Source: an uncultured Acidimicrobiales bacterium (lineage in GTDB: Bacteria > Actinomycetota > Acidimicrobiia > Acidimicrobiales > SHLQ01). From it: a stretch of DNA of 51,847 bases. This document shows positions 1 through 51,847 of this stretch, piece by piece. The position numbers and the translations under genes were made by a program. The DNA lies in NCBI GenBank assembly GCA_938038785.1, contig CALHTB010000071.1:1-51847 (forward strand). The letters run 5' to 3'. The notes under the pieces were generated by a model, which was not told where the DNA came from, made no database searches, and was given only the letters and a program-made list of their open reading frames with translations. Position 1 is the stretch's first letter; each line of letters begins with the position of its first letter.

Positions 1-2
1 TT

Positions 3-863
3 GGCGAGTTGCCCATCCTCACCACCGAGGATGTCACCGTGCCCGCTGACCTGGTGGGCCGGTTGAACGACGTCCGCCACACCCTCATCTCGGGTCGAGG
101 GTTCGCTGTGCTCAGCGGGCTACCCATCGCCGAGATCAGCGATGCCCACGCTGCTGCAGTGTTTCTCGCTGTCGGGGCGCACATCGGGGCCGCCCGGTCA
201 CAGAATGCGGATGGCGATCTGCTTGGCCACGTTCGAGACGTCGGTGCAGACGTGGACGATCCAACCGTCCGGATCTACCAAACGTCGCAACGTCAAACGT
301 TTCACACCGACTCTGCCGACGTGGTTGGGTTGCTTTGCCTACATGACGCCAAGAGCGGCGGAGAATCGCTGCTTGTGAGCGCAGCATCGATCTACAACGA
401 GATGCTCAACATCGATTCGAGCCGCGCTGCCCTGTTGTTCGAGCCAATCGCTACCGACCGTCGTGGTGAAGTCCGGCCCGGGCAGCTTCCCTACTTCACC
501 ATCCCTGCCCTCAGCTGGTTCGAGGACGAGCTCACGGTCATTTACCAGCGTCAGTACATCGAATCAGCACAGCGCCATAGCGACGCCCCGAGGCTCACCG
601 ACGCCGTGCGAGCAGCCCTCGACCTTTTCGATTCACTAGCCAACCGGCCTGATCTGCATCTTCAAATGTCGCTACGTCCTGGCGATATGCAGTTCGTCCA
701 CAACCACTCACTTTTGCATGACCGCACCAGCTTCATCGACCGGCCCGAAGCACCACGCCATCTTCTTCGGCTCTGGTTGAGCGTCCCTGGCGACCGAGCG
801 CTTCCCGAAGTCTTCGCCCAACGTTATGGCACGGTGACGGTCGGCGATCGCGGCGGAGTCTGA
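3..863 (+). CDS. TauD/TfdA-like Fe(II)/2-oxoglutarate dioxygenase (5' end cut by window edge)
   Basis: Predicted cytoplasmic non-heme iron dioxygenase of the TauD/TfdA (gamma-butyrobetaine hydroxylase-like) type; the substrate cannot be read from sequence. Counting from a TTG at 9, the facial triad appears as H99-x-D101 (FHTDSADVVG) and H237 in LLHDRTSF, and R254 in HLLRLWLS fits the 2-oxoglutarate-binding arginine. The frame stays open to base 3, so the true start probably lies outside the window; the TTG at 9 has no ribosome site in view. The C-terminus is intact. It faces a PhyH-type oxygenase gene convergently. Family call is solid, substrate unknown. Confidence 0.8.
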   Translation, partial: GELPILTTEDVTVPADLVGRLNDVRHTLISGRGFAVLSGLPIAEISDAHAAAVFLAVGAHIGAARSQNADGDLLGHVRDVGADVDDPTVRIYQTSQRQTFHTDSADVVGLLCLHDAKSGGESLLVSAASIYNEMLNIDSSRAALLFEPIATDRRGEVRPGQLPYFTIPALSWFEDELTVIYQRQYIESAQRHSDAPRLTDAVRAALDLFDSLANRPDLHLQMSLRPGDMQFVHNHSLLHDRTSFIDRPEAPRHLLRLWLSVPGDRALPEVFAQRYGTVTVGDRGGV

Positions 864-881
864 CTGCTTCGGAGAACTGAG

Positions 882-1673
882 CTACTTCGTTTGGAAGCTG
901 TCTTTCATCTTCCGGTCTGCAGCGAAGAGCTCGTCTAGTTGATCGCGATCGATCTCGCCACTTGGTCGAGGCTCGGGCCGGTAGTGCCCATATCGATCCT
1001 CGCCCCGTAGGAGCGTGGCGGTCATGTCTTCGCCGGTCTGGTGATTGTGCGGAGCCACGAACTGAACGTTGAGACCAATTCGTCGATCGTCGGTCGTGTT
1101 CGGCGCTGACGTGTGGATCGTCCAGCCGTGATGGAACGACGCCTCCCCTGCCTCAAGCGCGCATGGTCGAGCCAGCTCAACATCGACGTCTTCGATCTGC
1201 TGGCCGAGGAGCAACACGTTGCCGTCGCCGGGCCGCTCGACATGCTCGGCGCGTCCGGCTTTGTGTGACCCGGGGACCATCACCATGCAGCCCGACTCGA
1301 CCGGGGCCGGGGCGATCGCAAGCCACATCGATACCTGGGCGTTGTCGTCGGAAAGCCCCCAGTACGTCAGGTCTTGATGCCACGCGACGTAGGCATCGGT
1401 GTGCGGCTCCTTGATGATGTAAGTCGAGTTGTAGAGCAAGATGTCAGGCCCGATCAACGACTCGACGACATCGAGCACAGCGTCAGAGGTAACGAGCTCG
1501 TACGGCGATGCCATGACCGTGTGGATCTTGTTGATGTAGTGAAGCGAACCGTGCTCGGCTTCGACGGCTTCGAGGCGCTTCCGATGCGTTGCAGCTTCGT
1601 GGGCGGACACCACGGCAACGTTGCCGACGACGCCATCGGCCTCATAGGTGGATGTGATGCGGGCGAGATCCAT
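882..1673 (-). CDS. Phytanoyl-CoA dioxygenase (PhyH) family protein
   Basis: A 263-residue Fe(II)/2-oxoglutarate oxygenase of the PhyH family, which hydroxylates small molecules or acyl groups. H99-Q-D101 (WHQDLTYW) and a distal His near 187 (IHTSAPN) form the iron triad, and the following DDRR supplies the likely 2-oxoglutarate arginine. I chose the ATG at 1673; a GTG directly before it (1676) is also in frame. A 16-bp perfect palindrome lies 10 bp upstream of this ATG, so expression is probably controlled by a dimeric repressor. It lies in the same direction as the MFS transporter gene upstream and could be cotranscribed. The substrate cannot be inferred. Confidence 0.82.
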   Translation of the reverse strand: MDLARITSTYEADGVVGNVAVVSAHEAATHRKRLEAVEAEHGSLHYINKIHTVMASPYELVTSDAVLDVVESLIGPDILLYNSTYIIKEPHTDAYVAWHQDLTYWGLSDDNAQVSMWLAIAPAPVESGCMVMVPGSHKAGRAEHVERPGDGNVLLLGQQIEDVDVELARPCALEAGEASFHHGWTIHTSAPNTTDDRRIGLNVQFVAPHNHQTGEDMTATLLRGEDRYGHYRPEPRPSGEIDRDQLDELFAADRKMKDSFQTK

Positions 1674-1682
1674 CACGAAATA

Positions 1683-1698
1683 CTGAACGATCGTTCAG
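1683..1698. promoter_or_regulatory. 16-bp perfect palindrome, candidate repressor operator
   Basis: CTGAACGATCGTTCAG is a perfect inverted repeat whose edge is 10 bp from the ATG of the PhyH-like gene. Its form (GAACG-AT-CGTTC) resembles operators of TetR-family repressors. Bound protein would cover the ribosome-binding/start region. No regulator gene adjoins it, so the cognate protein would act in trans. Operator role is inference. Confidence 0.5.
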
Positions 1699-1745
1699 GC
1701 CCGGTCAAGCGTTAGGGGCCCGGTCAAGCGTTAGGGGCCCGGTCA
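1698..1745. repeat. 19-bp tandem repeat, 2.5 copies, across the MFS gene stop codon
   Basis: The unit GGCCCGGTCAAGCGTTAGG occurs at 1698-1716 and 1717-1735, and its first ten bases recur at 1736-1745. The stop codon of the MFS gene (1724-1726) is inside the second copy. This looks like a recent slippage duplication that left the transporter C-terminus open to length change. Confidence 0.85.
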
Positions 1746-3013
1746 CGAGCGGGTGTTCGTCCGATGACTACTCGGAGACCACCTCGACGAACAAGCCACA
1801 CCGACAGCGCGGCACATGCGACGAATACCGCAATGCCGACGACGAGCGGGGTGACTGTGCTTTGGCTCCGCTCGGCAATCACTCCGCCGAGTAGCGCCCC
1901 GAGGGCAACCCGAACCGATCCGGTCAGTGCCGAGCCTGAGCCGGCGATCTCGCCGAGTGGCACCATCGCTGCAGAACTCAGATTTGGCATGAGGAACATG
2001 AACGAAGCAAGCGTCACGCCAATGAGCGGGGTGAAGACCCAGAAGTTTGGGGTTCCTCCGCCAAGGAACGTGACCGTGACTAGCGCGGCAAGGACAGCGG
2101 CGAGCCAACCAAAGGCCCGATTGACAACCGTGTCGATACCAAGGCGCTCGACGATTCGCCCGTTGATGATTGCTGCCAGGCCAAACAGAATCGCAATGAC
2201 ACCAAAGATGATCGGGAACTGCTGTTCACGATCCCAGATCTGGCCGGTAAGAAGCTCGGCGCTCGCCAGGAAGGCGGTGAACGATGCTTGGACGAATACC
2301 GTCGCCATCGTGTAGCCGAACGTGACACGCGTCTTGGCCACGGTCCAGTAGCCGCCTGCGATCGTCTTCACGTCGAGTTCTCGACGGTGTGCTGGGTCGA
2401 GGGTTTCGACCATGCGAAAGCTCCACACCACGACCACGATTGCGAACACGACACAGAACCAGAAGATCGATCGCCACGGCAAAATCGCGATCAGTACCGC
2501 CCCAAGGGACGGGGCGATGATCGGGACGAGCACGAAGACAGCCATGACGTTCGACATTGCGCTCGCCATCGCAGCACCAACGAACCGGTCACGCACGATC
2601 GAGGTCGCGACCACACGTGCTCCGGCAGCGCCGATGCCCCAGACGAACCGCCCTGCCAGCATCGTGTCGAACGTTGGCGCAAGCGCGCTGAGAATCGCCC
2701 CGAAGATGTAGATCGAGGCGCCGGCGTACAGGGCGCGCTTTCGGCCGAACCGGTCAGCGATCGGGCCGTAAAACAGCTGGCCTACAGCGAGGCCTAGCAA
2801 GAAAACCGTGACGACTCGCGCCGTTTGGGTCGAGTCGGATGCGAGTCCAAAATCGTCGCGAATTTCGCCAAAGGCCGACAGCATCACATCTATGCCCATG
2901 GCCGTGAAGGCCATGATGGCCGAGATCAGCGCAATGAGCTCTCGGCGGCCTATCCGATACTGCGGCGCACCAGCGGACGCCTCAACATCGAGAGCGTCAG
3001 TCGGCGTAGTCAC
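1724..3013 (-). CDS. MFS transporter, Bcr/CflA-like drug efflux family
   Basis: A 429-residue inner-membrane protein with about 12 hydrophobic segments. It carries the major facilitator signature after the second helix (YGPIADRFGRKRAL), and the N-terminal part (GIDVMLSAFGEIRDDFGL) resembles Bcr/CflA multidrug exporters, which are proton-driven antiporters. The hydrophilic N-terminal 20 residues are cytoplasmic. Its stop codon sits inside a 19-bp tandem duplication. The PhyH-like gene follows 50 bp downstream on the same strand, so transporter and oxygenase may serve one substrate or detoxification role. Exported compound unknown. Confidence 0.85.
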   Translation of the reverse strand: MTTPTDALDVEASAGAPQYRIGRRELIALISAIMAFTAMGIDVMLSAFGEIRDDFGLASDSTQTARVVTVFLLGLAVGQLFYGPIADRFGRKRALYAGASIYIFGAILSALAPTFDTMLAGRFVWGIGAAGARVVATSIVRDRFVGAAMASAMSNVMAVFVLVPIIAPSLGAVLIAILPWRSIFWFCVVFAIVVVVWSFRMVETLDPAHRRELDVKTIAGGYWTVAKTRVTFGYTMATVFVQASFTAFLASAELLTGQIWDREQQFPIIFGVIAILFGLAAIINGRIVERLGIDTVVNRAFGWLAAVLAALVTVTFLGGGTPNFWVFTPLIGVTLASFMFLMPNLSSAAMVPLGEIAGSGSALTGSVRVALGALLGGVIAERSQSTVTPLVVGIAVFVACAALSVWLVRRGGLRVVIGRTPARDRAPNA

Positions 3014-3058
3014 TACCCGACACTACGAGCAGCGGGGCAAGATTACGTCACACGAAAA

Positions 3059-3102
3059 TCTGTGGTCGGTGATCGGGACCCTTCCCGACCACGGACCACA
3101 GA
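3059..3102. terminator. 20-bp-arm hairpin, probable terminator of the small Gly-rich protein gene
   Basis: Arms 3059-3078 and 3083-3102 pair at 18 of 20 positions with a 4-nt loop. On the minus strand the stem is followed by GATTTTC, a modest T-run. It lies directly after the stop of the gene at 3111. The stem opens with AATCTGTGG, a motif shared with other hairpins in this window (22739, 37703, 38698). Confidence 0.65.
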
Positions 3103-3110
3103 ATCTTGCG

Positions 3111-3446
3111 TTAACCGCCCAGGAGGCCCTTGGCGATACCACCGAGGCCGCCGCCGTCTTCATCATCGCCGTCGTCGCCGGCTGCACCGCCGAGGAGGCC
3201 CTTGGCCATGTCAGCCATGCCGCCACCGCCGTCCTCGTCGCCGCCTCCGCCAAGCAGGCCGCCGAGGCTGCCCATGGCGCCGTCCATCATGCCTTCACTG
3301 TCGACACCGAGGGCTCCCTTCACCTGGGCCGCAATTGGCCCGGGGAGCACGCCGTCGAGCTTCTCCATTACCGCGAGCACCGCGAGCTTGGCCTTCATCT
3401 CGTCGATACCGGCCTTCTCAGCAACGCTGCCAATCAGATCATCCAT
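3111..3446 (-). CDS. Small Gly/Asp-rich hypothetical protein (DUF2267-like N-terminus)
   Basis: A 111-residue acidic protein. Residues 1-47 look helical (IGSVAEKAGID, AVLAVMEKLDGVLPGPIAAQ) and loosely resemble DUF2267/DUF2780-type domains. The rest is low complexity: repeated GGLLGG and KGLLGG blocks separated by Asp/Glu-Gly runs. I chose the ATG at 3446 because GAGGAA sits six bases before it; the open frame extends upstream without another good ribosome site. No signal peptide. Function unknown; the repeated LLGG blocks may be short amphipathic elements. A strong hairpin follows the gene. Confidence 0.65.
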   Translation of the reverse strand: MDDLIGSVAEKAGIDEMKAKLAVLAVMEKLDGVLPGPIAAQVKGALGVDSEGMMDGAMGSLGGLLGGGGDEDGGGGMADMAKGLLGGAAGDDGDDEDGGGLGGIAKGLLGG

Positions 3447-3581
3447 GTGTATTCCTCTATTCGTGCCGCCGAGACCGTTATGCCTCGGAGCTTGTTCTAG
3501 CAGTTGCAAGTCCGTCGGCGGCTGCATGGTCCCGCTGTAGGTATCTCACTCAAACTGGTGTCTTCCCACTAGACATCAACC

Positions 3582-3908
3582 ATGAGCGAGGCACCGACCT
3601 GTCCAATTTGCACGATGCCCGAACCGTTGATTGCCGACGATGGGTTCGAGTGCGGAACCTGCGGGCATGAGTGGATCGATGAGGCGACCGATGGCATCGC
3701 CGACGTGTTCGACGTCAACGGCAAGCTTCTCGCTCCAGGTGATGACGTCGTGATCATCAAGGATCTGAAGCTCGATGGAAAGTCCGGCGGAATCAAGGTC
3801 GGCACAAAAGTGAAGTCGATCCGCCTGATCCCCGGCGATCACCCAATCCAGGGCAAGGTCGACGGCCGCACCGTGTTGATCATCGCCGACAAGGTCAAGA
3901 AGGCGTAA
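3582..3908 (+). CDS. yjdM: PhnA/YjdM family zinc-ribbon protein
   Basis: A 108-residue cytoplasmic protein of the PhnA/YjdM family. The N-terminal zinc ribbon has C7-x2-C10 and C24-x2-C27; the C-terminal beta domain carries the family block DVNGKLLAPGDDVVIIKDLK and GTKVKSIRLIPGDH. Despite the old PhnA name, family members are not shown to cleave phosphonates; the role is unsettled. It ends 12 bp before the convergent haloalkane dehalogenase gene. Full length for the family and no sign of decay. Confidence 0.9.
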   Translation: MSEAPTCPICTMPEPLIADDGFECGTCGHEWIDEATDGIADVFDVNGKLLAPGDDVVIIKDLKLDGKSGGIKVGTKVKSIRLIPGDHPIQGKVDGRTVLIIADKVKKA

Positions 3909-3920
3909 GAACCCTTTGGC

Positions 3921-4832
3921 CTAGCTCGTCGTCGCGATGAAGTTGTTGACCAGGTCAGCGAGCTCGACACCCTTGTCTTCTTGGACCATGTGGCCAGCGG
4001 CTTCGATGGTTGTGTGAGGTTGCCCAGCAGCGCCCCGCACGTGTTTCATGAACACTTTCTCGCCGCCAGCGGTAACGGGGTCGCTGTCGCTGAAGCAGCA
4101 CAAGACCGGTTTTGCGAAGGCGGAAAGCACCTTCCATGCTTCGGTATTCGCTGGGGCTTCAGGATCATCGGTGGAGGTGGGAACAAGCGCCGGCCAGATA
4201 CGCGCGCCCGCCTTGTACGTGTCGTCGGGGAACGGCGCGTCGTAGGCCGCCACGACATCGTCACTGAGCTCGGTGACCGTGGACATTTGCAACAGCGTTC
4301 CGACGGAGAAGTCAGGCGTGGTCTGGCTGAACTCCTGCCAGTTGAGGAACGCTTCGCTCGGGGTGCCTCGACCATCGGGCATCCCGGTGTTGGACACGAT
4401 CAGCCGAGCGAACCGATCAGGATCTGCCGCTACGATCCGCAACCCGATTAGGCCACCCCAGTCTTGACAAAACAGTGTTACATTCCGAAGGTCGAGGTGG
4501 TCGATGACCAGGTCGGACATCCACGCAACGTGCCGGGCATAGGTGTAGTCGGATTGTTCGGTGGGCTTGTCCGAGCGGCCGAAGCCAACCTGGTCGGGAG
4601 CGATTACACGATGGCCGGCTGCTACCAGGCCGGGGATCATGTGCCGATACAGGTAGCTCCACGACGGCTCACCATGCATAAGCAATATCGGCGCAGCACC
4701 GGCTGGGCCCTCGTCGAGGTAGTGCACCCGGAGGGTCCCGCCATCCTGGTCGTTGATCTCGGCGTAATGAGGTTCGAAGTTGTAGCCGGGAAGGTTGAGG
4801 AACCGGTCGTCGGGGGTGCGGAGCGTCTGCAT
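3921..4832 (-). CDS. dhmA: Haloalkane dehalogenase, HLD-I type (alpha/beta hydrolase)
   Basis: A 303-residue alpha/beta-hydrolase that would hydrolyse carbon-halogen bonds to alcohol plus halide. Residues match DhlA-type enzymes: nucleophile D124 next to halide-binding W125 (CQDWGG), HGEPSW at 53-58 for the oxyanion region, catalytic acid D251 in SDSDP and base H281 in AAGHMVQED. No signal peptide, so cytoplasmic. The divergent crotonase gene starts 29 bp away, so both promoters lie in a tiny space. An epoxide hydrolase or other lid variant is less likely given the D-W pair and the subfamily-I acid position. Confidence 0.88.
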   Translation of the reverse strand: MQTLRTPDDRFLNLPGYNFEPHYAEINDQDGGTLRVHYLDEGPAGAAPILLMHGEPSWSYLYRHMIPGLVAAGHRVIAPDQVGFGRSDKPTEQSDYTYARHVAWMSDLVIDHLDLRNVTLFCQDWGGLIGLRIVAADPDRFARLIVSNTGMPDGRGTPSEAFLNWQEFSQTTPDFSVGTLLQMSTVTELSDDVVAAYDAPFPDDTYKAGARIWPALVPTSTDDPEAPANTEAWKVLSAFAKPVLCCFSDSDPVTAGGEKVFMKHVRGAAGQPHTTIEAAGHMVQEDKGVELADLVNNFIATTS

Positions 4833-4861
4833 GACCCCTGTCTAGGTCGTACTGTGACGCC

Positions 4862-5665
4862 ATGACAGTTCGTGTGGAAAAAGACGGTCCGGTATGGACG
4901 GTTATCAACAACCGACCCGAGGCTCGAAACGCCGTAAACCCCGAAGCATCCAAGGCGCTCTTCGAGGCGTTCGTCGACTTCGAGCGAGATGACGACGCGC
5001 AGGTCGCGGTGTTCTGGGGCGAGGGCGGCGCCTTTTGCGCAGGTTGGGATTTGAAACAGGCCGCCGACCTGTCGAGCAACGACGATGGTGTGAGCGTGCT
5101 GTCCTTCGACCGAACGACCGAGGACGGACATTCCCGAGGCCCGATGGGTCCGAGTCGACTAGAGCTGTCGAAGCCGGTCATTGCCGCTGTTGCCGGACCA
5201 GCGGTTGCTGGGGGCATGGAGCTGGCGATGTGGGCGGACATTCGGGTGATGGAAGAGACGGCGTACATGGGCGTGTATTGCCGGCGCTGGGGCGTCCCAC
5301 TCATCGACGGCGGAACGGTCCGACTCCCCCGTCTCGTAGGCGAGGGTCGAGCGCTCGATCTGATCATGACGGGACGACAAGTGATGGCCGACGAGTGCGA
5401 GCGCATTGGGCTGTGCGAGTACGTCGTCGCCGAAGGTGAAGCCCGGTCCAAAGCCGAAGCGCTCGCCCATGACATCGCCCGCTTCCCCCAACAGTGCATG
5501 CGCGCCGACATGGCTTCCGCCAAGGCTGCCCACGGACTCGATCTCCGCGACGCCCTCGAGCAGGAATACTTGTGGAGCAAAGCCATGGTTCGGGCCGAGG
5601 GCATTTCAGGCGCCAAACGCTTTGCCGATGGGGCCGGCCGAGCTGGCGACTTCAACGCCATCTAG
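4862..5665 (+). CDS. Enoyl-CoA hydratase/isomerase (crotonase) family protein
   Basis: A 267-residue crotonase-fold protein expected to act on acyl-CoA thioesters. The oxyanion-hole region GGAFCAGWDLK and GPAVAGGMELA are clear, and E120 matches the first catalytic glutamate of enoyl-CoA hydratase. The second glutamate is replaced by C140 in GVYCRRWGVPLIDGGT, so simple hydratase chemistry is doubtful; this CRRWGVPL form is a distinct crotonase subgroup. TACTGT six bases before the ATG could be the -10 of a leaderless transcript. The hydroxylase-like gene follows after 15 bp and is probably cotranscribed. Confidence 0.85.
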   Translation: MTVRVEKDGPVWTVINNRPEARNAVNPEASKALFEAFVDFERDDDAQVAVFWGEGGAFCAGWDLKQAADLSSNDDGVSVLSFDRTTEDGHSRGPMGPSRLELSKPVIAAVAGPAVAGGMELAMWADIRVMEETAYMGVYCRRWGVPLIDGGTVRLPRLVGEGRALDLIMTGRQVMADECERIGLCEYVVAEGEARSKAEALAHDIARFPQQCMRADMASAKAAHGLDLRDALEQEYLWSKAMVRAEGISGAKRFADGAGRAGDFNAI

Positions 5666-5680
5666 CCATAAGCTCGTGCC

Positions 5681-6358
5681 ATGACGTCAACCAGTTCTGC
5701 GCTCATTGCAAGCGACCGTGCTCGCATGGCCGAACTTCTCGAACATGCGCCGGATACCGAATCTGTCGCCTCGTTTACGCCCGGTCCGGGCATAGCGAAG
5801 CTCGATGTGAGCTTCGATATCGAGAAGATGCGCGAAGCACTGCAAGTAGCGCTCACCCGAACCGACTGGGGCGGCCCGGTCGACGACGGATTCGGAGCGT
5901 TCTCGCTCACTCGACGGCCGGGGGTTGAAGTCGAGACGCCCAACGACCTGTCTGGCCTCTTCTATACCCGGGTTGACGACACGTACGAGGAGGTCCCCCG
6001 CGAGGAACGCGTGGATGAATTCGCGTTCACCGAGTTCGTCCCCCGTTTCGAAGACCTCTACTTCAAAGAGGTGTGGCAAACGTTGTCTCAGATCGCGCCG
6101 CTTGGGCGAACCCGGGTGCTTTCAAAAGGCCTGTACAACTGCAACTCGTGGCACCGCGACCCCGAACCGCGCTTGCACGTGCCAATCATTTCGAACCCAG
6201 GGTCGCTGTTCGTCGTGAACCATCACGTGACCCACTTACCCGCCGACGGCTCGGTCTATTTCACCGACACCCGCGGCTATCACACCGCACTCAACGGCGG
6301 CGAGAGCGAACGGGTGCATCTCGTTGCTGCTCTGCCGCAATCAAACCCGACCGCATAA
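5681..6358 (+). CDS. Aspartyl/asparaginyl beta-hydroxylase-like oxygenase
   Basis: A 225-residue protein whose C-terminal half has the cupin motif of Fe(II)/2-oxoglutarate Asp/Asn hydroxylases: H158-R-D160 followed by PRLHVPI, then H201 (GYHTALNGG) and the 2-oxoglutarate arginine R211 in RVHLVAAL. Residues 1-110 are unassigned. Bacterial relatives act on free amino acids, peptides or unknown compounds, so no substrate is claimed. It follows the crotonase gene by 15 bp in the same direction and converges on the ferredoxin reductase gene. Confidence 0.75.
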   Translation: MTSTSSALIASDRARMAELLEHAPDTESVASFTPGPGIAKLDVSFDIEKMREALQVALTRTDWGGPVDDGFGAFSLTRRPGVEVETPNDLSGLFYTRVDDTYEEVPREERVDEFAFTEFVPRFEDLYFKEVWQTLSQIAPLGRTRVLSKGLYNCNSWHRDPEPRLHVPIISNPGSLFVVNHHVTHLPADGSVYFTDTRGYHTALNGGESERVHLVAALPQSNPTA

Positions 6359-6384
6359 CCACGCCGGCAAGGCACTAGCGCCGG

Positions 6385-7620
6385 TCACTTCGACGGACGC
6401 GGCTTCTTGGCTGCTGCGGCTGCGAATTCGAGTGCCTCGTCCCATGAACAGCGCTCGGCGATCTTGCGCCTGAATTGCATAACCGGGCGGGGGCGATTCA
6501 GTCCGAACACACCGGTGAGCTGACCGTCACGTCCAAATATCGTCGCGAAGCGATCGTCCTCGACGGACCCATCGATGATCTGCATCTCGTCAGTGCCGAG
6601 CGGTCGTCCGGCGAGCTGAATCTTGTAGCTGTATTGATCGCTCCAGAACCACGGCACCGGGGCAAACGGATCGGCCTCGACGCCAGCGATCCTCCGCCCC
6701 ACATACGTTCCTTGTTCGACCGCGTTCTCCCAGTGTTCGATACGCATCCGTTCGCCGCCGAAGGCTTCGTTCGGAAAGCAGGCCACGTCTCCCGCGGCAT
6801 AGATGTTCGGAGCTGCCTCGCAGCGTTCGTTGGTCACAACACCATTGCCGAGGGTCGGGTCGAGCTCGAGCGTCGAGTCGGCAAGCCACTCGGTGTTCGG
6901 GACAACACCGATGCCAACGACCACTACGTCGGCATCGAGCATCGAGCCATCCACCAGCTCAACACGGTCGACCGCACTATCGCCGTGCAGCCCCGCTACA
7001 GCCGTGGAGAGCCGGAGATCCACTCCTTCGCGCCGATGGAGATCGCCGCAAATCTTGCCGATCACCGGGCCTAGGCCACGTTCCATAGGCACAGCAGCGG
7101 CTTCGACCAGCGTCACCTGATGCCCGGCGCCATGGGCGGTGGCAGCAACTTCTGCGCCGATAAAGCCAGCTCCGATGACCACGACCTTCTTCGGGCCCGA
7201 CGACAGGTCGGCGTGAAGCGAGGCTGAATCATCGATCGTTCGAACGACGTGAACACCGCCGACGCCATCGGCGTCTGGCAGCTGACGCGGCCGAGCTCCG
7301 GTGGCAATCACGATTGATTCGGCCGATAGCTCCTCGCCTTCGTCGAGAGTTACCGTCCTGGTCGCGACGTTGAGTCCGACCGCACGACGGCCAGGTAAGA
7401 ACGTGATGTCGAGCTCGTCCCACTCCGTGGGTTGAACGAGGGCGAGACGGTCGGCCTCCCATTCGCCCGAGAGGAACTGCTTCGACAACGGAGGCCGATC
7501 GTAAGGACAGTGAGTCTCGTCGCCAACGAGGGTGATCTCACCGTCGAAGTCCGCACGGCGCAGTGCTGTCGCGCATCGGATTCCGGCGAGCGAGGCACCG
7601 ACGATCAAAACGCTGGTCAT
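6385..7620 (-). CDS. FAD-dependent ferredoxin/rubredoxin reductase
   Basis: A 411-residue flavoprotein that would pass electrons from NAD(P)H to a ferredoxin feeding an oxygenase or P450. An N-terminal FAD site (VLIVGASLAG), an NAD site near residue 147 (VVVIGAGFIGAEVA), the ANIYAAGDVA-like flavin loop (APNIYAAGDVACF) and a reductase C-terminal domain mark the BphA4/HcaD-type family. No ferredoxin or Rieske gene adjoins it, so the partner is elsewhere. Its start overlaps the aminotransferase stop by 4 bp, indicating translational coupling downstream of that gene. Confidence 0.88.
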   Translation of the reverse strand: MTSVLIVGASLAGIRCATALRRADFDGEITLVGDETHCPYDRPPLSKQFLSGEWEADRLALVQPTEWDELDITFLPGRRAVGLNVATRTVTLDEGEELSAESIVIATGARPRQLPDADGVGGVHVVRTIDDSASLHADLSSGPKKVVVIGAGFIGAEVAATAHGAGHQVTLVEAAAVPMERGLGPVIGKICGDLHRREGVDLRLSTAVAGLHGDSAVDRVELVDGSMLDADVVVVGIGVVPNTEWLADSTLELDPTLGNGVVTNERCEAAPNIYAAGDVACFPNEAFGGERMRIEHWENAVEQGTYVGRRIAGVEADPFAPVPWFWSDQYSYKIQLAGRPLGTDEMQIIDGSVEDDRFATIFGRDGQLTGVFGLNRPRPVMQFRRKIAERCSWDEALEFAAAAAKKPRPSK

Positions 7621-8837
7621 GACTGCTTGTAACTGGCCAAGAACTTCTCAAGGCGGCCGATCGCGTGTCGCAGGTCCGAGATGCGCGGCAAAAACACGAT
7701 CCGGAAATGGTCTTGCTCGGGCCAATTGAACCCCGTGCCTTGCACCATGAGAATGTGCTCGGAGCGCAAAAAGTCGAGCACGAACTGCTGATCACTAGTG
7801 ATGTTGAAGCGAGCCGTGTCGATCTTTGGAAAGAGGTAGAGGGCGCCAGCGGGCTTGGCGCAGCTGACGCCGGGGATGGCGTTGATCATGTCATGGGCAA
7901 CTTCGCGTTGCTCGTACAGCCGCCCACCGGGTGTCACGAACTCGCCAATGCTCTGGTAGCCACCGAGCGACGACTGGATGGCGTGCTGTGCTGGCACGTT
8001 GGCGCACAACCGCATCGAAGCAAGCATTCGAAGGCCCTGCAGATAACCGTCGGCCCGCTTCTTGTCGCCCGAGACGGTCATCCAACCCGACCGGAACCCG
8101 GCGACTCGATAGGTCTTGGAGAGTCCGTTCATCGTCAGGCAGATGAGGTCGTCGGCCAGCGACGCAATCGAGGTGTGCTGGGCGTCGTCGTAGATGATCT
8201 TGTCGTAGATCTCGTCGGCCATCACTACCAGGTCATGCTCACGAGCGATCTCGACGATCTCGGCCAGCAGCTCGGGAGAGTAGACCGCTCCCGTCGGGTT
8301 GTTTGGGTTGATGACGACGATGGCCTTGGTCTTGTCGGTGACCTTTGCGCGGATATCGTCGAGGTCGGGGAACCAGTCGGCTTGTTCGTCGCACCGATAG
8401 TGGACGGGCACTCCCCCGCATAGCGTGGTCGTCGCGGTCCAGAGCGGGTAGTCAGGGCTCGGGAGGAGCACTTCGTCCCCATTGTTGAGCAGCGCCCCGA
8501 GCGCCATACCGATGAGCTCACTGACGCCGTTGCCGATGAACACATCGTCGATCTCGACACCCGATATGCCCATGCGCTGGCTGTACTGCATCACGGCTTT
8601 TCGGGCCGGGTAGATGCCTTGGGAGTCCGAGTAGCCCTGCGCAGTTGGCAGGTTGCGCATCATGTCGACGAGCACTTCGTCGGGCGCTTCGAACCCGAAC
8701 GGCGCCGGGTTGCCGATGTTCAGCTTGGTGATGCGATGACCTTCGAGCTCGAGCCGGTTTGCCTCATCGAGGATTGGCCCCCGAATGTCGTAGAGGACGT
8801 CGTCGAGCTTGTTCGACTTCTGTACGGGCTGCGCCAT
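7617..8837 (-). CDS. alaA: PLP-dependent aminotransferase, class I/II (alanine aminotransferase-like)
   Basis: A 406-residue fold-type I aminotransferase resembling AlaA, the glutamate-pyruvate transaminase. NPNNPTGAVYS, DEIYDKIIYDD and the Schiff-base lysine K241 in NGLSKTYRVAGFRSGW are all present, as is the FLPRISDL C-terminal motif. I prefer the ATG at 8837 (MAQPVQKS); a TTG at 8843 is also in frame. The stop overlaps the ferredoxin reductase start by 4 bp although the two products have no obvious shared pathway. Substrate preference is family-based inference. Confidence 0.85.
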   Translation of the reverse strand: MAQPVQKSNKLDDVLYDIRGPILDEANRLELEGHRITKLNIGNPAPFGFEAPDEVLVDMMRNLPTAQGYSDSQGIYPARKAVMQYSQRMGISGVEIDDVFIGNGVSELIGMALGALLNNGDEVLLPSPDYPLWTATTTLCGGVPVHYRCDEQADWFPDLDDIRAKVTDKTKAIVVINPNNPTGAVYSPELLAEIVEIAREHDLVVMADEIYDKIIYDDAQHTSIASLADDLICLTMNGLSKTYRVAGFRSGWMTVSGDKKRADGYLQGLRMLASMRLCANVPAQHAIQSSLGGYQSIGEFVTPGGRLYEQREVAHDMINAIPGVSCAKPAGALYLFPKIDTARFNITSDQQFVLDFLRSEHILMVQGTGFNWPEQDHFRIVFLPRISDLRHAIGRLEKFLASYKQS

Positions 8838-8867
8838 GTCCAAACTCTAGGCGGCTGAGCCGTCGGG

Positions 8868-9458
8868 TCAGGCCGCAGCCAACGACCAAAGTCCAAGGCT
8901 GATCGTCGCCAGGCCGCCGACCCGGGTTCCTACTCGCAGTGCTCGTGGGGTGAGCCGCGGGCCAACCACACCAGCGAACGAGCCAATCGCTGGATGCCAG
9001 AGCGCCGAAACCACAACGATACCGACGGCGAACGAGGTCAAGCTGGCCCGGTCGTCGGCGAAGGGCATTGCTGACAGCGTCGCGACCCAACTCCCAAAAG
9101 CGGTCGGCATCAGCGTCGTGAGAACGAGGAATGACCGCAGCGGGTGTGAGACTTCAGCTGATCGCTCCTGCACGAGGACGGGCCGGGTCAGAAGCAGTAC
9201 GCCGAATCCGAGGAGGAACGCTGCGGTCGTCAGCTGTAACGCCCCAAACACTCTGTCGGGAAGGACGGTTCCAGCGGAGAGCACGAGCGAGAGCGCCCCG
9301 ATCGAGAGCAGCACGTCGCCACCCGTAATCCCAATGCCGGCGCGCAAGCCCGACGTACGACCCTGCATGGTGGCCACCTGAACGAGCGACACGCTGATGG
9401 GTCCGGGCATCGCCACCGTAAGCACGCCGAAGACCATTCCAAGCAATATCATTTCCAT
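8868..9458 (-). CDS. LysE-family amino-acid exporter
   Basis: A 196-residue membrane protein with about six hydrophobic segments and the LysE/RhtB hallmark near the N-terminus (LTVAMPGPISVSLVQ). It should export an amino acid or related compound. The open frame extends far upstream, but that part overlaps the divergent Lrp gene; the ATG at 9458 (MEMILLG) places the start correctly. Divergent pairing with an Lrp/AsnC regulator is the classical arrangement for lysE-type exporters and implies induction by the exported amino acid. Confidence 0.85.
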   Translation of the reverse strand: MEMILLGMVFGVLTVAMPGPISVSLVQVATMQGRTSGLRAGIGITGGDVLLSIGALSLVLSAGTVLPDRVFGALQLTTAAFLLGFGVLLLTRPVLVQERSAEVSHPLRSFLVLTTLMPTAFGSWVATLSAMPFADDRASLTSFAVGIVVVSALWHPAIGSFAGVVGPRLTPRALRVGTRVGGLATISLGLWSLAAA

Positions 9459-9504
9459 GCCGTAAGTGTGACGACACGACGACCGCAAAGGCAGCTGAAT
9501 ATGG

Positions 9505-9532
9505 GCGTCTAAACGCATTTTTACCGTAAACT
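9505..9532 (+). promoter_or_regulatory. Lrp gene promoter (-10 TAAACT) and candidate operator
   Basis: Within the 82-bp divergent space, GCGT-ctaa-ACGC (9505-9516) is an inverted repeat in an AT-richer stretch. TAAACT at 9527-9532 fits an actinobacterial -10 (TAnnnT) and lies 8 bases before the ATG at 9541, consistent with a leaderless transcript. The operator role for the inverted repeat is inferred from position only. Confidence 0.45.
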
Positions 9533-9540
9533 TTGCTGCC

Positions 9541-10008
9541 ATGGACAAACTTGACCAGAAACTTGTTGGCCTGCTGGCCGATGATGGGCGAATGTCGATC
9601 ACCGACCTTGCTGACGCCCTCCCACTCAGCATTTCGGCAACCCGCGATCGGCTGCGCCGTCTCGAGGGCACCGGTGTCATTGCGGGCTTTACCGTCCAAC
9701 TCAATCTGACCGCAGTTGGGCAAGCCATCGAGGCTCTCGTCGACGTTCGACTCGGACCCGGACATTCGACCGCTGATGTCGACGCCGCGATCGCTGCCAT
9801 GCCGCCGGTCATCCAGGCGCAACACCTAACCGGCAGGTTCGATATGCAGCTCCACGTTGTGGCCAGCGACGTCTCCGAGCTCGACGAGCTCCTGACCCGG
9901 TTGCGCGAGGAGGCCGGCGCTGCAGAAACCAACACTCGCCTCGTCCTGCGCGAGCTCGACGGCTTCCCTCGCCCACCGCTTGCCCTTCTCGAACGATCGG
10001 GGAGCTGA
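9541..10008 (+). CDS. Lrp/AsnC-family transcriptional regulator
   Basis: A 155-residue DNA-binding regulator. Residues 1-60 form the AsnC winged helix-turn-helix (LDQKLVGLLADDGR, ISATRDRLRRLEGTGVI) and the rest is the RAM ligand-binding and oligomerization domain (HLTGRFDMQLHVVASDVSELDELL). It probably controls the divergent LysE exporter in response to an amino acid. Full length for the family. The NUDIX gene follows after 16 bp and may share the transcript. Confidence 0.88.
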   Translation: MDKLDQKLVGLLADDGRMSITDLADALPLSISATRDRLRRLEGTGVIAGFTVQLNLTAVGQAIEALVDVRLGPGHSTADVDAAIAAMPPVIQAQHLTGRFDMQLHVVASDVSELDELLTRLREEAGAAETNTRLVLRELDGFPRPPLALLERSGS

Positions 10009-10024
10009 GCTACGCTCCCTCCTC

Positions 10025-10492
10025 ATGGCAAAGGATCACAGTTCTGGCTTGTTGCTGTACCGAGCCGCTCCATCGGGAGATGTCGAGGTGCTGATCGGCC
10101 ATATGGGCGGCCCATTCTTTTCCAACAAGACCGATCGAGGATGGTCGATTCCCAAGGGCCTGCATGACGACGGCGAGGTCGAACACTTACCGGTGGCCGA
10201 GCGAGAGTTCGCTGAGGAGATGGGCTCGCCCGCACCCGTAGGCGAGTCGATCGAGCTCGGTTCGGTAGAGACAAGCCGCAAGATCATCACCATCTTTGCC
10301 CGGTGCGGCGAGTTCGATGCTGAGGCTGCCGTGAGCAATACGTTCGTGATGGAGTGGCCGAAGGGATCGGGCAAGATGCAAGAGTTTCCCGAGATCGACC
10401 GGGCGGCTTGGGCATCGGTTGACGACGCTCGCTCGATGCTGGCCAAATCGCAGGTGCCGTTCCTCGATCGGCTACTGGAGGTCCTCGCATGA
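10025..10492 (+). CDS. NUDIX hydrolase
   Basis: A 155-residue hydrolase of nucleoside diphosphates linked to another group, in the subgroup resembling diadenosine-polyphosphate hydrolases (SSGLLLYRAAPSGDVEVLIGH, GWSIPKG). The NUDIX box reads KGLHDDGEVEHLPVAEREF then AEEMG; relative to the consensus G-x5-E-x7-RE it has one extra residue between E and RE. The ATG at 10025 is preferred over an in-frame upstream start at 9980 inside the Lrp gene. The last 4 bp overlap the oxygenase gene, so the two are translationally coupled. Confidence 0.82.
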   Translation: MAKDHSSGLLLYRAAPSGDVEVLIGHMGGPFFSNKTDRGWSIPKGLHDDGEVEHLPVAEREFAEEMGSPAPVGESIELGSVETSRKIITIFARCGEFDAEAAVSNTFVMEWPKGSGKMQEFPEIDRAAWASVDDARSMLAKSQVPFLDRLLEVLA

Positions 10493-11841
10493 CCGACTTC
10501 GATCCGTTGGCGAAGGAGGAAGCGCTTCGAGCCGAATCCGAGGCGTGGGATACGTCGGCGCCAGTCGACGCGCGTCCGGGAGACGTTCCGGTCATCGACA
10601 TTTCTGGCTATCTGGAGTCGCGTTCGGACGCAGAGCGTCTAGCTGTAGCCGAGGATCTGCGACACGCCTGCGAGACAGTTGGGTTTTGGCAGCTAGCTGG
10701 CCACGGCATTGCGCCAGCAGAGATCGAGGCGGCGTTCGCTGCGGTCCGCCAGTTTCACGCACTCCCGGTCGAGACCAAGCAACAGGTATTGATGGACCGC
10801 CCCGATTGGCCGTTGGGCGGCGTTGGCTACTTGCCGGTTGGCAATCGCAAGCTCCCGGCCCGGTCGACCGGCAATGAGAACGAGGCATTCATCATCAAGG
10901 GCGACCGAGACTTGGGGTCAGACAGCAATCAGTGGCTTCCCGAGGATGTGGTTCCTGGTTTCAGGGGTGCGGTCGAACGTTTCTCTGCCTTGCTCGAGCA
11001 GCTCACCCTCGATCTGTTGCCGTTGTACGCAACGGCTCTCGACGTGGCGCCAGATTGGTTCGCCCCAGGCTTCGAACACCCCTTCTGGCGATTAAGGATG
11101 ACCCGCTACCCAGCCAACCGAGGAACCGGATCCCCAGCCGATCTAACATCCCCATCAGAAACCGCTGATGGGGAGCGAAGCTCGCGTAGCGCCCGGGAAC
11201 CCTCCGGGTTCCGACGAGTTGTCTCTGACGATCCAACGTCGCACTCAGAAAGCGCCCAGGGGAAGCGAAGCTCGCGTAGCGCCCGGGAACCCTCCGGGTT
11301 CCGACGAGTTGTCTCTGACGATCCAACGTCGCACTCAGAAAGCGCTCAAGGGGAGCGAAGCTCGCGTAGCGCCCATGTCGGCGAACACGGATCTGGGCCG
11401 GAAGTGCCCACGACATCAGGGAGCGAAGCTCGCGTAGCGACCACGCAGGTTTCCGCGGATCTCGACCGGAAGAGTCGAGAAAAATACGGCATCAATCCGC
11501 ATGTGGATACGACGTTCTTCACGTTGTTGCTTCAGGATTCGCCCGGTCTGACGATTTATCACACGCCATCGGATCGTTGGCTCAACGTTCCGATGGTCGA
11601 GAATGCGTTTGTGGTGAATTCTGGCGAGTTGTTGCGTCAGTGGACGAACGATCGGTTCTTGAGCGTCCGCCATTTTGCGAACAGCACCGGTTCGTCGGAT
11701 CGCCATTCGATTCCGTTCTTTGTGAATGCGACTCGGGACTACCCAATGCAGTGCATCCCGACCTGTTGCTCCGAGGACAACCCTCCGAAGTATCCGACGA
11801 TCTCGTACAACGAGAGCCAGGGCGTAGTACAGGGCGAGTAG
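10489..11841 (+). CDS. Isopenicillin N synthase-like Fe/2OG oxygenase with a ~110-residue repeat insertion
   Basis: A 450-residue protein; typical relatives have about 330-340. Residues 35-210 are the IPNS N-terminal part (DVPVIDISGYLES, VGFWQLAGHGI) and residues 330-445 the 2OG-Fe(II) core: H338-V-D340 (INPHVDTTFFTLLLQDSPGL), H395 (LSVRH) and R405-H-S407. Between RMTRYPAN (about 210) and REKYGINPHVD (330), where relatives run straight through, lie about 110 residues encoded by 90-bp tandem repeats and dispersed repeats, rich in Ser, Arg and Glu and probably disordered. The frame stays open across all of it. Whether the enzyme is active, or the insert is an exposed loop, is unknown. It abuts the convergent flavoprotein gene by 3 bp. 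Confidence 0.82.
   Translation: MTDFDPLAKEEALRAESEAWDTSAPVDARPGDVPVIDISGYLESRSDAERLAVAEDLRHACETVGFWQLAGHGIAPAEIEAAFAAVRQFHALPVETKQQVLMDRPDWPLGGVGYLPVGNRKLPARSTGNENEAFIIKGDRDLGSDSNQWLPEDVVPGFRGAVERFSALLEQLTLDLLPLYATALDVAPDWFAPGFEHPFWRLRMTRYPANRGTGSPADLTSPSETADGERSSRSAREPSGFRRVVSDDPTSHSESAQGKRSSRSAREPSGFRRVVSDDPTSHSESAQGERSSRSAHVGEHGSGPEVPTTSGSEARVATTQVSADLDRKSREKYGINPHVDTTFFTLLLQDSPGLTIYHTPSDRWLNVPMVENAFVVNSGELLRQWTNDRFLSVRHFANSTGSSDRHSIPFFVNATRDYPMQCIPTCCSEDNPPKYPTISYNESQGVVQGE
11171..11370. repeat. 90-bp tandem repeat, 2.2 copies, inside the IPNS-like coding region
   Basis: Units start at 11171, 11261 and 11351 (the last only 20-24 bp long). The two full units differ at 3 of 90 positions. 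Each starts with GAGCGAAGCTCGCGTAGCG, then has a 7-bp-arm hairpin GGAACCC-TCC-GGGTTCC. Ninety bp is 30 codons, so the copies are read in one frame. No stop codon occurs in the translated frame. Confidence 0.95.
11375..11410 (+). repeat. 36-bp dispersed repeat, copy 1 (in coding region)
   Basis: Begins ATGTCGG, contains CCGGAAGTG near its end. It matches the copy at 35367-35402 (opposite orientation) at 25 of 36 positions without gaps. Lies in the foreign insert of the IPNS-like gene. Confidence 0.7.
11419..11440 (+). repeat. Fourth copy of the GAGCGAAGCTCGCGTAGCG motif, read in another frame
   Basis: The first 19-20 bases of the 90-bp unit recur here between two 36-bp repeats. Here the motif is translated as GSEARVA, while in the tandem units it is read as GERSSRSA. 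The element is therefore stop-free in at least two frames. Confidence 0.85.
11443..11478 (+). repeat. 36-bp dispersed repeat, copy 2 (in coding region)
   Basis: Matches the reverse complement of the copy at 35367-35402 at 29 of 36 positions without gaps; core TCTCGACCGGAAG. It forms the 3' edge of the insert, ending two codons before the conserved KYGINPHVD block of the oxygenase. Confidence 0.8.
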
Positions 11842-11844
11842 CTG

Positions 11845-13008
11845 TTAGCGAGCCCTGAACGGCCCAAGGTCGTTGTCGCTCTTCCCTGTTGCGATCCGTT
11901 GGGCGACAGCCTCGCCGAGGGCGGTTGAGTGTTTGAAGCCGTGGCCACTGCACGGGGACATCACCGTTATTCGATCCGACCGAGGGTCGGCGTCGATCAG
12001 GAAGTGATCGTTCGTCGTGTTGGTGTAGAGGCACACCTCAGCGCGAATGCAGTTGCGGGTAATGCCGCTGAATTTTGGGGCGACGTGCACGTCGTAGAAC
12101 GTGTCGATCTCCTCTTGGGAGACGTTTCGGTCGACCGAGGCTGGGTCGGTACTCGATAGGAATTGTTCACCCAGGATCTTCACGCCTGGAGTGCCGCCGC
12201 CGGGCGGCATAGGGAACAGCCCGATGTAGTCCTCATCTCGCTGCCCAATCCACATGACGAACGGAATCGCTTGGGTTGTGAACGCATCGAGCTCTTCGAC
12301 CTCGAACCAGTACACGACTTGGCGGGTGACGTCTACCTGTCGGGCGTGGACAGGGGCCGCGAGCTCTCGAAACCACGGTCCGGTCGCAAGCACTACGTGC
12401 GAGCCGGCAAAGGCGCCTTGGGGCGTCCGCACAACGACATGATCGCCGGCAGGTTCAACTCCCAGTACACGCTCGTTCAAGCGCAACGTTGCACCTGCGG
12501 CTTGTGCAAGCTCAAGCTGCACGCGAACAGCGTCCTCGGCCATGACGAGCCCGGCGGTTGGCTCGAAACCGGCATTGCGGTCGTCGGGGACGGTGATCCA
12601 CCGATGCTGCGAGCGAACCTCGGCGGGGCTGAGCACGTCGTAGGAAATGCCGCCATCGGAAGCGATACGGGCAGTTTCCACCACGAAGTCTTCCCACCGT
12701 TGGCCAGGCACCGGTTCCTGCTCGGTGATGATGATGCCACCGCACTCGTGCAGCAGCTCGGCACCGGCTTCAACCTCGAGCTGTCGCCAGATCTCGTGCG
12801 ACCGCTTCACGAATGGCAGATACTGCGGGCCTTCACCCACGGCGAGACGGGTGATGCGAGTTTCGGCTTTGGTCGAGCCCAGCCCGTGGGGTGGCTCGTA
12901 TTGGTCAATGCCGAGAACGTTCAGACCTAGGCGGCTGGCGTGGTAGGCCACCGCGGCTCCCATAGCCCCAAGCCCGACCACGATGAGGTCGTACCCGGTT
13001 GGCGACAT
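11845..13008 (-). CDS. Monomeric sarcosine oxidase / N-methyltryptophan oxidase-like flavoprotein
   Basis: A 387-residue FAD oxidase of secondary or N-methyl amines (MSOX/SolA family) that releases H2O2. The Rossmann motif DLIVVGLGAMGAAVA is at 7-21, and C326 in EVCLYTNT matches the cysteine that binds FAD covalently in MSOX. The C-terminal SGHGFKHS motif is present. Start is the ATG at 13008. It is convergent with the IPNS-like gene. Which N-methyl amine it uses (sarcosine, N-methyltryptophan, other) cannot be told. Confidence 0.87.
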   Translation of the reverse strand: MSPTGYDLIVVGLGAMGAAVAYHASRLGLNVLGIDQYEPPHGLGSTKAETRITRLAVGEGPQYLPFVKRSHEIWRQLEVEAGAELLHECGGIIITEQEPVPGQRWEDFVVETARIASDGGISYDVLSPAEVRSQHRWITVPDDRNAGFEPTAGLVMAEDAVRVQLELAQAAGATLRLNERVLGVEPAGDHVVVRTPQGAFAGSHVVLATGPWFRELAAPVHARQVDVTRQVVYWFEVEELDAFTTQAIPFVMWIGQRDEDYIGLFPMPPGGGTPGVKILGEQFLSSTDPASVDRNVSQEEIDTFYDVHVAPKFSGITRNCIRAEVCLYTNTTNDHFLIDADPRSDRITVMSPCSGHGFKHSTALGEAVAQRIATGKSDNDLGPFRAR

Positions 13009-13065
13009 CCCACAAATCTAAGGAAATTCTAGGAACCAGACCGAATCCGCCGACGTAGTACATGT

Positions 13066-14100
13066 ATGGGTCGGATTTACAGGCGTATTCGTGGCGGTCG
13101 ATGGGTTGCAGGCGCAGCCTTCCTTGTGCTGCTTACAGCGTGCCAAGACCCCGATCCGTTCGTGGAAGCACAGGAGATCCCCGAGACCACAACTACCGAA
13201 GCGGCGCGGACGACCACGACGGCCCGAGAAACCACGACGACCACCACCGAGCTCGAGTCCCGCACTGGCGCACCAGGCTGGCAGGGTGACGTCGACCAGA
13301 TTTCAGGCGAGCAGAACGTCTCCGATGACATCGCAACCCTGACCCGCCCAATCTCGTTCGAGACGGCCGTTTCATTCGGGAGAGACATCACCATCACGTT
13401 CCCGGGAGGTCTCCCCGGCGATTCCGAAAGCCTGTGCAACACCGACCATCGAGTCGATGTCTCCGAGAACGACGAGGAAGTTGTCGTACGGGTTACCCAA
13501 CTGCTGATCCTGGTGCCCGATGCTGCACTCCGAGATTGCCAGCCATCGGAGCAGGACTGGGCCGTCACAAGCACACTCCGCGCGCCGATCGGCGATCGCG
13601 TCTTGGTCGACAGGATCGCAGGCTCGGCGGTGTTTGTTGCGCAACACGAGGCCCGGCTTGAGCCCACGTGGTTGCCCGATGGCTGGGTCCGAATTCGTGA
13701 CAGCAACACCGTGCCCTTGCGCACGGTTCGCTACGCGTCTCCTGATGGCATGGAAATTCTCGTCTTTCAGAGCGCACCGATCTCGGCGGGCTACCGACTA
13801 ACCGATCACAGTGATGACATCGGGTGGGAACCAACGACGGTCCGCAACCCCGAGGACGGCGTGTTCCTCAGCCTCGAGGATCGACGCACGAGCGTGACCT
13901 TTGAGGAGCAAGGCTGGTACTACAAAGTCAACAGCACGCCTGGAGTCGACCCAGCTGACGTGCTCAATGTTGCCCGCTCGTTCGAGCGGCCAGCACTCGT
14001 CGAGGGCGAGCTCGACCCGCGTCTCACTCCGATCGACACGCGATACTGGCAACCGGGCCAGGAGGTCGAAGCCGAGCCGCAACCTGGTGAAGACGGCTAG
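13066..14100 (+). CDS. Secreted lipoprotein of unknown function
   Basis: A 344-residue exported protein. Basic N-terminus, hydrophobic segment and lipobox LLTAC (Cys at about 26) indicate a lipid anchor on the outer face of the membrane. Residues about 38-68 are a Thr/Glu-rich spacer (ETTTTEAARTTTT, ETTTTTT), as in proteins spanning a wall layer. The remaining part has no motif that I recognise. The stop codon TAG shares the palindrome CTAG with the stop of the convergent TesB gene, so the two coding regions overlap by 4 bp. Confidence 0.8.
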   Translation: MGRIYRRIRGGRWVAGAAFLVLLTACQDPDPFVEAQEIPETTTTEAARTTTTARETTTTTTELESRTGAPGWQGDVDQISGEQNVSDDIATLTRPISFETAVSFGRDITITFPGGLPGDSESLCNTDHRVDVSENDEEVVVRVTQLLILVPDAALRDCQPSEQDWAVTSTLRAPIGDRVLVDRIAGSAVFVAQHEARLEPTWLPDGWVRIRDSNTVPLRTVRYASPDGMEILVFQSAPISAGYRLTDHSDDIGWEPTTVRNPEDGVFLSLEDRRTSVTFEEQGWYYKVNSTPGVDPADVLNVARSFERPALVEGELDPRLTPIDTRYWQPGQEVEAEPQPGEDG

Positions 14101-14954
14101 CGGCGAATCCGCATGAGCCCTTCTTGGGCGGTCGAGGCAACGAGCTCGCCGTCAGCGGTGAAGAAGTGCCCAAGGTTGAACCCACGTGCGCCCGAGGCTG
14201 AGGGAGACGTGGTGGAATACAGCAACCACTCGTCTGCACAGAACTCCCGATGGAACCAGATGGCGTGGTCGAGGCTCGCAGCCATGATGTTCTCGAAGCC
14301 TGGCTCGTGCACCCGCACGGCGGTGCCCAGGAGCGAGAAGTCGCTGAGGTATGTGAGCAACGCCCGCTGAGTGATGGGGTCGTCGGGAACCGATCCGTTG
14401 ATTCGGAACCAACTTTGGCGCTCGGTTGTGCCCGGAGCGATATCGGGGCCCGCAAGGTGGCGCATCTGGACCGGTATGCCGTTGAGCTGCCAGTTGCGAG
14501 GAAGATAGTCGCGCTCGGTCAGTCCAAAATCGGCAGCGGTTGGTGCTTCATCTGGCCCGAGAACGTCAGGCATTTCGATCGAATGGTCATAGCCGTCCTC
14601 CACCTTGTGGAACGACGCTGACAAGTTGAAGATGGCCTCGCCGCGCTGGCGCGCAACGACGCGCCGGGTGGCAAAGCTGCGCCCGTCACGAATTCGATCG
14701 ACGTCGTAGATGACCGGGATCTCCGGGTCACCCGGCCGAAGGAAATAGCTGTGGATCGAGTGGATGTGAATGTCCTCGATCGTTCCATATGCGGCCGCAA
14801 CGGCCTGTGCAGCAACGAGGCCACCGAACAGTCGGACGTTCTCCCAGTACGGCGGATGACCGCGATACAGGTTTCGGTCGATCAGTTCGAGTTCGAGGCT
14901 CGACACGATCGCATCAACATCAGCTTGATCGGCAGACACGAAACGATCGTACAA
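14097..14954 (-). CDS. tesB: Acyl-CoA thioesterase II (TesB family)
   Basis: A 285-residue double-hotdog thioesterase hydrolysing acyl-CoA to fatty acid plus CoA. Recognisable family blocks are FGGLVAAQAVAAA near 44, IHSIHSYFLRPGDPEIPVIYDV, SFATRRVVARQ and AASLDHAIWFHREF near the C-terminus. Start uncertain: a TTG at 14954 or a GTG at 14939. It is divergent from the methylmalonyl-CoA mutase gene with about 65 bp between, so the two may share control. Confidence 0.9.
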   Translation of the reverse strand: MYDRFVSADQADVDAIVSSLELELIDRNLYRGHPPYWENVRLFGGLVAAQAVAAAYGTIEDIHIHSIHSYFLRPGDPEIPVIYDVDRIRDGRSFATRRVVARQRGEAIFNLSASFHKVEDGYDHSIEMPDVLGPDEAPTAADFGLTERDYLPRNWQLNGIPVQMRHLAGPDIAPGTTERQSWFRINGSVPDDPITQRALLTYLSDFSLLGTAVRVHEPGFENIMAASLDHAIWFHREFCADEWLLYSTTSPSASGARGFNLGHFFTADGELVASTAQEGLMRIRR

Positions 14955-15020
14955 GTCAGCTCAGCGAACCAGGGTTACCCGAAGCGTCCGAACCTCTCGC
15001 TCACCAAGTAAAACGGGGGC

Positions 15021-17133
<2,113 letters not shown>

Positions 17134-17141
<8 letters not shown>

Positions 17142-17592
17142 TTTCTCCATCCTCGGCGTGCAACAGATCGCAATCGGCGGGGAATCACTCCACGCCCTCC
17201 GTTCGCTATGGGTCGACACGCTGGGCGTCACCAAGACCGGCGAATACGAGGCCGAATCCGAGAACGTTCGCGAGGACATCCTCACCCTCGGTTCTGGTGC
17301 CCACGCCATCGAGATCGACCTTATGGAGCCGCTCGACCCCGAGGCTCGCCCGCGGGTTAACACTCCCCCGCTGAACCACATTGGCCTGTGGGTCGACGAC
17401 CTTGCCACTGCTGTCGAAGCACTCACAGCACAAGGCATGCGCTTCACCCCCGGCGGAATCCGGAAGGGCGCCGCGGGCTATGACGTGTGCTTCATTCACC
17501 CCAAAGGGAACGACGAGTTTCCGCTGTGCGGAGAGGGCGTGCTGATCGAGCTCGTGCAGGCACCTGACGACGTCATTGAAGCGCGTAGCTAA
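17134..17592 (+). CDS. VOC-family protein, probable methylmalonyl-CoA epimerase
   Basis: A 152-residue glyoxalase/VOC-fold protein overlapping the mutase gene by 8 bp, starting at TTG 17134. By position it should epimerise (S)- to (R)-methylmalonyl-CoA. [10 protein letters not shown] (His) and VLIELVQ (Glu) fit metal ligands, but the usual first histidine of DHIGIAV is a glutamine (VQQIAIG), so metal binding may be altered. Context strongly supports epimerase; the odd ligand keeps the call tentative. Confidence 0.75.
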
Positions 17593-17596
17593 CCCG

Positions 17597-19090
17597 ATGA
17601 CGATCGATCCGAATCATCCAGTCCTTGTCGCCGCGCACGCCGTAGCGAACAGGACAAAAGACGGCGAACCCGTCGCGATGATGGTCGAAGCTGCGACCGA
17701 GGTGCTCGAGGCACCAAACAGCTCGTTCGCTCCAGCAATTGAGTCGGTGCGAGTAGTGAAGGGTATTTGGCCCTATGCCGACCCAGGCCGCCTCGTGGCC
17801 GATGAGCTCGGCCTCACGGGCGTCACCACCGCCTTAACGCGTATTGGGGGCAACGCGGCGTACGACTTGGTCAACCACACCGCGGCCGAGATCGCAGCAG
17901 GCGAACTGTCAGTCGCGCTGATTTGTGGTGCTGAAACCATGCGCACTCGTCGCGCAGATAAGGCCGCCGGTAACCGGTCCGCCTATCTGCCCGAAGCAGA
18001 CGATGCGTTGCCCGGAGTTGTGGTCGGTAATGAGGTTGAACTCACCGATGAGCACGACGCGGCGGCCGGGGTGCACTTTCCCGTGAACTTCTACGCGATG
18101 GTTGAGAGCGTGATTCGCCACCGAAACGGCGAAGACCCAACCGAGCACCTCACCCGAATTTCGAAGCTCTGGGCTGGCGGTAGCGAGGTGGCGTCCAAGA
18201 ACCCTGATGCGTGGATGGCCGAACCGGTCTCCGCCGAAGAGATCGCCACCCCCTCGGAGTCGAACCGGATGGTCGCGGCGCCATACACCAAGTTGCTCAC
18301 AAGCAACATCAACGTCGATCAGGGAGCAGCGATGTTGCTCTGCAGCTATGGGGCCGCGGTTGACCATGGCGTACCCGAGACAGACATGGTGTTCTTGCTT
18401 GCCGGTTCGGGGGCGTCAGATCACATTCAGATTCGAGGCCGAGATCGATTGGATGTCTCGCCCGCCTTCGACGCCATTGCCCATGCTGCGTTGACCGACG
18501 CCGGTCTCACGATCGACGCCGTTGACCACCTCGACCTCTACTCGTGCTTTCCTGCGGCGGTGCAGCTGGCCCAGAGCGAGCTTGGCCTCGATGGCGACCG
18601 CCCCTTCACGATCACTGGCGGGTTGACGTTCGCCGGCGGGCCTTTCAACGGCTATTGCACCCAGGCACTCGCCAAAGCAACCGAGTTGCTTCAGGGTTCA
18701 AACCAGAGCGCCTTTCTCTATGGCAACGGCGGGTACTTCTCAAAGCACAGCGTCATCGTGTTATCTGGCGCTCCGCCAGCCGAACCGTTCGCGTATAGCC
18801 GGCCCCAAGCCATCGTCGACCAAGCGCCCACGCGCCCCATAGGCTCGGGTCCCACTGACGGGCAGATCGCGACGATCGAGGCCTACACGGTTCGGTTTGA
18901 TCGCCAAGGCGCACCAACGAACGCCATTCTGTCCGTGCTCGACGAGGCGGGCAGCCGGCATTGGGCGGTGGTTTCCGACACTGGCGACCTCACCCACCTG
19001 CTCGACTCCGACGCTGTCAGCGAAGTCGTCACCTTAGGTGAGATAGATTCGCCAGTTTCGACACTTTCCGCGCGACTGACATCGAACTGA
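17597..19090 (+). CDS. Thiolase-like acyl-CoA protein lacking the nucleophilic Cys
   Basis: A 497-residue thiolase-fold protein of the actinobacterial acetyl-CoA acetyltransferase group with an extra C-terminal domain. Family blocks include LICGAETMRTRR, DLYSCFPAAVQLAQ, GGLTFAGGPFNGYCTQALA and YGNGGYFSKHS. Where active thiolases have the nucleophilic cysteine, this protein reads TRIGGNAAYDLVNH, so classical Claisen condensation or thiolysis is unlikely. The ATG at 17597, 4 bp after the epimerase stop, is preferred over an upstream in-frame start. It probably works with the mutase cluster on acyl-CoAs. True reaction unknown. Confidence 0.75.
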   Translation: MTIDPNHPVLVAAHAVANRTKDGEPVAMMVEAATEVLEAPNSSFAPAIESVRVVKGIWPYADPGRLVADELGLTGVTTALTRIGGNAAYDLVNHTAAEIAAGELSVALICGAETMRTRRADKAAGNRSAYLPEADDALPGVVVGNEVELTDEHDAAAGVHFPVNFYAMVESVIRHRNGEDPTEHLTRISKLWAGGSEVASKNPDAWMAEPVSAEEIATPSESNRMVAAPYTKLLTSNINVDQGAAMLLCSYGAAVDHGVPETDMVFLLAGSGASDHIQIRGRDRLDVSPAFDAIAHAALTDAGLTIDAVDHLDLYSCFPAAVQLAQSELGLDGDRPFTITGGLTFAGGPFNGYCTQALAKATELLQGSNQSAFLYGNGGYFSKHSVIVLSGAPPAEPFAYSRPQAIVDQAPTRPIGSGPTDGQIATIEAYTVRFDRQGAPTNAILSVLDEAGSRHWAVVSDTGDLTHLLDSDAVSEVVTLGEIDSPVSTLSARLTSN

Positions 19091-19159
19091 CATATCTTTA
19101 CTCTTCCCCGTTTACACGCAAAGTGGCAGGATGGAAAGAACAAACGAGCGGGAGACACA

Positions 19160-19345
19160 GTGGCAGCAATTTCAATCCAGGATTCTCACAACGAGTGGGA
19201 TCAACCTCGATGGACCATTTCACGGCGACAGACCGCGCGAACGGTCGCAGCCGAGCAACCAACTGATGTGCAGACACTTGCGAGCAATCGCCGTCAGCGC
19301 CGACAGAACCGAGTCCAAGCGCTCGAAGCCCAACTCGCCGAGTAG
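19160..19345 (+). CDS. Small basic hypothetical protein
   Basis: A 61-residue open frame starting at GTG 19160 with a good GGGAG ribosome site eight bases ahead. The N-terminal half has WDQPRWTISRRQTAR; the C-terminal half (ASNRRQRRQNRVQALEAQLAE) looks like a basic helix. It is isolated between the thiolase-like gene and the convergent acyl-CoA dehydrogenase gene. I do not recognise the family; support comes from the ribosome site and composition. Confidence 0.5.
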   Translation: MAAISIQDSHNEWDQPRWTISRRQTARTVAAEQPTDVQTLASNRRQRRQNRVQALEAQLAE

Positions 19346-19372
19346 CCCCAGCTCTCCTAGCAGCGCAACGAA

Positions 19373-20614
19373 CTAGTTCTTTGGCAGTTCGTTAAACGGC
19401 GTCTCTTTGCCGGGTCCTGGCTCGCGGGGTAACCCAAGGCCGCGCTCGCCAATGATGTTGCGCTGCACCTGGTCGGTACCGCCGTAAATGGCGGGGCCAG
19501 GCGAGAACATGATCAGCTCTTGGATGAGCCCCTCGAGGCCCTCATCAGAGTTCAGCGTGGCGTCCATGCCATAGACGGTTGCGCCGAGCTCTCGACCTTG
19601 GCGAAAGAGCTCGCTCATCATGAGCTTCGAGATATTCGGCGACGCCATCGATGCGCCCTTTGTGCGGCCACGAAGCGCTTGGAGACGGTTGACCTCGGCG
19701 AGCTCGTAGAAGCGAACGAACTGCTCGCGGACTAGCGGCCGTTCGAGCAGACCGCGTTCACGCGCTTGTTCGACCAGCCGGTTCCACATTGCGAGGTTCG
19801 GCTGAGGCACTCCGGCTTCGCCGCTGCGGCGACGGGTAACCATGTCGCCCGCCCGCTTCTCGAGGTTGGCGGCAATCGACCCAGGCGAACAACTGTTGAG
19901 TGGGACCGGGCTAGCTCCGAGACTGATGCGTTCGAACATCAACGTGTCACTGGCGACCCGCCAGCCGTTGCCGTCCTCGCCGATGAGGTCGCCAGCAGCA
20001 ACCCGGGCATTGTCGATAAACACCTCATTGAAGATGGCGCGACCGGTCATTTCGGTTAGCGGCCGAACGTCGACTCCAGCCTGGTGCATGTCAAAGGCAA
20101 ACCAGCCAATCCCACGATGCTTTGGCAGCGCCGGGTCGGTTCGGGCGATCAGCATCCCTTTGTCGGCAATCTTGCCGCCCGACGTCCATGCCTTCTGACC
20201 GTTCACGGTGTACTCATCGCCATCAAGCACGGCGGACGTCTGCAAACTTGCGAGGTCTGAGCCTGCGTTGGGCTCGGAGAAGAGTTGACACCAGGCGTCG
20301 ACGCCGTTGAGGATCGGTTTGATGAACCGTTCGATCTGATCAGGCGAGCCGTGCTTGGCAATGGTTGGGGCGGCCAACATCATGCCGAGTCCGGTCGGCG
20401 GGCCCATGGCGCCGGCGTCGGAGATCGCCTGGCGAACCATGCTTGTCTCGCGGCGGCCGAAGCCTCGCCCGCCCGCGGCTTCTGGGAGTGTTGGGTGGCT
20501 GTACCCGGCATCGGCGAGCAGCTGCCACCACTCCCCAACCGCAAGGTCAGGGTTCCAGTTTGCGGCAACCCACGCGGATGCCTCGGCAGCTACATCGGTC
20601 GAGGTGTCTGCCAT
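19373..20614 (-). CDS. Acyl-CoA dehydrogenase
   Basis: A 413-residue FAD enzyme forming the alpha,beta double bond of an acyl-CoA. Visible blocks are WCQLFSEPNAGSDLASLQT, WTSGGKIADKGMLIART and the C-terminal YGGTDQVQRNIIGERGLGLPRE. The usual catalytic glutamate of YEGT is glycine here; a Glu in LMFERISLG sits where isovaleryl-type enzymes place the base, or a second subunit may be needed, as in heteromeric actinobacterial enzymes. The gene lies 16 bp after the start of no partner, and RNase E/G is the next gene upstream. Confidence 0.87.
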   Translation of the reverse strand: MADTSTDVAAEASAWVAANWNPDLAVGEWWQLLADAGYSHPTLPEAAGGRGFGRRETSMVRQAISDAGAMGPPTGLGMMLAAPTIAKHGSPDQIERFIKPILNGVDAWCQLFSEPNAGSDLASLQTSAVLDGDEYTVNGQKAWTSGGKIADKGMLIARTDPALPKHRGIGWFAFDMHQAGVDVRPLTEMTGRAIFNEVFIDNARVAAGDLIGEDGNGWRVASDTLMFERISLGASPVPLNSCSPGSIAANLEKRAGDMVTRRRSGEAGVPQPNLAMWNRLVEQARERGLLERPLVREQFVRFYELAEVNRLQALRGRTKGASMASPNISKLMMSELFRQGRELGATVYGMDATLNSDEGLEGLIQELIMFSPGPAIYGGTDQVQRNIIGERGLGLPREPGPGKETPFNELPKN

Positions 20615-20630
20615 GTGTTGCCCTTTGGGA

Positions 20631-22409
20631 TCAGATCTCGATCAGGTGGTCTTCAAGAATGTGACCGGGGCCTTCACAGGTTTCGCAGGTCTTGGACAGC
20701 GACTCGACTAGGCCTTCACCGATGCGCTTGCGCGTCATCTCGACGAGGCCGAGCTCGCTGATCTCGAACACCTGGGTACGTGTCTTGTCTTGAGCGAGCG
20801 CTTCGCGGAAGACCCGGACGACCTCGTCACGGTTCTTCTTGACCTCCATGTCGACAAAGTCGATCACGATAATGCCGCCGACGTCGCGCAACCGAAGTTG
20901 GCGGGCGACCTCTCGGGCGGCTTCGAGGTTGTTGCGGTAGACCGTCTCTTCGAGGCTCGACTTGCCGACGTTCTTGCCGGTGTTCACATCGATCACGGTC
21001 AGCGCTTCGGTCTGTTCGATAATGAGCGACCCACCCGATGGCAACCACACCTTCGTGTCGACGGCCTTGCGAAGCTGCTCAGCGACGTGGTGACGTTCGA
21101 ACAGCGACATTGCCTCGGCGTTGCGGTCGTAGTACTCGACGCGGTCAGCGAGGGCAGGCGTAATCGATTCGACGTAGCCCTTAACGTCTTCGTAGAGCTC
21201 GCGATCGTCAATCACGATGCCGCGATAGTCCTTGTTGAATTCTTCGCGGATGACACGCACAGCCATCTCTGGCTCCCGGTACAACAGCGCCGGGCCGTTG
21301 CTGTCCTTGGCGAGCTTCTCGATTGCTTCCCACTGGTTAGCGAGGCGCTGAACGTCGTTGACGATCTCGTCTTCGGTGACGTTCTCGGCCGCGGTGCGCA
21401 CGATGATGCCAGCACCCTTTGGCTTGACCCGGTCGAGGATCTTGCGAAGACGCTTACGTTCCTTGTCCGGCAGACGCTTCGAGATTCCGTAGGTGTCACT
21501 GTTGGGAACAAGCACGACGAAGCGGCCAGGCAATGAGACTTCCTGGGTGAGGCGAGCGCCCTTATGCGCAATCGGGTTCTTGGTGACCTGGCAGAGGATC
21601 ATCTGCTTGGCTCGAAGGAGCTGTTCGATCTTGGTGCTGCGGTTGCCACTGCCTGGCGCCTGCACATCTCCGCGATAGAGCACGGCGTTCTTCGGCGTGG
21701 TGATGTCGACGAACGCTGCTTCCATACCCGGAAGGACGTTCTGCACCTTGCCCATGTAGATGTTTCCGTGGATCTGGGAGACATCGTCGGCGGGGAACGA
21801 CACGTAGTGCTCGATCAAGGTTCGACCTTCGAGCACCGCAATCTGCGTAGCTTCGTCTCGCTTGGATACGCACATGAGGTAGCGACCTGCAGGCTTACCC
21901 TTGCGCTCGCGGCCTTTGCGAAGTGCCATCGTCTCTTCGTCGAGTTCGACGGCGTCTCCGGTGAGAGCGGTTACTGGAGTTGGGTTGTTGTTCCCGCCAC
22001 CGTTGCCTCCGCCATTTCCTCCACCGCGACCGCGCCCACCACGACGGCGCCGACGCTTTTGTCCGCCACCTTCGCCGCCGGACTTCTGCCCGTCCTGATC
22101 GTTCTGGTTCCGGCCTTGGCCGCCATTGTTGTTTCCGCGGCTTCCACCGTCGCCGTTGTTCTTGTTTCCGCCGCCGCCACGGCGACGGCGGCGTCCACCA
22201 CCACCGCCATTGTTGTTGCTGGCACCTTCGCCCCTGTTGTTTCCGTCACCATTGGATTGGTTCGGGGATACGGGCGCAGGTCGGCTGTCGCCGATCTTTG
22301 GCTTTCGAGATTGTGTGGCGGCAGAACCGTCAGATTCGTTGACCGCTGAGCGATCAGGAGCGGCGTGGCCGCCCCCTTGGCGGTTGGACGCCTGAGTTTC
22401 GTCGGACAT
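20631..22409 (-). CDS. rne: Ribonuclease E/G
   Basis: A 592-residue endoribonuclease for mRNA decay and rRNA/tRNA processing. Residues 1-140 are a disordered Gly/Asn/Arg tract (RRRRRGGGGNKNNG) that likely binds RNA or partners. An S1 domain follows (GNIYMGKVQNVLPGMEAAFVDI) and then the catalytic domain, with the Mg-binding aspartates in ALTVIDVNTGK and GGIIVIDFVDM and the zinc-link CETC near the C-terminus. Start ATG 22409 has GAGAAGGGAA ahead. Its long leader contains structured repeats (see 22429-22575). Confidence 0.94.
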   Translation of the reverse strand: MSDETQASNRQGGGHAAPDRSAVNESDGSAATQSRKPKIGDSRPAPVSPNQSNGDGNNRGEGASNNNGGGGGRRRRRGGGGNKNNGDGGSRGNNNGGQGRNQNDQDGQKSGGEGGGQKRRRRRGGRGRGGGNGGGNGGGNNNPTPVTALTGDAVELDEETMALRKGRERKGKPAGRYLMCVSKRDEATQIAVLEGRTLIEHYVSFPADDVSQIHGNIYMGKVQNVLPGMEAAFVDITTPKNAVLYRGDVQAPGSGNRSTKIEQLLRAKQMILCQVTKNPIAHKGARLTQEVSLPGRFVVLVPNSDTYGISKRLPDKERKRLRKILDRVKPKGAGIIVRTAAENVTEDEIVNDVQRLANQWEAIEKLAKDSNGPALLYREPEMAVRVIREEFNKDYRGIVIDDRELYEDVKGYVESITPALADRVEYYDRNAEAMSLFERHHVAEQLRKAVDTKVWLPSGGSLIIEQTEALTVIDVNTGKNVGKSSLEETVYRNNLEAAREVARQLRLRDVGGIIVIDFVDMEVKKNRDEVVRVFREALAQDKTRTQVFEISELGLVEMTRKRIGEGLVESLSKTCETCEGPGHILEDHLIEI

Positions 22410-22428
22410 GGATTTCCCTTCTCATGAC

Positions 22429-22446
22429 GCATCCATTCGTGGATGC
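22429..22446 (-). promoter_or_regulatory. Hairpin just upstream of the rne ribosome site
   Basis: GCATCCA-ttcg-TGGATGC: 7-bp arms (22429-22435, 22440-22446) closing a 4-nt loop. It ends about 5 bases before the rne ribosome site (about 22415-22424). RNase E leaders are known targets of autoregulation in enterobacteria; that role here is inference. Confidence 0.45.
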
Positions 22447-22530
22447 GCAGCACGCACTGCAACGGCCAAGCTGGGCGCTGTTTGCAGGGGACGTGCAAAA
22501 TCTTGTGATGTGGTTTGATGATCCCTGTGC

Positions 22531-22575
22531 TGTCGAGACATGTGTTGTTGGGACATGCGCTGTAGAGACGTAGAG
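22531..22575. repeat. Three 15-bp direct repeats in the rne leader region
   Basis: Copies begin at 22531 (TGTCGAGACATG), 22546 (TGTTGGGACATG) and 22561 (TGTAGAGACGTA), exactly 15 bp apart. The rest of 22410-22803 (394 bp) holds no convincing gene apart from the hairpins listed at 22429 and 22739. Iterated sites suggest cooperative binding of a protein, or a repeated RNA element if transcribed. Confidence 0.7.
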
Positions 22576-22738
22576 CGATCACCGAGCGGAGACGTTGAAG
22601 CTGTGCCAAACGTGGCGTGCTGCTTCTGGGTTGTCAGACCGCTGGAGTTCATTGACACCTTTGCTGGACGCTAGAAACGCCCTTGGTTCATACTCACTGT
22701 ATCGGCTTGCGTCAGACGATCTGCAGATAGTCAATGAC

Positions 22739-22789
22739 GAATCTGTGGAGTCTGATGACCGAATATCGAACAGCAGACTCCACAGATTC
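22739..22789. terminator. 16-bp perfect stem after rodA, likely terminator
   Basis: Arms GAATCTGTGGAGTCTG (22739-22754) and its exact complement (22774-22789) enclose a 19-nt loop, 15 bp past the rodA stop. There is no clear T-run. The arm shares GAATCTG and GGAGTCTGAT with the hairpins at 37703 and 38698, so it belongs to a dispersed family. Confidence 0.6.
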
Positions 22790-22803
22790 GCGATTGGAGT
22801 GCG

Positions 22804-23952
22804 CTATCTGAGGCGGTGGGCGTGAACGTTTTCTACGAGGCCAAGGGCCATCAGGCTTGTGAACATTGATGATCCGCCTGCGCTGATGAGCGGCAGCGGG
22901 ATGCCGGTCACTGGCATGATTCCCATGTTCATGCCGATGCTCTGGAATGCCTGGAACAGAAACATCGAAAACACACCGACGCAGATGAGGCGGCCATATT
23001 CGTCCTCAGCGAGGTGAGCCACTCGCCAGATGCGAAGCAATAACAGACCGAACAACACAAGGAGCACCGCTCCCCCGATGAAGCCGAACTCTTCGCCGAG
23101 CACACTGAAAATGAAGTCGGACTCTTTCTCGGGTACGAGCGAGTTGTTGTTCTGCGTGCCCTGGAAGAGGCCCTTGCCACGCAAGCCTCCGTTGCCGATT
23201 GCGATCTCGCTTTGATTCACGTTGTAGCGAGCTGCATTCTCGGGATCTACGAACGAGGTGAACCGGTTGAGCTGCGCTTCGAGCAGGTAACCCTGTTGAA
23301 TCATCAGCGCGATGGCAGCGCCAACCATCAGAAGAACTGCCGCAACATGACGCATCGCAACACCGGCAACAACAACGATCCCAGCCACGATGGCGGCGTA
23401 GACCATGACGGTCCCGAAGTCGGGTTGCAAGAGGACAAGGACCGCAAAGAGGCCAGCCATCGCGAGCCCCATCATCACGTTGACGAATTGCAGGCCATCG
23501 CGTGATTGCACGGAACTGAACCACGCAGCCAACGCCAGTATGAGGGCGAGCTTGGCGAATTCTGATGGCTGAATCGTGATGAATCCGAACGAATACCACG
23601 ACGTAGCGAACGTATTGAGGTCGGTTCCGAAGAAGAATAGGCCGATCAGGCTGACCGTAGCCGCCACATAGATAAGTGGCACGGACGGACGAGCGCGACG
23701 GTAGTCAACCGCCGTGGTGACCGCCGCAAGGAAGCCACCAACGCCGACAAAGACCAACTGCTTCTTCAACACCGAAGTGTTCGCGATGTCTTCATCGGTG
23801 AGGACACCCCGGGTCGCCGAATACACCACGGTGGTTCCGATACACACCAGGCCGATTGCCAGCAAGATGATCGAGGCGTCGAGCCGCAGCCAGATCGGTC
23901 CGTCGATGTTGCGGTCGTTGTAGCCGCTCGGTGGTGGACGGAACGTTGTCAC
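22804..23952 (-). CDS. rodA: Rod-shape SEDS peptidoglycan glycosyltransferase RodA
   Basis: A 382-residue polytopic membrane protein of the SEDS family that polymerises lipid II during elongation together with PBP2. Family marks: FGFITIQPSEFAKLALI, LQPDFGTVMVY, GNGGLRGKGLFQGTQNN and the C-terminal MPVTGIPLPLISAGGSSM. Last gene of the mre operon, overlapping mrdA by 4 bp (ATGA-type coupling), as expected for the obligate pair RodA-PBP2. Confidence 0.95.
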   Translation of the reverse strand: MTTFRPPPSGYNDRNIDGPIWLRLDASIILLAIGLVCIGTTVVYSATRGVLTDEDIANTSVLKKQLVFVGVGGFLAAVTTAVDYRRARPSVPLIYVAATVSLIGLFFFGTDLNTFATSWYSFGFITIQPSEFAKLALILALAAWFSSVQSRDGLQFVNVMMGLAMAGLFAVLVLLQPDFGTVMVYAAIVAGIVVVAGVAMRHVAAVLLMVGAAIALMIQQGYLLEAQLNRFTSFVDPENAARYNVNQSEIAIGNGGLRGKGLFQGTQNNNSLVPEKESDFIFSVLGEEFGFIGGAVLLVLFGLLLLRIWRVAHLAEDEYGRLICVGVFSMFLFQAFQSIGMNMGIMPVTGIPLPLISAGGSSMFTSLMALGLVENVHAHRLR

Positions 23953-26225
23953 TGGTCGCCGCCTTCAGTTTCGGCGACGGCGAGTTCAAGGTCGGTGATG
24001 TTGTCGACGCCGTAGATCGTGTCGATCTCGTCTTGGGTGAGGGCCTTGTCGATGTCGTTCTCAGAGATGGCCTTGAAGATCCGAGCGACCATTGGCGCGG
24101 CGTGCTTCGAACCGAAGCCCGCCTCTTCGAGCACTACGGCAACAACGTACTCGGGCTCGTTGATGGACGTGCCGAAGCGAGGCGATCCACTTGGGCCAAA
24201 TCCAACGAACATCGAGTTATCCGCTCGGCCAAGGACCTCGGCTGTTCCGGTCTTTCCTGCGACCGGCCAGTTGACGAGATCGAGCTGCTCGCCACCCACC
24301 CAATCGTTTGACCCTGGGCCCTCGTTGAAGGCGTCAAAGCCAGTTCCGCTCGGTTGCTCAAGGTTCGGTTTGGGCAACATCGTCACGCCGAGCAGACCGT
24401 CGAGAATCTCTTGCTCGATCGACTCGGGAATCTCCGCCTGGCGCAAGATTCGAGGGCCAAAGGTAATGCCCTCACCCTCCTCGTTGGGCGGCACGACACT
24501 GGAAACCACGTTCGGAGAGTACACCGTGCCGCCGTTGGCAAGAGCAGCGTACGAGTTCGCCAGCTGCAATGGAGTTACCGCCACCTGGCCCTGACCAATG
24601 GAAAGGTCGGTGTTGTCGCCAGGGCCCCAATCGCCCCGCGGGAACGCCTCGGGGTTTGCAAGATGCCGAGCCCGGAATTGCTCGGCAGTTGGCATCAACC
24701 CACCCTTCTCGTTTGGTAGCTGCACTCCCGTCTCGGCGCCAAACCCGAAGTCCCGAGCAACCTTTTGGATGCCTTCAGGGTCGATGGTATTCGCGCCGGC
24801 GATCCAGAAGGCCTCGCCGATCCGGTAGTAGTAAGTGTCGGAGGAGAACGACAGCGAATGTCGAAGGTCGACTCCCTCCATCGACGCTCCACCAGCGTTG
24901 ATCTTGCGACAACCGCTCGCTCGTGCGCCTTCGACATCGCCGGTGAAGTCGATGTTGCAGGATTTCAGATCCCAAAAGCCAGGGTCGGAGATGGGCACGT
25001 TCCAGTCATCGATGTACTGCCAACCAAAGACGTCGAACACCTCGGCGGCGATGGCGGTGAACGGCTTAAACGTCGAGGCGGCTGGATAGATCTCCGACAC
25101 GGCCCGGTTGAGCAGCGGTTGATGGGCAAGCGGGTCGCTCAGCTTGTCGAACTGGGTTTGGCTGATGCCGTCGATGAAGTCGCCCGGGTCAAACGTTGGG
25201 TACGACGCCATGGCCAAGATGTCACCGTTTTGCGGGTCGAGGATCACCGCTGCGCCCGCCGGGGCGCGGAATGGTTCTTCGTCTTGGAGCACTTCGACTG
25301 CCCGTGATCGATCAAGGGCCCGCTTGAGCTCAAATTCAAGCTTGATTTGCAGGTCGATATCGATGGTCAGGTGCACGTCAGAGCCGCGGACGGGGTTGGT
25401 TTCGCTGACGGTTTCTACCAGGTTGCCGACGTTATCGACCAGGATTTCGCGCGTGCCCGGAATGCCACGAAGGTCGTCCTCGAAGAAGTCCTCGATGCCC
25501 TGCTTACCAATCTCGTCGTTTCGTCGGTATTGCTTGCCGTTTGGGTCTTCGATGCGTATTGCTGGGTCCTCGCTGTCGGGGTCGTCGATCTTGTAGAGGT
25601 CGGCCTTGTCGGCGAGTTCGCCGCCAGTAATCGATCCGACGTATCCGAGGAGGTGGGCGGCTTTATCGCCAAATGGGTAGCTGCGCACGAGGTCTTGGTC
25701 GACGGTAACCCCGGGGAAACGATCAGGGCGTTCACCGATAAACACGAGTAGCTCTTCGTCGACGTCTCGGGCGATTGGGATGTCGTCGAATGCAGTGAAG
25801 GACCGATCGTCGAATGCCGCTTCGAGGTCCGCAACTTTCGTGAGCTGGCCAGCCTGGGAGAGTTCGCGGGCGAGGTCGCCAAACATCTCGGCCCGAAATT
25901 CCGCACGCTTTTCGGACGAATCGAAACGTTTCTCCGACGACGGCAGGCCCGCATCGAGCTGACGAAGTTGCTGGAGGTGGGCATCGCGGTTGATAGCGAT
26001 GATCGTCGACAGGCGATTCTCCACCAGGACTCGTCCGTTGCGATCGAGGATCTGGCCGCGAGGAGCTTGGGTTCGAAGCGATCGAGTGATGTTACTTTCG
26101 GCGCGCACCTCGAAGCGTTCGGACTCGAGCGCCTGCAGAAACCAGAGCCGCCCAAAGAGCGCAAGGAACAGCGATACGGCAATGACACCTAGGACACGTA
26201 AGCGGACGCGACTGTTGTCTTCCAT
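23949..26225 (-). CDS. mrdA: Penicillin-binding protein 2 (class B transpeptidase)
   Basis: A 758-residue elongasome transpeptidase that cross-links new peptidoglycan. An N-terminal transmembrane anchor (VLGVIAVSLFLALFGRLWFL) precedes a pedestal/dimerization region and the transpeptidase domain, with catalytic serine about S384 in AASTFKPF, SSD in SFSSDTYYYR and KTGT near 653 (VAGKTGTAE). The C-terminal acidic tail and pedestal are longer than in E. coli PBP2, common in actinobacteria. Overlaps rodA by 4 bp; mreD lies 43 bp upstream. Confidence 0.95.
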   Translation of the reverse strand: MEDNSRVRLRVLGVIAVSLFLALFGRLWFLQALESERFEVRAESNITRSLRTQAPRGQILDRNGRVLVENRLSTIIAINRDAHLQQLRQLDAGLPSSEKRFDSSEKRAEFRAEMFGDLARELSQAGQLTKVADLEAAFDDRSFTAFDDIPIARDVDEELLVFIGERPDRFPGVTVDQDLVRSYPFGDKAAHLLGYVGSITGGELADKADLYKIDDPDSEDPAIRIEDPNGKQYRRNDEIGKQGIEDFFEDDLRGIPGTREILVDNVGNLVETVSETNPVRGSDVHLTIDIDLQIKLEFELKRALDRSRAVEVLQDEEPFRAPAGAAVILDPQNGDILAMASYPTFDPGDFIDGISQTQFDKLSDPLAHQPLLNRAVSEIYPAASTFKPFTAIAAEVFDVFGWQYIDDWNVPISDPGFWDLKSCNIDFTGDVEGARASGCRKINAGGASMEGVDLRHSLSFSSDTYYYRIGEAFWIAGANTIDPEGIQKVARDFGFGAETGVQLPNEKGGLMPTAEQFRARHLANPEAFPRGDWGPGDNTDLSIGQGQVAVTPLQLANSYAALANGGTVYSPNVVSSVVPPNEEGEGITFGPRILRQAEIPESIEQEILDGLLGVTMLPKPNLEQPSGTGFDAFNEGPGSNDWVGGEQLDLVNWPVAGKTGTAEVLGRADNSMFVGFGPSGSPRFGTSINEPEYVVAVVLEEAGFGSKHAAPMVARIFKAISENDIDKALTQDEIDTIYGVDNITDLELAVAETEGGDQ

Positions 26226-26268
26226 CAGTCGAGTTCCTTCATCGCAGCAGTGTGCCCGGGCATCGCCA

Positions 26269-26787
26269 TTAGTTCACCATGCTTCGGGTCGCTTCGGTAC
26301 GCGGTGCTGTGGGGTCGAGGAGTGCCCAGCCGTAGAGCGACCGAACCCCCAGCGCCAGCGGCACCGAGTAGATCGCCACGGCGATTGACTTCCACACCAA
26401 CCCCCACTCGACGAACTGCTCGGAACCAAGGACACCAAGAGCAAGTCCGTAGCTCAGCGTGGCAAAGAACGCAGCAACGCCAATGAGCGTTGGCAGTACC
26501 CTAGGGTCGTCGGAATCGACCGTTCGAGAGAAGCCACCTGTCAGGTAGCCAAAGGTCCCGTACACGCCTGCGGCCAGGCCAAACGGACCCGGAATGACAA
26601 GATCGAGCAGCAGGCCTGCAGCAAAGCCGTTTCGGGCACCGAATTGCCCACCGCCGGCGATGCCGCCGACGAGAGCGGCGACTAGCAACAGGTCAGCCGA
26701 AACCCCGAACGGCCGTAGATGGGCAAACAGCGAAACCTGAAATACCCACAGCACAAACAGCACGACGAGGGTCTTCGCACGAATCAT
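26269..26787 (-). CDS. mreD: Rod-shape determining protein MreD
   Basis: A 172-residue membrane protein with about five hydrophobic segments, the elongasome partner of MreC. Sequence is poorly conserved, as usual for MreD, but the N-terminus (KTLVVLFVLWVFQVSLFAHLRPFGVSADLLLVAAL) and the position between mreC and mrdA settle it. Overlaps mreC by 4 bp. The 43 bp to mrdA hold no visible signal. Confidence 0.88.
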   Translation of the reverse strand: MIRAKTLVVLFVLWVFQVSLFAHLRPFGVSADLLLVAALVGGIAGGGQFGARNGFAAGLLLDLVIPGPFGLAAGVYGTFGYLTGGFSRTVDSDDPRVLPTLIGVAAFFATLSYGLALGVLGSEQFVEWGLVWKSIAVAIYSVPLALGVRSLYGWALLDPTAPRTEATRSMVN

Positions 26788-27647
26788 CGACGGACTCCCT
26801 CGGGAGCGTCTTCCACTTCGGCGCCCGGTGCCACGAGGACGACATTGACGAACCGAAGGTCCCTCGGGTCCGCAGCCAGCTCTACTTTGAGCACCTGGTT
26901 CGAGGCTTCCTCGTTATTGGTCGTGTTCACGACCGTGCCGATGACCAGGTTGGGCGGAAAAAGTGTTCTGTCCGAAGTCGCGGTAGTAACCGAGTCGCCT
27001 ACCGCTATCTCGGCACGCGTGCCGATGCCCTGGGGAATGTCGAGTATCCGAGGCGAACCGGTGCCGCGAGCTAGGCCAACTTCGCCTGCGACCTCCACGC
27101 CCATGACGAACTCTTCGCTCGATACGAGGCGAACGGTGGCGCCGTTGCGATCGGCGGTTTCGACTCGTCCGACGACCCCGGCTGCTGTGACGACTGCCAT
27201 GTCTTTCTGCACCCCGTCGGTGGTGCCGACGTCGATCTCGACGATGCCGGTGGTGAAGTTGCCGACCTCTCCGGTTCGAACTTTGGCTAGCAACAGCGGA
27301 TACCCGGCGGGCGCTTCCCGTCCGTTGAGCGCAAGTAGGTCCTCGTAGTCGGCGCGGTCGACCCCGCTCTGCACAATCTCGCCTCGAAGCCGGTCGATTT
27401 CGGCTCGAAGCTCATCGTTCTCGGCGACTACTTCGTCGTATTGAGTGGCGCCTTCCCACAATCCCGTGATCGGCGAGGCGATGCGCTCGGCACCGTCGCG
27501 AATCGGCGCGACGACTTCGCGGGCACCGGTTTGGATAGTTCCAAGTGGACCGAAGCTTTGGAAGTCGAGGGTGATGAGCGTCGCAGACGCGAGGAAGATC
27601 AACCCCAACGTGACGCGGCGACGCCCCGATTGTTGAGGGGCGACCAT
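26784..27647 (-). CDS. mreC: Rod-shape determining protein MreC
   Basis: A 287-residue bitopic protein linking MreB to PBP2. One membrane segment near the N-terminus (LGLIFLASATLITLDF), a coiled coil around residues 68-95 (EVVAENDELRAEIDRLRGEIV) and the beta-barrel domain with VVGRVETADRNGATVRLVSS. Start ATG at 27647; stop overlaps mreD by 4 bp, indicating coupled translation. mreB is immediately upstream (19 bp). Confidence 0.93.
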   Translation of the reverse strand: MVAPQQSGRRRVTLGLIFLASATLITLDFQSFGPLGTIQTGAREVVAPIRDGAERIASPITGLWEGATQYDEVVAENDELRAEIDRLRGEIVQSGVDRADYEDLLALNGREAPAGYPLLLAKVRTGEVGNFTTGIVEIDVGTTDGVQKDMAVVTAAGVVGRVETADRNGATVRLVSSEEFVMGVEVAGEVGLARGTGSPRILDIPQGIGTRAEIAVGDSVTTATSDRTLFPPNLVIGTVVNTTNNEEASNQVLKVELAADPRDLRFVNVVLVAPGAEVEDAPEGVRR

Positions 27648-27666
27648 GAGCTACCGTCTCGATGCC

Positions 27667-28713
27667 TTAGATGGTCTGTGAGCTGAACACGTTGGTGTTC
27701 ATGGAGTCGAGGCTCATGCCCGAACCGAGGGCGACAGCATCGAGCGGGTTGTCGGCGACAAAGACCGGCATGCCGGTCTCGTCGCTGAGTCGAGGCTCGA
27801 GGCCGTGTAGTAGTGCGCCGCCACCGGCCAGACATACACCGCGTTCCATGATGTCGGCGGCGAGCTCTGGAGGTGTCTGGTCGAGCGTCATCTTGACCGC
27901 ATCACAGATTGCGGCGACGGGTTCGGCGAGTGCTTCACGAATTTGCAGGCTGGTGATCGTGATGGTCTTTGGAAGGCCGGTGACGAGGTCGCGTCCGCGA
28001 ATTTCGGCTTGCAGTTCGCGCTCGAGGGGCCACGCCGAGCCGAGCGCCTTCTTGATCTCTTCTGCGGTGCGATCTCCAATAGCGATGCTGTGCTCTTTCT
28101 TGGTGTACTGCACGATCGAATCGTCGAGGCCATCGCCACCGACCCGAACCGACTGGCTGGCAACAACTCCGCCGAGCGAAATGACGGCGACCTCAGTGGT
28201 GCCGCCGCCGATGTCGACGATCATCGAACCGGTCGGTTCGTGCACGGGTAGGCCAGCGCCGATTGCTGCGGCCATTGGCTCTTCGATGATCATGGCTGGG
28301 CGGCGAGCGCCAGCGAACTCAGCAGCTTCTTGGACGGCTCGTTGCTCGACCCCGGTGATGCCCGATGGAACACAGATAACCATGCGAGGACGAGCCCACT
28401 TGCGAGGGTGCACGCGCTCGATGAAGTAACGGAGCATCTTCTCGCAAATGTCGAAGTCGGCAATGACGCCGTCTTTGAGCGGACGGACGGCCTGGATGTG
28501 TGCGGGCGTGCGCCCAATCATGCGCTTGGCCTCGGCGCCGACGGCGAGTGGCTCACCGGTGTGCACGTTGACGGCAACGACCGACGGTTCGTTGAGAACG
28601 ATGCCCTCGCCACGAACGTAAACCAGGGTGTTGGCGGTCCCGAGGTCGACGGCCATATCTCGGCCCGAAATAGAACCAAAGTTGGAAAAAGAACTAAAGC
28701 CTCGCTGGGCCAT
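27667..28713 (-). CDS. mreB: Cell shape-determining actin homologue MreB
   Basis: A 348-residue bacterial actin that positions the elongation machinery. ATP-binding motifs DLGTANTLVY and IVDIGGGTTEVAVIS are intact, with the Mbl/MreB block MIGRTPAHIQAVRPLKDGVIADF. I chose ATG 28713 (MAQRGFSSFS) because GGAG lies seven bases ahead; an upstream in-frame start is less likely. First gene of mreB-mreC-mreD-mrdA-rodA, which implies a rod-shaped cell with lateral wall growth. A candidate promoter is at 28768-28797. Confidence 0.95.
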   Translation of the reverse strand: MAQRGFSSFSNFGSISGRDMAVDLGTANTLVYVRGEGIVLNEPSVVAVNVHTGEPLAVGAEAKRMIGRTPAHIQAVRPLKDGVIADFDICEKMLRYFIERVHPRKWARPRMVICVPSGITGVEQRAVQEAAEFAGARRPAMIIEEPMAAAIGAGLPVHEPTGSMIVDIGGGTTEVAVISLGGVVASQSVRVGGDGLDDSIVQYTKKEHSIAIGDRTAEEIKKALGSAWPLERELQAEIRGRDLVTGLPKTITITSLQIREALAEPVAAICDAVKMTLDQTPPELAADIMERGVCLAGGGALLHGLEPRLSDETGMPVFVADNPLDAVALGSGMSLDSMNTNVFSSQTI

Positions 28714-28767
28714 GCTGCTCCAGATTCGACACGGCACCGGTAGCTCCGGGCCCGTACTCCAAAGGGC

Positions 28768-28797
28768 ACTCTATTCAACTTTGTAACCCAGTTGCAA
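28768..28797 (-). promoter_or_regulatory. Candidate promoter of the mre operon
   Basis: On the minus strand TTGCAA (28797-28792), 18-bp spacer, TAGAGT (28773-28768) fits a housekeeping -35/-10 pair. It would give a leader of about 50 nt before the mreB ATG. No experimental support. Confidence 0.45.
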
Positions 28798-28803
28798 AAC
28801 GGG

Positions 28804-28841
28804 AAACACTCTATGTATTCACCCGCACACAGGGAGTGTTT
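28804..28841. terminator. 8-bp-arm inverted repeat at the ndk stop
   Basis: AAACACTC (28804-28811) and GAGTGTTT (28834-28841) pair around a 22-nt loop, overlapping the ndk stop codon. Weak; may separate ndk from the mre operon promoter. Confidence 0.35.
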
Positions 28842-29247
28842 AGAGGGCTGGGAACCAGATGCCGATTTCTCGAGCAGCGGACTCATTGCTGTCGGATCCA
28901 TGGACTAGATTCTCGGTCATCTCAGTGCCAAAGTCGCCCCGGATGGTGCCCGAGGGTGACTCGGCCGGGTTGGTCGCACCCATCATCGAACGGACGATGG
29001 CGTAGGTGTCGTCGGGACCTTCGAGGACCATCGCCATGACCGGGCCGCGGCTCATGAACGCTTTGAGATCTGGGTAGAAACCCTTCTCGACATGCTCGGC
29101 GTAGTGCTCGTCGAGGGTGGCGCTGTCTGCGGTGCGAAGATCGGCAGCAACGATCTTGAGGCCCTTGTCCTCAAAGCGGCTGACGATCCGGCCAACGAGT
29201 CCACGCTCTACGGCGTCTGGCTTGCAAAGTACGAAAGTGCGATTCAT
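28840..29247 (-). CDS. ndk: Nucleoside diphosphate kinase
   Basis: A 135-residue enzyme balancing NTP pools by phosphate transfer. MNRTFVLCKPDAVERGLVG at the N-terminus and the phospho-histidine H116 in ENLVHGSDS are canonical. The ATG at 29247 is correct; the frame opens further upstream but without family similarity. Monocistronic between folC/DDN genes and the mre operon. Confidence 0.95.
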   Translation of the reverse strand: MNRTFVLCKPDAVERGLVGRIVSRFEDKGLKIVAADLRTADSATLDEHYAEHVEKGFYPDLKAFMSRGPVMAMVLEGPDDTYAIVRSMMGATNPAESPSGTIRGDFGTEMTENLVHGSDSNESAAREIGIWFPAL

Positions 29248-29335
29248 GGCCGTAAATCTAGCGCCGCTTTGGCGATTAGCCTGAGCCAAACTGACATCTG
29301 GGGTTCGATTGGGGCGTTCGAAGTAGGGTTAGCCC

Positions 29336-29782
29336 ATGAGCTTCTCTGGAGAGTACGAACCAAGCACGTGGGACTGGGTGGCCGAACAGGTAGCCGAGTA
29401 CGAGGCATCGGGTGGCACCAAGGCGAACACCCTTCGCGAGACCGGCATCCCGATCATCGTGTTCACCACGGTGGGACGCAAGAGCGGGAAGGTCCGCAAG
29501 GTGCCACTTATGCGAGTCGAACATGAGGGCGAGTACGCCCTTGTCGCGTCGAAGGGTGGAGCACCGAAGCACCCGGGTTGGTTCTACAACCTCGAGGCCA
29601 ACCCACGAATCATGATGCAGGACGGCCCCGAGCCCTACGAGACAACCGTTCGCCAGATCGAGGGCGATGAGTACGACACCTGGTGGGACCGAGCCGTCGA
29701 GGTCTACGCACCGTACGCCGAGTACAAGATCAAGGCCGGCGACCGCCACATCCCGGTTTTCGTCACCGCCAAACCCGAGTAA
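29336..29782 (+). CDS. DDN-family F420-dependent (deazaflavin) oxidoreductase
   Basis: A 148-residue split-barrel protein of the Ddn/nitroreductase family, expected to use reduced F420 to reduce quinones or other acceptors. The family block TTVGRKSGKVRKVPLMRVEH, then YALVASKGGAPKHPGW and LEANPRIMMQ, is well conserved. It implies F420 biosynthesis elsewhere in the genome. It lies alone, converging on folC with a 4-bp gap. Confidence 0.9.
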   Translation: MSFSGEYEPSTWDWVAEQVAEYEASGGTKANTLRETGIPIIVFTTVGRKSGKVRKVPLMRVEHEGEYALVASKGGAPKHPGWFYNLEANPRIMMQDGPEPYETTVRQIEGDEYDTWWDRAVEVYAPYAEYKIKAGDRHIPVFVTAKPE

Positions 29783-29786
29783 CCGA

Positions 29787-31070
29787 CTACACCAGTTCGC
29801 TTCGGGCTTCGCCTACGGCATAGAGCGAGCCGGTAACGATGACGATGCCCTCTATACCCGCCAGCACTTTGGCACGTTCAAGAGCGTCTTCGATGTCGCC
29901 CGAGGCCTCGGCGGTCGCACCGACGGCTGCGGCGGCGTCAGCGATTTGTTGAGGGTCAACTGAGCGCGGCGAGTTCACGGGCGTACCAATGACGTAGTCG
30001 CCTGCGCCAATCCCGACGTCTGCGATGAAATCGGCCGGGTCGCGGGGCTTGGTGGTTGCGAGCACAAAGACCCGAGGACTTGCTCCGCCGAACGCAGTAG
30101 TCAGCGTCTGCTCAAGGGCCATCGCGGCCTGGGGGTTGTGGGCTCCGTCGAGAACCACGGTCGGTTCCTTTCCGATAACTTCGACGCGCCCGGGCAACTC
30201 AAGCTCGCCAAAGGCCTCAGCCACGACATCGTCAGCGAGTGCGGCCTCGAAGAACGCCTCGGTGGCGGTGAGAGCCACGCTTGCGTTTATGGCTTGGTGG
30301 GCACCATGGACAGCGACGAAGATGTCTTCGTAGAGGCCCTTGGCCGTTCGGACGTCGACTAGGCGTCCACCGACGGCAGGTTGGTCGGACAGCAGCTCGA
30401 ATTCGCGTCCAGCCAGCAGCACCGACGCAGCACCCTCCCCTTCGAAGATGTCGAGCAGTTCCGGGTCGGTTTCGCCCACGATGAGAGTTGACGTCGGCTT
30501 GGCAATCCCGACCTTCTCCCCTGCGATGTTGCGGCGCCAGTCACCTTCGCCGTCGGTGTGGTCTTTGCCGATGTTGGTCACGATCGCCACGTCAGCATCG
30601 ATGACATTGGTGGCATCGAATCGCCCGAGCACACCAACTTCGACCACGGCGACCTCGACTCCTTCGACCGCGAAAATGCGGTAGGCGGCTGCGGTGAGGA
30701 GCTCGAAGTAACTGGCCGGATACTCCGACATTTCGGCTACGCCACGAAGGGCAAGCACTTCTTCGGCAAAAACCTCGCGGCTGACCGGCTCGCCATCGAT
30801 CTCGATACGTTCGGTGATCGAGTCGAGGTGCGGACTCGAATAGCGCCCCACTCGCAGACCCTGGGCCTGCAACAGACGAGCGATCATCGTTGCGGTCGAC
30901 CCCTTGCCGTTGGTGCCGGTGATGTGAATGGATCGAAACGCACGGTGCGGATCGCCAGACAGTTCCATCAGCCGTTCCATCGAGTTCAGCGACAGGTCCT
31001 CGAAGTAGCCAGCGCGGGCTTCGAGGTTGATGTGTTGGTCCAGGTACCGAAGTGCCTCAGTAAAGCTCAT
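29787..31070 (-). CDS. folC: Folylpolyglutamate synthase / dihydrofolate synthase
   Basis: A 427-residue Mur-ligase-type enzyme adding glutamate to dihydropteroate and folates. The ATP loop ITGTNGKGSTATMIARLL starts near residue 50, with YSSPHLDSITERI and VVLDGAHNPQAAMALEQ further on. N-terminal FTEALRYLDQHIN is typical. Whether it has both activities cannot be decided by eye. Upstream is a 0.9-kb repeat-rich stretch rather than valS, the usual neighbour. Confidence 0.93.
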   Translation of the reverse strand: MSFTEALRYLDQHINLEARAGYFEDLSLNSMERLMELSGDPHRAFRSIHITGTNGKGSTATMIARLLQAQGLRVGRYSSPHLDSITERIEIDGEPVSREVFAEEVLALRGVAEMSEYPASYFELLTAAAYRIFAVEGVEVAVVEVGVLGRFDATNVIDADVAIVTNIGKDHTDGEGDWRRNIAGEKVGIAKPTSTLIVGETDPELLDIFEGEGAASVLLAGREFELLSDQPAVGGRLVDVRTAKGLYEDIFVAVHGAHQAINASVALTATEAFFEAALADDVVAEAFGELELPGRVEVIGKEPTVVLDGAHNPQAAMALEQTLTTAFGGASPRVFVLATTKPRDPADFIADVGIGAGDYVIGTPVNSPRSVDPQQIADAAAAVGATAEASGDIEDALERAKVLAGIEGIVIVTGSLYAVGEARSELV

Positions 31071-31140
31071 GCGCGAAGCCTAGAACCGTCAACCCACGTG
31101 CAGCACCTATACACCGCAGCAGTGCGTCTCGCCGCTAGGC

Positions 31141-31203
31141 GTACCACGCTCCTTTCGACCCAAAGGAACCTGGTACCAAACCGCCGAAAGGTACCTGGCA
31201 CCT
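31141..31203 (+). repeat. GGTACC-type interspersed repeat, copy A
   Basis: Begins GTACCACGCTCCTTTCGACC. Its first 31 bases match copy B (31554) at 30 positions. It ends with GGTACCTGGCACCT directly before the sigma-factor fragment. Confidence 0.8.
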
Positions 31204-31547
31204 ATGCGGACCCTCTCAAAGTTCACCACCTGGCTCTACCCCATCTGCACGAACGCGTCGATCGACCGCTACCGCAGGCTCAAACGCCGCCAGTCGGTCC
31301 TCGTCCACCCCAACTGAGCAAGTCGCCGCCGGTTCAACACCAAGCGTCGTCACCGGTGCTCGCGTGGCGATTCTGGAGGCTGCCGAACAGGTGGACGACG
31401 CCACCGTCGAGCTCGTCCTTATGCGAGACCTACTCGAAATGGACTACGCCGAAATGGCCGAGCTCCGAAACACCAAAGAAGCAACAATCCGCTGGCAAGA
31501 ATCCGAAGCCCGCAAAAGCTCCAACGCGTCCTCTCCCCACTCACGGA
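31204..31547 (+). pseudogene. Truncated, frameshifted ECF sigma factor gene
   Basis: The frame from ATG 31204 reads FTTWLYPICTNASIDRYRRL, a clear sigma region 2.3-2.4, and stops at 31317. In the +1 frame from 31313 it continues TEQVAAG and then DDATVELVLMRDLLEMDYAE and MAELRNTKEATIRWQ, a clear region 4 with its helix-turn-helix. One base change near a CCCC run at about 31308-31311 explains the split. Region 2.1-2.2 is missing; repeat copy A takes its place, and copy B follows at once after region 4. It cannot give a working sigma factor as it stands. Confidence 0.75.
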
Positions 31548-31553
31548 TTAGAG

Positions 31554-31630
31554 GTACCACGCTCCTTACGACCCAAAGGAACCTAAAGGAACCTGGCACC
31601 TTTTTGCGGAAAGGTGCCAGGTTCCGGGCG
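31554..31630 (+). repeat. GGTACC-type interspersed repeat, copy B, with a 16-bp perfect hairpin
   Basis: Shares its first 31 bases with copy A at 30 of 31 positions. GGAACCTGGCACCTTT (31588-31603) pairs exactly with 31610-31625 across a 6-nt loop. It lies immediately 3' of the sigma-factor relic, so copies A and B form direct repeats around it. Confidence 0.85.
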
Positions 31631-31672
31631 AAAAACCCACGGAATACGGGGAAATTCTTGCCGTAGCCACAA

Positions 31673-31714
31673 AAAGGAACGTGGTACCAAACCGTCAAAA
31701 GGTACCAGGTACCT
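31673..31714 (+). repeat. GGTACC-type interspersed repeat, copy C
   Basis: AGGAACGTGGTACC and GGTACCAGGTACCT pair at 12 of 14 positions around a 12-nt loop containing AAACCG, as in copy A. The remainder of 31071-31998 has no convincing gene: 31715-31905 is unassigned and 31906-31942 holds another repeat. Confidence 0.7.
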
Positions 31715-31905
31715 CAGCGGGTCAGTGATGGCTGACACACGCGAAGAGACGCCAGCTTTACCACGACGAATCGGACTTCCTGCGACCGTCGTAGCACGCC
31801 ATCAGGAGAGCTGGCGGAGGCCTCACCACGACGAACCCAAGGCTTGCCGCAAGGGATCTCCGTGAGTCGGAGATGCGGCGGAGGTATGGATGGAGTGCGA
31901 GCGAA

Positions 31906-31942
31906 GCCGACTTTGGTGTAGCGAGCGCAGCGATGCGGAACC
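31906..31942 (+). repeat. AGCGAGCG-AGCGATGCG dispersed repeat, copy 1
   Basis: GCCGACTT, then AGCGAGCGCAGCGATGCG and GGAACC. A second copy is at 40881-40915 with the same order of blocks. Both lie in intergenic stretches next to minus-strand genes. Confidence 0.55.
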
Positions 31943-31998
31943 TTGAGGCGAGCCGTGCTCAATCCGTACCGTGAGCTGCAGCGCCGACGGGCAGAAGA

Positions 31999-33279
31999 TC
32001 AGCTTGCGGCGCGGCTTGGGCGTTCGTCGCCCTTCTTTGGTGGCTTCACCTGATGCAGCGTTGGCAACACGCCTTCGAGGACAACCTCTTCGGTGATGAC
32101 GACCTTGCCGACGTCTTCGCGGCTTGGGAGGTCGTACATGGTGGCGAGCAGTACCTCTTCGAGGACGGCACGCAAGCCACGAGCACCAACGCCGCGGGCG
32201 AGGGACTGATCGGCGACTGCGCCGAGTGCCTCGTCGGTGAACTCGAGTTCGACGTTCTCGAATTCGAAGAACTTCTTGTACTGCTTGATGAGCGCGTTCT
32301 TTGGCTCGGTGAGCACTCGAACAAGATCGTCACGGTACAGGTTGCCGACCGAGCCAAGGACTGGCAGACGGCCGATGAACTCGGGGATAAGACCGAAGTT
32401 CATGAGGTCTTCGGGGCGGATGCGGGTGAGCACATCGCCGAGATCGTCACGTTCTTGACGGTTTGAGATGCTGGCGCCAAAGCCAACACCACCGCGGTCT
32501 TCGCGCTGATCGATGATCTTCTCGATACCAGCGAAAGCGCCGCCGCAGATGAACAGCACGTTGGTGGTGTCGATCTGGATGAATTCCTGGTGCGGATGCT
32601 TACGGCCGCCCTGTGGCGGAACCGCAGCAGAGGTGCCCTCGAGGATCTTCAGCAGCGCCTGCTGCACACCCTCGCCAGATACGTCACGGGTGATCGACGG
32701 GTTTTCGCTCTTGCGGGCGACCTTGTCGATCTCGTCGTTGTAGATGATGCCGGTTTCGGCCTTCTTCACGTCGTACTCAGCAGCCTGGAGCAGCTTGAGC
32801 AGGATGTTCTCGACGTCTTCGCCGACATAGCCGGCTTCGGTCAACGCAGTTGCGTCAGCAATAGCGAAGGGCACGTTGAGCATGCGGGCAAGCGTCTGAG
32901 CCAGAAGCGTCTTGCCGCAACCGGTTGGGCCGACGAGCAAGATGTTCGACTTGGACAGCTCGACCTCATTATCGAGGGTCGCACCGAACTCAACACGCTT
33001 GTAGTGGTTGTAGACCGCTACGGCGAGGATCTTCTTCGCGTGTTCCTGACCAATGATGTAGGTGTTGAGGAACTCGTGGATCTCGACAGGAGTCGGAAGA
33101 TCACCGAAGTCGACGTCACTTGCCTCGGCAAGCTCTTCTTCGATGATTTCGTTACACAGGTCGATGCACTCGTCGCAGATGTAGACACCTGGACCAGCGA
33201 TCAGCTTCTTGACCTGCTTTTGCGATTTCCCGCAGAAGGAGCACTTGAGGAGTTCGCCCCCTTCACCAAATTTGGCCAC
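31999..33279 (-). CDS. clpX: ATP-dependent Clp protease ATP-binding subunit ClpX
   Basis: A 426-residue AAA+ unfoldase feeding substrates to ClpP. The N-terminal zinc-binding domain has [11 protein letters not shown] and CDECIDLC (C4); Walker A is [12 protein letters not shown] and Walker [10 protein letters not shown]. The aspartate-for-leucine look of Walker B (YNDEID) is as in other ClpX. The IGF-type ClpP loop is in the usual region. Follows clpP by 62 bp; conserved tig-clpP-clpX order. Confidence 0.96.
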
Positions 33280-33341
33280 TCGCTGATCTCCGTTCGAAAT
33301 TCTCTATCGAAATGTTGTTGCCGTGTAGATACTTCGGTCGA

Positions 33342-33965
33342 CTAGTCGACGGCCTTAATGGGCCCTGAGGTATCTACCGTGTCACGGTTGTCGATGACTT
33401 CGTCAATGATTCCATATTCCTTGGCTTCATCGGCGGTCATTACGAAATCTCGGTCGGTGTCGTTGGCGATCTTTTCGGCGGTTTGGCCGGTGTGATGTGC
33501 CAGAACGTTCTCAAGGGACTCCTTCATCCGGGTGATCTCGTTGGCTGCGATCTCGATATCGGAGACCTGACCTTGAGCGCCCGAGTACGGCTGGTGGATG
33601 AGGATTCGGCTGTGCTTAAGCGCCAGCCGCTTGCCCGGGGTGCCCGCAGAGAGCAGCACGGCAGCAGCTGATGCGGCCTGACCGAAGCAGATGGTGGTGA
33701 TGTCGGGCTTCACGTACTGCATCGTGTCGTAGATGGCGAACAATGCGTTGATGTCGCCACCGGGTGAGTTGATGTAGATGTTGATGTCACGATCGGGGTT
33801 TTCTGCCTCGAGGTGCAACAACTGCGCCGAGATGACATTGGCGACGACGTCGTCGATCGGGGTGCCGAGGAAGATGATGTTCTCTCGCAGCAAGCGGGAG
33901 AAGATGTCTGAGCCGCGTTCGCCGTGCGGGGTCTTCTCGATGACATTCGGAATCAGAATGCTCAT
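33342..33965 (-). CDS. clpP: ATP-dependent Clp protease proteolytic subunit
   Basis: A 207-residue serine peptidase forming the ClpP barrel. Catalytic triad S99 ([10 protein letters not shown]), H124 (RILIHQP) and D173. Only one clpP is present here, whereas actinobacteria usually have two, often in tandem; the second must be elsewhere or absent. Starts 2 bp after the tig stop, so translation is probably coupled. The short N-terminus suggests little or no propeptide. Confidence 0.95.
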
Positions 33966-33967
33966 GG

Positions 33968-35341
33968 TTACTCTTCCTCTGACCCGTGGTCGTGGCCAGC
34001 ATGTTCGTCGTGGTCGTGGTCGTGGTCGTGCTCCAAAAGGTCACGATCTACCGCATTGCCGTTCTCATCGACAATTTCGGCGCGATCTGTAACCCATTGA
34101 AGTGCGGCACGCATCCGCATATCGGATCGTATGGCCTTCAAACGGCCAGCAGCGTCCAATTGTTCCCGAATTGTCTCGAGCGGCTGATCGAGCTGCGTGG
34201 CGAGAACTCGAAGTTCTTCGTCGAGCTCGTCATCACTGACCTCGATGTTCTCGGACTCGGCAATGGCTCGGAGCGCCAGATCGACCCGTGCGCTGACCTC
34301 GGCCTGCTCGCGGAGCTGCTCACGGAACATCTCGGGCGTGGTGCCGGTGATTTGGAGGTACTGCTCGAGCTGGATTCCTTGAGCTTGCAGGCGCATACCC
34401 ATGTCTTGAGCGCGGTTCTCCATCTCATCTTCGAGCAACGCTTCGGAGATGTCGTCGGTGACGAGAGCGGCGAGTGCGTTGCCGGTCTCTTCGTCGAGGG
34501 CCTGGGCAGCCTGGGAACGCTTGACGTCTTCGAGGCGGTGCATGAGGTCGTCGCGAAGCTCGTCCATCGTTTCAAACTCGCTGGCTTCAGCGGCGAACTC
34601 GTCGGTGGTCTCGGGCAGGACAGACTCTTGGACGTCCTTGACGGTGATGATGAAATCGATGGTCGAGTCTTGGGTCTCGTCGGGATGCTCGGCAGAGAAC
34701 GTGAGCTCGTCGCCGGCGCTGGCCCCGCGGAGGTTCTCGTCGATCTCCTCGATGCCCACTGCCTTGGTTCCCACGACGTAGTCGTAGTCGGTAGTGGTGA
34801 GGCCTGGGATTTCTTCGTCGTCGATCTTTGCGTTGATGTCGATGGTGACGTGGTCGTCGTCTTTCGCAGCGCGGTCGACGACGCCAAGCTCGGCGTGTTG
34901 ACGCCGGATTGAGTCGAGGCGCTCTTGGAGGTCGTCGTCGGTGACCATCGGCGACGGGATCTCGACCCGAAGGCCCTCATGGCCTGACACGGTGATGACC
35001 GGGCGGACCTCGACGACGGCGTCGAAGCTCACATCGCCTTCGGCTTGGCCGCCGGTAATGTCGATCTCGGGTGCGGCAATGACGTCGACGTCGTTGTCAT
35101 AGACAGCCTTCGAATAGAACTCGGGCAGCGACTGACGGAGCGCTTCTTCACGAGCCATCTCGGGGCCGTACTGTTGCTCGATCAGTTTACGCGGGACCTT
35201 GCCAGGACGGAAGCCCGGCATCCGGACCTCTTTGGAGATCGCTTTGTAGGCCGCTTCGAGCTTCGGCTCGAACTCGGCCTCGTCGATGGTGACGGACAAC
35301 TTCACTTTGTTGTCTTCGAGGGTTTCAAGAGTGCTATTCAC
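33968..35341 (-). CDS. tig: Trigger factor with His/Asp-rich C-terminal tail
   Basis: A 457-residue ribosome-bound chaperone and prolyl isomerase. Ribosome-binding signature [16 protein letters not shown] lies near 45-60, followed by the FKBP-type domain and the C-terminal helical arms. The last 25 residues carry the tail [16 protein letters not shown], a metal-binding-like tract encoded by short GTGGTC-type repeats (minus-strand sense), which may bind nickel or zinc as in some chaperones; that role is inference. It heads the tig-clpP-clpX cluster. Confidence 0.94.
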
Positions 35342-35366
35342 AGGGTCTCAAGACTACTGTCACACC

Positions 35367-35402
35367 TCGACACTTCCGGTCGAGATTTGCGAAAACCGAC
35401 AT
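35367..35402 (-). repeat. 36-bp dispersed repeat, copy 3 (upstream of tig)
   Basis: Begins TCGACACTTCCGGTCGAG on the plus strand. Matches copy 4 at 29 of 36 and copy 2 at 29 of 36 positions without gaps. It lies 26 bp upstream of the tig start, in the region where a tig promoter is expected. Confidence 0.8.
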
Positions 35403-35416
35403 GGCCGCGTGCGAGC

Positions 35417-35998
35417 TCAGGTCTTGGGTGAGTTGTGGTATTCGAGCAGCAGTTCGGCCTCTTTTGACCGCTCGACCAGCTCGTCGGCATCGAAGGCCGC
35501 AGAACACTCGTCAATTCCGATGCTCGGCCACTCGGTGTAGATCGAGAACTCCCCCGGCGGCGGAAGCTCGCGCACCCAGAACCCACCCGTGCAGCTGCCC
35601 CTCGAGCCGGAGCACCCTTGCTGTTCGACCGCCGGCCCGCTGTCGTTAGGAATCAGGAACTCCGACGCCCGACCATCACTGAATTCGATGCCGATGCGCA
35701 AGACGTCTTCGGGCTGGTCGTACTTGTTCGCACCCAAGTCCTCAGGCGGCCATCCAACCCATGGAGTGAACGGCATCGAAAAGCGCCCGAAGCCAAACCC
35801 TCGACCCTCAGCCCGAACGGTGAACGTGAAGCTGTCGGGATAAACCTCGAGCCGATGCACCGCAACCACGAGGACATCGCTACGAAACAGCACCGCTCGC
35901 TGTGTCGAGGCCCCCGGAATCATGCACGGCAGGCTGTCGAACGGCCCGTCCGGTTCGACCGCATTGTCGACCGTACGTGGGGTAAAGAATTTCGCCAT
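35417..35998 (-). CDS. Hypothetical protein
   Basis: A 193-residue soluble protein without signal peptide or membrane segment. It appears beta-rich (SDVLVVAVHRLEVYPDSFTFTVRAE; FSMPFTPWVGWPPEDL) with several prolines and one GCSGSRGSCTGG loop, and a short acidic helix at the end. I do not recognise the family. ATG 35998 is chosen because AAGG lies close ahead; an in-frame ATG at 36046 would start almost inside the tRNA-Gly terminator. Confidence 0.7.
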   Translation of the reverse strand: MAKFFTPRTVDNAVEPDGPFDSLPCMIPGASTQRAVLFRSDVLVVAVHRLEVYPDSFTFTVRAEGRGFGFGRFSMPFTPWVGWPPEDLGANKYDQPEDVLRIGIEFSDGRASEFLIPNDSGPAVEQQGCSGSRGSCTGGFWVRELPPPGEFSIYTEWPSIGIDECSAAFDADELVERSKEAELLLEYHNSPKT

Positions 35999-36064
35999 TG
36001 GACCTTCGCGCTTGTGCAGCGAGGGTAACTGAGGCGTGTGAGCCATGCCGTCTAAAAGAGCAAA

Positions 36065-36088
36065 AGCCCGGACCGTGAGGCCCGGGCT
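36065..36088 (-). terminator. Intrinsic terminator of tRNA-Gly
   Basis: Minus-strand stem AGCCCGG / CCGGGCT with a 10-nt loop, followed by TTTTGCTCTTTT. It begins 11 bp after the tRNA end. Confidence 0.85.
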
Positions 36089-36098
36089 CCTGTGCTTG

Positions 36099-36169
36099 AG
36101 CGGGTGGGGGTAATCGAAACCCCATCATCAGATTGGAAATCTGAGGTTCTACCGTTGAACTACACCCGC
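36099..36169 (-). tRNA. tRNA-Gly (anticodon TCC)
   Basis: A 71-nt cloverleaf on the minus strand. Acceptor GCGGGTG pairs with CACCCGC; the anticodon loop reads ATTTCCAAT, giving TCC; the T-arm has GGTTTCGATTACC. CCA is not encoded. A classical terminator follows. Confidence 0.95.
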
Positions 36170-36188
36170 AGGTGAGATCACTATATCG

Positions 36189-36224
36189 TCGACACTCCCG
36201 GTCGACATCCGCGGAACCGGACAT
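36189..36224 (-). repeat. 36-bp dispersed repeat, copy 4 (upstream of tRNA-Gly)
   Basis: Begins TCGACACTCCCGGTCGAC on the plus strand; 29 of 36 positions match copy 3. It lies 19 bp upstream of the tRNA-Gly 5' end, in the likely promoter region. The rest of 36225-36339 has no gene. Confidence 0.8.
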
Positions 36225-36339
36225 CGTGGCAGCGAAGGCCTCGTCAACTCGATCGCAACCACACATATTCCTCAACTTCGGGATTGTTCACCGGCTTATC
36301 ACCGTTGCCAATTCACCAAAATGAACTCAGGAGCAAGCA

Positions 36340-37698
36340 ATGGCTGAACATCACACGGACGTAATCATCATCGGCATGGGTCCGGCCGGCGAGTCGGTCG
36401 GTGGACAACTCGGCGAAGCGGGCCTCAACGTCGTCGGCATCGAGGCGTCATTGGTGGGCGGCGAATGCCCGTACTGGGGATGCGTGCCCTCCAAGATGAT
36501 GATCCGAGCCGCCAACGCACTCGCCGAGGCAGGTCGCGTCGACGGGCTCGCTGGAACCGCGACCGCAACCCCCAATTGGGCGCCAGTCGCTCGCCGAATC
36601 CGCGAACAAGCCACCGACACGTGGGATGACACCGTGGCCGTCGACCGCTTCGTTGGCAAAGGCGGCACATTCGTCCGAGGCCGCGGCGTCATCACTGGGC
36701 CGAACACCGTGGCCGTCGGCGACGATACCTACGTCGCATCTAAGGGCATCGTGGTCGCCACCGGCACCCTCGCCGCCGTGCCGCCAATTCCTGGACTGGC
36801 CGACACTCCGTATTGGACCAACCACGAGATCATCGAAAACGAAGACCTCCCCGGTTCGCTCATCGTGCTCGGCGGCGGTGCCATCGGCGCCGAGCTCGGC
36901 CAGGTGATGAGCCGCTTCGGTGTGCAGGTGAAGTTCATCGAAGGCACCGACCGCCTTCTCCCCCGCAACGAACCTGAAGCTGGCGACGTTCTGGCCGAAG
37001 TCTTTCGTGCCGAGGGCATCGAGGTACACGTCGGCCAGTTTGCTTCCGAGGTGTCCCACGACGGCGGCAGCTTCACGGTCACGCTGGCCGACGGCACGGT
37101 CGTCACCGGCGACAAGCTTCTTGTTGCCACCGGGCGCCAGACGTTCCTCAAGGAGCTCGGTGTTGCTTCGATCGGCGTTGATGACGCCGCGATGTTTCTC
37201 GACACCGACGACAACATGCAGGTGCAAGACGGCCTGTGGGCGGTCGGCGATATTGCGGGCGAGGGCATGTTCACCCACCTCGGCACTCGCCAGGCTGACG
37301 TCGCAGCAGCTCACATCCTCGGCAACGACGTCGAACCGCTAAACCTCGATGCGCTTAGTGCGGTTACCTTCACCGACCCCGAGGTTGGCGCTGTTGGCAT
37401 TACAGAGGCCGAAGCGAAAGAAGCTGGGCTCAACGTGAAGACGGCATTCAAGTTGGTTGGCCACACGGCTCGTGGATGGTTGCATCAGTCCGGCAACGAA
37501 GGTTTCATCAAACTCGTGGTCGACACCGACCGTGACATCCTCGTCGGCGCGACCTCCGTTGGCCCGCACGGCGGCGAAGTGCTTGGACTGTTGTCGCTGG
37601 CGGTCCACGCACAGATCCCGATCCCGACGATCCGTTCGATGATCTTCGCGTACCCCACCTTCCACAAGGGCATCGAAGACACCCTCAACGAGCTCTAA
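36340..37698 (+). CDS. FAD-dependent disulfide oxidoreductase (dihydrolipoyl dehydrogenase-like)
   Basis: A 452-residue class-I flavin disulfide reductase. FAD motif IIIGMGPAGESVG at 9-21, redox pair C43/C48 in GGECPYWGCVPSK, NAD-binding LIVLGGGAIGAELGQ near 178 and AVGDIAGEGMFTH. The C-terminal His-Glu dyad region reads YPTFHKGIEDTL rather than HAHPTL-E, as in mercuric reductase-like and other non-lipoamide members, so substrate is uncertain. No pyruvate dehydrogenase genes adjoin it. A hairpin right after the stop likely terminates it. Confidence 0.85.
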   Translation: MAEHHTDVIIIGMGPAGESVGGQLGEAGLNVVGIEASLVGGECPYWGCVPSKMMIRAANALAEAGRVDGLAGTATATPNWAPVARRIREQATDTWDDTVAVDRFVGKGGTFVRGRGVITGPNTVAVGDDTYVASKGIVVATGTLAAVPPIPGLADTPYWTNHEIIENEDLPGSLIVLGGGAIGAELGQVMSRFGVQVKFIEGTDRLLPRNEPEAGDVLAEVFRAEGIEVHVGQFASEVSHDGGSFTVTLADGTVVTGDKLLVATGRQTFLKELGVASIGVDDAAMFLDTDDNMQVQDGLWAVGDIAGEGMFTHLGTRQADVAAAHILGNDVEPLNLDALSAVTFTDPEVGAVGITEAEAKEAGLNVKTAFKLVGHTARGWLHQSGNEGFIKLVVDTDRDILVGATSVGPHGGEVLGLLSLAVHAQIPIPTIRSMIFAYPTFHKGIEDTLNEL

Positions 37699-37702
37699 GG
37701 AA

Positions 37703-37743
37703 TCTCGGGAGTCTGGTCATGCTGTGCGCATGATCAGACTCCC
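37703..37743. repeat. Hairpin repeat, left copy, bracketing the AbiEi/DUF559-type gene
   Basis: AATCTCGGGAGTCTGGTCATG leads into arms 37707-37722 and 37728-37743, which pair at 15 of 16 positions (the odd one a G-T). It lies 4 bp after the disulfide reductase stop and 4 bp before the stop of the convergent gene, so it could be a two-way terminator. About 40 of 45 bases match the right copy at 38695-38739, in the same orientation. Confidence 0.85.
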
Positions 37744-37747
37744 TAGA

Positions 37748-38650
37748 TCACGATATGTGGAGTGCTTGGGCGACGGTCGCAACGAGCTCGGCAGGATGAT
37801 CGACGTAGTCAGACCACGTGAACGTAAGGACGGTCCATCCTTCGACTATGAGTTTGTTCTTTCGGCGCGGATCCCTTGCGAAGGACGCGCTGTTCAGGTG
37901 CCAACGGGCGCTGTCGAGTTCGATAGCGATCCGGCGCCCTGGAAAAGCCAGGTCAACCCTGCCGATAAACGCGCCGGATGAAGTTCGGATTTCGTGCTCG
38001 AACTTCGGAGCGGGCAGACCCGCGTCGACGAGGAGGTCGGCAACCATCCGGTTCCACCGGCTATCAGGAATCGCGGTATCACCGAAGCGCACGTCGAGCA
38101 GGCGGCGTAGTTTGCCGCATCCAGTTCGCCCTTGCACCGAGTGCCGTACAAGCACATCGTAGAGATCGGGCCATGTAAGGAGCTTCTGCCTGAGCACGGC
38201 ATCGACCGCCTGATCGAGTCGCCGCGGACCGACCACAGCGGCGACATCAAGAATCGTACGAGCGCACCCGGTGACCGGGATGCCATCGATCTCAACCTCA
38301 CCGCGGAGCGCGAACTGGGTCGAGCGGTGAAGTTTCACCCCGGGTATCACCACCCTCCGACCATGCTCGATGGTCACTTCCACGAGCGCTCGCGGAAAGC
38401 CGTCGATTCCCCACAAGGCGGCAGCCGCTCGATGGCTGGCAACACCACGCGCCGACAAAGACGCACTGCGGAGCTGCGCGTGCCACGTGCGCGGGTTCGA
38501 TGCCATTCGATAGGTGCTGGGGTGCGTTCTGACGATCTCGCCTCGGCGAAGCATGCCCGAGAGAACGTTGTCCGTGATGCCGAATGTTGAGGCTTCCGCT
38601 CTGGTGAATACGCCGTGATGGTCGGCGAGGTAGCTGAGAAATGGATCCAC
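37748..38650 (-). CDS. AbiEi-like / DUF559-domain protein
   Basis: A 300-residue protein of the common actinobacterial type with an N-terminal AbiEi-like winged helix (FLSYLADHHGVFTRAEASTFG, LRRGEIVRTHPSTYRM) and a C-terminal DUF559/Vsr-like nuclease fold (FIGRVDLAFPGRRIAIELDS, then RDPRRKNKLIVEGWTVLTFT). Aspartate and glutamate in RVDLAFP..IAIELD are the expected metal ligands. GTG 38650 has AGGGAAA ahead; the longer frame to 38716 would start inside the flanking hairpin. No partner toxin lies beside it. Role in defence or gene mobility is speculative. Confidence 0.75.
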   Translation of the reverse strand: MDPFLSYLADHHGVFTRAEASTFGITDNVLSGMLRRGEIVRTHPSTYRMASNPRTWHAQLRSASLSARGVASHRAAAALWGIDGFPRALVEVTIEHGRRVVIPGVKLHRSTQFALRGEVEIDGIPVTGCARTILDVAAVVGPRRLDQAVDAVLRQKLLTWPDLYDVLVRHSVQGRTGCGKLRRLLDVRFGDTAIPDSRWNRMVADLLVDAGLPAPKFEHEIRTSSGAFIGRVDLAFPGRRIAIELDSARWHLNSASFARDPRRKNKLIVEGWTVLTFTWSDYVDHPAELVATVAQALHIS

Positions 38651-38694
38651 TGGCTTTCCCTGTCTGAAAGTGTGCGGCGGGGGAAGTGCCTTTG

Positions 38695-38739
38695 GGAATC
38701 TGGGGAGTCTGATCATGCGTTACGCATGATCAGACTCCC
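38695..38739. repeat. Hairpin repeat, right copy, bracketing the AbiEi/DUF559-type gene
   Basis: GGGAGTCTGATCATGCG (38703-38719) pairs perfectly with 38723-38739 across a 3-nt loop. With the left copy at 37703 it forms direct repeats about 1 kb apart, each itself a hairpin, around one gene. Confidence 0.88.
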
Positions 38740-38814
38740 GAGAACTCAGTGTTGGCGACAGTACTGGTGGGGTGTGACGTTGGCCGTTTGCGCAGGGAAG
38801 TGCAAGAGTCGACT

Positions 38815-40269
38815 ATGAACAAACTCGCCACTGATGGTCTTGTTACAGATGGGCTTGTTGCCTTCGTCAAACGTGACTGTGCAACGTGCGAGATGCTTGT
38901 GCCGGTTCTCGAACAGCTTCGGGCCGCCGACCCGACGCTGATGATCATCACGCAGGACGATCCAACCTTTCCTGCGCTCGACGATGTGATGCATGATGCG
39001 GACCTGTCCATGTCGTGGCATGCCGAGATCGAAACTGTTCCGACGTTGATGAAGCGGTCCGACGGAGTCGAAGTCGACCGGGTTTTTGGCTGGCACCGTG
39101 AGCAGTGGGAAGCGCTGACCGACGTCGATGAACTCGGACCCGACCTTCCTGTGATGCGACCGGGTTGCGGCTCGATGAGCGTCGACCCCGATGTGGCTGA
39201 TTCACTGTCGGCCAAGTTCGGTGGTGCGGGTACCAGCAGCCGTCGCGTGGAGTTCGCCGAGCTCGAAGATCCATTCGAAGCGATGTACGACCGCGGATGG
39301 AGTGACGGCCTTCCGCTCGTTCCACCAACCCCCGAGCGAGTTGAACGGATGCTCGCCGGAACGAGCCGCGCTCCCAACGACATCGTCGCTATCATTCCCC
39401 CGAACCTGGTCGAGGCCTCGGTCGAAAAAGTGGCCATCAATGCAGTCATGGCGGGGTGCGCTCCGGAGTACCTACCAGTGGTGCTTGCCGGCGTAGAGGC
39501 CGTCTGCAACGACGACTTCAACATGCACGGCGTGCTCGCTACCACCATGGGTGTTGGCCCGATTCTCATCGTCAACGGTCCAATTCGTCACGACCTGCAA
39601 ATGAACTCAGGCATGAACGTTTTCGGACCGGGAAACCGAGCGAACATGACGATTGGCCGCGCCGTTGCGCTGTGCGTTCGAAACATTGGTGGTGGGCGAC
39701 CGGGAGAGATCGACCGGTCGACGCACGGCCAGCCAGGCAAGTTCGGCCTGTGCTTCCCTGAGGATGAAGAGGGTTCGCCGTGGGCCAGCCTCGCCCAGGA
39801 GCGCGGTTTTGATGCTGAGACGAACACGGTGACGGCATTCTGCGGCGAGGCGCCGCGCATCGTCTTCGATCAGATGAGTAGAACACCCGAGTCGCTTACC
39901 GCGTCGATTGCGAGCGTCATGTTAGGCAACGTGCACCCGCGCATCACCGGCATGGACACCGTGCTGGCCTTGTGCCCCGAACACATGGCCCGGTTCACCG
40001 ACGCTGGCTGGACGAAAGAACAGTTCGAAACCGAGCTCCGCAGCCACCTCGACATCGAGGTTGATGACATTCTCCGCGGAGTCGACAACATCGGCGAGGG
40101 CATCCCACCCGGCCTCGGGTTCGAAGGAGCGCAGCTTCCTAAGTTCCGCGAAGGCGGCATCCTCATCGTGCACGCCGGCGGCCCTGCCGGTTTGTTCAGC
40201 TCGGTAATCGGTGGATGGGTGAGCGGCCCAATGGGTAGTGTCCCCGTAACGAAGGAGATCGTGAAATGA
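38815..40269 (+). CDS. Thioredoxin-domain protein coupled to the UGSC selenoprotein
   Basis: A 484-residue protein. Residues 1-115 form a thioredoxin-like domain: FVKRDCATCEMLVPVLEQL has the C22-A-T-C25 pair, followed by TVPTLMKRSDG with a Thr-Val-Pro in place of the usual cis-Pro segment. From about 160 comes a larger domain (DPFEAMYDRGWSDGLPLVPP; GVGPILIVNGPI; VHAGGPAGLFSS) known to me only as a companion of UGSC proteins; its function is unknown. ATG 38815 is preferred over an upstream start inside the hairpin region. Its stop overlaps the selenoprotein start (ATGA), so the two are surely co-translated. Confidence 0.78.
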   Translation: MNKLATDGLVTDGLVAFVKRDCATCEMLVPVLEQLRAADPTLMIITQDDPTFPALDDVMHDADLSMSWHAEIETVPTLMKRSDGVEVDRVFGWHREQWEALTDVDELGPDLPVMRPGCGSMSVDPDVADSLSAKFGGAGTSSRRVEFAELEDPFEAMYDRGWSDGLPLVPPTPERVERMLAGTSRAPNDIVAIIPPNLVEASVEKVAINAVMAGCAPEYLPVVLAGVEAVCNDDFNMHGVLATTMGVGPILIVNGPIRHDLQMNSGMNVFGPGNRANMTIGRAVALCVRNIGGGRPGEIDRSTHGQPGKFGLCFPEDEEGSPWASLAQERGFDAETNTVTAFCGEAPRIVFDQMSRTPESLTASIASVMLGNVHPRITGMDTVLALCPEHMARFTDAGWTKEQFETELRSHLDIEVDDILRGVDNIGEGIPPGLGFEGAQLPKFREGGILIVHAGGPAGLFSSVIGGWVSGPMGSVPVTKEIVK

Positions 40270-40784
40270 CCTTGGCTGTGCTCGACCCGACCGATGAAAG
40301 TACACCGCAGGTGCGCGAGCGAGTCGCTCGCCCAGAGTCGCTCGCCGGGCTGACGGTGGCGTTGCTCGACATCTCGAAGCCTCGGGGCAATGTGTTTCTC
40401 GATCAGGTGCAGAACCGCTTGCAAGACCTGGATGTCAAGGTGGTTCGCTACACCAAGCCAACGTTTGCCAAGCCAGCGCCTGCCGACCTGCGCCACGAGA
40501 TCGCAACCCGCTGTGATGCAGTCATCGAGGCGCTAGCTGATTGAGGCAGTTGTACGACGTGCAGTGTGCACGACATCAACAACCTCGAACGCAGCGGCAT
40601 CCCGGGCGTTTTTGTGGCCTCGATGCCTTTCGTTGACGCCGCCGAAGCTCAAGCTGAACGCCTAGGGTTCGACGCAGCCCGGGTGTTCGTCGAGCATCCA
40701 ATCCAGGACCGCACCGACGAAGAGATGTACGCCATTGCCGACCAGGCAGTAGACGAACTCATCAGCCTCATCACCGGTCCGTAG
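40266..40784 (+). CDS. UGSC-family selenoprotein (in-frame TGA at 40542 read as Sec93)
   Basis: Read through the TGA at 40542-40544, one frame gives 172 residues. The N-terminal half has a beta-alpha fold (LTVALLDISKPRGNVFLDQV); residue 93 is the TGA, followed by G-S-C-T-T-C-S-V-H-D, exactly the U-G-S-C motif that names the family. After it the frame continues without a break: RSGIPGVFVASMPFVDAAEA and the C-terminus to TAG 40784. Sec93 and C96 form a U-x-x-C redox pair, with C99 near. The thioredoxin-domain gene is coupled upstream by 4-bp overlap. A 6-bp stem with a GTG loop lies 14-28 nt beyond the TGA. Cys-containing homologues are expected in other organisms. The reaction is unknown; redox or detoxification chemistry is likely. 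selA, selB, selC and selD are not in this window. Confidence 0.85.
40545..40577 (+). promoter_or_regulatory. Candidate bacterial SECIS element
   Basis: Arms CGTGCA (40558-40563) and TGCACG (40567-40572) close the apical loop GTG at 40564-40566. The first loop base is G and lies 20 nt beyond the TGA, within the 16-37 nt span and G-in-loop rule reported for bacterial SECIS elements. One more G-C pair forms beyond an A-A mismatch. The element is coding (TCSVHD), as in bacteria generally. Confidence 0.7.
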
Positions 40785-40880
40785 ACCTCGGGCACCGCAG
40801 AACACCTCGGCGTAGCGAGAGCGTCAGCTAGCTACGAGCGAGACGACTGCGTTCGGAGCTGTGTGAGTGGACGACCGCAG

Positions 40881-40915
40881 GCCGACTTCTGCAGCGAGCG
40901 AAGCGATGCGAAGCC
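40881..40915 (+). repeat. AGCGAGCG-AGCGATGCG dispersed repeat, copy 2
   Basis: Block order GCCGACTT, AGCGAGCGAAGCGATGCG, AAGCC parallels 31906-31942. The 190-bp interval 40785-40974 holds no gene; 40813-40850 also contains the related GTAGCGAGAGCG and TACGAGCGAGACG. Confidence 0.5.
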
Positions 40916-40974
40916 AAGGCCGAGGATCGGCCGATCACACTGCGGGAGAGCGCAGTCGCCGGAGACCGAGACGG

Positions 40975-41871
40975 TTAGCTGGCGCGCTTGGCGGCTTTTG
41001 CTTCGAGCTTTTCGGCGCGGGCGACCAACATGTCGGGCATCGCCATGAGGTCCGAACGAGCTTGATCGGCTTCGGAGCTCAGACCTTCGAGCTTGTCGAT
41101 CTTCCAGTCGCGCAGCACGGGAGCGATGATCTTCTCGGCGTGAATGCGCAGATCGTAGATCTCGGCCCGCGCCGCGTGGGCAGCGCGCTTGCGGAACCGG
41201 GGCACAACGGTGCCAGGCATGTTGAAGTTCTCGTAGACCTTCTTCATCGACAAGATGCACGTCGAGGGGTCGTGTTGCATCATGGCGGCCACGATGCCCT
41301 TGTAGAAGATGTAGTGGTAGTTCTCATCGGCGGCCACACGCTTCATGATCTCGTAGGCCTTCTCATCATCGGCCTTCACGCCGGTGTTGCGATGCGAGAC
41401 GCGGGTGGCCAGCTCTTGGGCCGACGTGTAGACGAAGATGTCGACCGGGTCGGTCCATGGGCTATCCCAGCCTTTCGAGATGGTGGCCATGCGGTCGTCT
41501 TCGAGCGCAACCGGATCGCAATTGCGGCTGATCATCAAGTAGTCACGAATGACGATTGCGTGCTGGTTCTCTTCGGCAGTCCACCGCCGGGTCCATCGAC
41601 CGAGCGGGGAGTCAGCTGGGAAGTGGCTCGCGATCGAGAAGTGGTAGTAGGGCAAGTTGTCTTCGGTAAGAAGGTTGAGCACGAGCGCCTCGCGCACCTC
41701 GGGGCTTATCGTGCACTGCGATTCGTCCCACGGTTCGTCGACGAAGCTTCGGCCGTCTTCCCACGAAATGAGGTCGTGCGCGTACCAGGTCGGGCGTTTC
41801 TCGATGTGATCAGCCATGAGCCGTTCGATGTCGCCCTCGACGGCAGAGATGAGTTCGTGTTGCGCAGTCAT
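40975..41871 (-). CDS. Acyl-[ACP] desaturase, ferritin-like di-iron
   Basis: A 298-residue soluble di-iron desaturase of the plant stearoyl-ACP/mycobacterial DesA type, which inserts a double bond into ACP- or CoA-bound fatty acids. Iron ligands fit the pattern E70, E101-x2-H104 (EENQH), E153 and E183-x2-H186 (DENYH). No membrane segment. The C-terminal tail EKLEAKAAKRAS is basic. It stands alone; electrons would come from a ferredoxin. Exact chain length and position of desaturation unknown. Confidence 0.88.
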   Translation of the reverse strand: MTAQHELISAVEGDIERLMADHIEKRPTWYAHDLISWEDGRSFVDEPWDESQCTISPEVREALVLNLLTEDNLPYYHFSIASHFPADSPLGRWTRRWTAEENQHAIVIRDYLMISRNCDPVALEDDRMATISKGWDSPWTDPVDIFVYTSAQELATRVSHRNTGVKADDEKAYEIMKRVAADENYHYIFYKGIVAAMMQHDPSTCILSMKKVYENFNMPGTVVPRFRKRAAHAARAEIYDLRIHAEKIIAPVLRDWKIDKLEGLSSEADQARSDLMAMPDMLVARAEKLEAKAAKRAS

Positions 41872-41998
41872 CGAGCCTGAATCTACTTGCCGTGATCGTG
41901 AGCGGCGAACCTGGGCTCGCTAAACGTGCGCACTGTCACAGGAAATTTGTCACTGCCAGTACCGTCGTCGACCACGGCGCGCGGTACGGTCTTCCCCT

Positions 41999-42613
41999 GT
42001 GAACGCACTCCTCATTGGTATCTCCGGTGGTAGCGGCTCGGGCAAAACGCGCCTCGCGAACGAGCTCGCTGCAGCAATCGGCCCAGACCGGGTCTCGCTC
42101 CTCCCCTTCGATGCGTATTACAAAGACCTACGCGGTCTATCGATGGATGAGCGCAACGCAGTCAACTTCGATCACCCCGACTCGCTCGACGCCGAAATGT
42201 TCGGCCATCACCTCGATGGGCTGGCCAATGGGCTCGACGTGGCGCTCCCGGTGTACGACTTCAACACGCACCGCCGGCTGGACGACCTTCTCATTCTGCC
42301 GGCCCGCGACATCGTCATTGCCGACGGCATCTTGCTGTTTGCATTCCCTGAGCTCGTCGAACGCTTCGACTTCAAGGTGTTCCGGAGTTGCCCAGAAGAC
42401 GTTCGGTTCAGCCGCCGCCTCGAGCGTGACATGGTCGAACGCGGTCGTTCAGAAGCCAGCGTGACCGAACAGTTCGCCACCTCGGTCAAACCAATGCACG
42501 ACCAGTTCGTCGAGCCATCAGCGGTCGTTGCCGACCGAGTCGTCGAGCACGGTGAAGAACTAGAAACAGTGGTGGCCGAACTGGCCGCCCAGGTCGACCT
42601 CATTCGGGTGTGA
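41999..42613 (+). CDS. udk: Uridine kinase
   Basis: A 204-residue P-loop kinase phosphorylating uridine and cytidine in pyrimidine salvage. Walker A is GISGGSGSGKT at 8-18; PFDAYYKDL and NFDHPDSLDAEM are the uridine-kinase blocks, with VIADGILLFAF and RRLERDMVERGRS. Start is GTG 41999. Slightly shorter than typical Udk. The DUF3039 gene follows after 47 bp. Confidence 0.9.
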   Translation: MNALLIGISGGSGSGKTRLANELAAAIGPDRVSLLPFDAYYKDLRGLSMDERNAVNFDHPDSLDAEMFGHHLDGLANGLDVALPVYDFNTHRRLDDLLILPARDIVIADGILLFAFPELVERFDFKVFRSCPEDVRFSRRLERDMVERGRSEASVTEQFATSVKPMHDQFVEPSAVVADRVVEHGEELETVVAELAAQVDLIRV

Positions 42614-42660
42614 CACCTGTTCAGTTCGTTTGACCAGCGTTCGGGTTCTACCATCGACGT

Positions 42661-42921
42661 ATGCGCACTGAGCGAACCCCAGTTCTGAACTCCGATGTCG
42701 AGGGCGACACGCTGACGCGCCCCGAGGTAACCGATGGCGGCGACCACGACAAGTTTGCGCACTACGTGCGCAAGACCAAGATCACCGAAAGTGCGGTGAC
42801 GGGTGCGCCCGTGCGCGCGATCTGCGGCAAGAAGTGGGTTCCGACCCGCAAGCCCGACGACTTCCCGGTTTGCCCCGATTGCAAGCGAATCTACGACCAG
42901 CTGAAATCGTCGAAGAAGTAG
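42661..42921 (+). CDS. DUF3039 family protein
   Basis: An 86-residue protein of DUF3039, found almost only in actinobacteria. Conserved part: DKFAHYVRKTKITESAVTG and ICGKKWVPTRKPDDFPVCPDCK, whose three cysteines plus a histidine could bind zinc. Function unknown; family members are often near replication or helicase genes, not seen here. The GGDEF-EAL gene starts 4 bp later, suggesting cotranscription. Confidence 0.9.
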   Translation: MRTERTPVLNSDVEGDTLTRPEVTDGGDHDKFAHYVRKTKITESAVTGAPVRAICGKKWVPTRKPDDFPVCPDCKRIYDQLKSSKK

Positions 42922-42925
42922 CCCA

Positions 42926-45214
42926 GTGCGTCTGACTGTCGGACGGCGCCTCGCATTGGTTATCGCCATTGCGATTTTGACGCTGATCACCATCGTGATC
43001 GTGCTCTTACGCGCCAACGCCAACGATGCTCAAGAGCGAACCGAGGACAGCCTGCGGGGAATGACCGCCACGCTTGCAGCGACGATCGAAGGGGAGCTGA
43101 TGGCGGCCGCGTCCGCGGTCGAGGTCGCGGCGGCGTCGGGCGGAGAAGAGAACGCAATCGTCAAGGCACTCGAGGATTCGGGTTTCATCGCAGCCGAAGT
43201 AATCGCGTCGGAGGGCGAGGCGTCACGGCTTCGTGCCACCAGAAACCTGATCGACCGGTCGATGTTGGACACAACCTTCGGCAAGACCAGCCGGTTAAAC
43301 GGCCGGGTCGGTGTCATCATTGGCACGCCGATGCCACAGGGCGATACGACCGCCGACCAAGTGCTGATCGGCGCCTATGACGCCGCCACGATTTTGGAGA
43401 GCATCAGCACGTCCCGGATCGGGCCGAGCACCGAAGCGCTCTTGGCCGTACGAAACACCGCCGGTGACCCGGTGATCTTCACACCAAGCCGACACGGCAA
43501 CGACCAACCGGTAGGTCAGCCCCGCGATCGGGTGACCTCGACCTTGATCGAAAACGTGCTCGATGGTGAAGGCAACTACGAGTCCGGCAGCCAGCTCATC
43601 AACGGCAGGCGTTCGGTGGTTTCGATGCAGCGGGTGCCGGGGGTCGAATGGGTGGTGATCTCAGCTACTGATGTGGGCGATGCGGGCGCAACAACCGTGC
43701 CGATCTGGCTCGTTCCAGCGTTCTTGTTGGTAGGCGGGTTGATGCTCATTCCTGTTGCGATGTTGCGAAACCGCTTGCGCCGACTCACCACTGCCGCCGA
43801 CGAGCTGAGCCGCGACCGCCTGACCACCCCGCTTGCAGATTCAAGCGACGACGAGGTCGGCGTATTGGCCCGAGCGTTGCAGGGCATCGATGACCGGCTC
43901 GAAGCCGAAGAGGGACTCCGCACACAGTCCGCGGCCACATTGCAGCACCGGGCGACCCATGACCCGCTGACGGGCCTGGCGAACCGTGCCCGACTTGTCG
44001 AAGAGCTAACCGTGGCGTTGAACAACCGCGAACCTGTCGCAGTGCTGTTCTGCGATATCGACGACTTCAAGGGCATCAACGACTCTCAGGGGCACGAGGG
44101 TGGCGACATCGTGTTGAAGTTCGTTGCTGAGCAGCTGGCCTCTGCATGTGGCCCCAACGACCTCATTGCACGTTTCGGTGGCGACGAGTTCTGTGTCCTC
44201 TCCCACTCGGGGGCCACCGCAGCACGCCAGCTTGCTGGCAAGGTTGAACGCGCACTCGACGCCACCTGTGTTGTCAACGGCACACAGCAACGGGTGGGCG
44301 GGTCGGTCGGCATGGCCATCGCCAAAATCACCGACACGCCAGACACCATCCTCAAAAGCGCCGACCTCGCCATGTACCGCGAGAAGGAACGCCGTCGCGG
44401 CCTTCGTCGGGCAGCTGGTGGAGCCGGTGGTGACATCGAGATCAGCCCCGAGCAGATACGTCTGGTCTATCAGCCAGTGGTCGAGCTCAGCGACGGTGCG
44501 ATCGTTGGCGTCGAGGTGCTTGCTCGATACATGCACCCGGTTCTCGGCATGCTCGACCCGTCGTCGTTCCTGCCACCGGGAACCGAGCGCGGCGAGTTCG
44601 ACAAGTTCGACCTCGAAATCCTGACTCGATCGATCGCGCAGCTCAGCGACTGGCTGTCCCATGGAATCGTCGACGAGCGCTTCACGATGTCGTTCAACCT
44701 CAAACCCGACCATGTGTCGGACTCCGACAGCACCCGGCAGATCTTTGAGACGCTCCGGCAGCACCGAGTGCCGTTTTCGATGCTGCAGATCGAGGTCACC
44801 GAGCACCGTCTTCACGCACACGCTGATGACCTCATCCACTCGCTGCATCTGTTGCGTGAGCGCGGCATCAAGGTCGCTATCGACGACTTCGGTATCGAGG
44901 GTTCGAACGTGGATCGGCTCGTGCAGATCCCGAGCGACACGGTCAAGATCGACCGGTCATTCGTGTCCGAGATCGACATCGATGAGCGGGCCCAGGCCCG
45001 CCTGAAGGCCATTTTGGACATCGTGAAGGCCGAGGGTCGTGTGCCAATCGTCGAGGGTGTCGAACGCCAGCGACAGGCCGACATCTTGCGAGAGCTCGAC
45101 GTTCCGTGTGCACAGGGATACCTGTGGCATGCCCCGATTTCGGCGCTGGCCCTTACTCCCCTGCTCGGCCGGGCATCACGCTGGATCAGACGGAAGCCAA
45201 ACCCCACCGTCTAG
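42926..45214 (+). CDS. Membrane GGDEF-EAL cyclic-di-GMP protein with extracytoplasmic sensor
   Basis: A 762-residue protein. A first membrane helix (LALVIAIAILTLITIVIVLL), an extracytoplasmic sensor of about 230 residues, a second helix near 262-280 (IWLVPAFLLVGGLMLIPVAM) and a HAMP-like segment precede GGDEF at about 418 (RFGGDEFCVL) and EAL. The GGDEF is intact but lacks the RxxD inhibitory site. The EAL motif reads EVLARY; NLKP, EVTEH, IDDFGIEG, VKIDRS and QGYLWHAP keep most catalytic positions. It may make or break c-di-GMP. Start GTG 42926. Confidence 0.88.
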   Translation: MRLTVGRRLALVIAIAILTLITIVIVLLRANANDAQERTEDSLRGMTATLAATIEGELMAAASAVEVAAASGGEENAIVKALEDSGFIAAEVIASEGEASRLRATRNLIDRSMLDTTFGKTSRLNGRVGVIIGTPMPQGDTTADQVLIGAYDAATILESISTSRIGPSTEALLAVRNTAGDPVIFTPSRHGNDQPVGQPRDRVTSTLIENVLDGEGNYESGSQLINGRRSVVSMQRVPGVEWVVISATDVGDAGATTVPIWLVPAFLLVGGLMLIPVAMLRNRLRRLTTAADELSRDRLTTPLADSSDDEVGVLARALQGIDDRLEAEEGLRTQSAATLQHRATHDPLTGLANRARLVEELTVALNNREPVAVLFCDIDDFKGINDSQGHEGGDIVLKFVAEQLASACGPNDLIARFGGDEFCVLSHSGATAARQLAGKVERALDATCVVNGTQQRVGGSVGMAIAKITDTPDTILKSADLAMYREKERRRGLRRAAGGAGGDIEISPEQIRLVYQPVVELSDGAIVGVEVLARYMHPVLGMLDPSSFLPPGTERGEFDKFDLEILTRSIAQLSDWLSHGIVDERFTMSFNLKPDHVSDSDSTRQIFETLRQHRVPFSMLQIEVTEHRLHAHADDLIHSLHLLRERGIKVAIDDFGIEGSNVDRLVQIPSDTVKIDRSFVSEIDIDERAQARLKAILDIVKAEGRVPIVEGVERQRQADILRELDVPCAQGYLWHAPISALALTPLLGRASRWIRRKPNPTV

Positions 45215-45233
45215 AGCTATCCTCGAACTGCTC

Positions 45234-45307
45234 GCCCCCGTGGCCAAACTGGATAAGGCAACGGGCTTCTATCCCGTCGACTGCAGGTTCGAGTCCTGCC
45301 GGGGGCA
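45234..45307 (+). tRNA. tRNA-Arg (anticodon TCT)
   Basis: A 74-nt cloverleaf: acceptor GCCCCCG with CGGGGGC, anticodon stem ACGGG/CCCGT with loop CTTCTAT (anticodon TCT), T-arm GCAGGTTCGAGTCCTGC. CC but not A follows. It lies between two GGDEF-EAL genes. Confidence 0.95.
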
Positions 45308-45375
45308 CCGCAAAAACAGCGCCGATAGGCCGTCTGGCCCTCTATTTCCCGCTCAACTCTGCCGAAATTTTTAGG

Positions 45376-47739
45376 GTGAGCGATGGCGTAAACTTTCGGG
45401 TCCTCCCGACCGAGGTTGATGATTTCCTGCGCGCGCACCCCGAAACTCAAGTCGCGGTGGTCGAAGAACCCCTGTTTCACCGGGTTCATGTGGGGTCAGT
45501 GCATCCAATTCTCACCCGCCACGACGAGGCTCCGATGCTTCGTTCGTTTGGCCGGGCAACCCATGCGTCGGTAATACAAGCGGTCCGTTCTGCACGTCTC
45601 GATGGGTCGGCGCATATTCCCGTTCTGCTGTTTGGACAAGAACAGCACCTGAGCGTCGTCAGCCTCGTCGGTTCGCCGTACCTACTGATGCTGCTTCACC
45701 CCACCGAAGGCATCGGCACGGTATCGCCACTCGCCGATTCTTCCGGGGTCGCTGTCTACCGAGGCACGTGCGATTCCCAGACCCGGATTCTTGCGCTCGA
45801 TGCCGAGCTTGCCGAGACGGTTGGTATCGCGCCTGTGCGGAGCCGAATGCACCTGCTGACCTCGCTTGTGCACCCCGATTCGGCCGCCGAGCTGCTCGAC
45901 TGTTGGGTTGATAGTTCCGCGTTGGGCGCATCGTCGTGCTTGGTTCGCTTGCATGACGACGGTGATGCCGAATCAGAGCGCTTTTTCCAGGTGACCATGA
46001 TCGCCAACGGTGAGCAGTCGAGCTTTGTGTTCGTCGACGCAACCAACAACCCGCAGGCACAACGATCACAGGACCAGCGCCAACGGCTACAGACGATCAC
46101 CGAGACTGTGCCGCAGGGCATCTTTCGAGTGTCGGGCCGCGGAAACCTGCTCTACAAGAACTCCAAGCTTGACGACATTTTCGGGCGTGAGCTGGTCGAC
46201 TTACAGGACTTCCTCGATCTCGAAACCGGCTCGGGTGAGCCGCTGTACCTTGAGGTGACCAACCAGCTCGAACAGTCTGGCGATGAGTGCGTGGTCGACA
46301 TTGATCACACCGTCGGAGGTTCGCACAGAACCATTCGTATCCGCGTCCGTAGCTACAGCGGCCTCGACGGTCTGCCCGAGTATGTTGGTTCGGCCGAGGA
46401 CGTCACCGATGAAGTTCGACGGTCGGCCCAGCTTGAGACCGAAGCGTTCACCGACCCCATGACGGGTGCGGCCAATCGTCGAGCACTCGAGATGACGCTC
46501 ACCGAGTTGCTCGAAGAGCCCGATGGCAGCATGTTCGCCGTGTTGCTGTGCGACCTCGACGGCTTCAAGCAGGTAAACGACTCACTCGGCCACGGTGCTG
46601 GCGATGACGTGATTGCCGAAGTCGGCCGCCGACTCCAAGAGGTCAGTCGCGACGTCGACACGGTGGCCCGTCTCGGCGGCGATGAATTTGTGGTCGTCGC
46701 AAAGGACGTGCGTGATTACGACCACGCTATGGAATTCGCCGAGCGCATTCTTCCGTTGCTGCGGGCCCCCTTCTCGATCGCTGACACCCAAATCGAGCTC
46801 AGCGGCAGCGTTGGAGTGGCGATTTCGCAGCCAGACTCGACCATGCTCGGTGTGCTGCAACAGGCCGACCACGCCATGTACGAAGCAAAGCGGGCCGGAC
46901 GAAACCAGGCGATGGCCTACGAGACCCCCGACGAGTCGAGCACGATCTCGCCGCTGGCGCTTCGCCGTGACTTGCGCCGAGCCATCTCGCAGAACGGCCT
47001 CGACCTTGCCTTCCAGCCGATTTATGCCATTAACGACCTCGAGACCGCTGTGTCGGCCGAGTCGTTGCTTCGGTGGAATCACCCGGTTCAGGGCCAGATC
47101 GACCCGGGCAAGATGATCTCAATTGCCGAACAGAGCGGTTTGGTGCACGAGCTCGGTGAGTGGATTGTGACCGAGTCGATCATGTCTGCGGCTGCGGTGA
47201 ACCAAGGCCGCGAGGAAGGTACAGACCCGATCTCGATTGCGGTCAACGTGTCGACACTTCAAGTTGGCCAGCCCGACTTCATCGAGGTCGTGAAGGCATC
47301 GCTCGAGTTCAGCGAGCTCGACCCGAGCCTGCTGATGATCGAGCTGACCGAGACGTTCCTCATCGATCGCGTCGACAACGCCCGTGAAGCCATCGAGACG
47401 CTTACCGAACTCGGCGTCCGATTCGCAATCGACGACTTCGGAACCGGCACATCGACGTTTGAGTATTTGCTGACGCTGCCAATTCACGCGGTGAAGATCG
47501 ACGATTCGTTCACCCGACGCCTTTCAACGCCTCGTGGTGCAGCGATGTTGCGCGGCATGGCATCAGCGTGTCGAGAGCTCGACATGTTGGTCATTGCCGA
47601 GGGTATTGAGACGTTCGACCAGCTAAACGCCGCTCGTAGGGCCGGCGTCACCCACGCGCAGGGTTACCTTCTGGGCATGCCGGTGGCTACGTCGAACCTC
47701 GGCATGCGTGAGAACAGCGACGCCAACCGGGTCGCCTAA
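45376..47739 (+). CDS. PAS-GGDEF-EAL cyclic-di-GMP protein
   Basis: A soluble 787-residue protein. Residues 1-210 resemble nothing I can name; a PAS domain lies near 245-355 (TVPQGIFRVSGRGNLLYKNS; GLPEYVGSAEDVT), then GGDEF (RLGGDEFVVV) preceded by an RDVD inhibitory I-site, then EAL with ESLLRWNHP, NVSTLQ, ELTET, AIDDFGTGTS, VKIDDS, IAEGIE and QGYLLG. All EAL catalytic positions look intact, so it may be bifunctional. GTG 45376 is chosen because the frame upstream overlaps the tRNA-Arg. Confidence 0.87.
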   Translation: MSDGVNFRVLPTEVDDFLRAHPETQVAVVEEPLFHRVHVGSVHPILTRHDEAPMLRSFGRATHASVIQAVRSARLDGSAHIPVLLFGQEQHLSVVSLVGSPYLLMLLHPTEGIGTVSPLADSSGVAVYRGTCDSQTRILALDAELAETVGIAPVRSRMHLLTSLVHPDSAAELLDCWVDSSALGASSCLVRLHDDGDAESERFFQVTMIANGEQSSFVFVDATNNPQAQRSQDQRQRLQTITETVPQGIFRVSGRGNLLYKNSKLDDIFGRELVDLQDFLDLETGSGEPLYLEVTNQLEQSGDECVVDIDHTVGGSHRTIRIRVRSYSGLDGLPEYVGSAEDVTDEVRRSAQLETEAFTDPMTGAANRRALEMTLTELLEEPDGSMFAVLLCDLDGFKQVNDSLGHGAGDDVIAEVGRRLQEVSRDVDTVARLGGDEFVVVAKDVRDYDHAMEFAERILPLLRAPFSIADTQIELSGSVGVAISQPDSTMLGVLQQADHAMYEAKRAGRNQAMAYETPDESSTISPLALRRDLRRAISQNGLDLAFQPIYAINDLETAVSAESLLRWNHPVQGQIDPGKMISIAEQSGLVHELGEWIVTESIMSAAAVNQGREEGTDPISIAVNVSTLQVGQPDFIEVVKASLEFSELDPSLLMIELTETFLIDRVDNAREAIETLTELGVRFAIDDFGTGTSTFEYLLTLPIHAVKIDDSFTRRLSTPRGAAMLRGMASACRELDMLVIAEGIETFDQLNAARRAGVTHAQGYLLGMPVATSNLGMRENSDANRVA

Positions 47740-47822
47740 CCGACGGCTGCGCGAATAAGACAGGTTTCACGTCGCCAAGAACGGCTGTGAGCTCTATAGT
47801 GAAGGCCGCTTGAAACAAGCAT

Positions 47823-47897
47823 GGTGGCTGTAGCTCAGGTAGGTAGAGCACCGCGTTGTGGTCGCGGCGGTCGCGGGTTCAAATCCCGTCAGCCACC
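47823..47897 (+). tRNA. tRNA-His (anticodon GTG)
   Basis: A 75-nt cloverleaf including the extra G-1 (47823) opposite discriminator C (47897), typical of tRNA-His. Acceptor GTGGCTG pairs with CAGCCAC; the anticodon loop TTGTGGT gives GTG. An encoded CCA follows (47898-47900). Confidence 0.95.
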
Positions 47898-47956
47898 CCA
47901 AGTCAAACGATGTGCCGGATCCCTCGGGGCTCGGTATCCTCTGGAGACACATACAT

Positions 47957-48029
47957 GCGCCTCTAGCTCAGTTGGTAGAGCATCGGACTCTTAATCCGCA
48001 GGTCCTCGGTTCGATCCCGAGGGGGCGTA
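47957..48029 (+). tRNA. tRNA-Lys (anticodon CTT)
   Basis: A 73-nt cloverleaf: D-arm with TAGCTCAGTTGGTAGA, anticodon loop CTCTTAA (CTT), T-arm CTCGGTTCGATCCCGAG. The first acceptor pair is G-T. Separated from tRNA-His by about 56 bp. Confidence 0.95.
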
Positions 48030-48034
48030 CAAGC

Positions 48035-48074
48035 AGTGAAGCCCAGGCCCAGCGCCTGGGCTTCACTCGTTTTT
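48035..48074 (+). terminator. Intrinsic terminator after tRNA-Lys
   Basis: AGTGAAGCCCAGGC (48035-48048) pairs exactly with 48054-48067 across a 5-nt loop, followed by CGTTTTT. Confidence 0.92.
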
Positions 48075-48095
48075 GCGGCTTGCTGGCGGCCAAAT

Positions 48096-48137
48096 GTTGC
48101 CCGAACCGGTCAAGGTTGACCGGTTCGGGCAACTTTT
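48096..48137 (+). terminator. Second hairpin, 18-bp perfect arms, then TTTT
   Basis: GTTGCCCGAACCGGTCAA (48096-48113) pairs exactly with 48116-48133, leaving a 2-nt centre, then TTTT. It may back up the tRNA-Lys terminator or end transcripts from the minus-strand gene at 48236. The remaining 48138-48235 holds no gene that I can see. Confidence 0.75.
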
Positions 48138-48235
48138 CACTACAGGATCTGACTGCGCTGGCGAGCGCTGCCTTCAATCGTTCGCTCTCCGTCTGCGGTG
48201 CGGTCATAGCCCGCCAACCGACCCGCCGTGAGCAC

Positions 48236-48958
48236 TCATTCGATAATGATGAGACGGCTCGAGATTTCGAGCAGGCCTGGGTTGTCGACGGCCGACGTGA
48301 GCAACCTAACCGTCTCAAGGTCGACCGCGGTAAGTTCCACGGCGATGCGGATGGTGTTGTTACTGGCGCGATTACCGGGCCCTGAACCTAAACCGAGCCA
48401 CTGCACATCGTTGTCGCGCAGAGCTTGCTTGACGGCAGCCCGCTCGGCCATCAATTCGGTCATGTTCACCGGGGAGGAAACGACACACGCTTGAGCGTCG
48501 GCGGTATCAAGCTCGGCCCGCACCTCATCGAGGTCACCGGTTGCGAACAGACGCGGGGTGTTCCCTCCGACTAACCCGGCGAACCGTTCGGGGTTTGCTG
48601 TGCCCCACGCCCGCAGCTCTTGAATTCGAACGAGGTTCTCAATGTCCTGACACTCAGCGGGCAACGGGAAGAGCTCAAGTGAGAAGCTCGGGTCGTCAAT
48701 AGCCGAGATCTCGTTAGAGCGTTCTTCGATGAGGGTGGCCCGACCATCGATTGGAGGCCACGAATAGCGGGCGGTGTGGTGACCCATTCGGACGCCGGGG
48801 TAGTGGGTGGTCCAGGAGGGGTGGAAATTCAGCCCGTCGATTATGGTGCCGCCGCACTGGACCGGCTCCGACGTCAGGATTACACCAGCACAGGCCTCCG
48901 GAGCGCCGCGGCCGTTGTCGATAAACAGACCCCCTCGTGTTAATGCTTGCTTGCGCAT
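48236..48958 (-). CDS. Hypothetical protein, likely 5'-truncated exported protein
   Basis: About 240 residues. The start region GLFIDNGRGAPEACAGVILT and SEPVQCGGTIIDGLNF resembles the part just after the signal peptide in actinobacterial secreted proteins with a CxG..PxQCGG pattern, but no signal peptide is present. ATG 48958 lies inside the divergent lipoprotein gene (22-bp overlap). Further downstream LDTADAQACVVSSPVNM and VLGLG-like segments suggest a stable fold. Probably lost its secretion signal by rearrangement, or uses a start I cannot see. Confidence 0.55.
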   Translation of the reverse strand: MRKQALTRGGLFIDNGRGAPEACAGVILTSEPVQCGGTIIDGLNFHPSWTTHYPGVRMGHHTARYSWPPIDGRATLIEERSNEISAIDDPSFSLELFPLPAECQDIENLVRIQELRAWGTANPERFAGLVGGNTPRLFATGDLDEVRAELDTADAQACVVSSPVNMTELMAERAAVKQALRDNDVQWLGLGSGPGNRASNNTIRIAVELTAVDLETVRLLTSAVDNPGLLEISSRLIIIE

Positions 48959-49308
48959 GCATCTTTCTTGCGGCCTGCTCACCGTCAGGGCGGCCCTCGT
49001 CCCTCTGGGCGTTTGACGGTGGAGTCGTCTCTGCCGACGGCAACTCCGTTGAGCTCGATGCATACGGGGTTCCCGATCCGACCTGCTTCGAATTCGACCG
49101 AGTCGAAAGTGAAATCGTCGACGGCGAGCTAGTCGTCTCGCTCTTCTATCTAGGCCCACAGGAAGGTCAGTTCTGCAACATTCCTTGCCCGCTCGGCTCG
49201 CGACGCCTGTCTTTCCCACTAGACACAGCCCGAGAGCCTGGAACGCCTGCCGTCAAAAACCCAGACACCGGACAGCACTGCAGCGAACAACTGGCCTCGG
49301 GCGGCTAG
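48937..49308 (+). CDS. Small predicted lipoprotein
   Basis: A 123-residue exported protein starting at GTG 48937 (or ATG 48943). Hydrophobic N-terminus MLMLACACIFLAACSPSG ends in lipobox LAAC. The mature part has cysteines in pairs (CFEF, CNIPC, HCSE) suggestive of disulfides. No strong ribosome site. Its 5' end overlaps the divergent gene start, so one of the two starts is probably wrong. Function unknown. Confidence 0.6.
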   Translation: MLMLACACIFLAACSPSGRPSSLWAFDGGVVSADGNSVELDAYGVPDPTCFEFDRVESEIVDGELVVSLFYLGPQEGQFCNIPCPLGSRRLSFPLDTAREPGTPAVKNPDTGQHCSEQLASGG

Positions 49309-49383
49309 GCAACACTGCCGGGCCATTCTGGGTTCTTCTTCCACTGACTAAACAATCGACCCGTGTGGGAGACTTAAAGGGGT

Positions 49384-49881
49384 ATGGAGCCCGCGGCGGA
49401 ATTCGATAGTTGGTATCGACAGCAGTACAAAACGGTTCTTGCTGCGGCCGTGGTTTGTGCTGCTGGTGAGCGGGCCCTTGCTGAAGACGCTACGAGTGAC
49501 GCGTTCGTCAAGGCGTTCAAGAAGTGGAACTCTGTCTCACAGATGGACTCCCCAGTTGCGTGGACCACAACAGTGGCAGCCAACCGAGTTCGACGGTTGC
49601 AGCGGCGTCGTATCAATCGCATCAATCGAGAGGCACGAACCGCTGTCCCCGAGGCAACCACCGATAGCTATCAATCGGACCGCGATGCCCTTTGGTGCAG
49701 CGTCGCCAAGCTGAGTCCTCGCCAGCGAGAAGCGCTCGTGCTCCGGTATGTGCACGGCGCCACGCAAGCCGAGACCGCAGAGTCTTTAGGGATCGCGTCT
49801 GGCACTGCTGCGGCGACGTTGAACCAGGCCCGCTCACGGCTGCACGAAGAACTGGCTCGAAACGGAAGTATCGATGACTGA
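49384..49881 (+). CDS. ECF-type RNA polymerase sigma factor
   Basis: A 165-residue sigma factor. Region 2 appears as EDATSDAFVKAFKKW and SPVAWTTTVAANRVRRLQRRR; region 4 as LSPRQREALVLRYVHG and SLGIASGTAAATLNQAR. AAAGGGGT six bases before ATG 49384 is a good ribosome site. The downstream gene overlaps by 8 bp and encodes a single-pass membrane protein, the arrangement of sigma and anti-sigma/sensor pairs. Which genes it controls is unknown. Confidence 0.9.
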   Translation: MEPAAEFDSWYRQQYKTVLAAAVVCAAGERALAEDATSDAFVKAFKKWNSVSQMDSPVAWTTTVAANRVRRLQRRRINRINREARTAVPEATTDSYQSDRDALWCSVAKLSPRQREALVLRYVHGATQAETAESLGIASGTAAATLNQARSRLHEELARNGSIDD

Positions 49882-51616
49882 CGAATTTGAAGAAGAGATC
49901 TTTGGAGAGATGGATGACATTCGAGGCGACAACCGAGTCGCTATTCCCGGCGTCGGCCACATCCACCGACAGGTCGCCACCCAACAACGCCGAGCCGGCT
50001 TTGCCCTAGCGGCGCTGGTGATTGCAGGCGTCGCTGGATTCTGGGCGACCCGAACCGATTCAACCGAGCTCGCCACAGGCGATGAAGCAGTTACCGCCGA
50101 CACCATGCAGGCGCAGAGCTCGAACGACGCCGGTTCGGTCGCCGATGACAGCGCGCCCACGCAGATCGCCCCACTCAGCGAAACCCGGCTGCGGCTCGCC
50201 GCGACTCCAAGCTGGTTCGTAGTAGCGAGCGAAGGAGTCCCAGACAGCGAATTCCGAGATGCGGTGTCCTTCGTCGACAACCACATCATTCTGGGCAGCT
50301 GCCTAGGCGCCCCATATGACATTGAGTGGACACAAGATGGTTTCACCGTCGTACGCCCAACGCCGATCGACCCGAGTGTCCCGGTCCCACTAATCGGATG
50401 CCCCGAACCATCAGGAATGCAGTTGGCTACCATGCGACCTGGCCTGTCGGTCTCCGCTTTCGCCAACTCCGACGGAACGATCGATCTCGTATCGGCAGAA
50501 TGGAAAGTCACGTTGTCGGCAAATCCAGACAACGATGCACTGTTCATCTACCGGTCGCTCCCCGAGGCTGAAGCAGCAGCGCTTGCCGAAGAGCGGGGAT
50601 GGCGTTGGCGAGTCGTGCACCGCGATGGCGTGGACCTTGGATACACCTTCGACTACGACGGAAAGCGGCTGAACTTCTCGGTTCGAGACGGCATCGTCAT
50701 CCATGTACGAACCGACGACGAGCTCGGCACGCCCGAAGCCCCGCAAGTCACTACTACGACCATTGTTGCTGGACCCACCGGGCAATACCTGTCGCTCACG
50801 GTCGAAGAGGCGGTCGCTCTCGCAGACTCAAATGGTCTTCGTTGGCGACTCGTTCGAATCGATGGAGAAGACCAACGAGTCACTTCAGACCTGAGGCCGG
50901 GCCGCCTGAACTTCGTGGTAGAGGACAACGTCGTCGTAGAGGTCATCGTCGAAGACGACACCCGAGCGACGCCTCAAGGCGATGAGCAACCGATCGCCGT
51001 CCCAATGGTTGACGGTTCTGTTATCGACGCAGCTGTGGCCGAGATCGAGGCCGCTGGCCTTGTGGCCGAGATTCGATTCGGTGACTTCCCGAACGGAGTT
51101 GCCGAACACGTCATTCGGACAGACCCACCAGCCGACGCAGGGGTCGGCAGGGGCAGCACGGTCGTCCTCATTGCGCAGAAGCCGGTCGAGGATCAAGGAG
51201 ACATCGAGGGCGCTCCGTTTATTGCCCTTGAGCAGCTGATTGTCGACAACCAAGACATATTCGTGGGCTACTACGTGCAGGATGGGTTGCGTGTTGTCAG
51301 GACGTCTCCATCGGCCGATATCGCGAACGCTCGGGCGATGCTCGAGAACATTCCGAACCTTGAGTTCACGGTTTCCCCCTGCACCCGTTCGAGGGAGCAA
51401 CTTGCCGGAATTGTTGATGACCTCAAAGAGTTCGCTCAGCAGATCGAACTAGATAGCCCAACCTTGTATGGCATCGATGCTGAAAGCTGCGCCGTGCTTT
51501 TCGGTGCAACTCTTTCACCAGAGCTAGAAGGCCAGTTCGCAGCTGAGTTCGGAAACTCAGTCATTATCGATCCCAACTTCTCGCTCTTGCGGGCGCCTCT
51601 GACTCCAGACGAGTAG
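49874..51616 (+). CDS. Membrane-anchored putative anti-sigma/sensor with I78-like repeats and a PASTA domain
   Basis: A 580-residue protein overlapping the sigma gene by 8 bp. Residues 1-40 are cytoplasmic, one helix at about 41-58 (AGFALAALVIAGVAGFWA), the rest outside. Two internal repeats (about 235-285 and 315-362) share the pattern AL-x5-GWRWRVVHRDG, then RLNFSVRDGIVIHV, like potato inhibitor I/I78 folds. A PASTA domain follows at about 375-440 (DPPADAGVGRGSTVVL), then a cysteine-containing C-terminal domain. The short N-terminus has no zinc HxxxCxxC anti-sigma motif, so direct sigma binding is an inference from gene order. PASTA suggests sensing of cell-wall fragments. Confidence 0.75.
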   Translation: MTDEFEEEIFGEMDDIRGDNRVAIPGVGHIHRQVATQQRRAGFALAALVIAGVAGFWATRTDSTELATGDEAVTADTMQAQSSNDAGSVADDSAPTQIAPLSETRLRLAATPSWFVVASEGVPDSEFRDAVSFVDNHIILGSCLGAPYDIEWTQDGFTVVRPTPIDPSVPVPLIGCPEPSGMQLATMRPGLSVSAFANSDGTIDLVSAEWKVTLSANPDNDALFIYRSLPEAEAAALAEERGWRWRVVHRDGVDLGYTFDYDGKRLNFSVRDGIVIHVRTDDELGTPEAPQVTTTTIVAGPTGQYLSLTVEEAVALADSNGLRWRLVRIDGEDQRVTSDLRPGRLNFVVEDNVVVEVIVEDDTRATPQGDEQPIAVPMVDGSVIDAAVAEIEAAGLVAEIRFGDFPNGVAEHVIRTDPPADAGVGRGSTVVLIAQKPVEDQGDIEGAPFIALEQLIVDNQDIFVGYYVQDGLRVVRTSPSADIANARAMLENIPNLEFTVSPCTRSREQLAGIVDDLKEFAQQIELDSPTLYGIDAESCAVLFGATLSPELEGQFAAEFGNSVIIDPNFSLLRAPLTPDE

Positions 51617-51847
51617 CAGCGATTCGGCCCGTGGTCACGAGGTGGTCACTCATCCGCCGGCCTTGCTTTGTGTGATCACTCTGGTTCAATGGCCGGTTCC
51701 TGCACGATTCCTGCACAGGATTTCCAGGTACGGCCCGACACACGCTGGTACGAACCGGCAAAGCCCCAACCGAAATCGTTGACAGGCCAACACTATCCAG
51801 GACGATCAGGTACAGAAGCGCACGATCGCCGAGATCTTAAACCCCCC
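51617..51847. other. Terminal intergenic stretch with short direct repeats, no clear gene
   Basis: No convincing gene in this 231-bp end. GTGGTCAC occurs at 51631 and 51642 and the palindrome GTGATCAC at 51672; TTCCTGCAC occurs at 51697 and 51708. Both pairs are spaced exactly 11 bp, one helical turn. A gene may start beyond the window. Confidence 0.4.

Follow-up and report, generated by a model that had tools for sequence, protein, structure and literature searches.

The window analysed here, a stretch of 51,847 nucleotides from an uncultured Acidimicrobiales bacterium, contains a reading frame that starts at ATG 40266, meets an in-frame TGA at 40542 and continues to the next in-frame stop, TAG 40782-40784. 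The locus raises the question of whether this TGA is read as selenocysteine (Sec) and, if so, with which partner and in what type of reaction the selenoprotein acts. A sequence-only reading had assigned the frame to the UGSC selenoproteins, with Sec at residue 93, and had expected a standard gene caller to report two short proteins. The frame was confirmed on the sequence, and the mechanical ORF list splits it into a product of 92 aa and a 72-aa piece starting at GTG 40566. The relevant features are collected in Table 1; the partner gene listed there was absent from the sequence-only reading.

Table 1. Features of the UGSC locus, in window positions.
Feature	Position	Strand	Remarks and basis
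Partner gene, 484 aa: thioredoxin-like domain and unnamed C-terminal domain	38815..40269	+	alternative start GTG 38749
CxxC of the thioredoxin-like domain (Cys22, Cys25)	38878..38889	+	invariant in 32 aligned partners
Cys118 codon of the partner (PG-C-GS)	39166..39168	+	in-frame TGA instead in one clade of relatives
Partner C-terminal domain	39259..40266	+	no credible Pfam/NCBIfam match, no PDB fold match
ATGA overlap of partner stop (TGA) and UGSC start (ATG)	40266..40269	+	sequence, ORF list
UGSC-family selenoprotein gene	40266..40784	+	172 aa, Sec = residue 93; PF24696, NF041046, TGA in relatives
Predicted Sec codon TGA (Sec93 in U-G-S-C-T-T-C)	40542..40544	+	frame, codons of relatives
Predicted bacterial SECIS core: 6-bp stem, loop GTG	40558..40572	+	conserved in 93/93, fold, pair covariation

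Family membership and the in-frame TGA

The read-through product matches PF24696 along residues 5-170 (E 2.4e-44, 151.9 bits against a cut-off of 25) and scores 157.6 bits with NF041046, for which the curated cut-off is 125. The Sec or Cys that the family requires in its [U/C]GSC motif is present. A sequence match of UGSC to solved structures was not found.

Relatives in reference genomes were searched with a query carrying Cys at the Sec site and with search patterns that left the Sec codon uncovered, so that the search was not biased toward TGA. The best 80 of 205 relatives, i.e. the nearest ones, were analysed. All 80 have TGA at the codon for Sec93, and the protein is strongly conserved on both sides of it (40 aligned sequences). 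The replacement by other residues and the decay behind the codon, which the sequence-only reading had named as signs against Sec, are not seen in these relatives, and the homologues of the Cys form examined have Cys at the site. Genes without an internal stop account for at least seven UGSC rows in the sampled order (G012, G019, G053 twice, G127, G143 and a fragment in G121). Among the matches listed, G012 has at least ten UGSC matches and G119 at least six, which suggests paralogues, perhaps for different substrates.

If TGA 40542 were a real stop, the frame would be a pseudogene, the result of a sequencing error or a pair of short proteins. The split in the ORF list and the failure to detect selA in the assembly are in keeping with this, but the nearest 80 relatives, which by record title belong to several phyla, share the TGA and its conserved flanks, a hairpin with a compensatory pair follows it, and tRNA-Sec, selB and selD are present (see below), so we give a real stop hardly any credence. 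Chance or error as the origin of the TGA was rejected on the codon of these relatives together with the conservation of the hairpin. Reassignment of TGA, for example to Trp, or read-through by a near-cognate tRNA is the least credible reading of all. All that speaks for it is that the frame stays open; the partner gene ends in TGA 275 nt upstream, and TGA therefore also serves as an ordinary stop. Moreover, the Cys-form homologues carry Cys rather than Trp at this codon, and a tRNA-Sec with anticodon TCA is present.

The SECIS hairpin

The 6-bp stem with a G-first loop that had been proposed from the sequence was found behind the TGA: C40558-A40563 pairs with T40567-G40572 around the loop GTG at 40564-40566, and 19 nt lie between TGA and loop. 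According to PMC13188914, bacterial SECIS elements have a loop of 3-9 nt, a stem of 4-16 bp and a G within the first two loop positions, mostly at a distance of 16-37 nt from the UGA; the present hairpin, with 6 bp, loop GUG and 19 nt, agrees with all of these. The 49-nt RNA folds with -17.5 kcal/mol (z = -2.38), and 4 of 200 shuffled sequences were as good.

Conservation was assessed in 93 of 101 loci (80 + 20 and the window), the eight dropped ones being those on the minus strand of their locus. All six stem pairs and the loop GTG are retained in the 93 sequences, and codons 7 and 8 after the TGA (Ser7-Val8) are AGT GTG in every one, against a background use in the same genes of AGT for 47 of 680 Ser codons and GTG for 388 of 1107 Val codons. 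None of the five Cys-form UGSC genes examined has AGT GTG. The pair 40559-40571 is G-C in 73 sequences, A-T in 17 and G-T in 3; its columns are the third positions of codons 5 and 9, and their mutual information exceeds that of every other pair among the 595 third-position pairs. In a test on 28 sequences all 168 cells were paired. Six cells carried a double change, where shuffling gave 1.9 on average and none of 500 shuffles reached six, but pairs with both sides altered were no more frequent than in shuffles (1 vs 0.9). Because four of the six stem pairs are invariant, the covariation rests on one pair. Judged by this pattern, the hairpin is under RNA-level selection, and the earlier call of a bacterial SECIS is borne out by the invariant AGT GTG and by the change from G-C to A-U in the covarying pair. 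Three snoRNA matches from an Rfam scan of 38700-41000 stayed below threshold and were regarded as noise.

Selenocysteine machinery in the genome and the order

The genome contains a tRNA-Sec (66 bits against an Rfam cut-off of 47, with ARAGORN concurring) as well as selB and selD, each over its cut-off. With the same cut-offs, tRNA-Sec passes in 5, selB in 2 and selD in 2 of 14 control genomes. Thus, selB and tRNA-Sec, whose absence would have counted against the sequence-only reading, are both present, and the Sec-decoding system that it had postulated holds for these three components; selA was not found in the assembly, which is 73% complete. The contig with selB extends just 87 bp beyond the selB match on its upstream side and ends in an apparent repeat, and in both same-genus genomes of a 148-genome sample (G027, G145) selA lies directly upstream of selB.

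Within this sample of Acidimicrobiales, 87 of the 148 genomes have selA (E 1e-40). It occurs in 63 of 68 genomes with UGSC and in 24 of 80 others (Fisher p 8.8e-16). The co-occurrence was based on selA because selB at E 1e-40 does not discriminate, being found in 131 of 148 genomes (81 over cut-off). The UGSC genomes without selA are G000, G001 (84% complete), G018 (96%), G053 (98%) and G063 (78%); the UGSC match in G018 reaches only E 2.5e-4, and both UGSC matches in G053 are without TGA. Among the titles and abstract openings listed for selenoproteins in this lineage, nothing was on topic. The sequence-only reading had remarked that Sec decoding is not commonly noted in this actinobacterial lineage; since it is common in the order, the lineage looks under-described rather than unusual. 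From the frame, the hairpin and the gene content, UGA 40542 is almost certainly decoded as Sec, with SelB and tRNA-Sec acting under the direction of the hairpin at 40558-40572.

A thioredoxin-like partner encoded upstream

The overlap of the UGSC start with the stop of the upstream gene suggests translational coupling. The first 100 residues of the upstream protein are thioredoxin-like and include the CxxC motif. TIGR01068 matches 29 of 32 partners (E up to 1); the whole-protein cut-off of 96.8 bits is not reached by the window's partner (20.3 bits), of which only the N-terminal domain is thioredoxin-like. Thioredoxins in the PDB match the partner by sequence (E 1e-4) and by fold (E 1.2e-3). 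The best 60 of 67 PDB sequence matches and the 50 fold matches listed are thioredoxin-type or apparently thioredoxin-containing entries, and those with a stated range cover the N-terminal part. For the C-terminal 330 residues, here called the C domain, no credible family was found in Pfam or NCBIfam (best E 0.011 and 0.13), nor a fold match among the 50 listed. This large domain is strongly conserved across the aligned partners.

Of the best 80 of 205 loci, 79 have a C domain encoded immediately before UGSC; the exception is L090, where the C domain is 3.2 kb upstream. The thioredoxin-like part is present in 75 of these 80. It is missing at contig ends in L057, L060 and L085, and in L066 and L075 a TGA-type UGSC is accompanied by a bare C domain, so the built-in thioredoxin is not universal. 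The Cys-form UGSC likewise adjoins a bare C domain in the three loci tested (L128, L131 and L132). On plasmids, which gave nine hits, the C domain is adjacent in all six loci examined, with Cys in UGSC in five and TGA in Acidovorax. The latter gene (L181, 6944-7438) is located next to its C domain on p2-T1 of Acidovorax sp. T1, a conjugative plasmid of the IncP group, and is preceded by IS elements; all that is annotated at the UGSC site is a short hypothetical protein (6926-7216).

The genome of the window encodes a further TGA-bearing UGSC, which is fused in-frame to a C domain (L124, contig C1, 1912-4218, minus strand). Its hairpin differs in sequence and has the same architecture, i.e. a 6-bp stem and a G-U-bearing loop. 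An aldehyde dehydrogenase gene is found near this fusion. The UGSC/C-domain pair thus occurs in both gene orders and as a fusion, and it spans records titled Actinomycetota, Myxococcota, Latescibacterota and Chloroflexota, beta-proteobacterial plasmids and haloarchaea. That the two genes are neighbours by descent only, with no joint function, would agree with the derivation of many loci from one class, where gene order persists, and with the distance in L090; given the taxonomic spread and the variable arrangement, it is very improbable. Instead, the gene arrangements make it highly likely that UGSC and its upstream partner act together as a pair.

The genes around the pair vary. Arthrobacter sp. 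ERGS1:01 has the order ABC transporter, hydrolase, phosphosulfolactate synthase, trxB, trxA, C domain, UGSC, and in Variovorax sp. SRS16 trxB precedes the pair with two other genes in between. Haloarchaeal clusters with a Cys-type pair contain a CoA transferase, an amidohydrolase or solute-binding proteins, and several Cys-type pairs lie near transporters, CoA transferase, amidohydrolase or Rieske genes. A phosphosulfolactate synthase homologue near a Cys-type pair in L178 and L179 (Arthrobacter and a haloarchaeal plasmid) is a possible clue to the substrate. Apart from the pair, the genes of the window's neighbourhood are not conserved across loci and point to no substrate, and clustering of neighbour frames, which antisense shadow frames confuse, gave no trusted conserved third gene.

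A probable second selenocysteine in one clade of partners

Counting by profile gave 81 partner sequences, five of which do not cover site 118. In the 76 that do, the window included, the site is TGA in 16 and Cys (TGC/TGT) in 60, and nothing else. The 16 TGA partners form one side of a branch in a 76-row tree made by a quick method with the site masked (SH-aLRT 88); in a smaller tree of 66 rows with 12 Sec forms the support for the Sec branch is 95/90, and one Cys/Sec change suffices in both. Among 397 genomes of the order, a set that may overlap the 80 loci, at least 16 TGA-bearing partner rows were found, all from family f54 among the matches listed. All 16 f54 genomes with a partner match carry TGA among the matches listed (down to about E 1e-212), and the three genomes of this family within the 148-genome sample (G054, G096 and G128) all have selA.

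A stem with loop CGG(G/T)(C/A) at 20 nt from this TGA has 7 of 8 pairs in 12 Sec forms and 8 of 8 in four, whereas in the Cys forms at most six pairs are found in 57 of 60 and seven in 3. Of the 16 Sec forms, seven lack pair 18-28 and five lack pair 14-32; the minimum-energy folds of 13 Sec-form partners often depart from the proposed stem, and their mean fold energy is -15.3, vs -13.6 (sd 4.6, n=72) for Cys forms. Since two pairs often fail and the energies barely differ from those of Cys forms, the partner hairpin is suggestive of a SECIS, with weaker support than for UGSC.

The partner thus also seems to contain selenocysteine in some marine relatives, and its TGA type, going by these codons, is apparently an uncatalogued second selenoprotein. 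Table 1 of a 2026 review (PMC13188914) holds no entry matchable to it, the NCBIfam models for GOS_B, GOS_C and hypothetical protein DG (PMC13188914) matched none of 32 partners, and no paper on a Sec-type partner was found in titles and abstract openings of the literature on UGSC and the selenoproteins of the lineage. The partners of L083 and L087, titled Bifidobacterium breve, cluster tightly with those of lake Actinobacteria and Acidimicrobiaceae, and these two titles look wrong.

Predicted fold and similarity to GrdB

The structural model of UGSC (pLDDT 91.3, pTM 0.86), based on a 40-row alignment of the window and 39 of the 80 loci, predicts a five-stranded alpha/beta fold in which Sec93 is positioned immediately before helix 94-109. 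The best 50 fold matches listed are flavodoxins, lumazine synthases and others, with TM values of at most 0.54 by query length. A thioredoxin-like fold has been suggested for UGSC (PMC2398784); the predicted alpha/beta fold differs from it, and with no thioredoxin among the 50 matches listed the model does not support that assignment.

The sarcosine reductase B model matches 39 of 40 UGSC members and glycine reductase B 36 of 40 (best E 6.4e-6). In the window's UGSC the match covers residues 79-121, around Sec. Such matches extend over about 40-50 residues and stay far below the cut-offs (22.4 bits vs 602.2 for TIGR01917, 11.8 vs 300 for PrdB); the Pfam GrdB model did not appear for UGSC. Run against 12 of the 13 GrdB-like selenoproteins of the phylum, the UGSC profile gave E values of 2.5e-5 to 5e-3 in this database of 12, and Sec aligns with Sec in the two alignments printed in full. 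An hhalign comparison of UGSC with GrdB was short and weak (54 columns, E 5e-4, probability 31%). The GrdB-like selenoproteins (L135-L146) have one in-frame TGA; of 296 genomes sampled from the phylum 13 contain such a protein, and none of these proteins reaches the cut-off for glycine reductase.

Proposed mechanism

Persistent pairing, natural fusion and the Cys-to-Sec replacement in the partner lead us to infer a two-protein module, in which UGSC would be one subunit and the upstream, probably translationally coupled thioredoxin/C-domain protein the other. Placed where a helix of the alpha/beta domain begins and supported by Cys96 and Cys99, Sec would attack a substrate held between UGSC and the C domain of the partner. 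The resulting selenide-sulfide could be resolved by the UGSC cysteines or by Cys118 of the partner, and re-reduction would be carried out by the partner's own thioredoxin CxxC. The scheme would follow the logic of the glycine and proline reductases (GrdB, PrdB), in what look like catabolic contexts of non-clostridial organisms. An organic substrate and a thioredoxin-driven reductase are proposed because of the weak GrdB link, the trxB/trxA neighbours and the Grd-like cluster content.

Alternatively, UGSC may be a general thiol peroxidase or disulfide reductase with an antioxidant role, the partner merely recycling it. The UxxC and CxxC motifs and the thioredoxin-like domain of the partner would suit such a role; the predicted alpha/beta fold with no thioredoxin among the listed matches, the transporter, CoA transferase, amidohydrolase or Rieske genes near several Cys-type pairs and the strong conservation of the partner's large C domain speak against it, and we consider it unlikely, though worth keeping in mind. 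The two-protein module of UGSC selenoprotein and partner, with thioredoxin-recharged reduction of the Grd/Prd type, is as a whole the explanation that we regard as probable. Of its parts, thioredoxin-driven reduction by the pair appears fairly probable from the domains and motifs, and bond cleavage of the Grd/Prd type in particular, which is argued by analogy, is proposed tentatively.

In its widest form, the proposal is that UGSC and the C domain constitute a widespread thioredoxin-driven selenium enzyme of the Grd/Prd type, found in bacteria and on haloarchaeal plasmids and cleaving an organic substrate, and that in one Acidimicrobiales family both subunits are selenoproteins, the partner having changed from Cys to Sec once, with its own SECIS. 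This is a possibility to which we give somewhat less than even weight. If true, both the selenoprotein family and the operon with two selenoproteins would be new. The near-constant partner, the built-in electron donor, the natural fusions and the transporter clusters would make the function of UGSC testable; the clade-specific Cys-to-Sec switch would mark a partner residue that is likely to touch the reaction; and with the Sec-type partner there would be one more selenoprotein truncated at its TGA by ordinary gene calling.

Comparison with known systems

Taken alone, the window's UGSC gene is an ordinary further member of an already named family. It matches NF041046 and PF24696 over its full length and above the curated cut-offs, has Sec at the naming motif and itself shows no difference from the family, the protein being a known but poorly understood redox protein. 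Beyond the known family, the present analysis contributes the partner, the second Sec site seen in one clade of partners and the link to GrdB.

GrdB and PrdB resemble UGSC in that Sec is opposite Sec in a U-G-x-x-T-x-C motif followed by L-E-R-x-G-I-P. Thioredoxin genes are adjacent in grd clusters and in some UGSC loci alike; trxB/trxA can be included in glycine reductase clusters (PMC4517662, PMC2897892). However, UGSC has 172 aa and GrdB about 430, the similarity being confined to some 40-60 residues, and the C domain of the partner has no detectable relation to GrdE or PrdA, the family models of which (Pfam, NCBIfam) matched none of 32 partners; a pyruvoyl-forming partner of the GrdE/PrdA type was thus not found in the UGSC system. 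We infer that UGSC works like GrdB or PrdB without belonging to those families.

A close counterpart of the pair itself is the UGSC/Unknown_1 fusion reported from Global Ocean Sampling (PMC2398784). Because the window's genome carries a similar UGSC/C-domain fusion, Unknown_1 probably corresponds to the C domain. In contrast to that fusion, the C domain in the window is encoded by a separate gene, in which it is joined to a thioredoxin-like domain and accompanied by a conserved Cys/Sec site.
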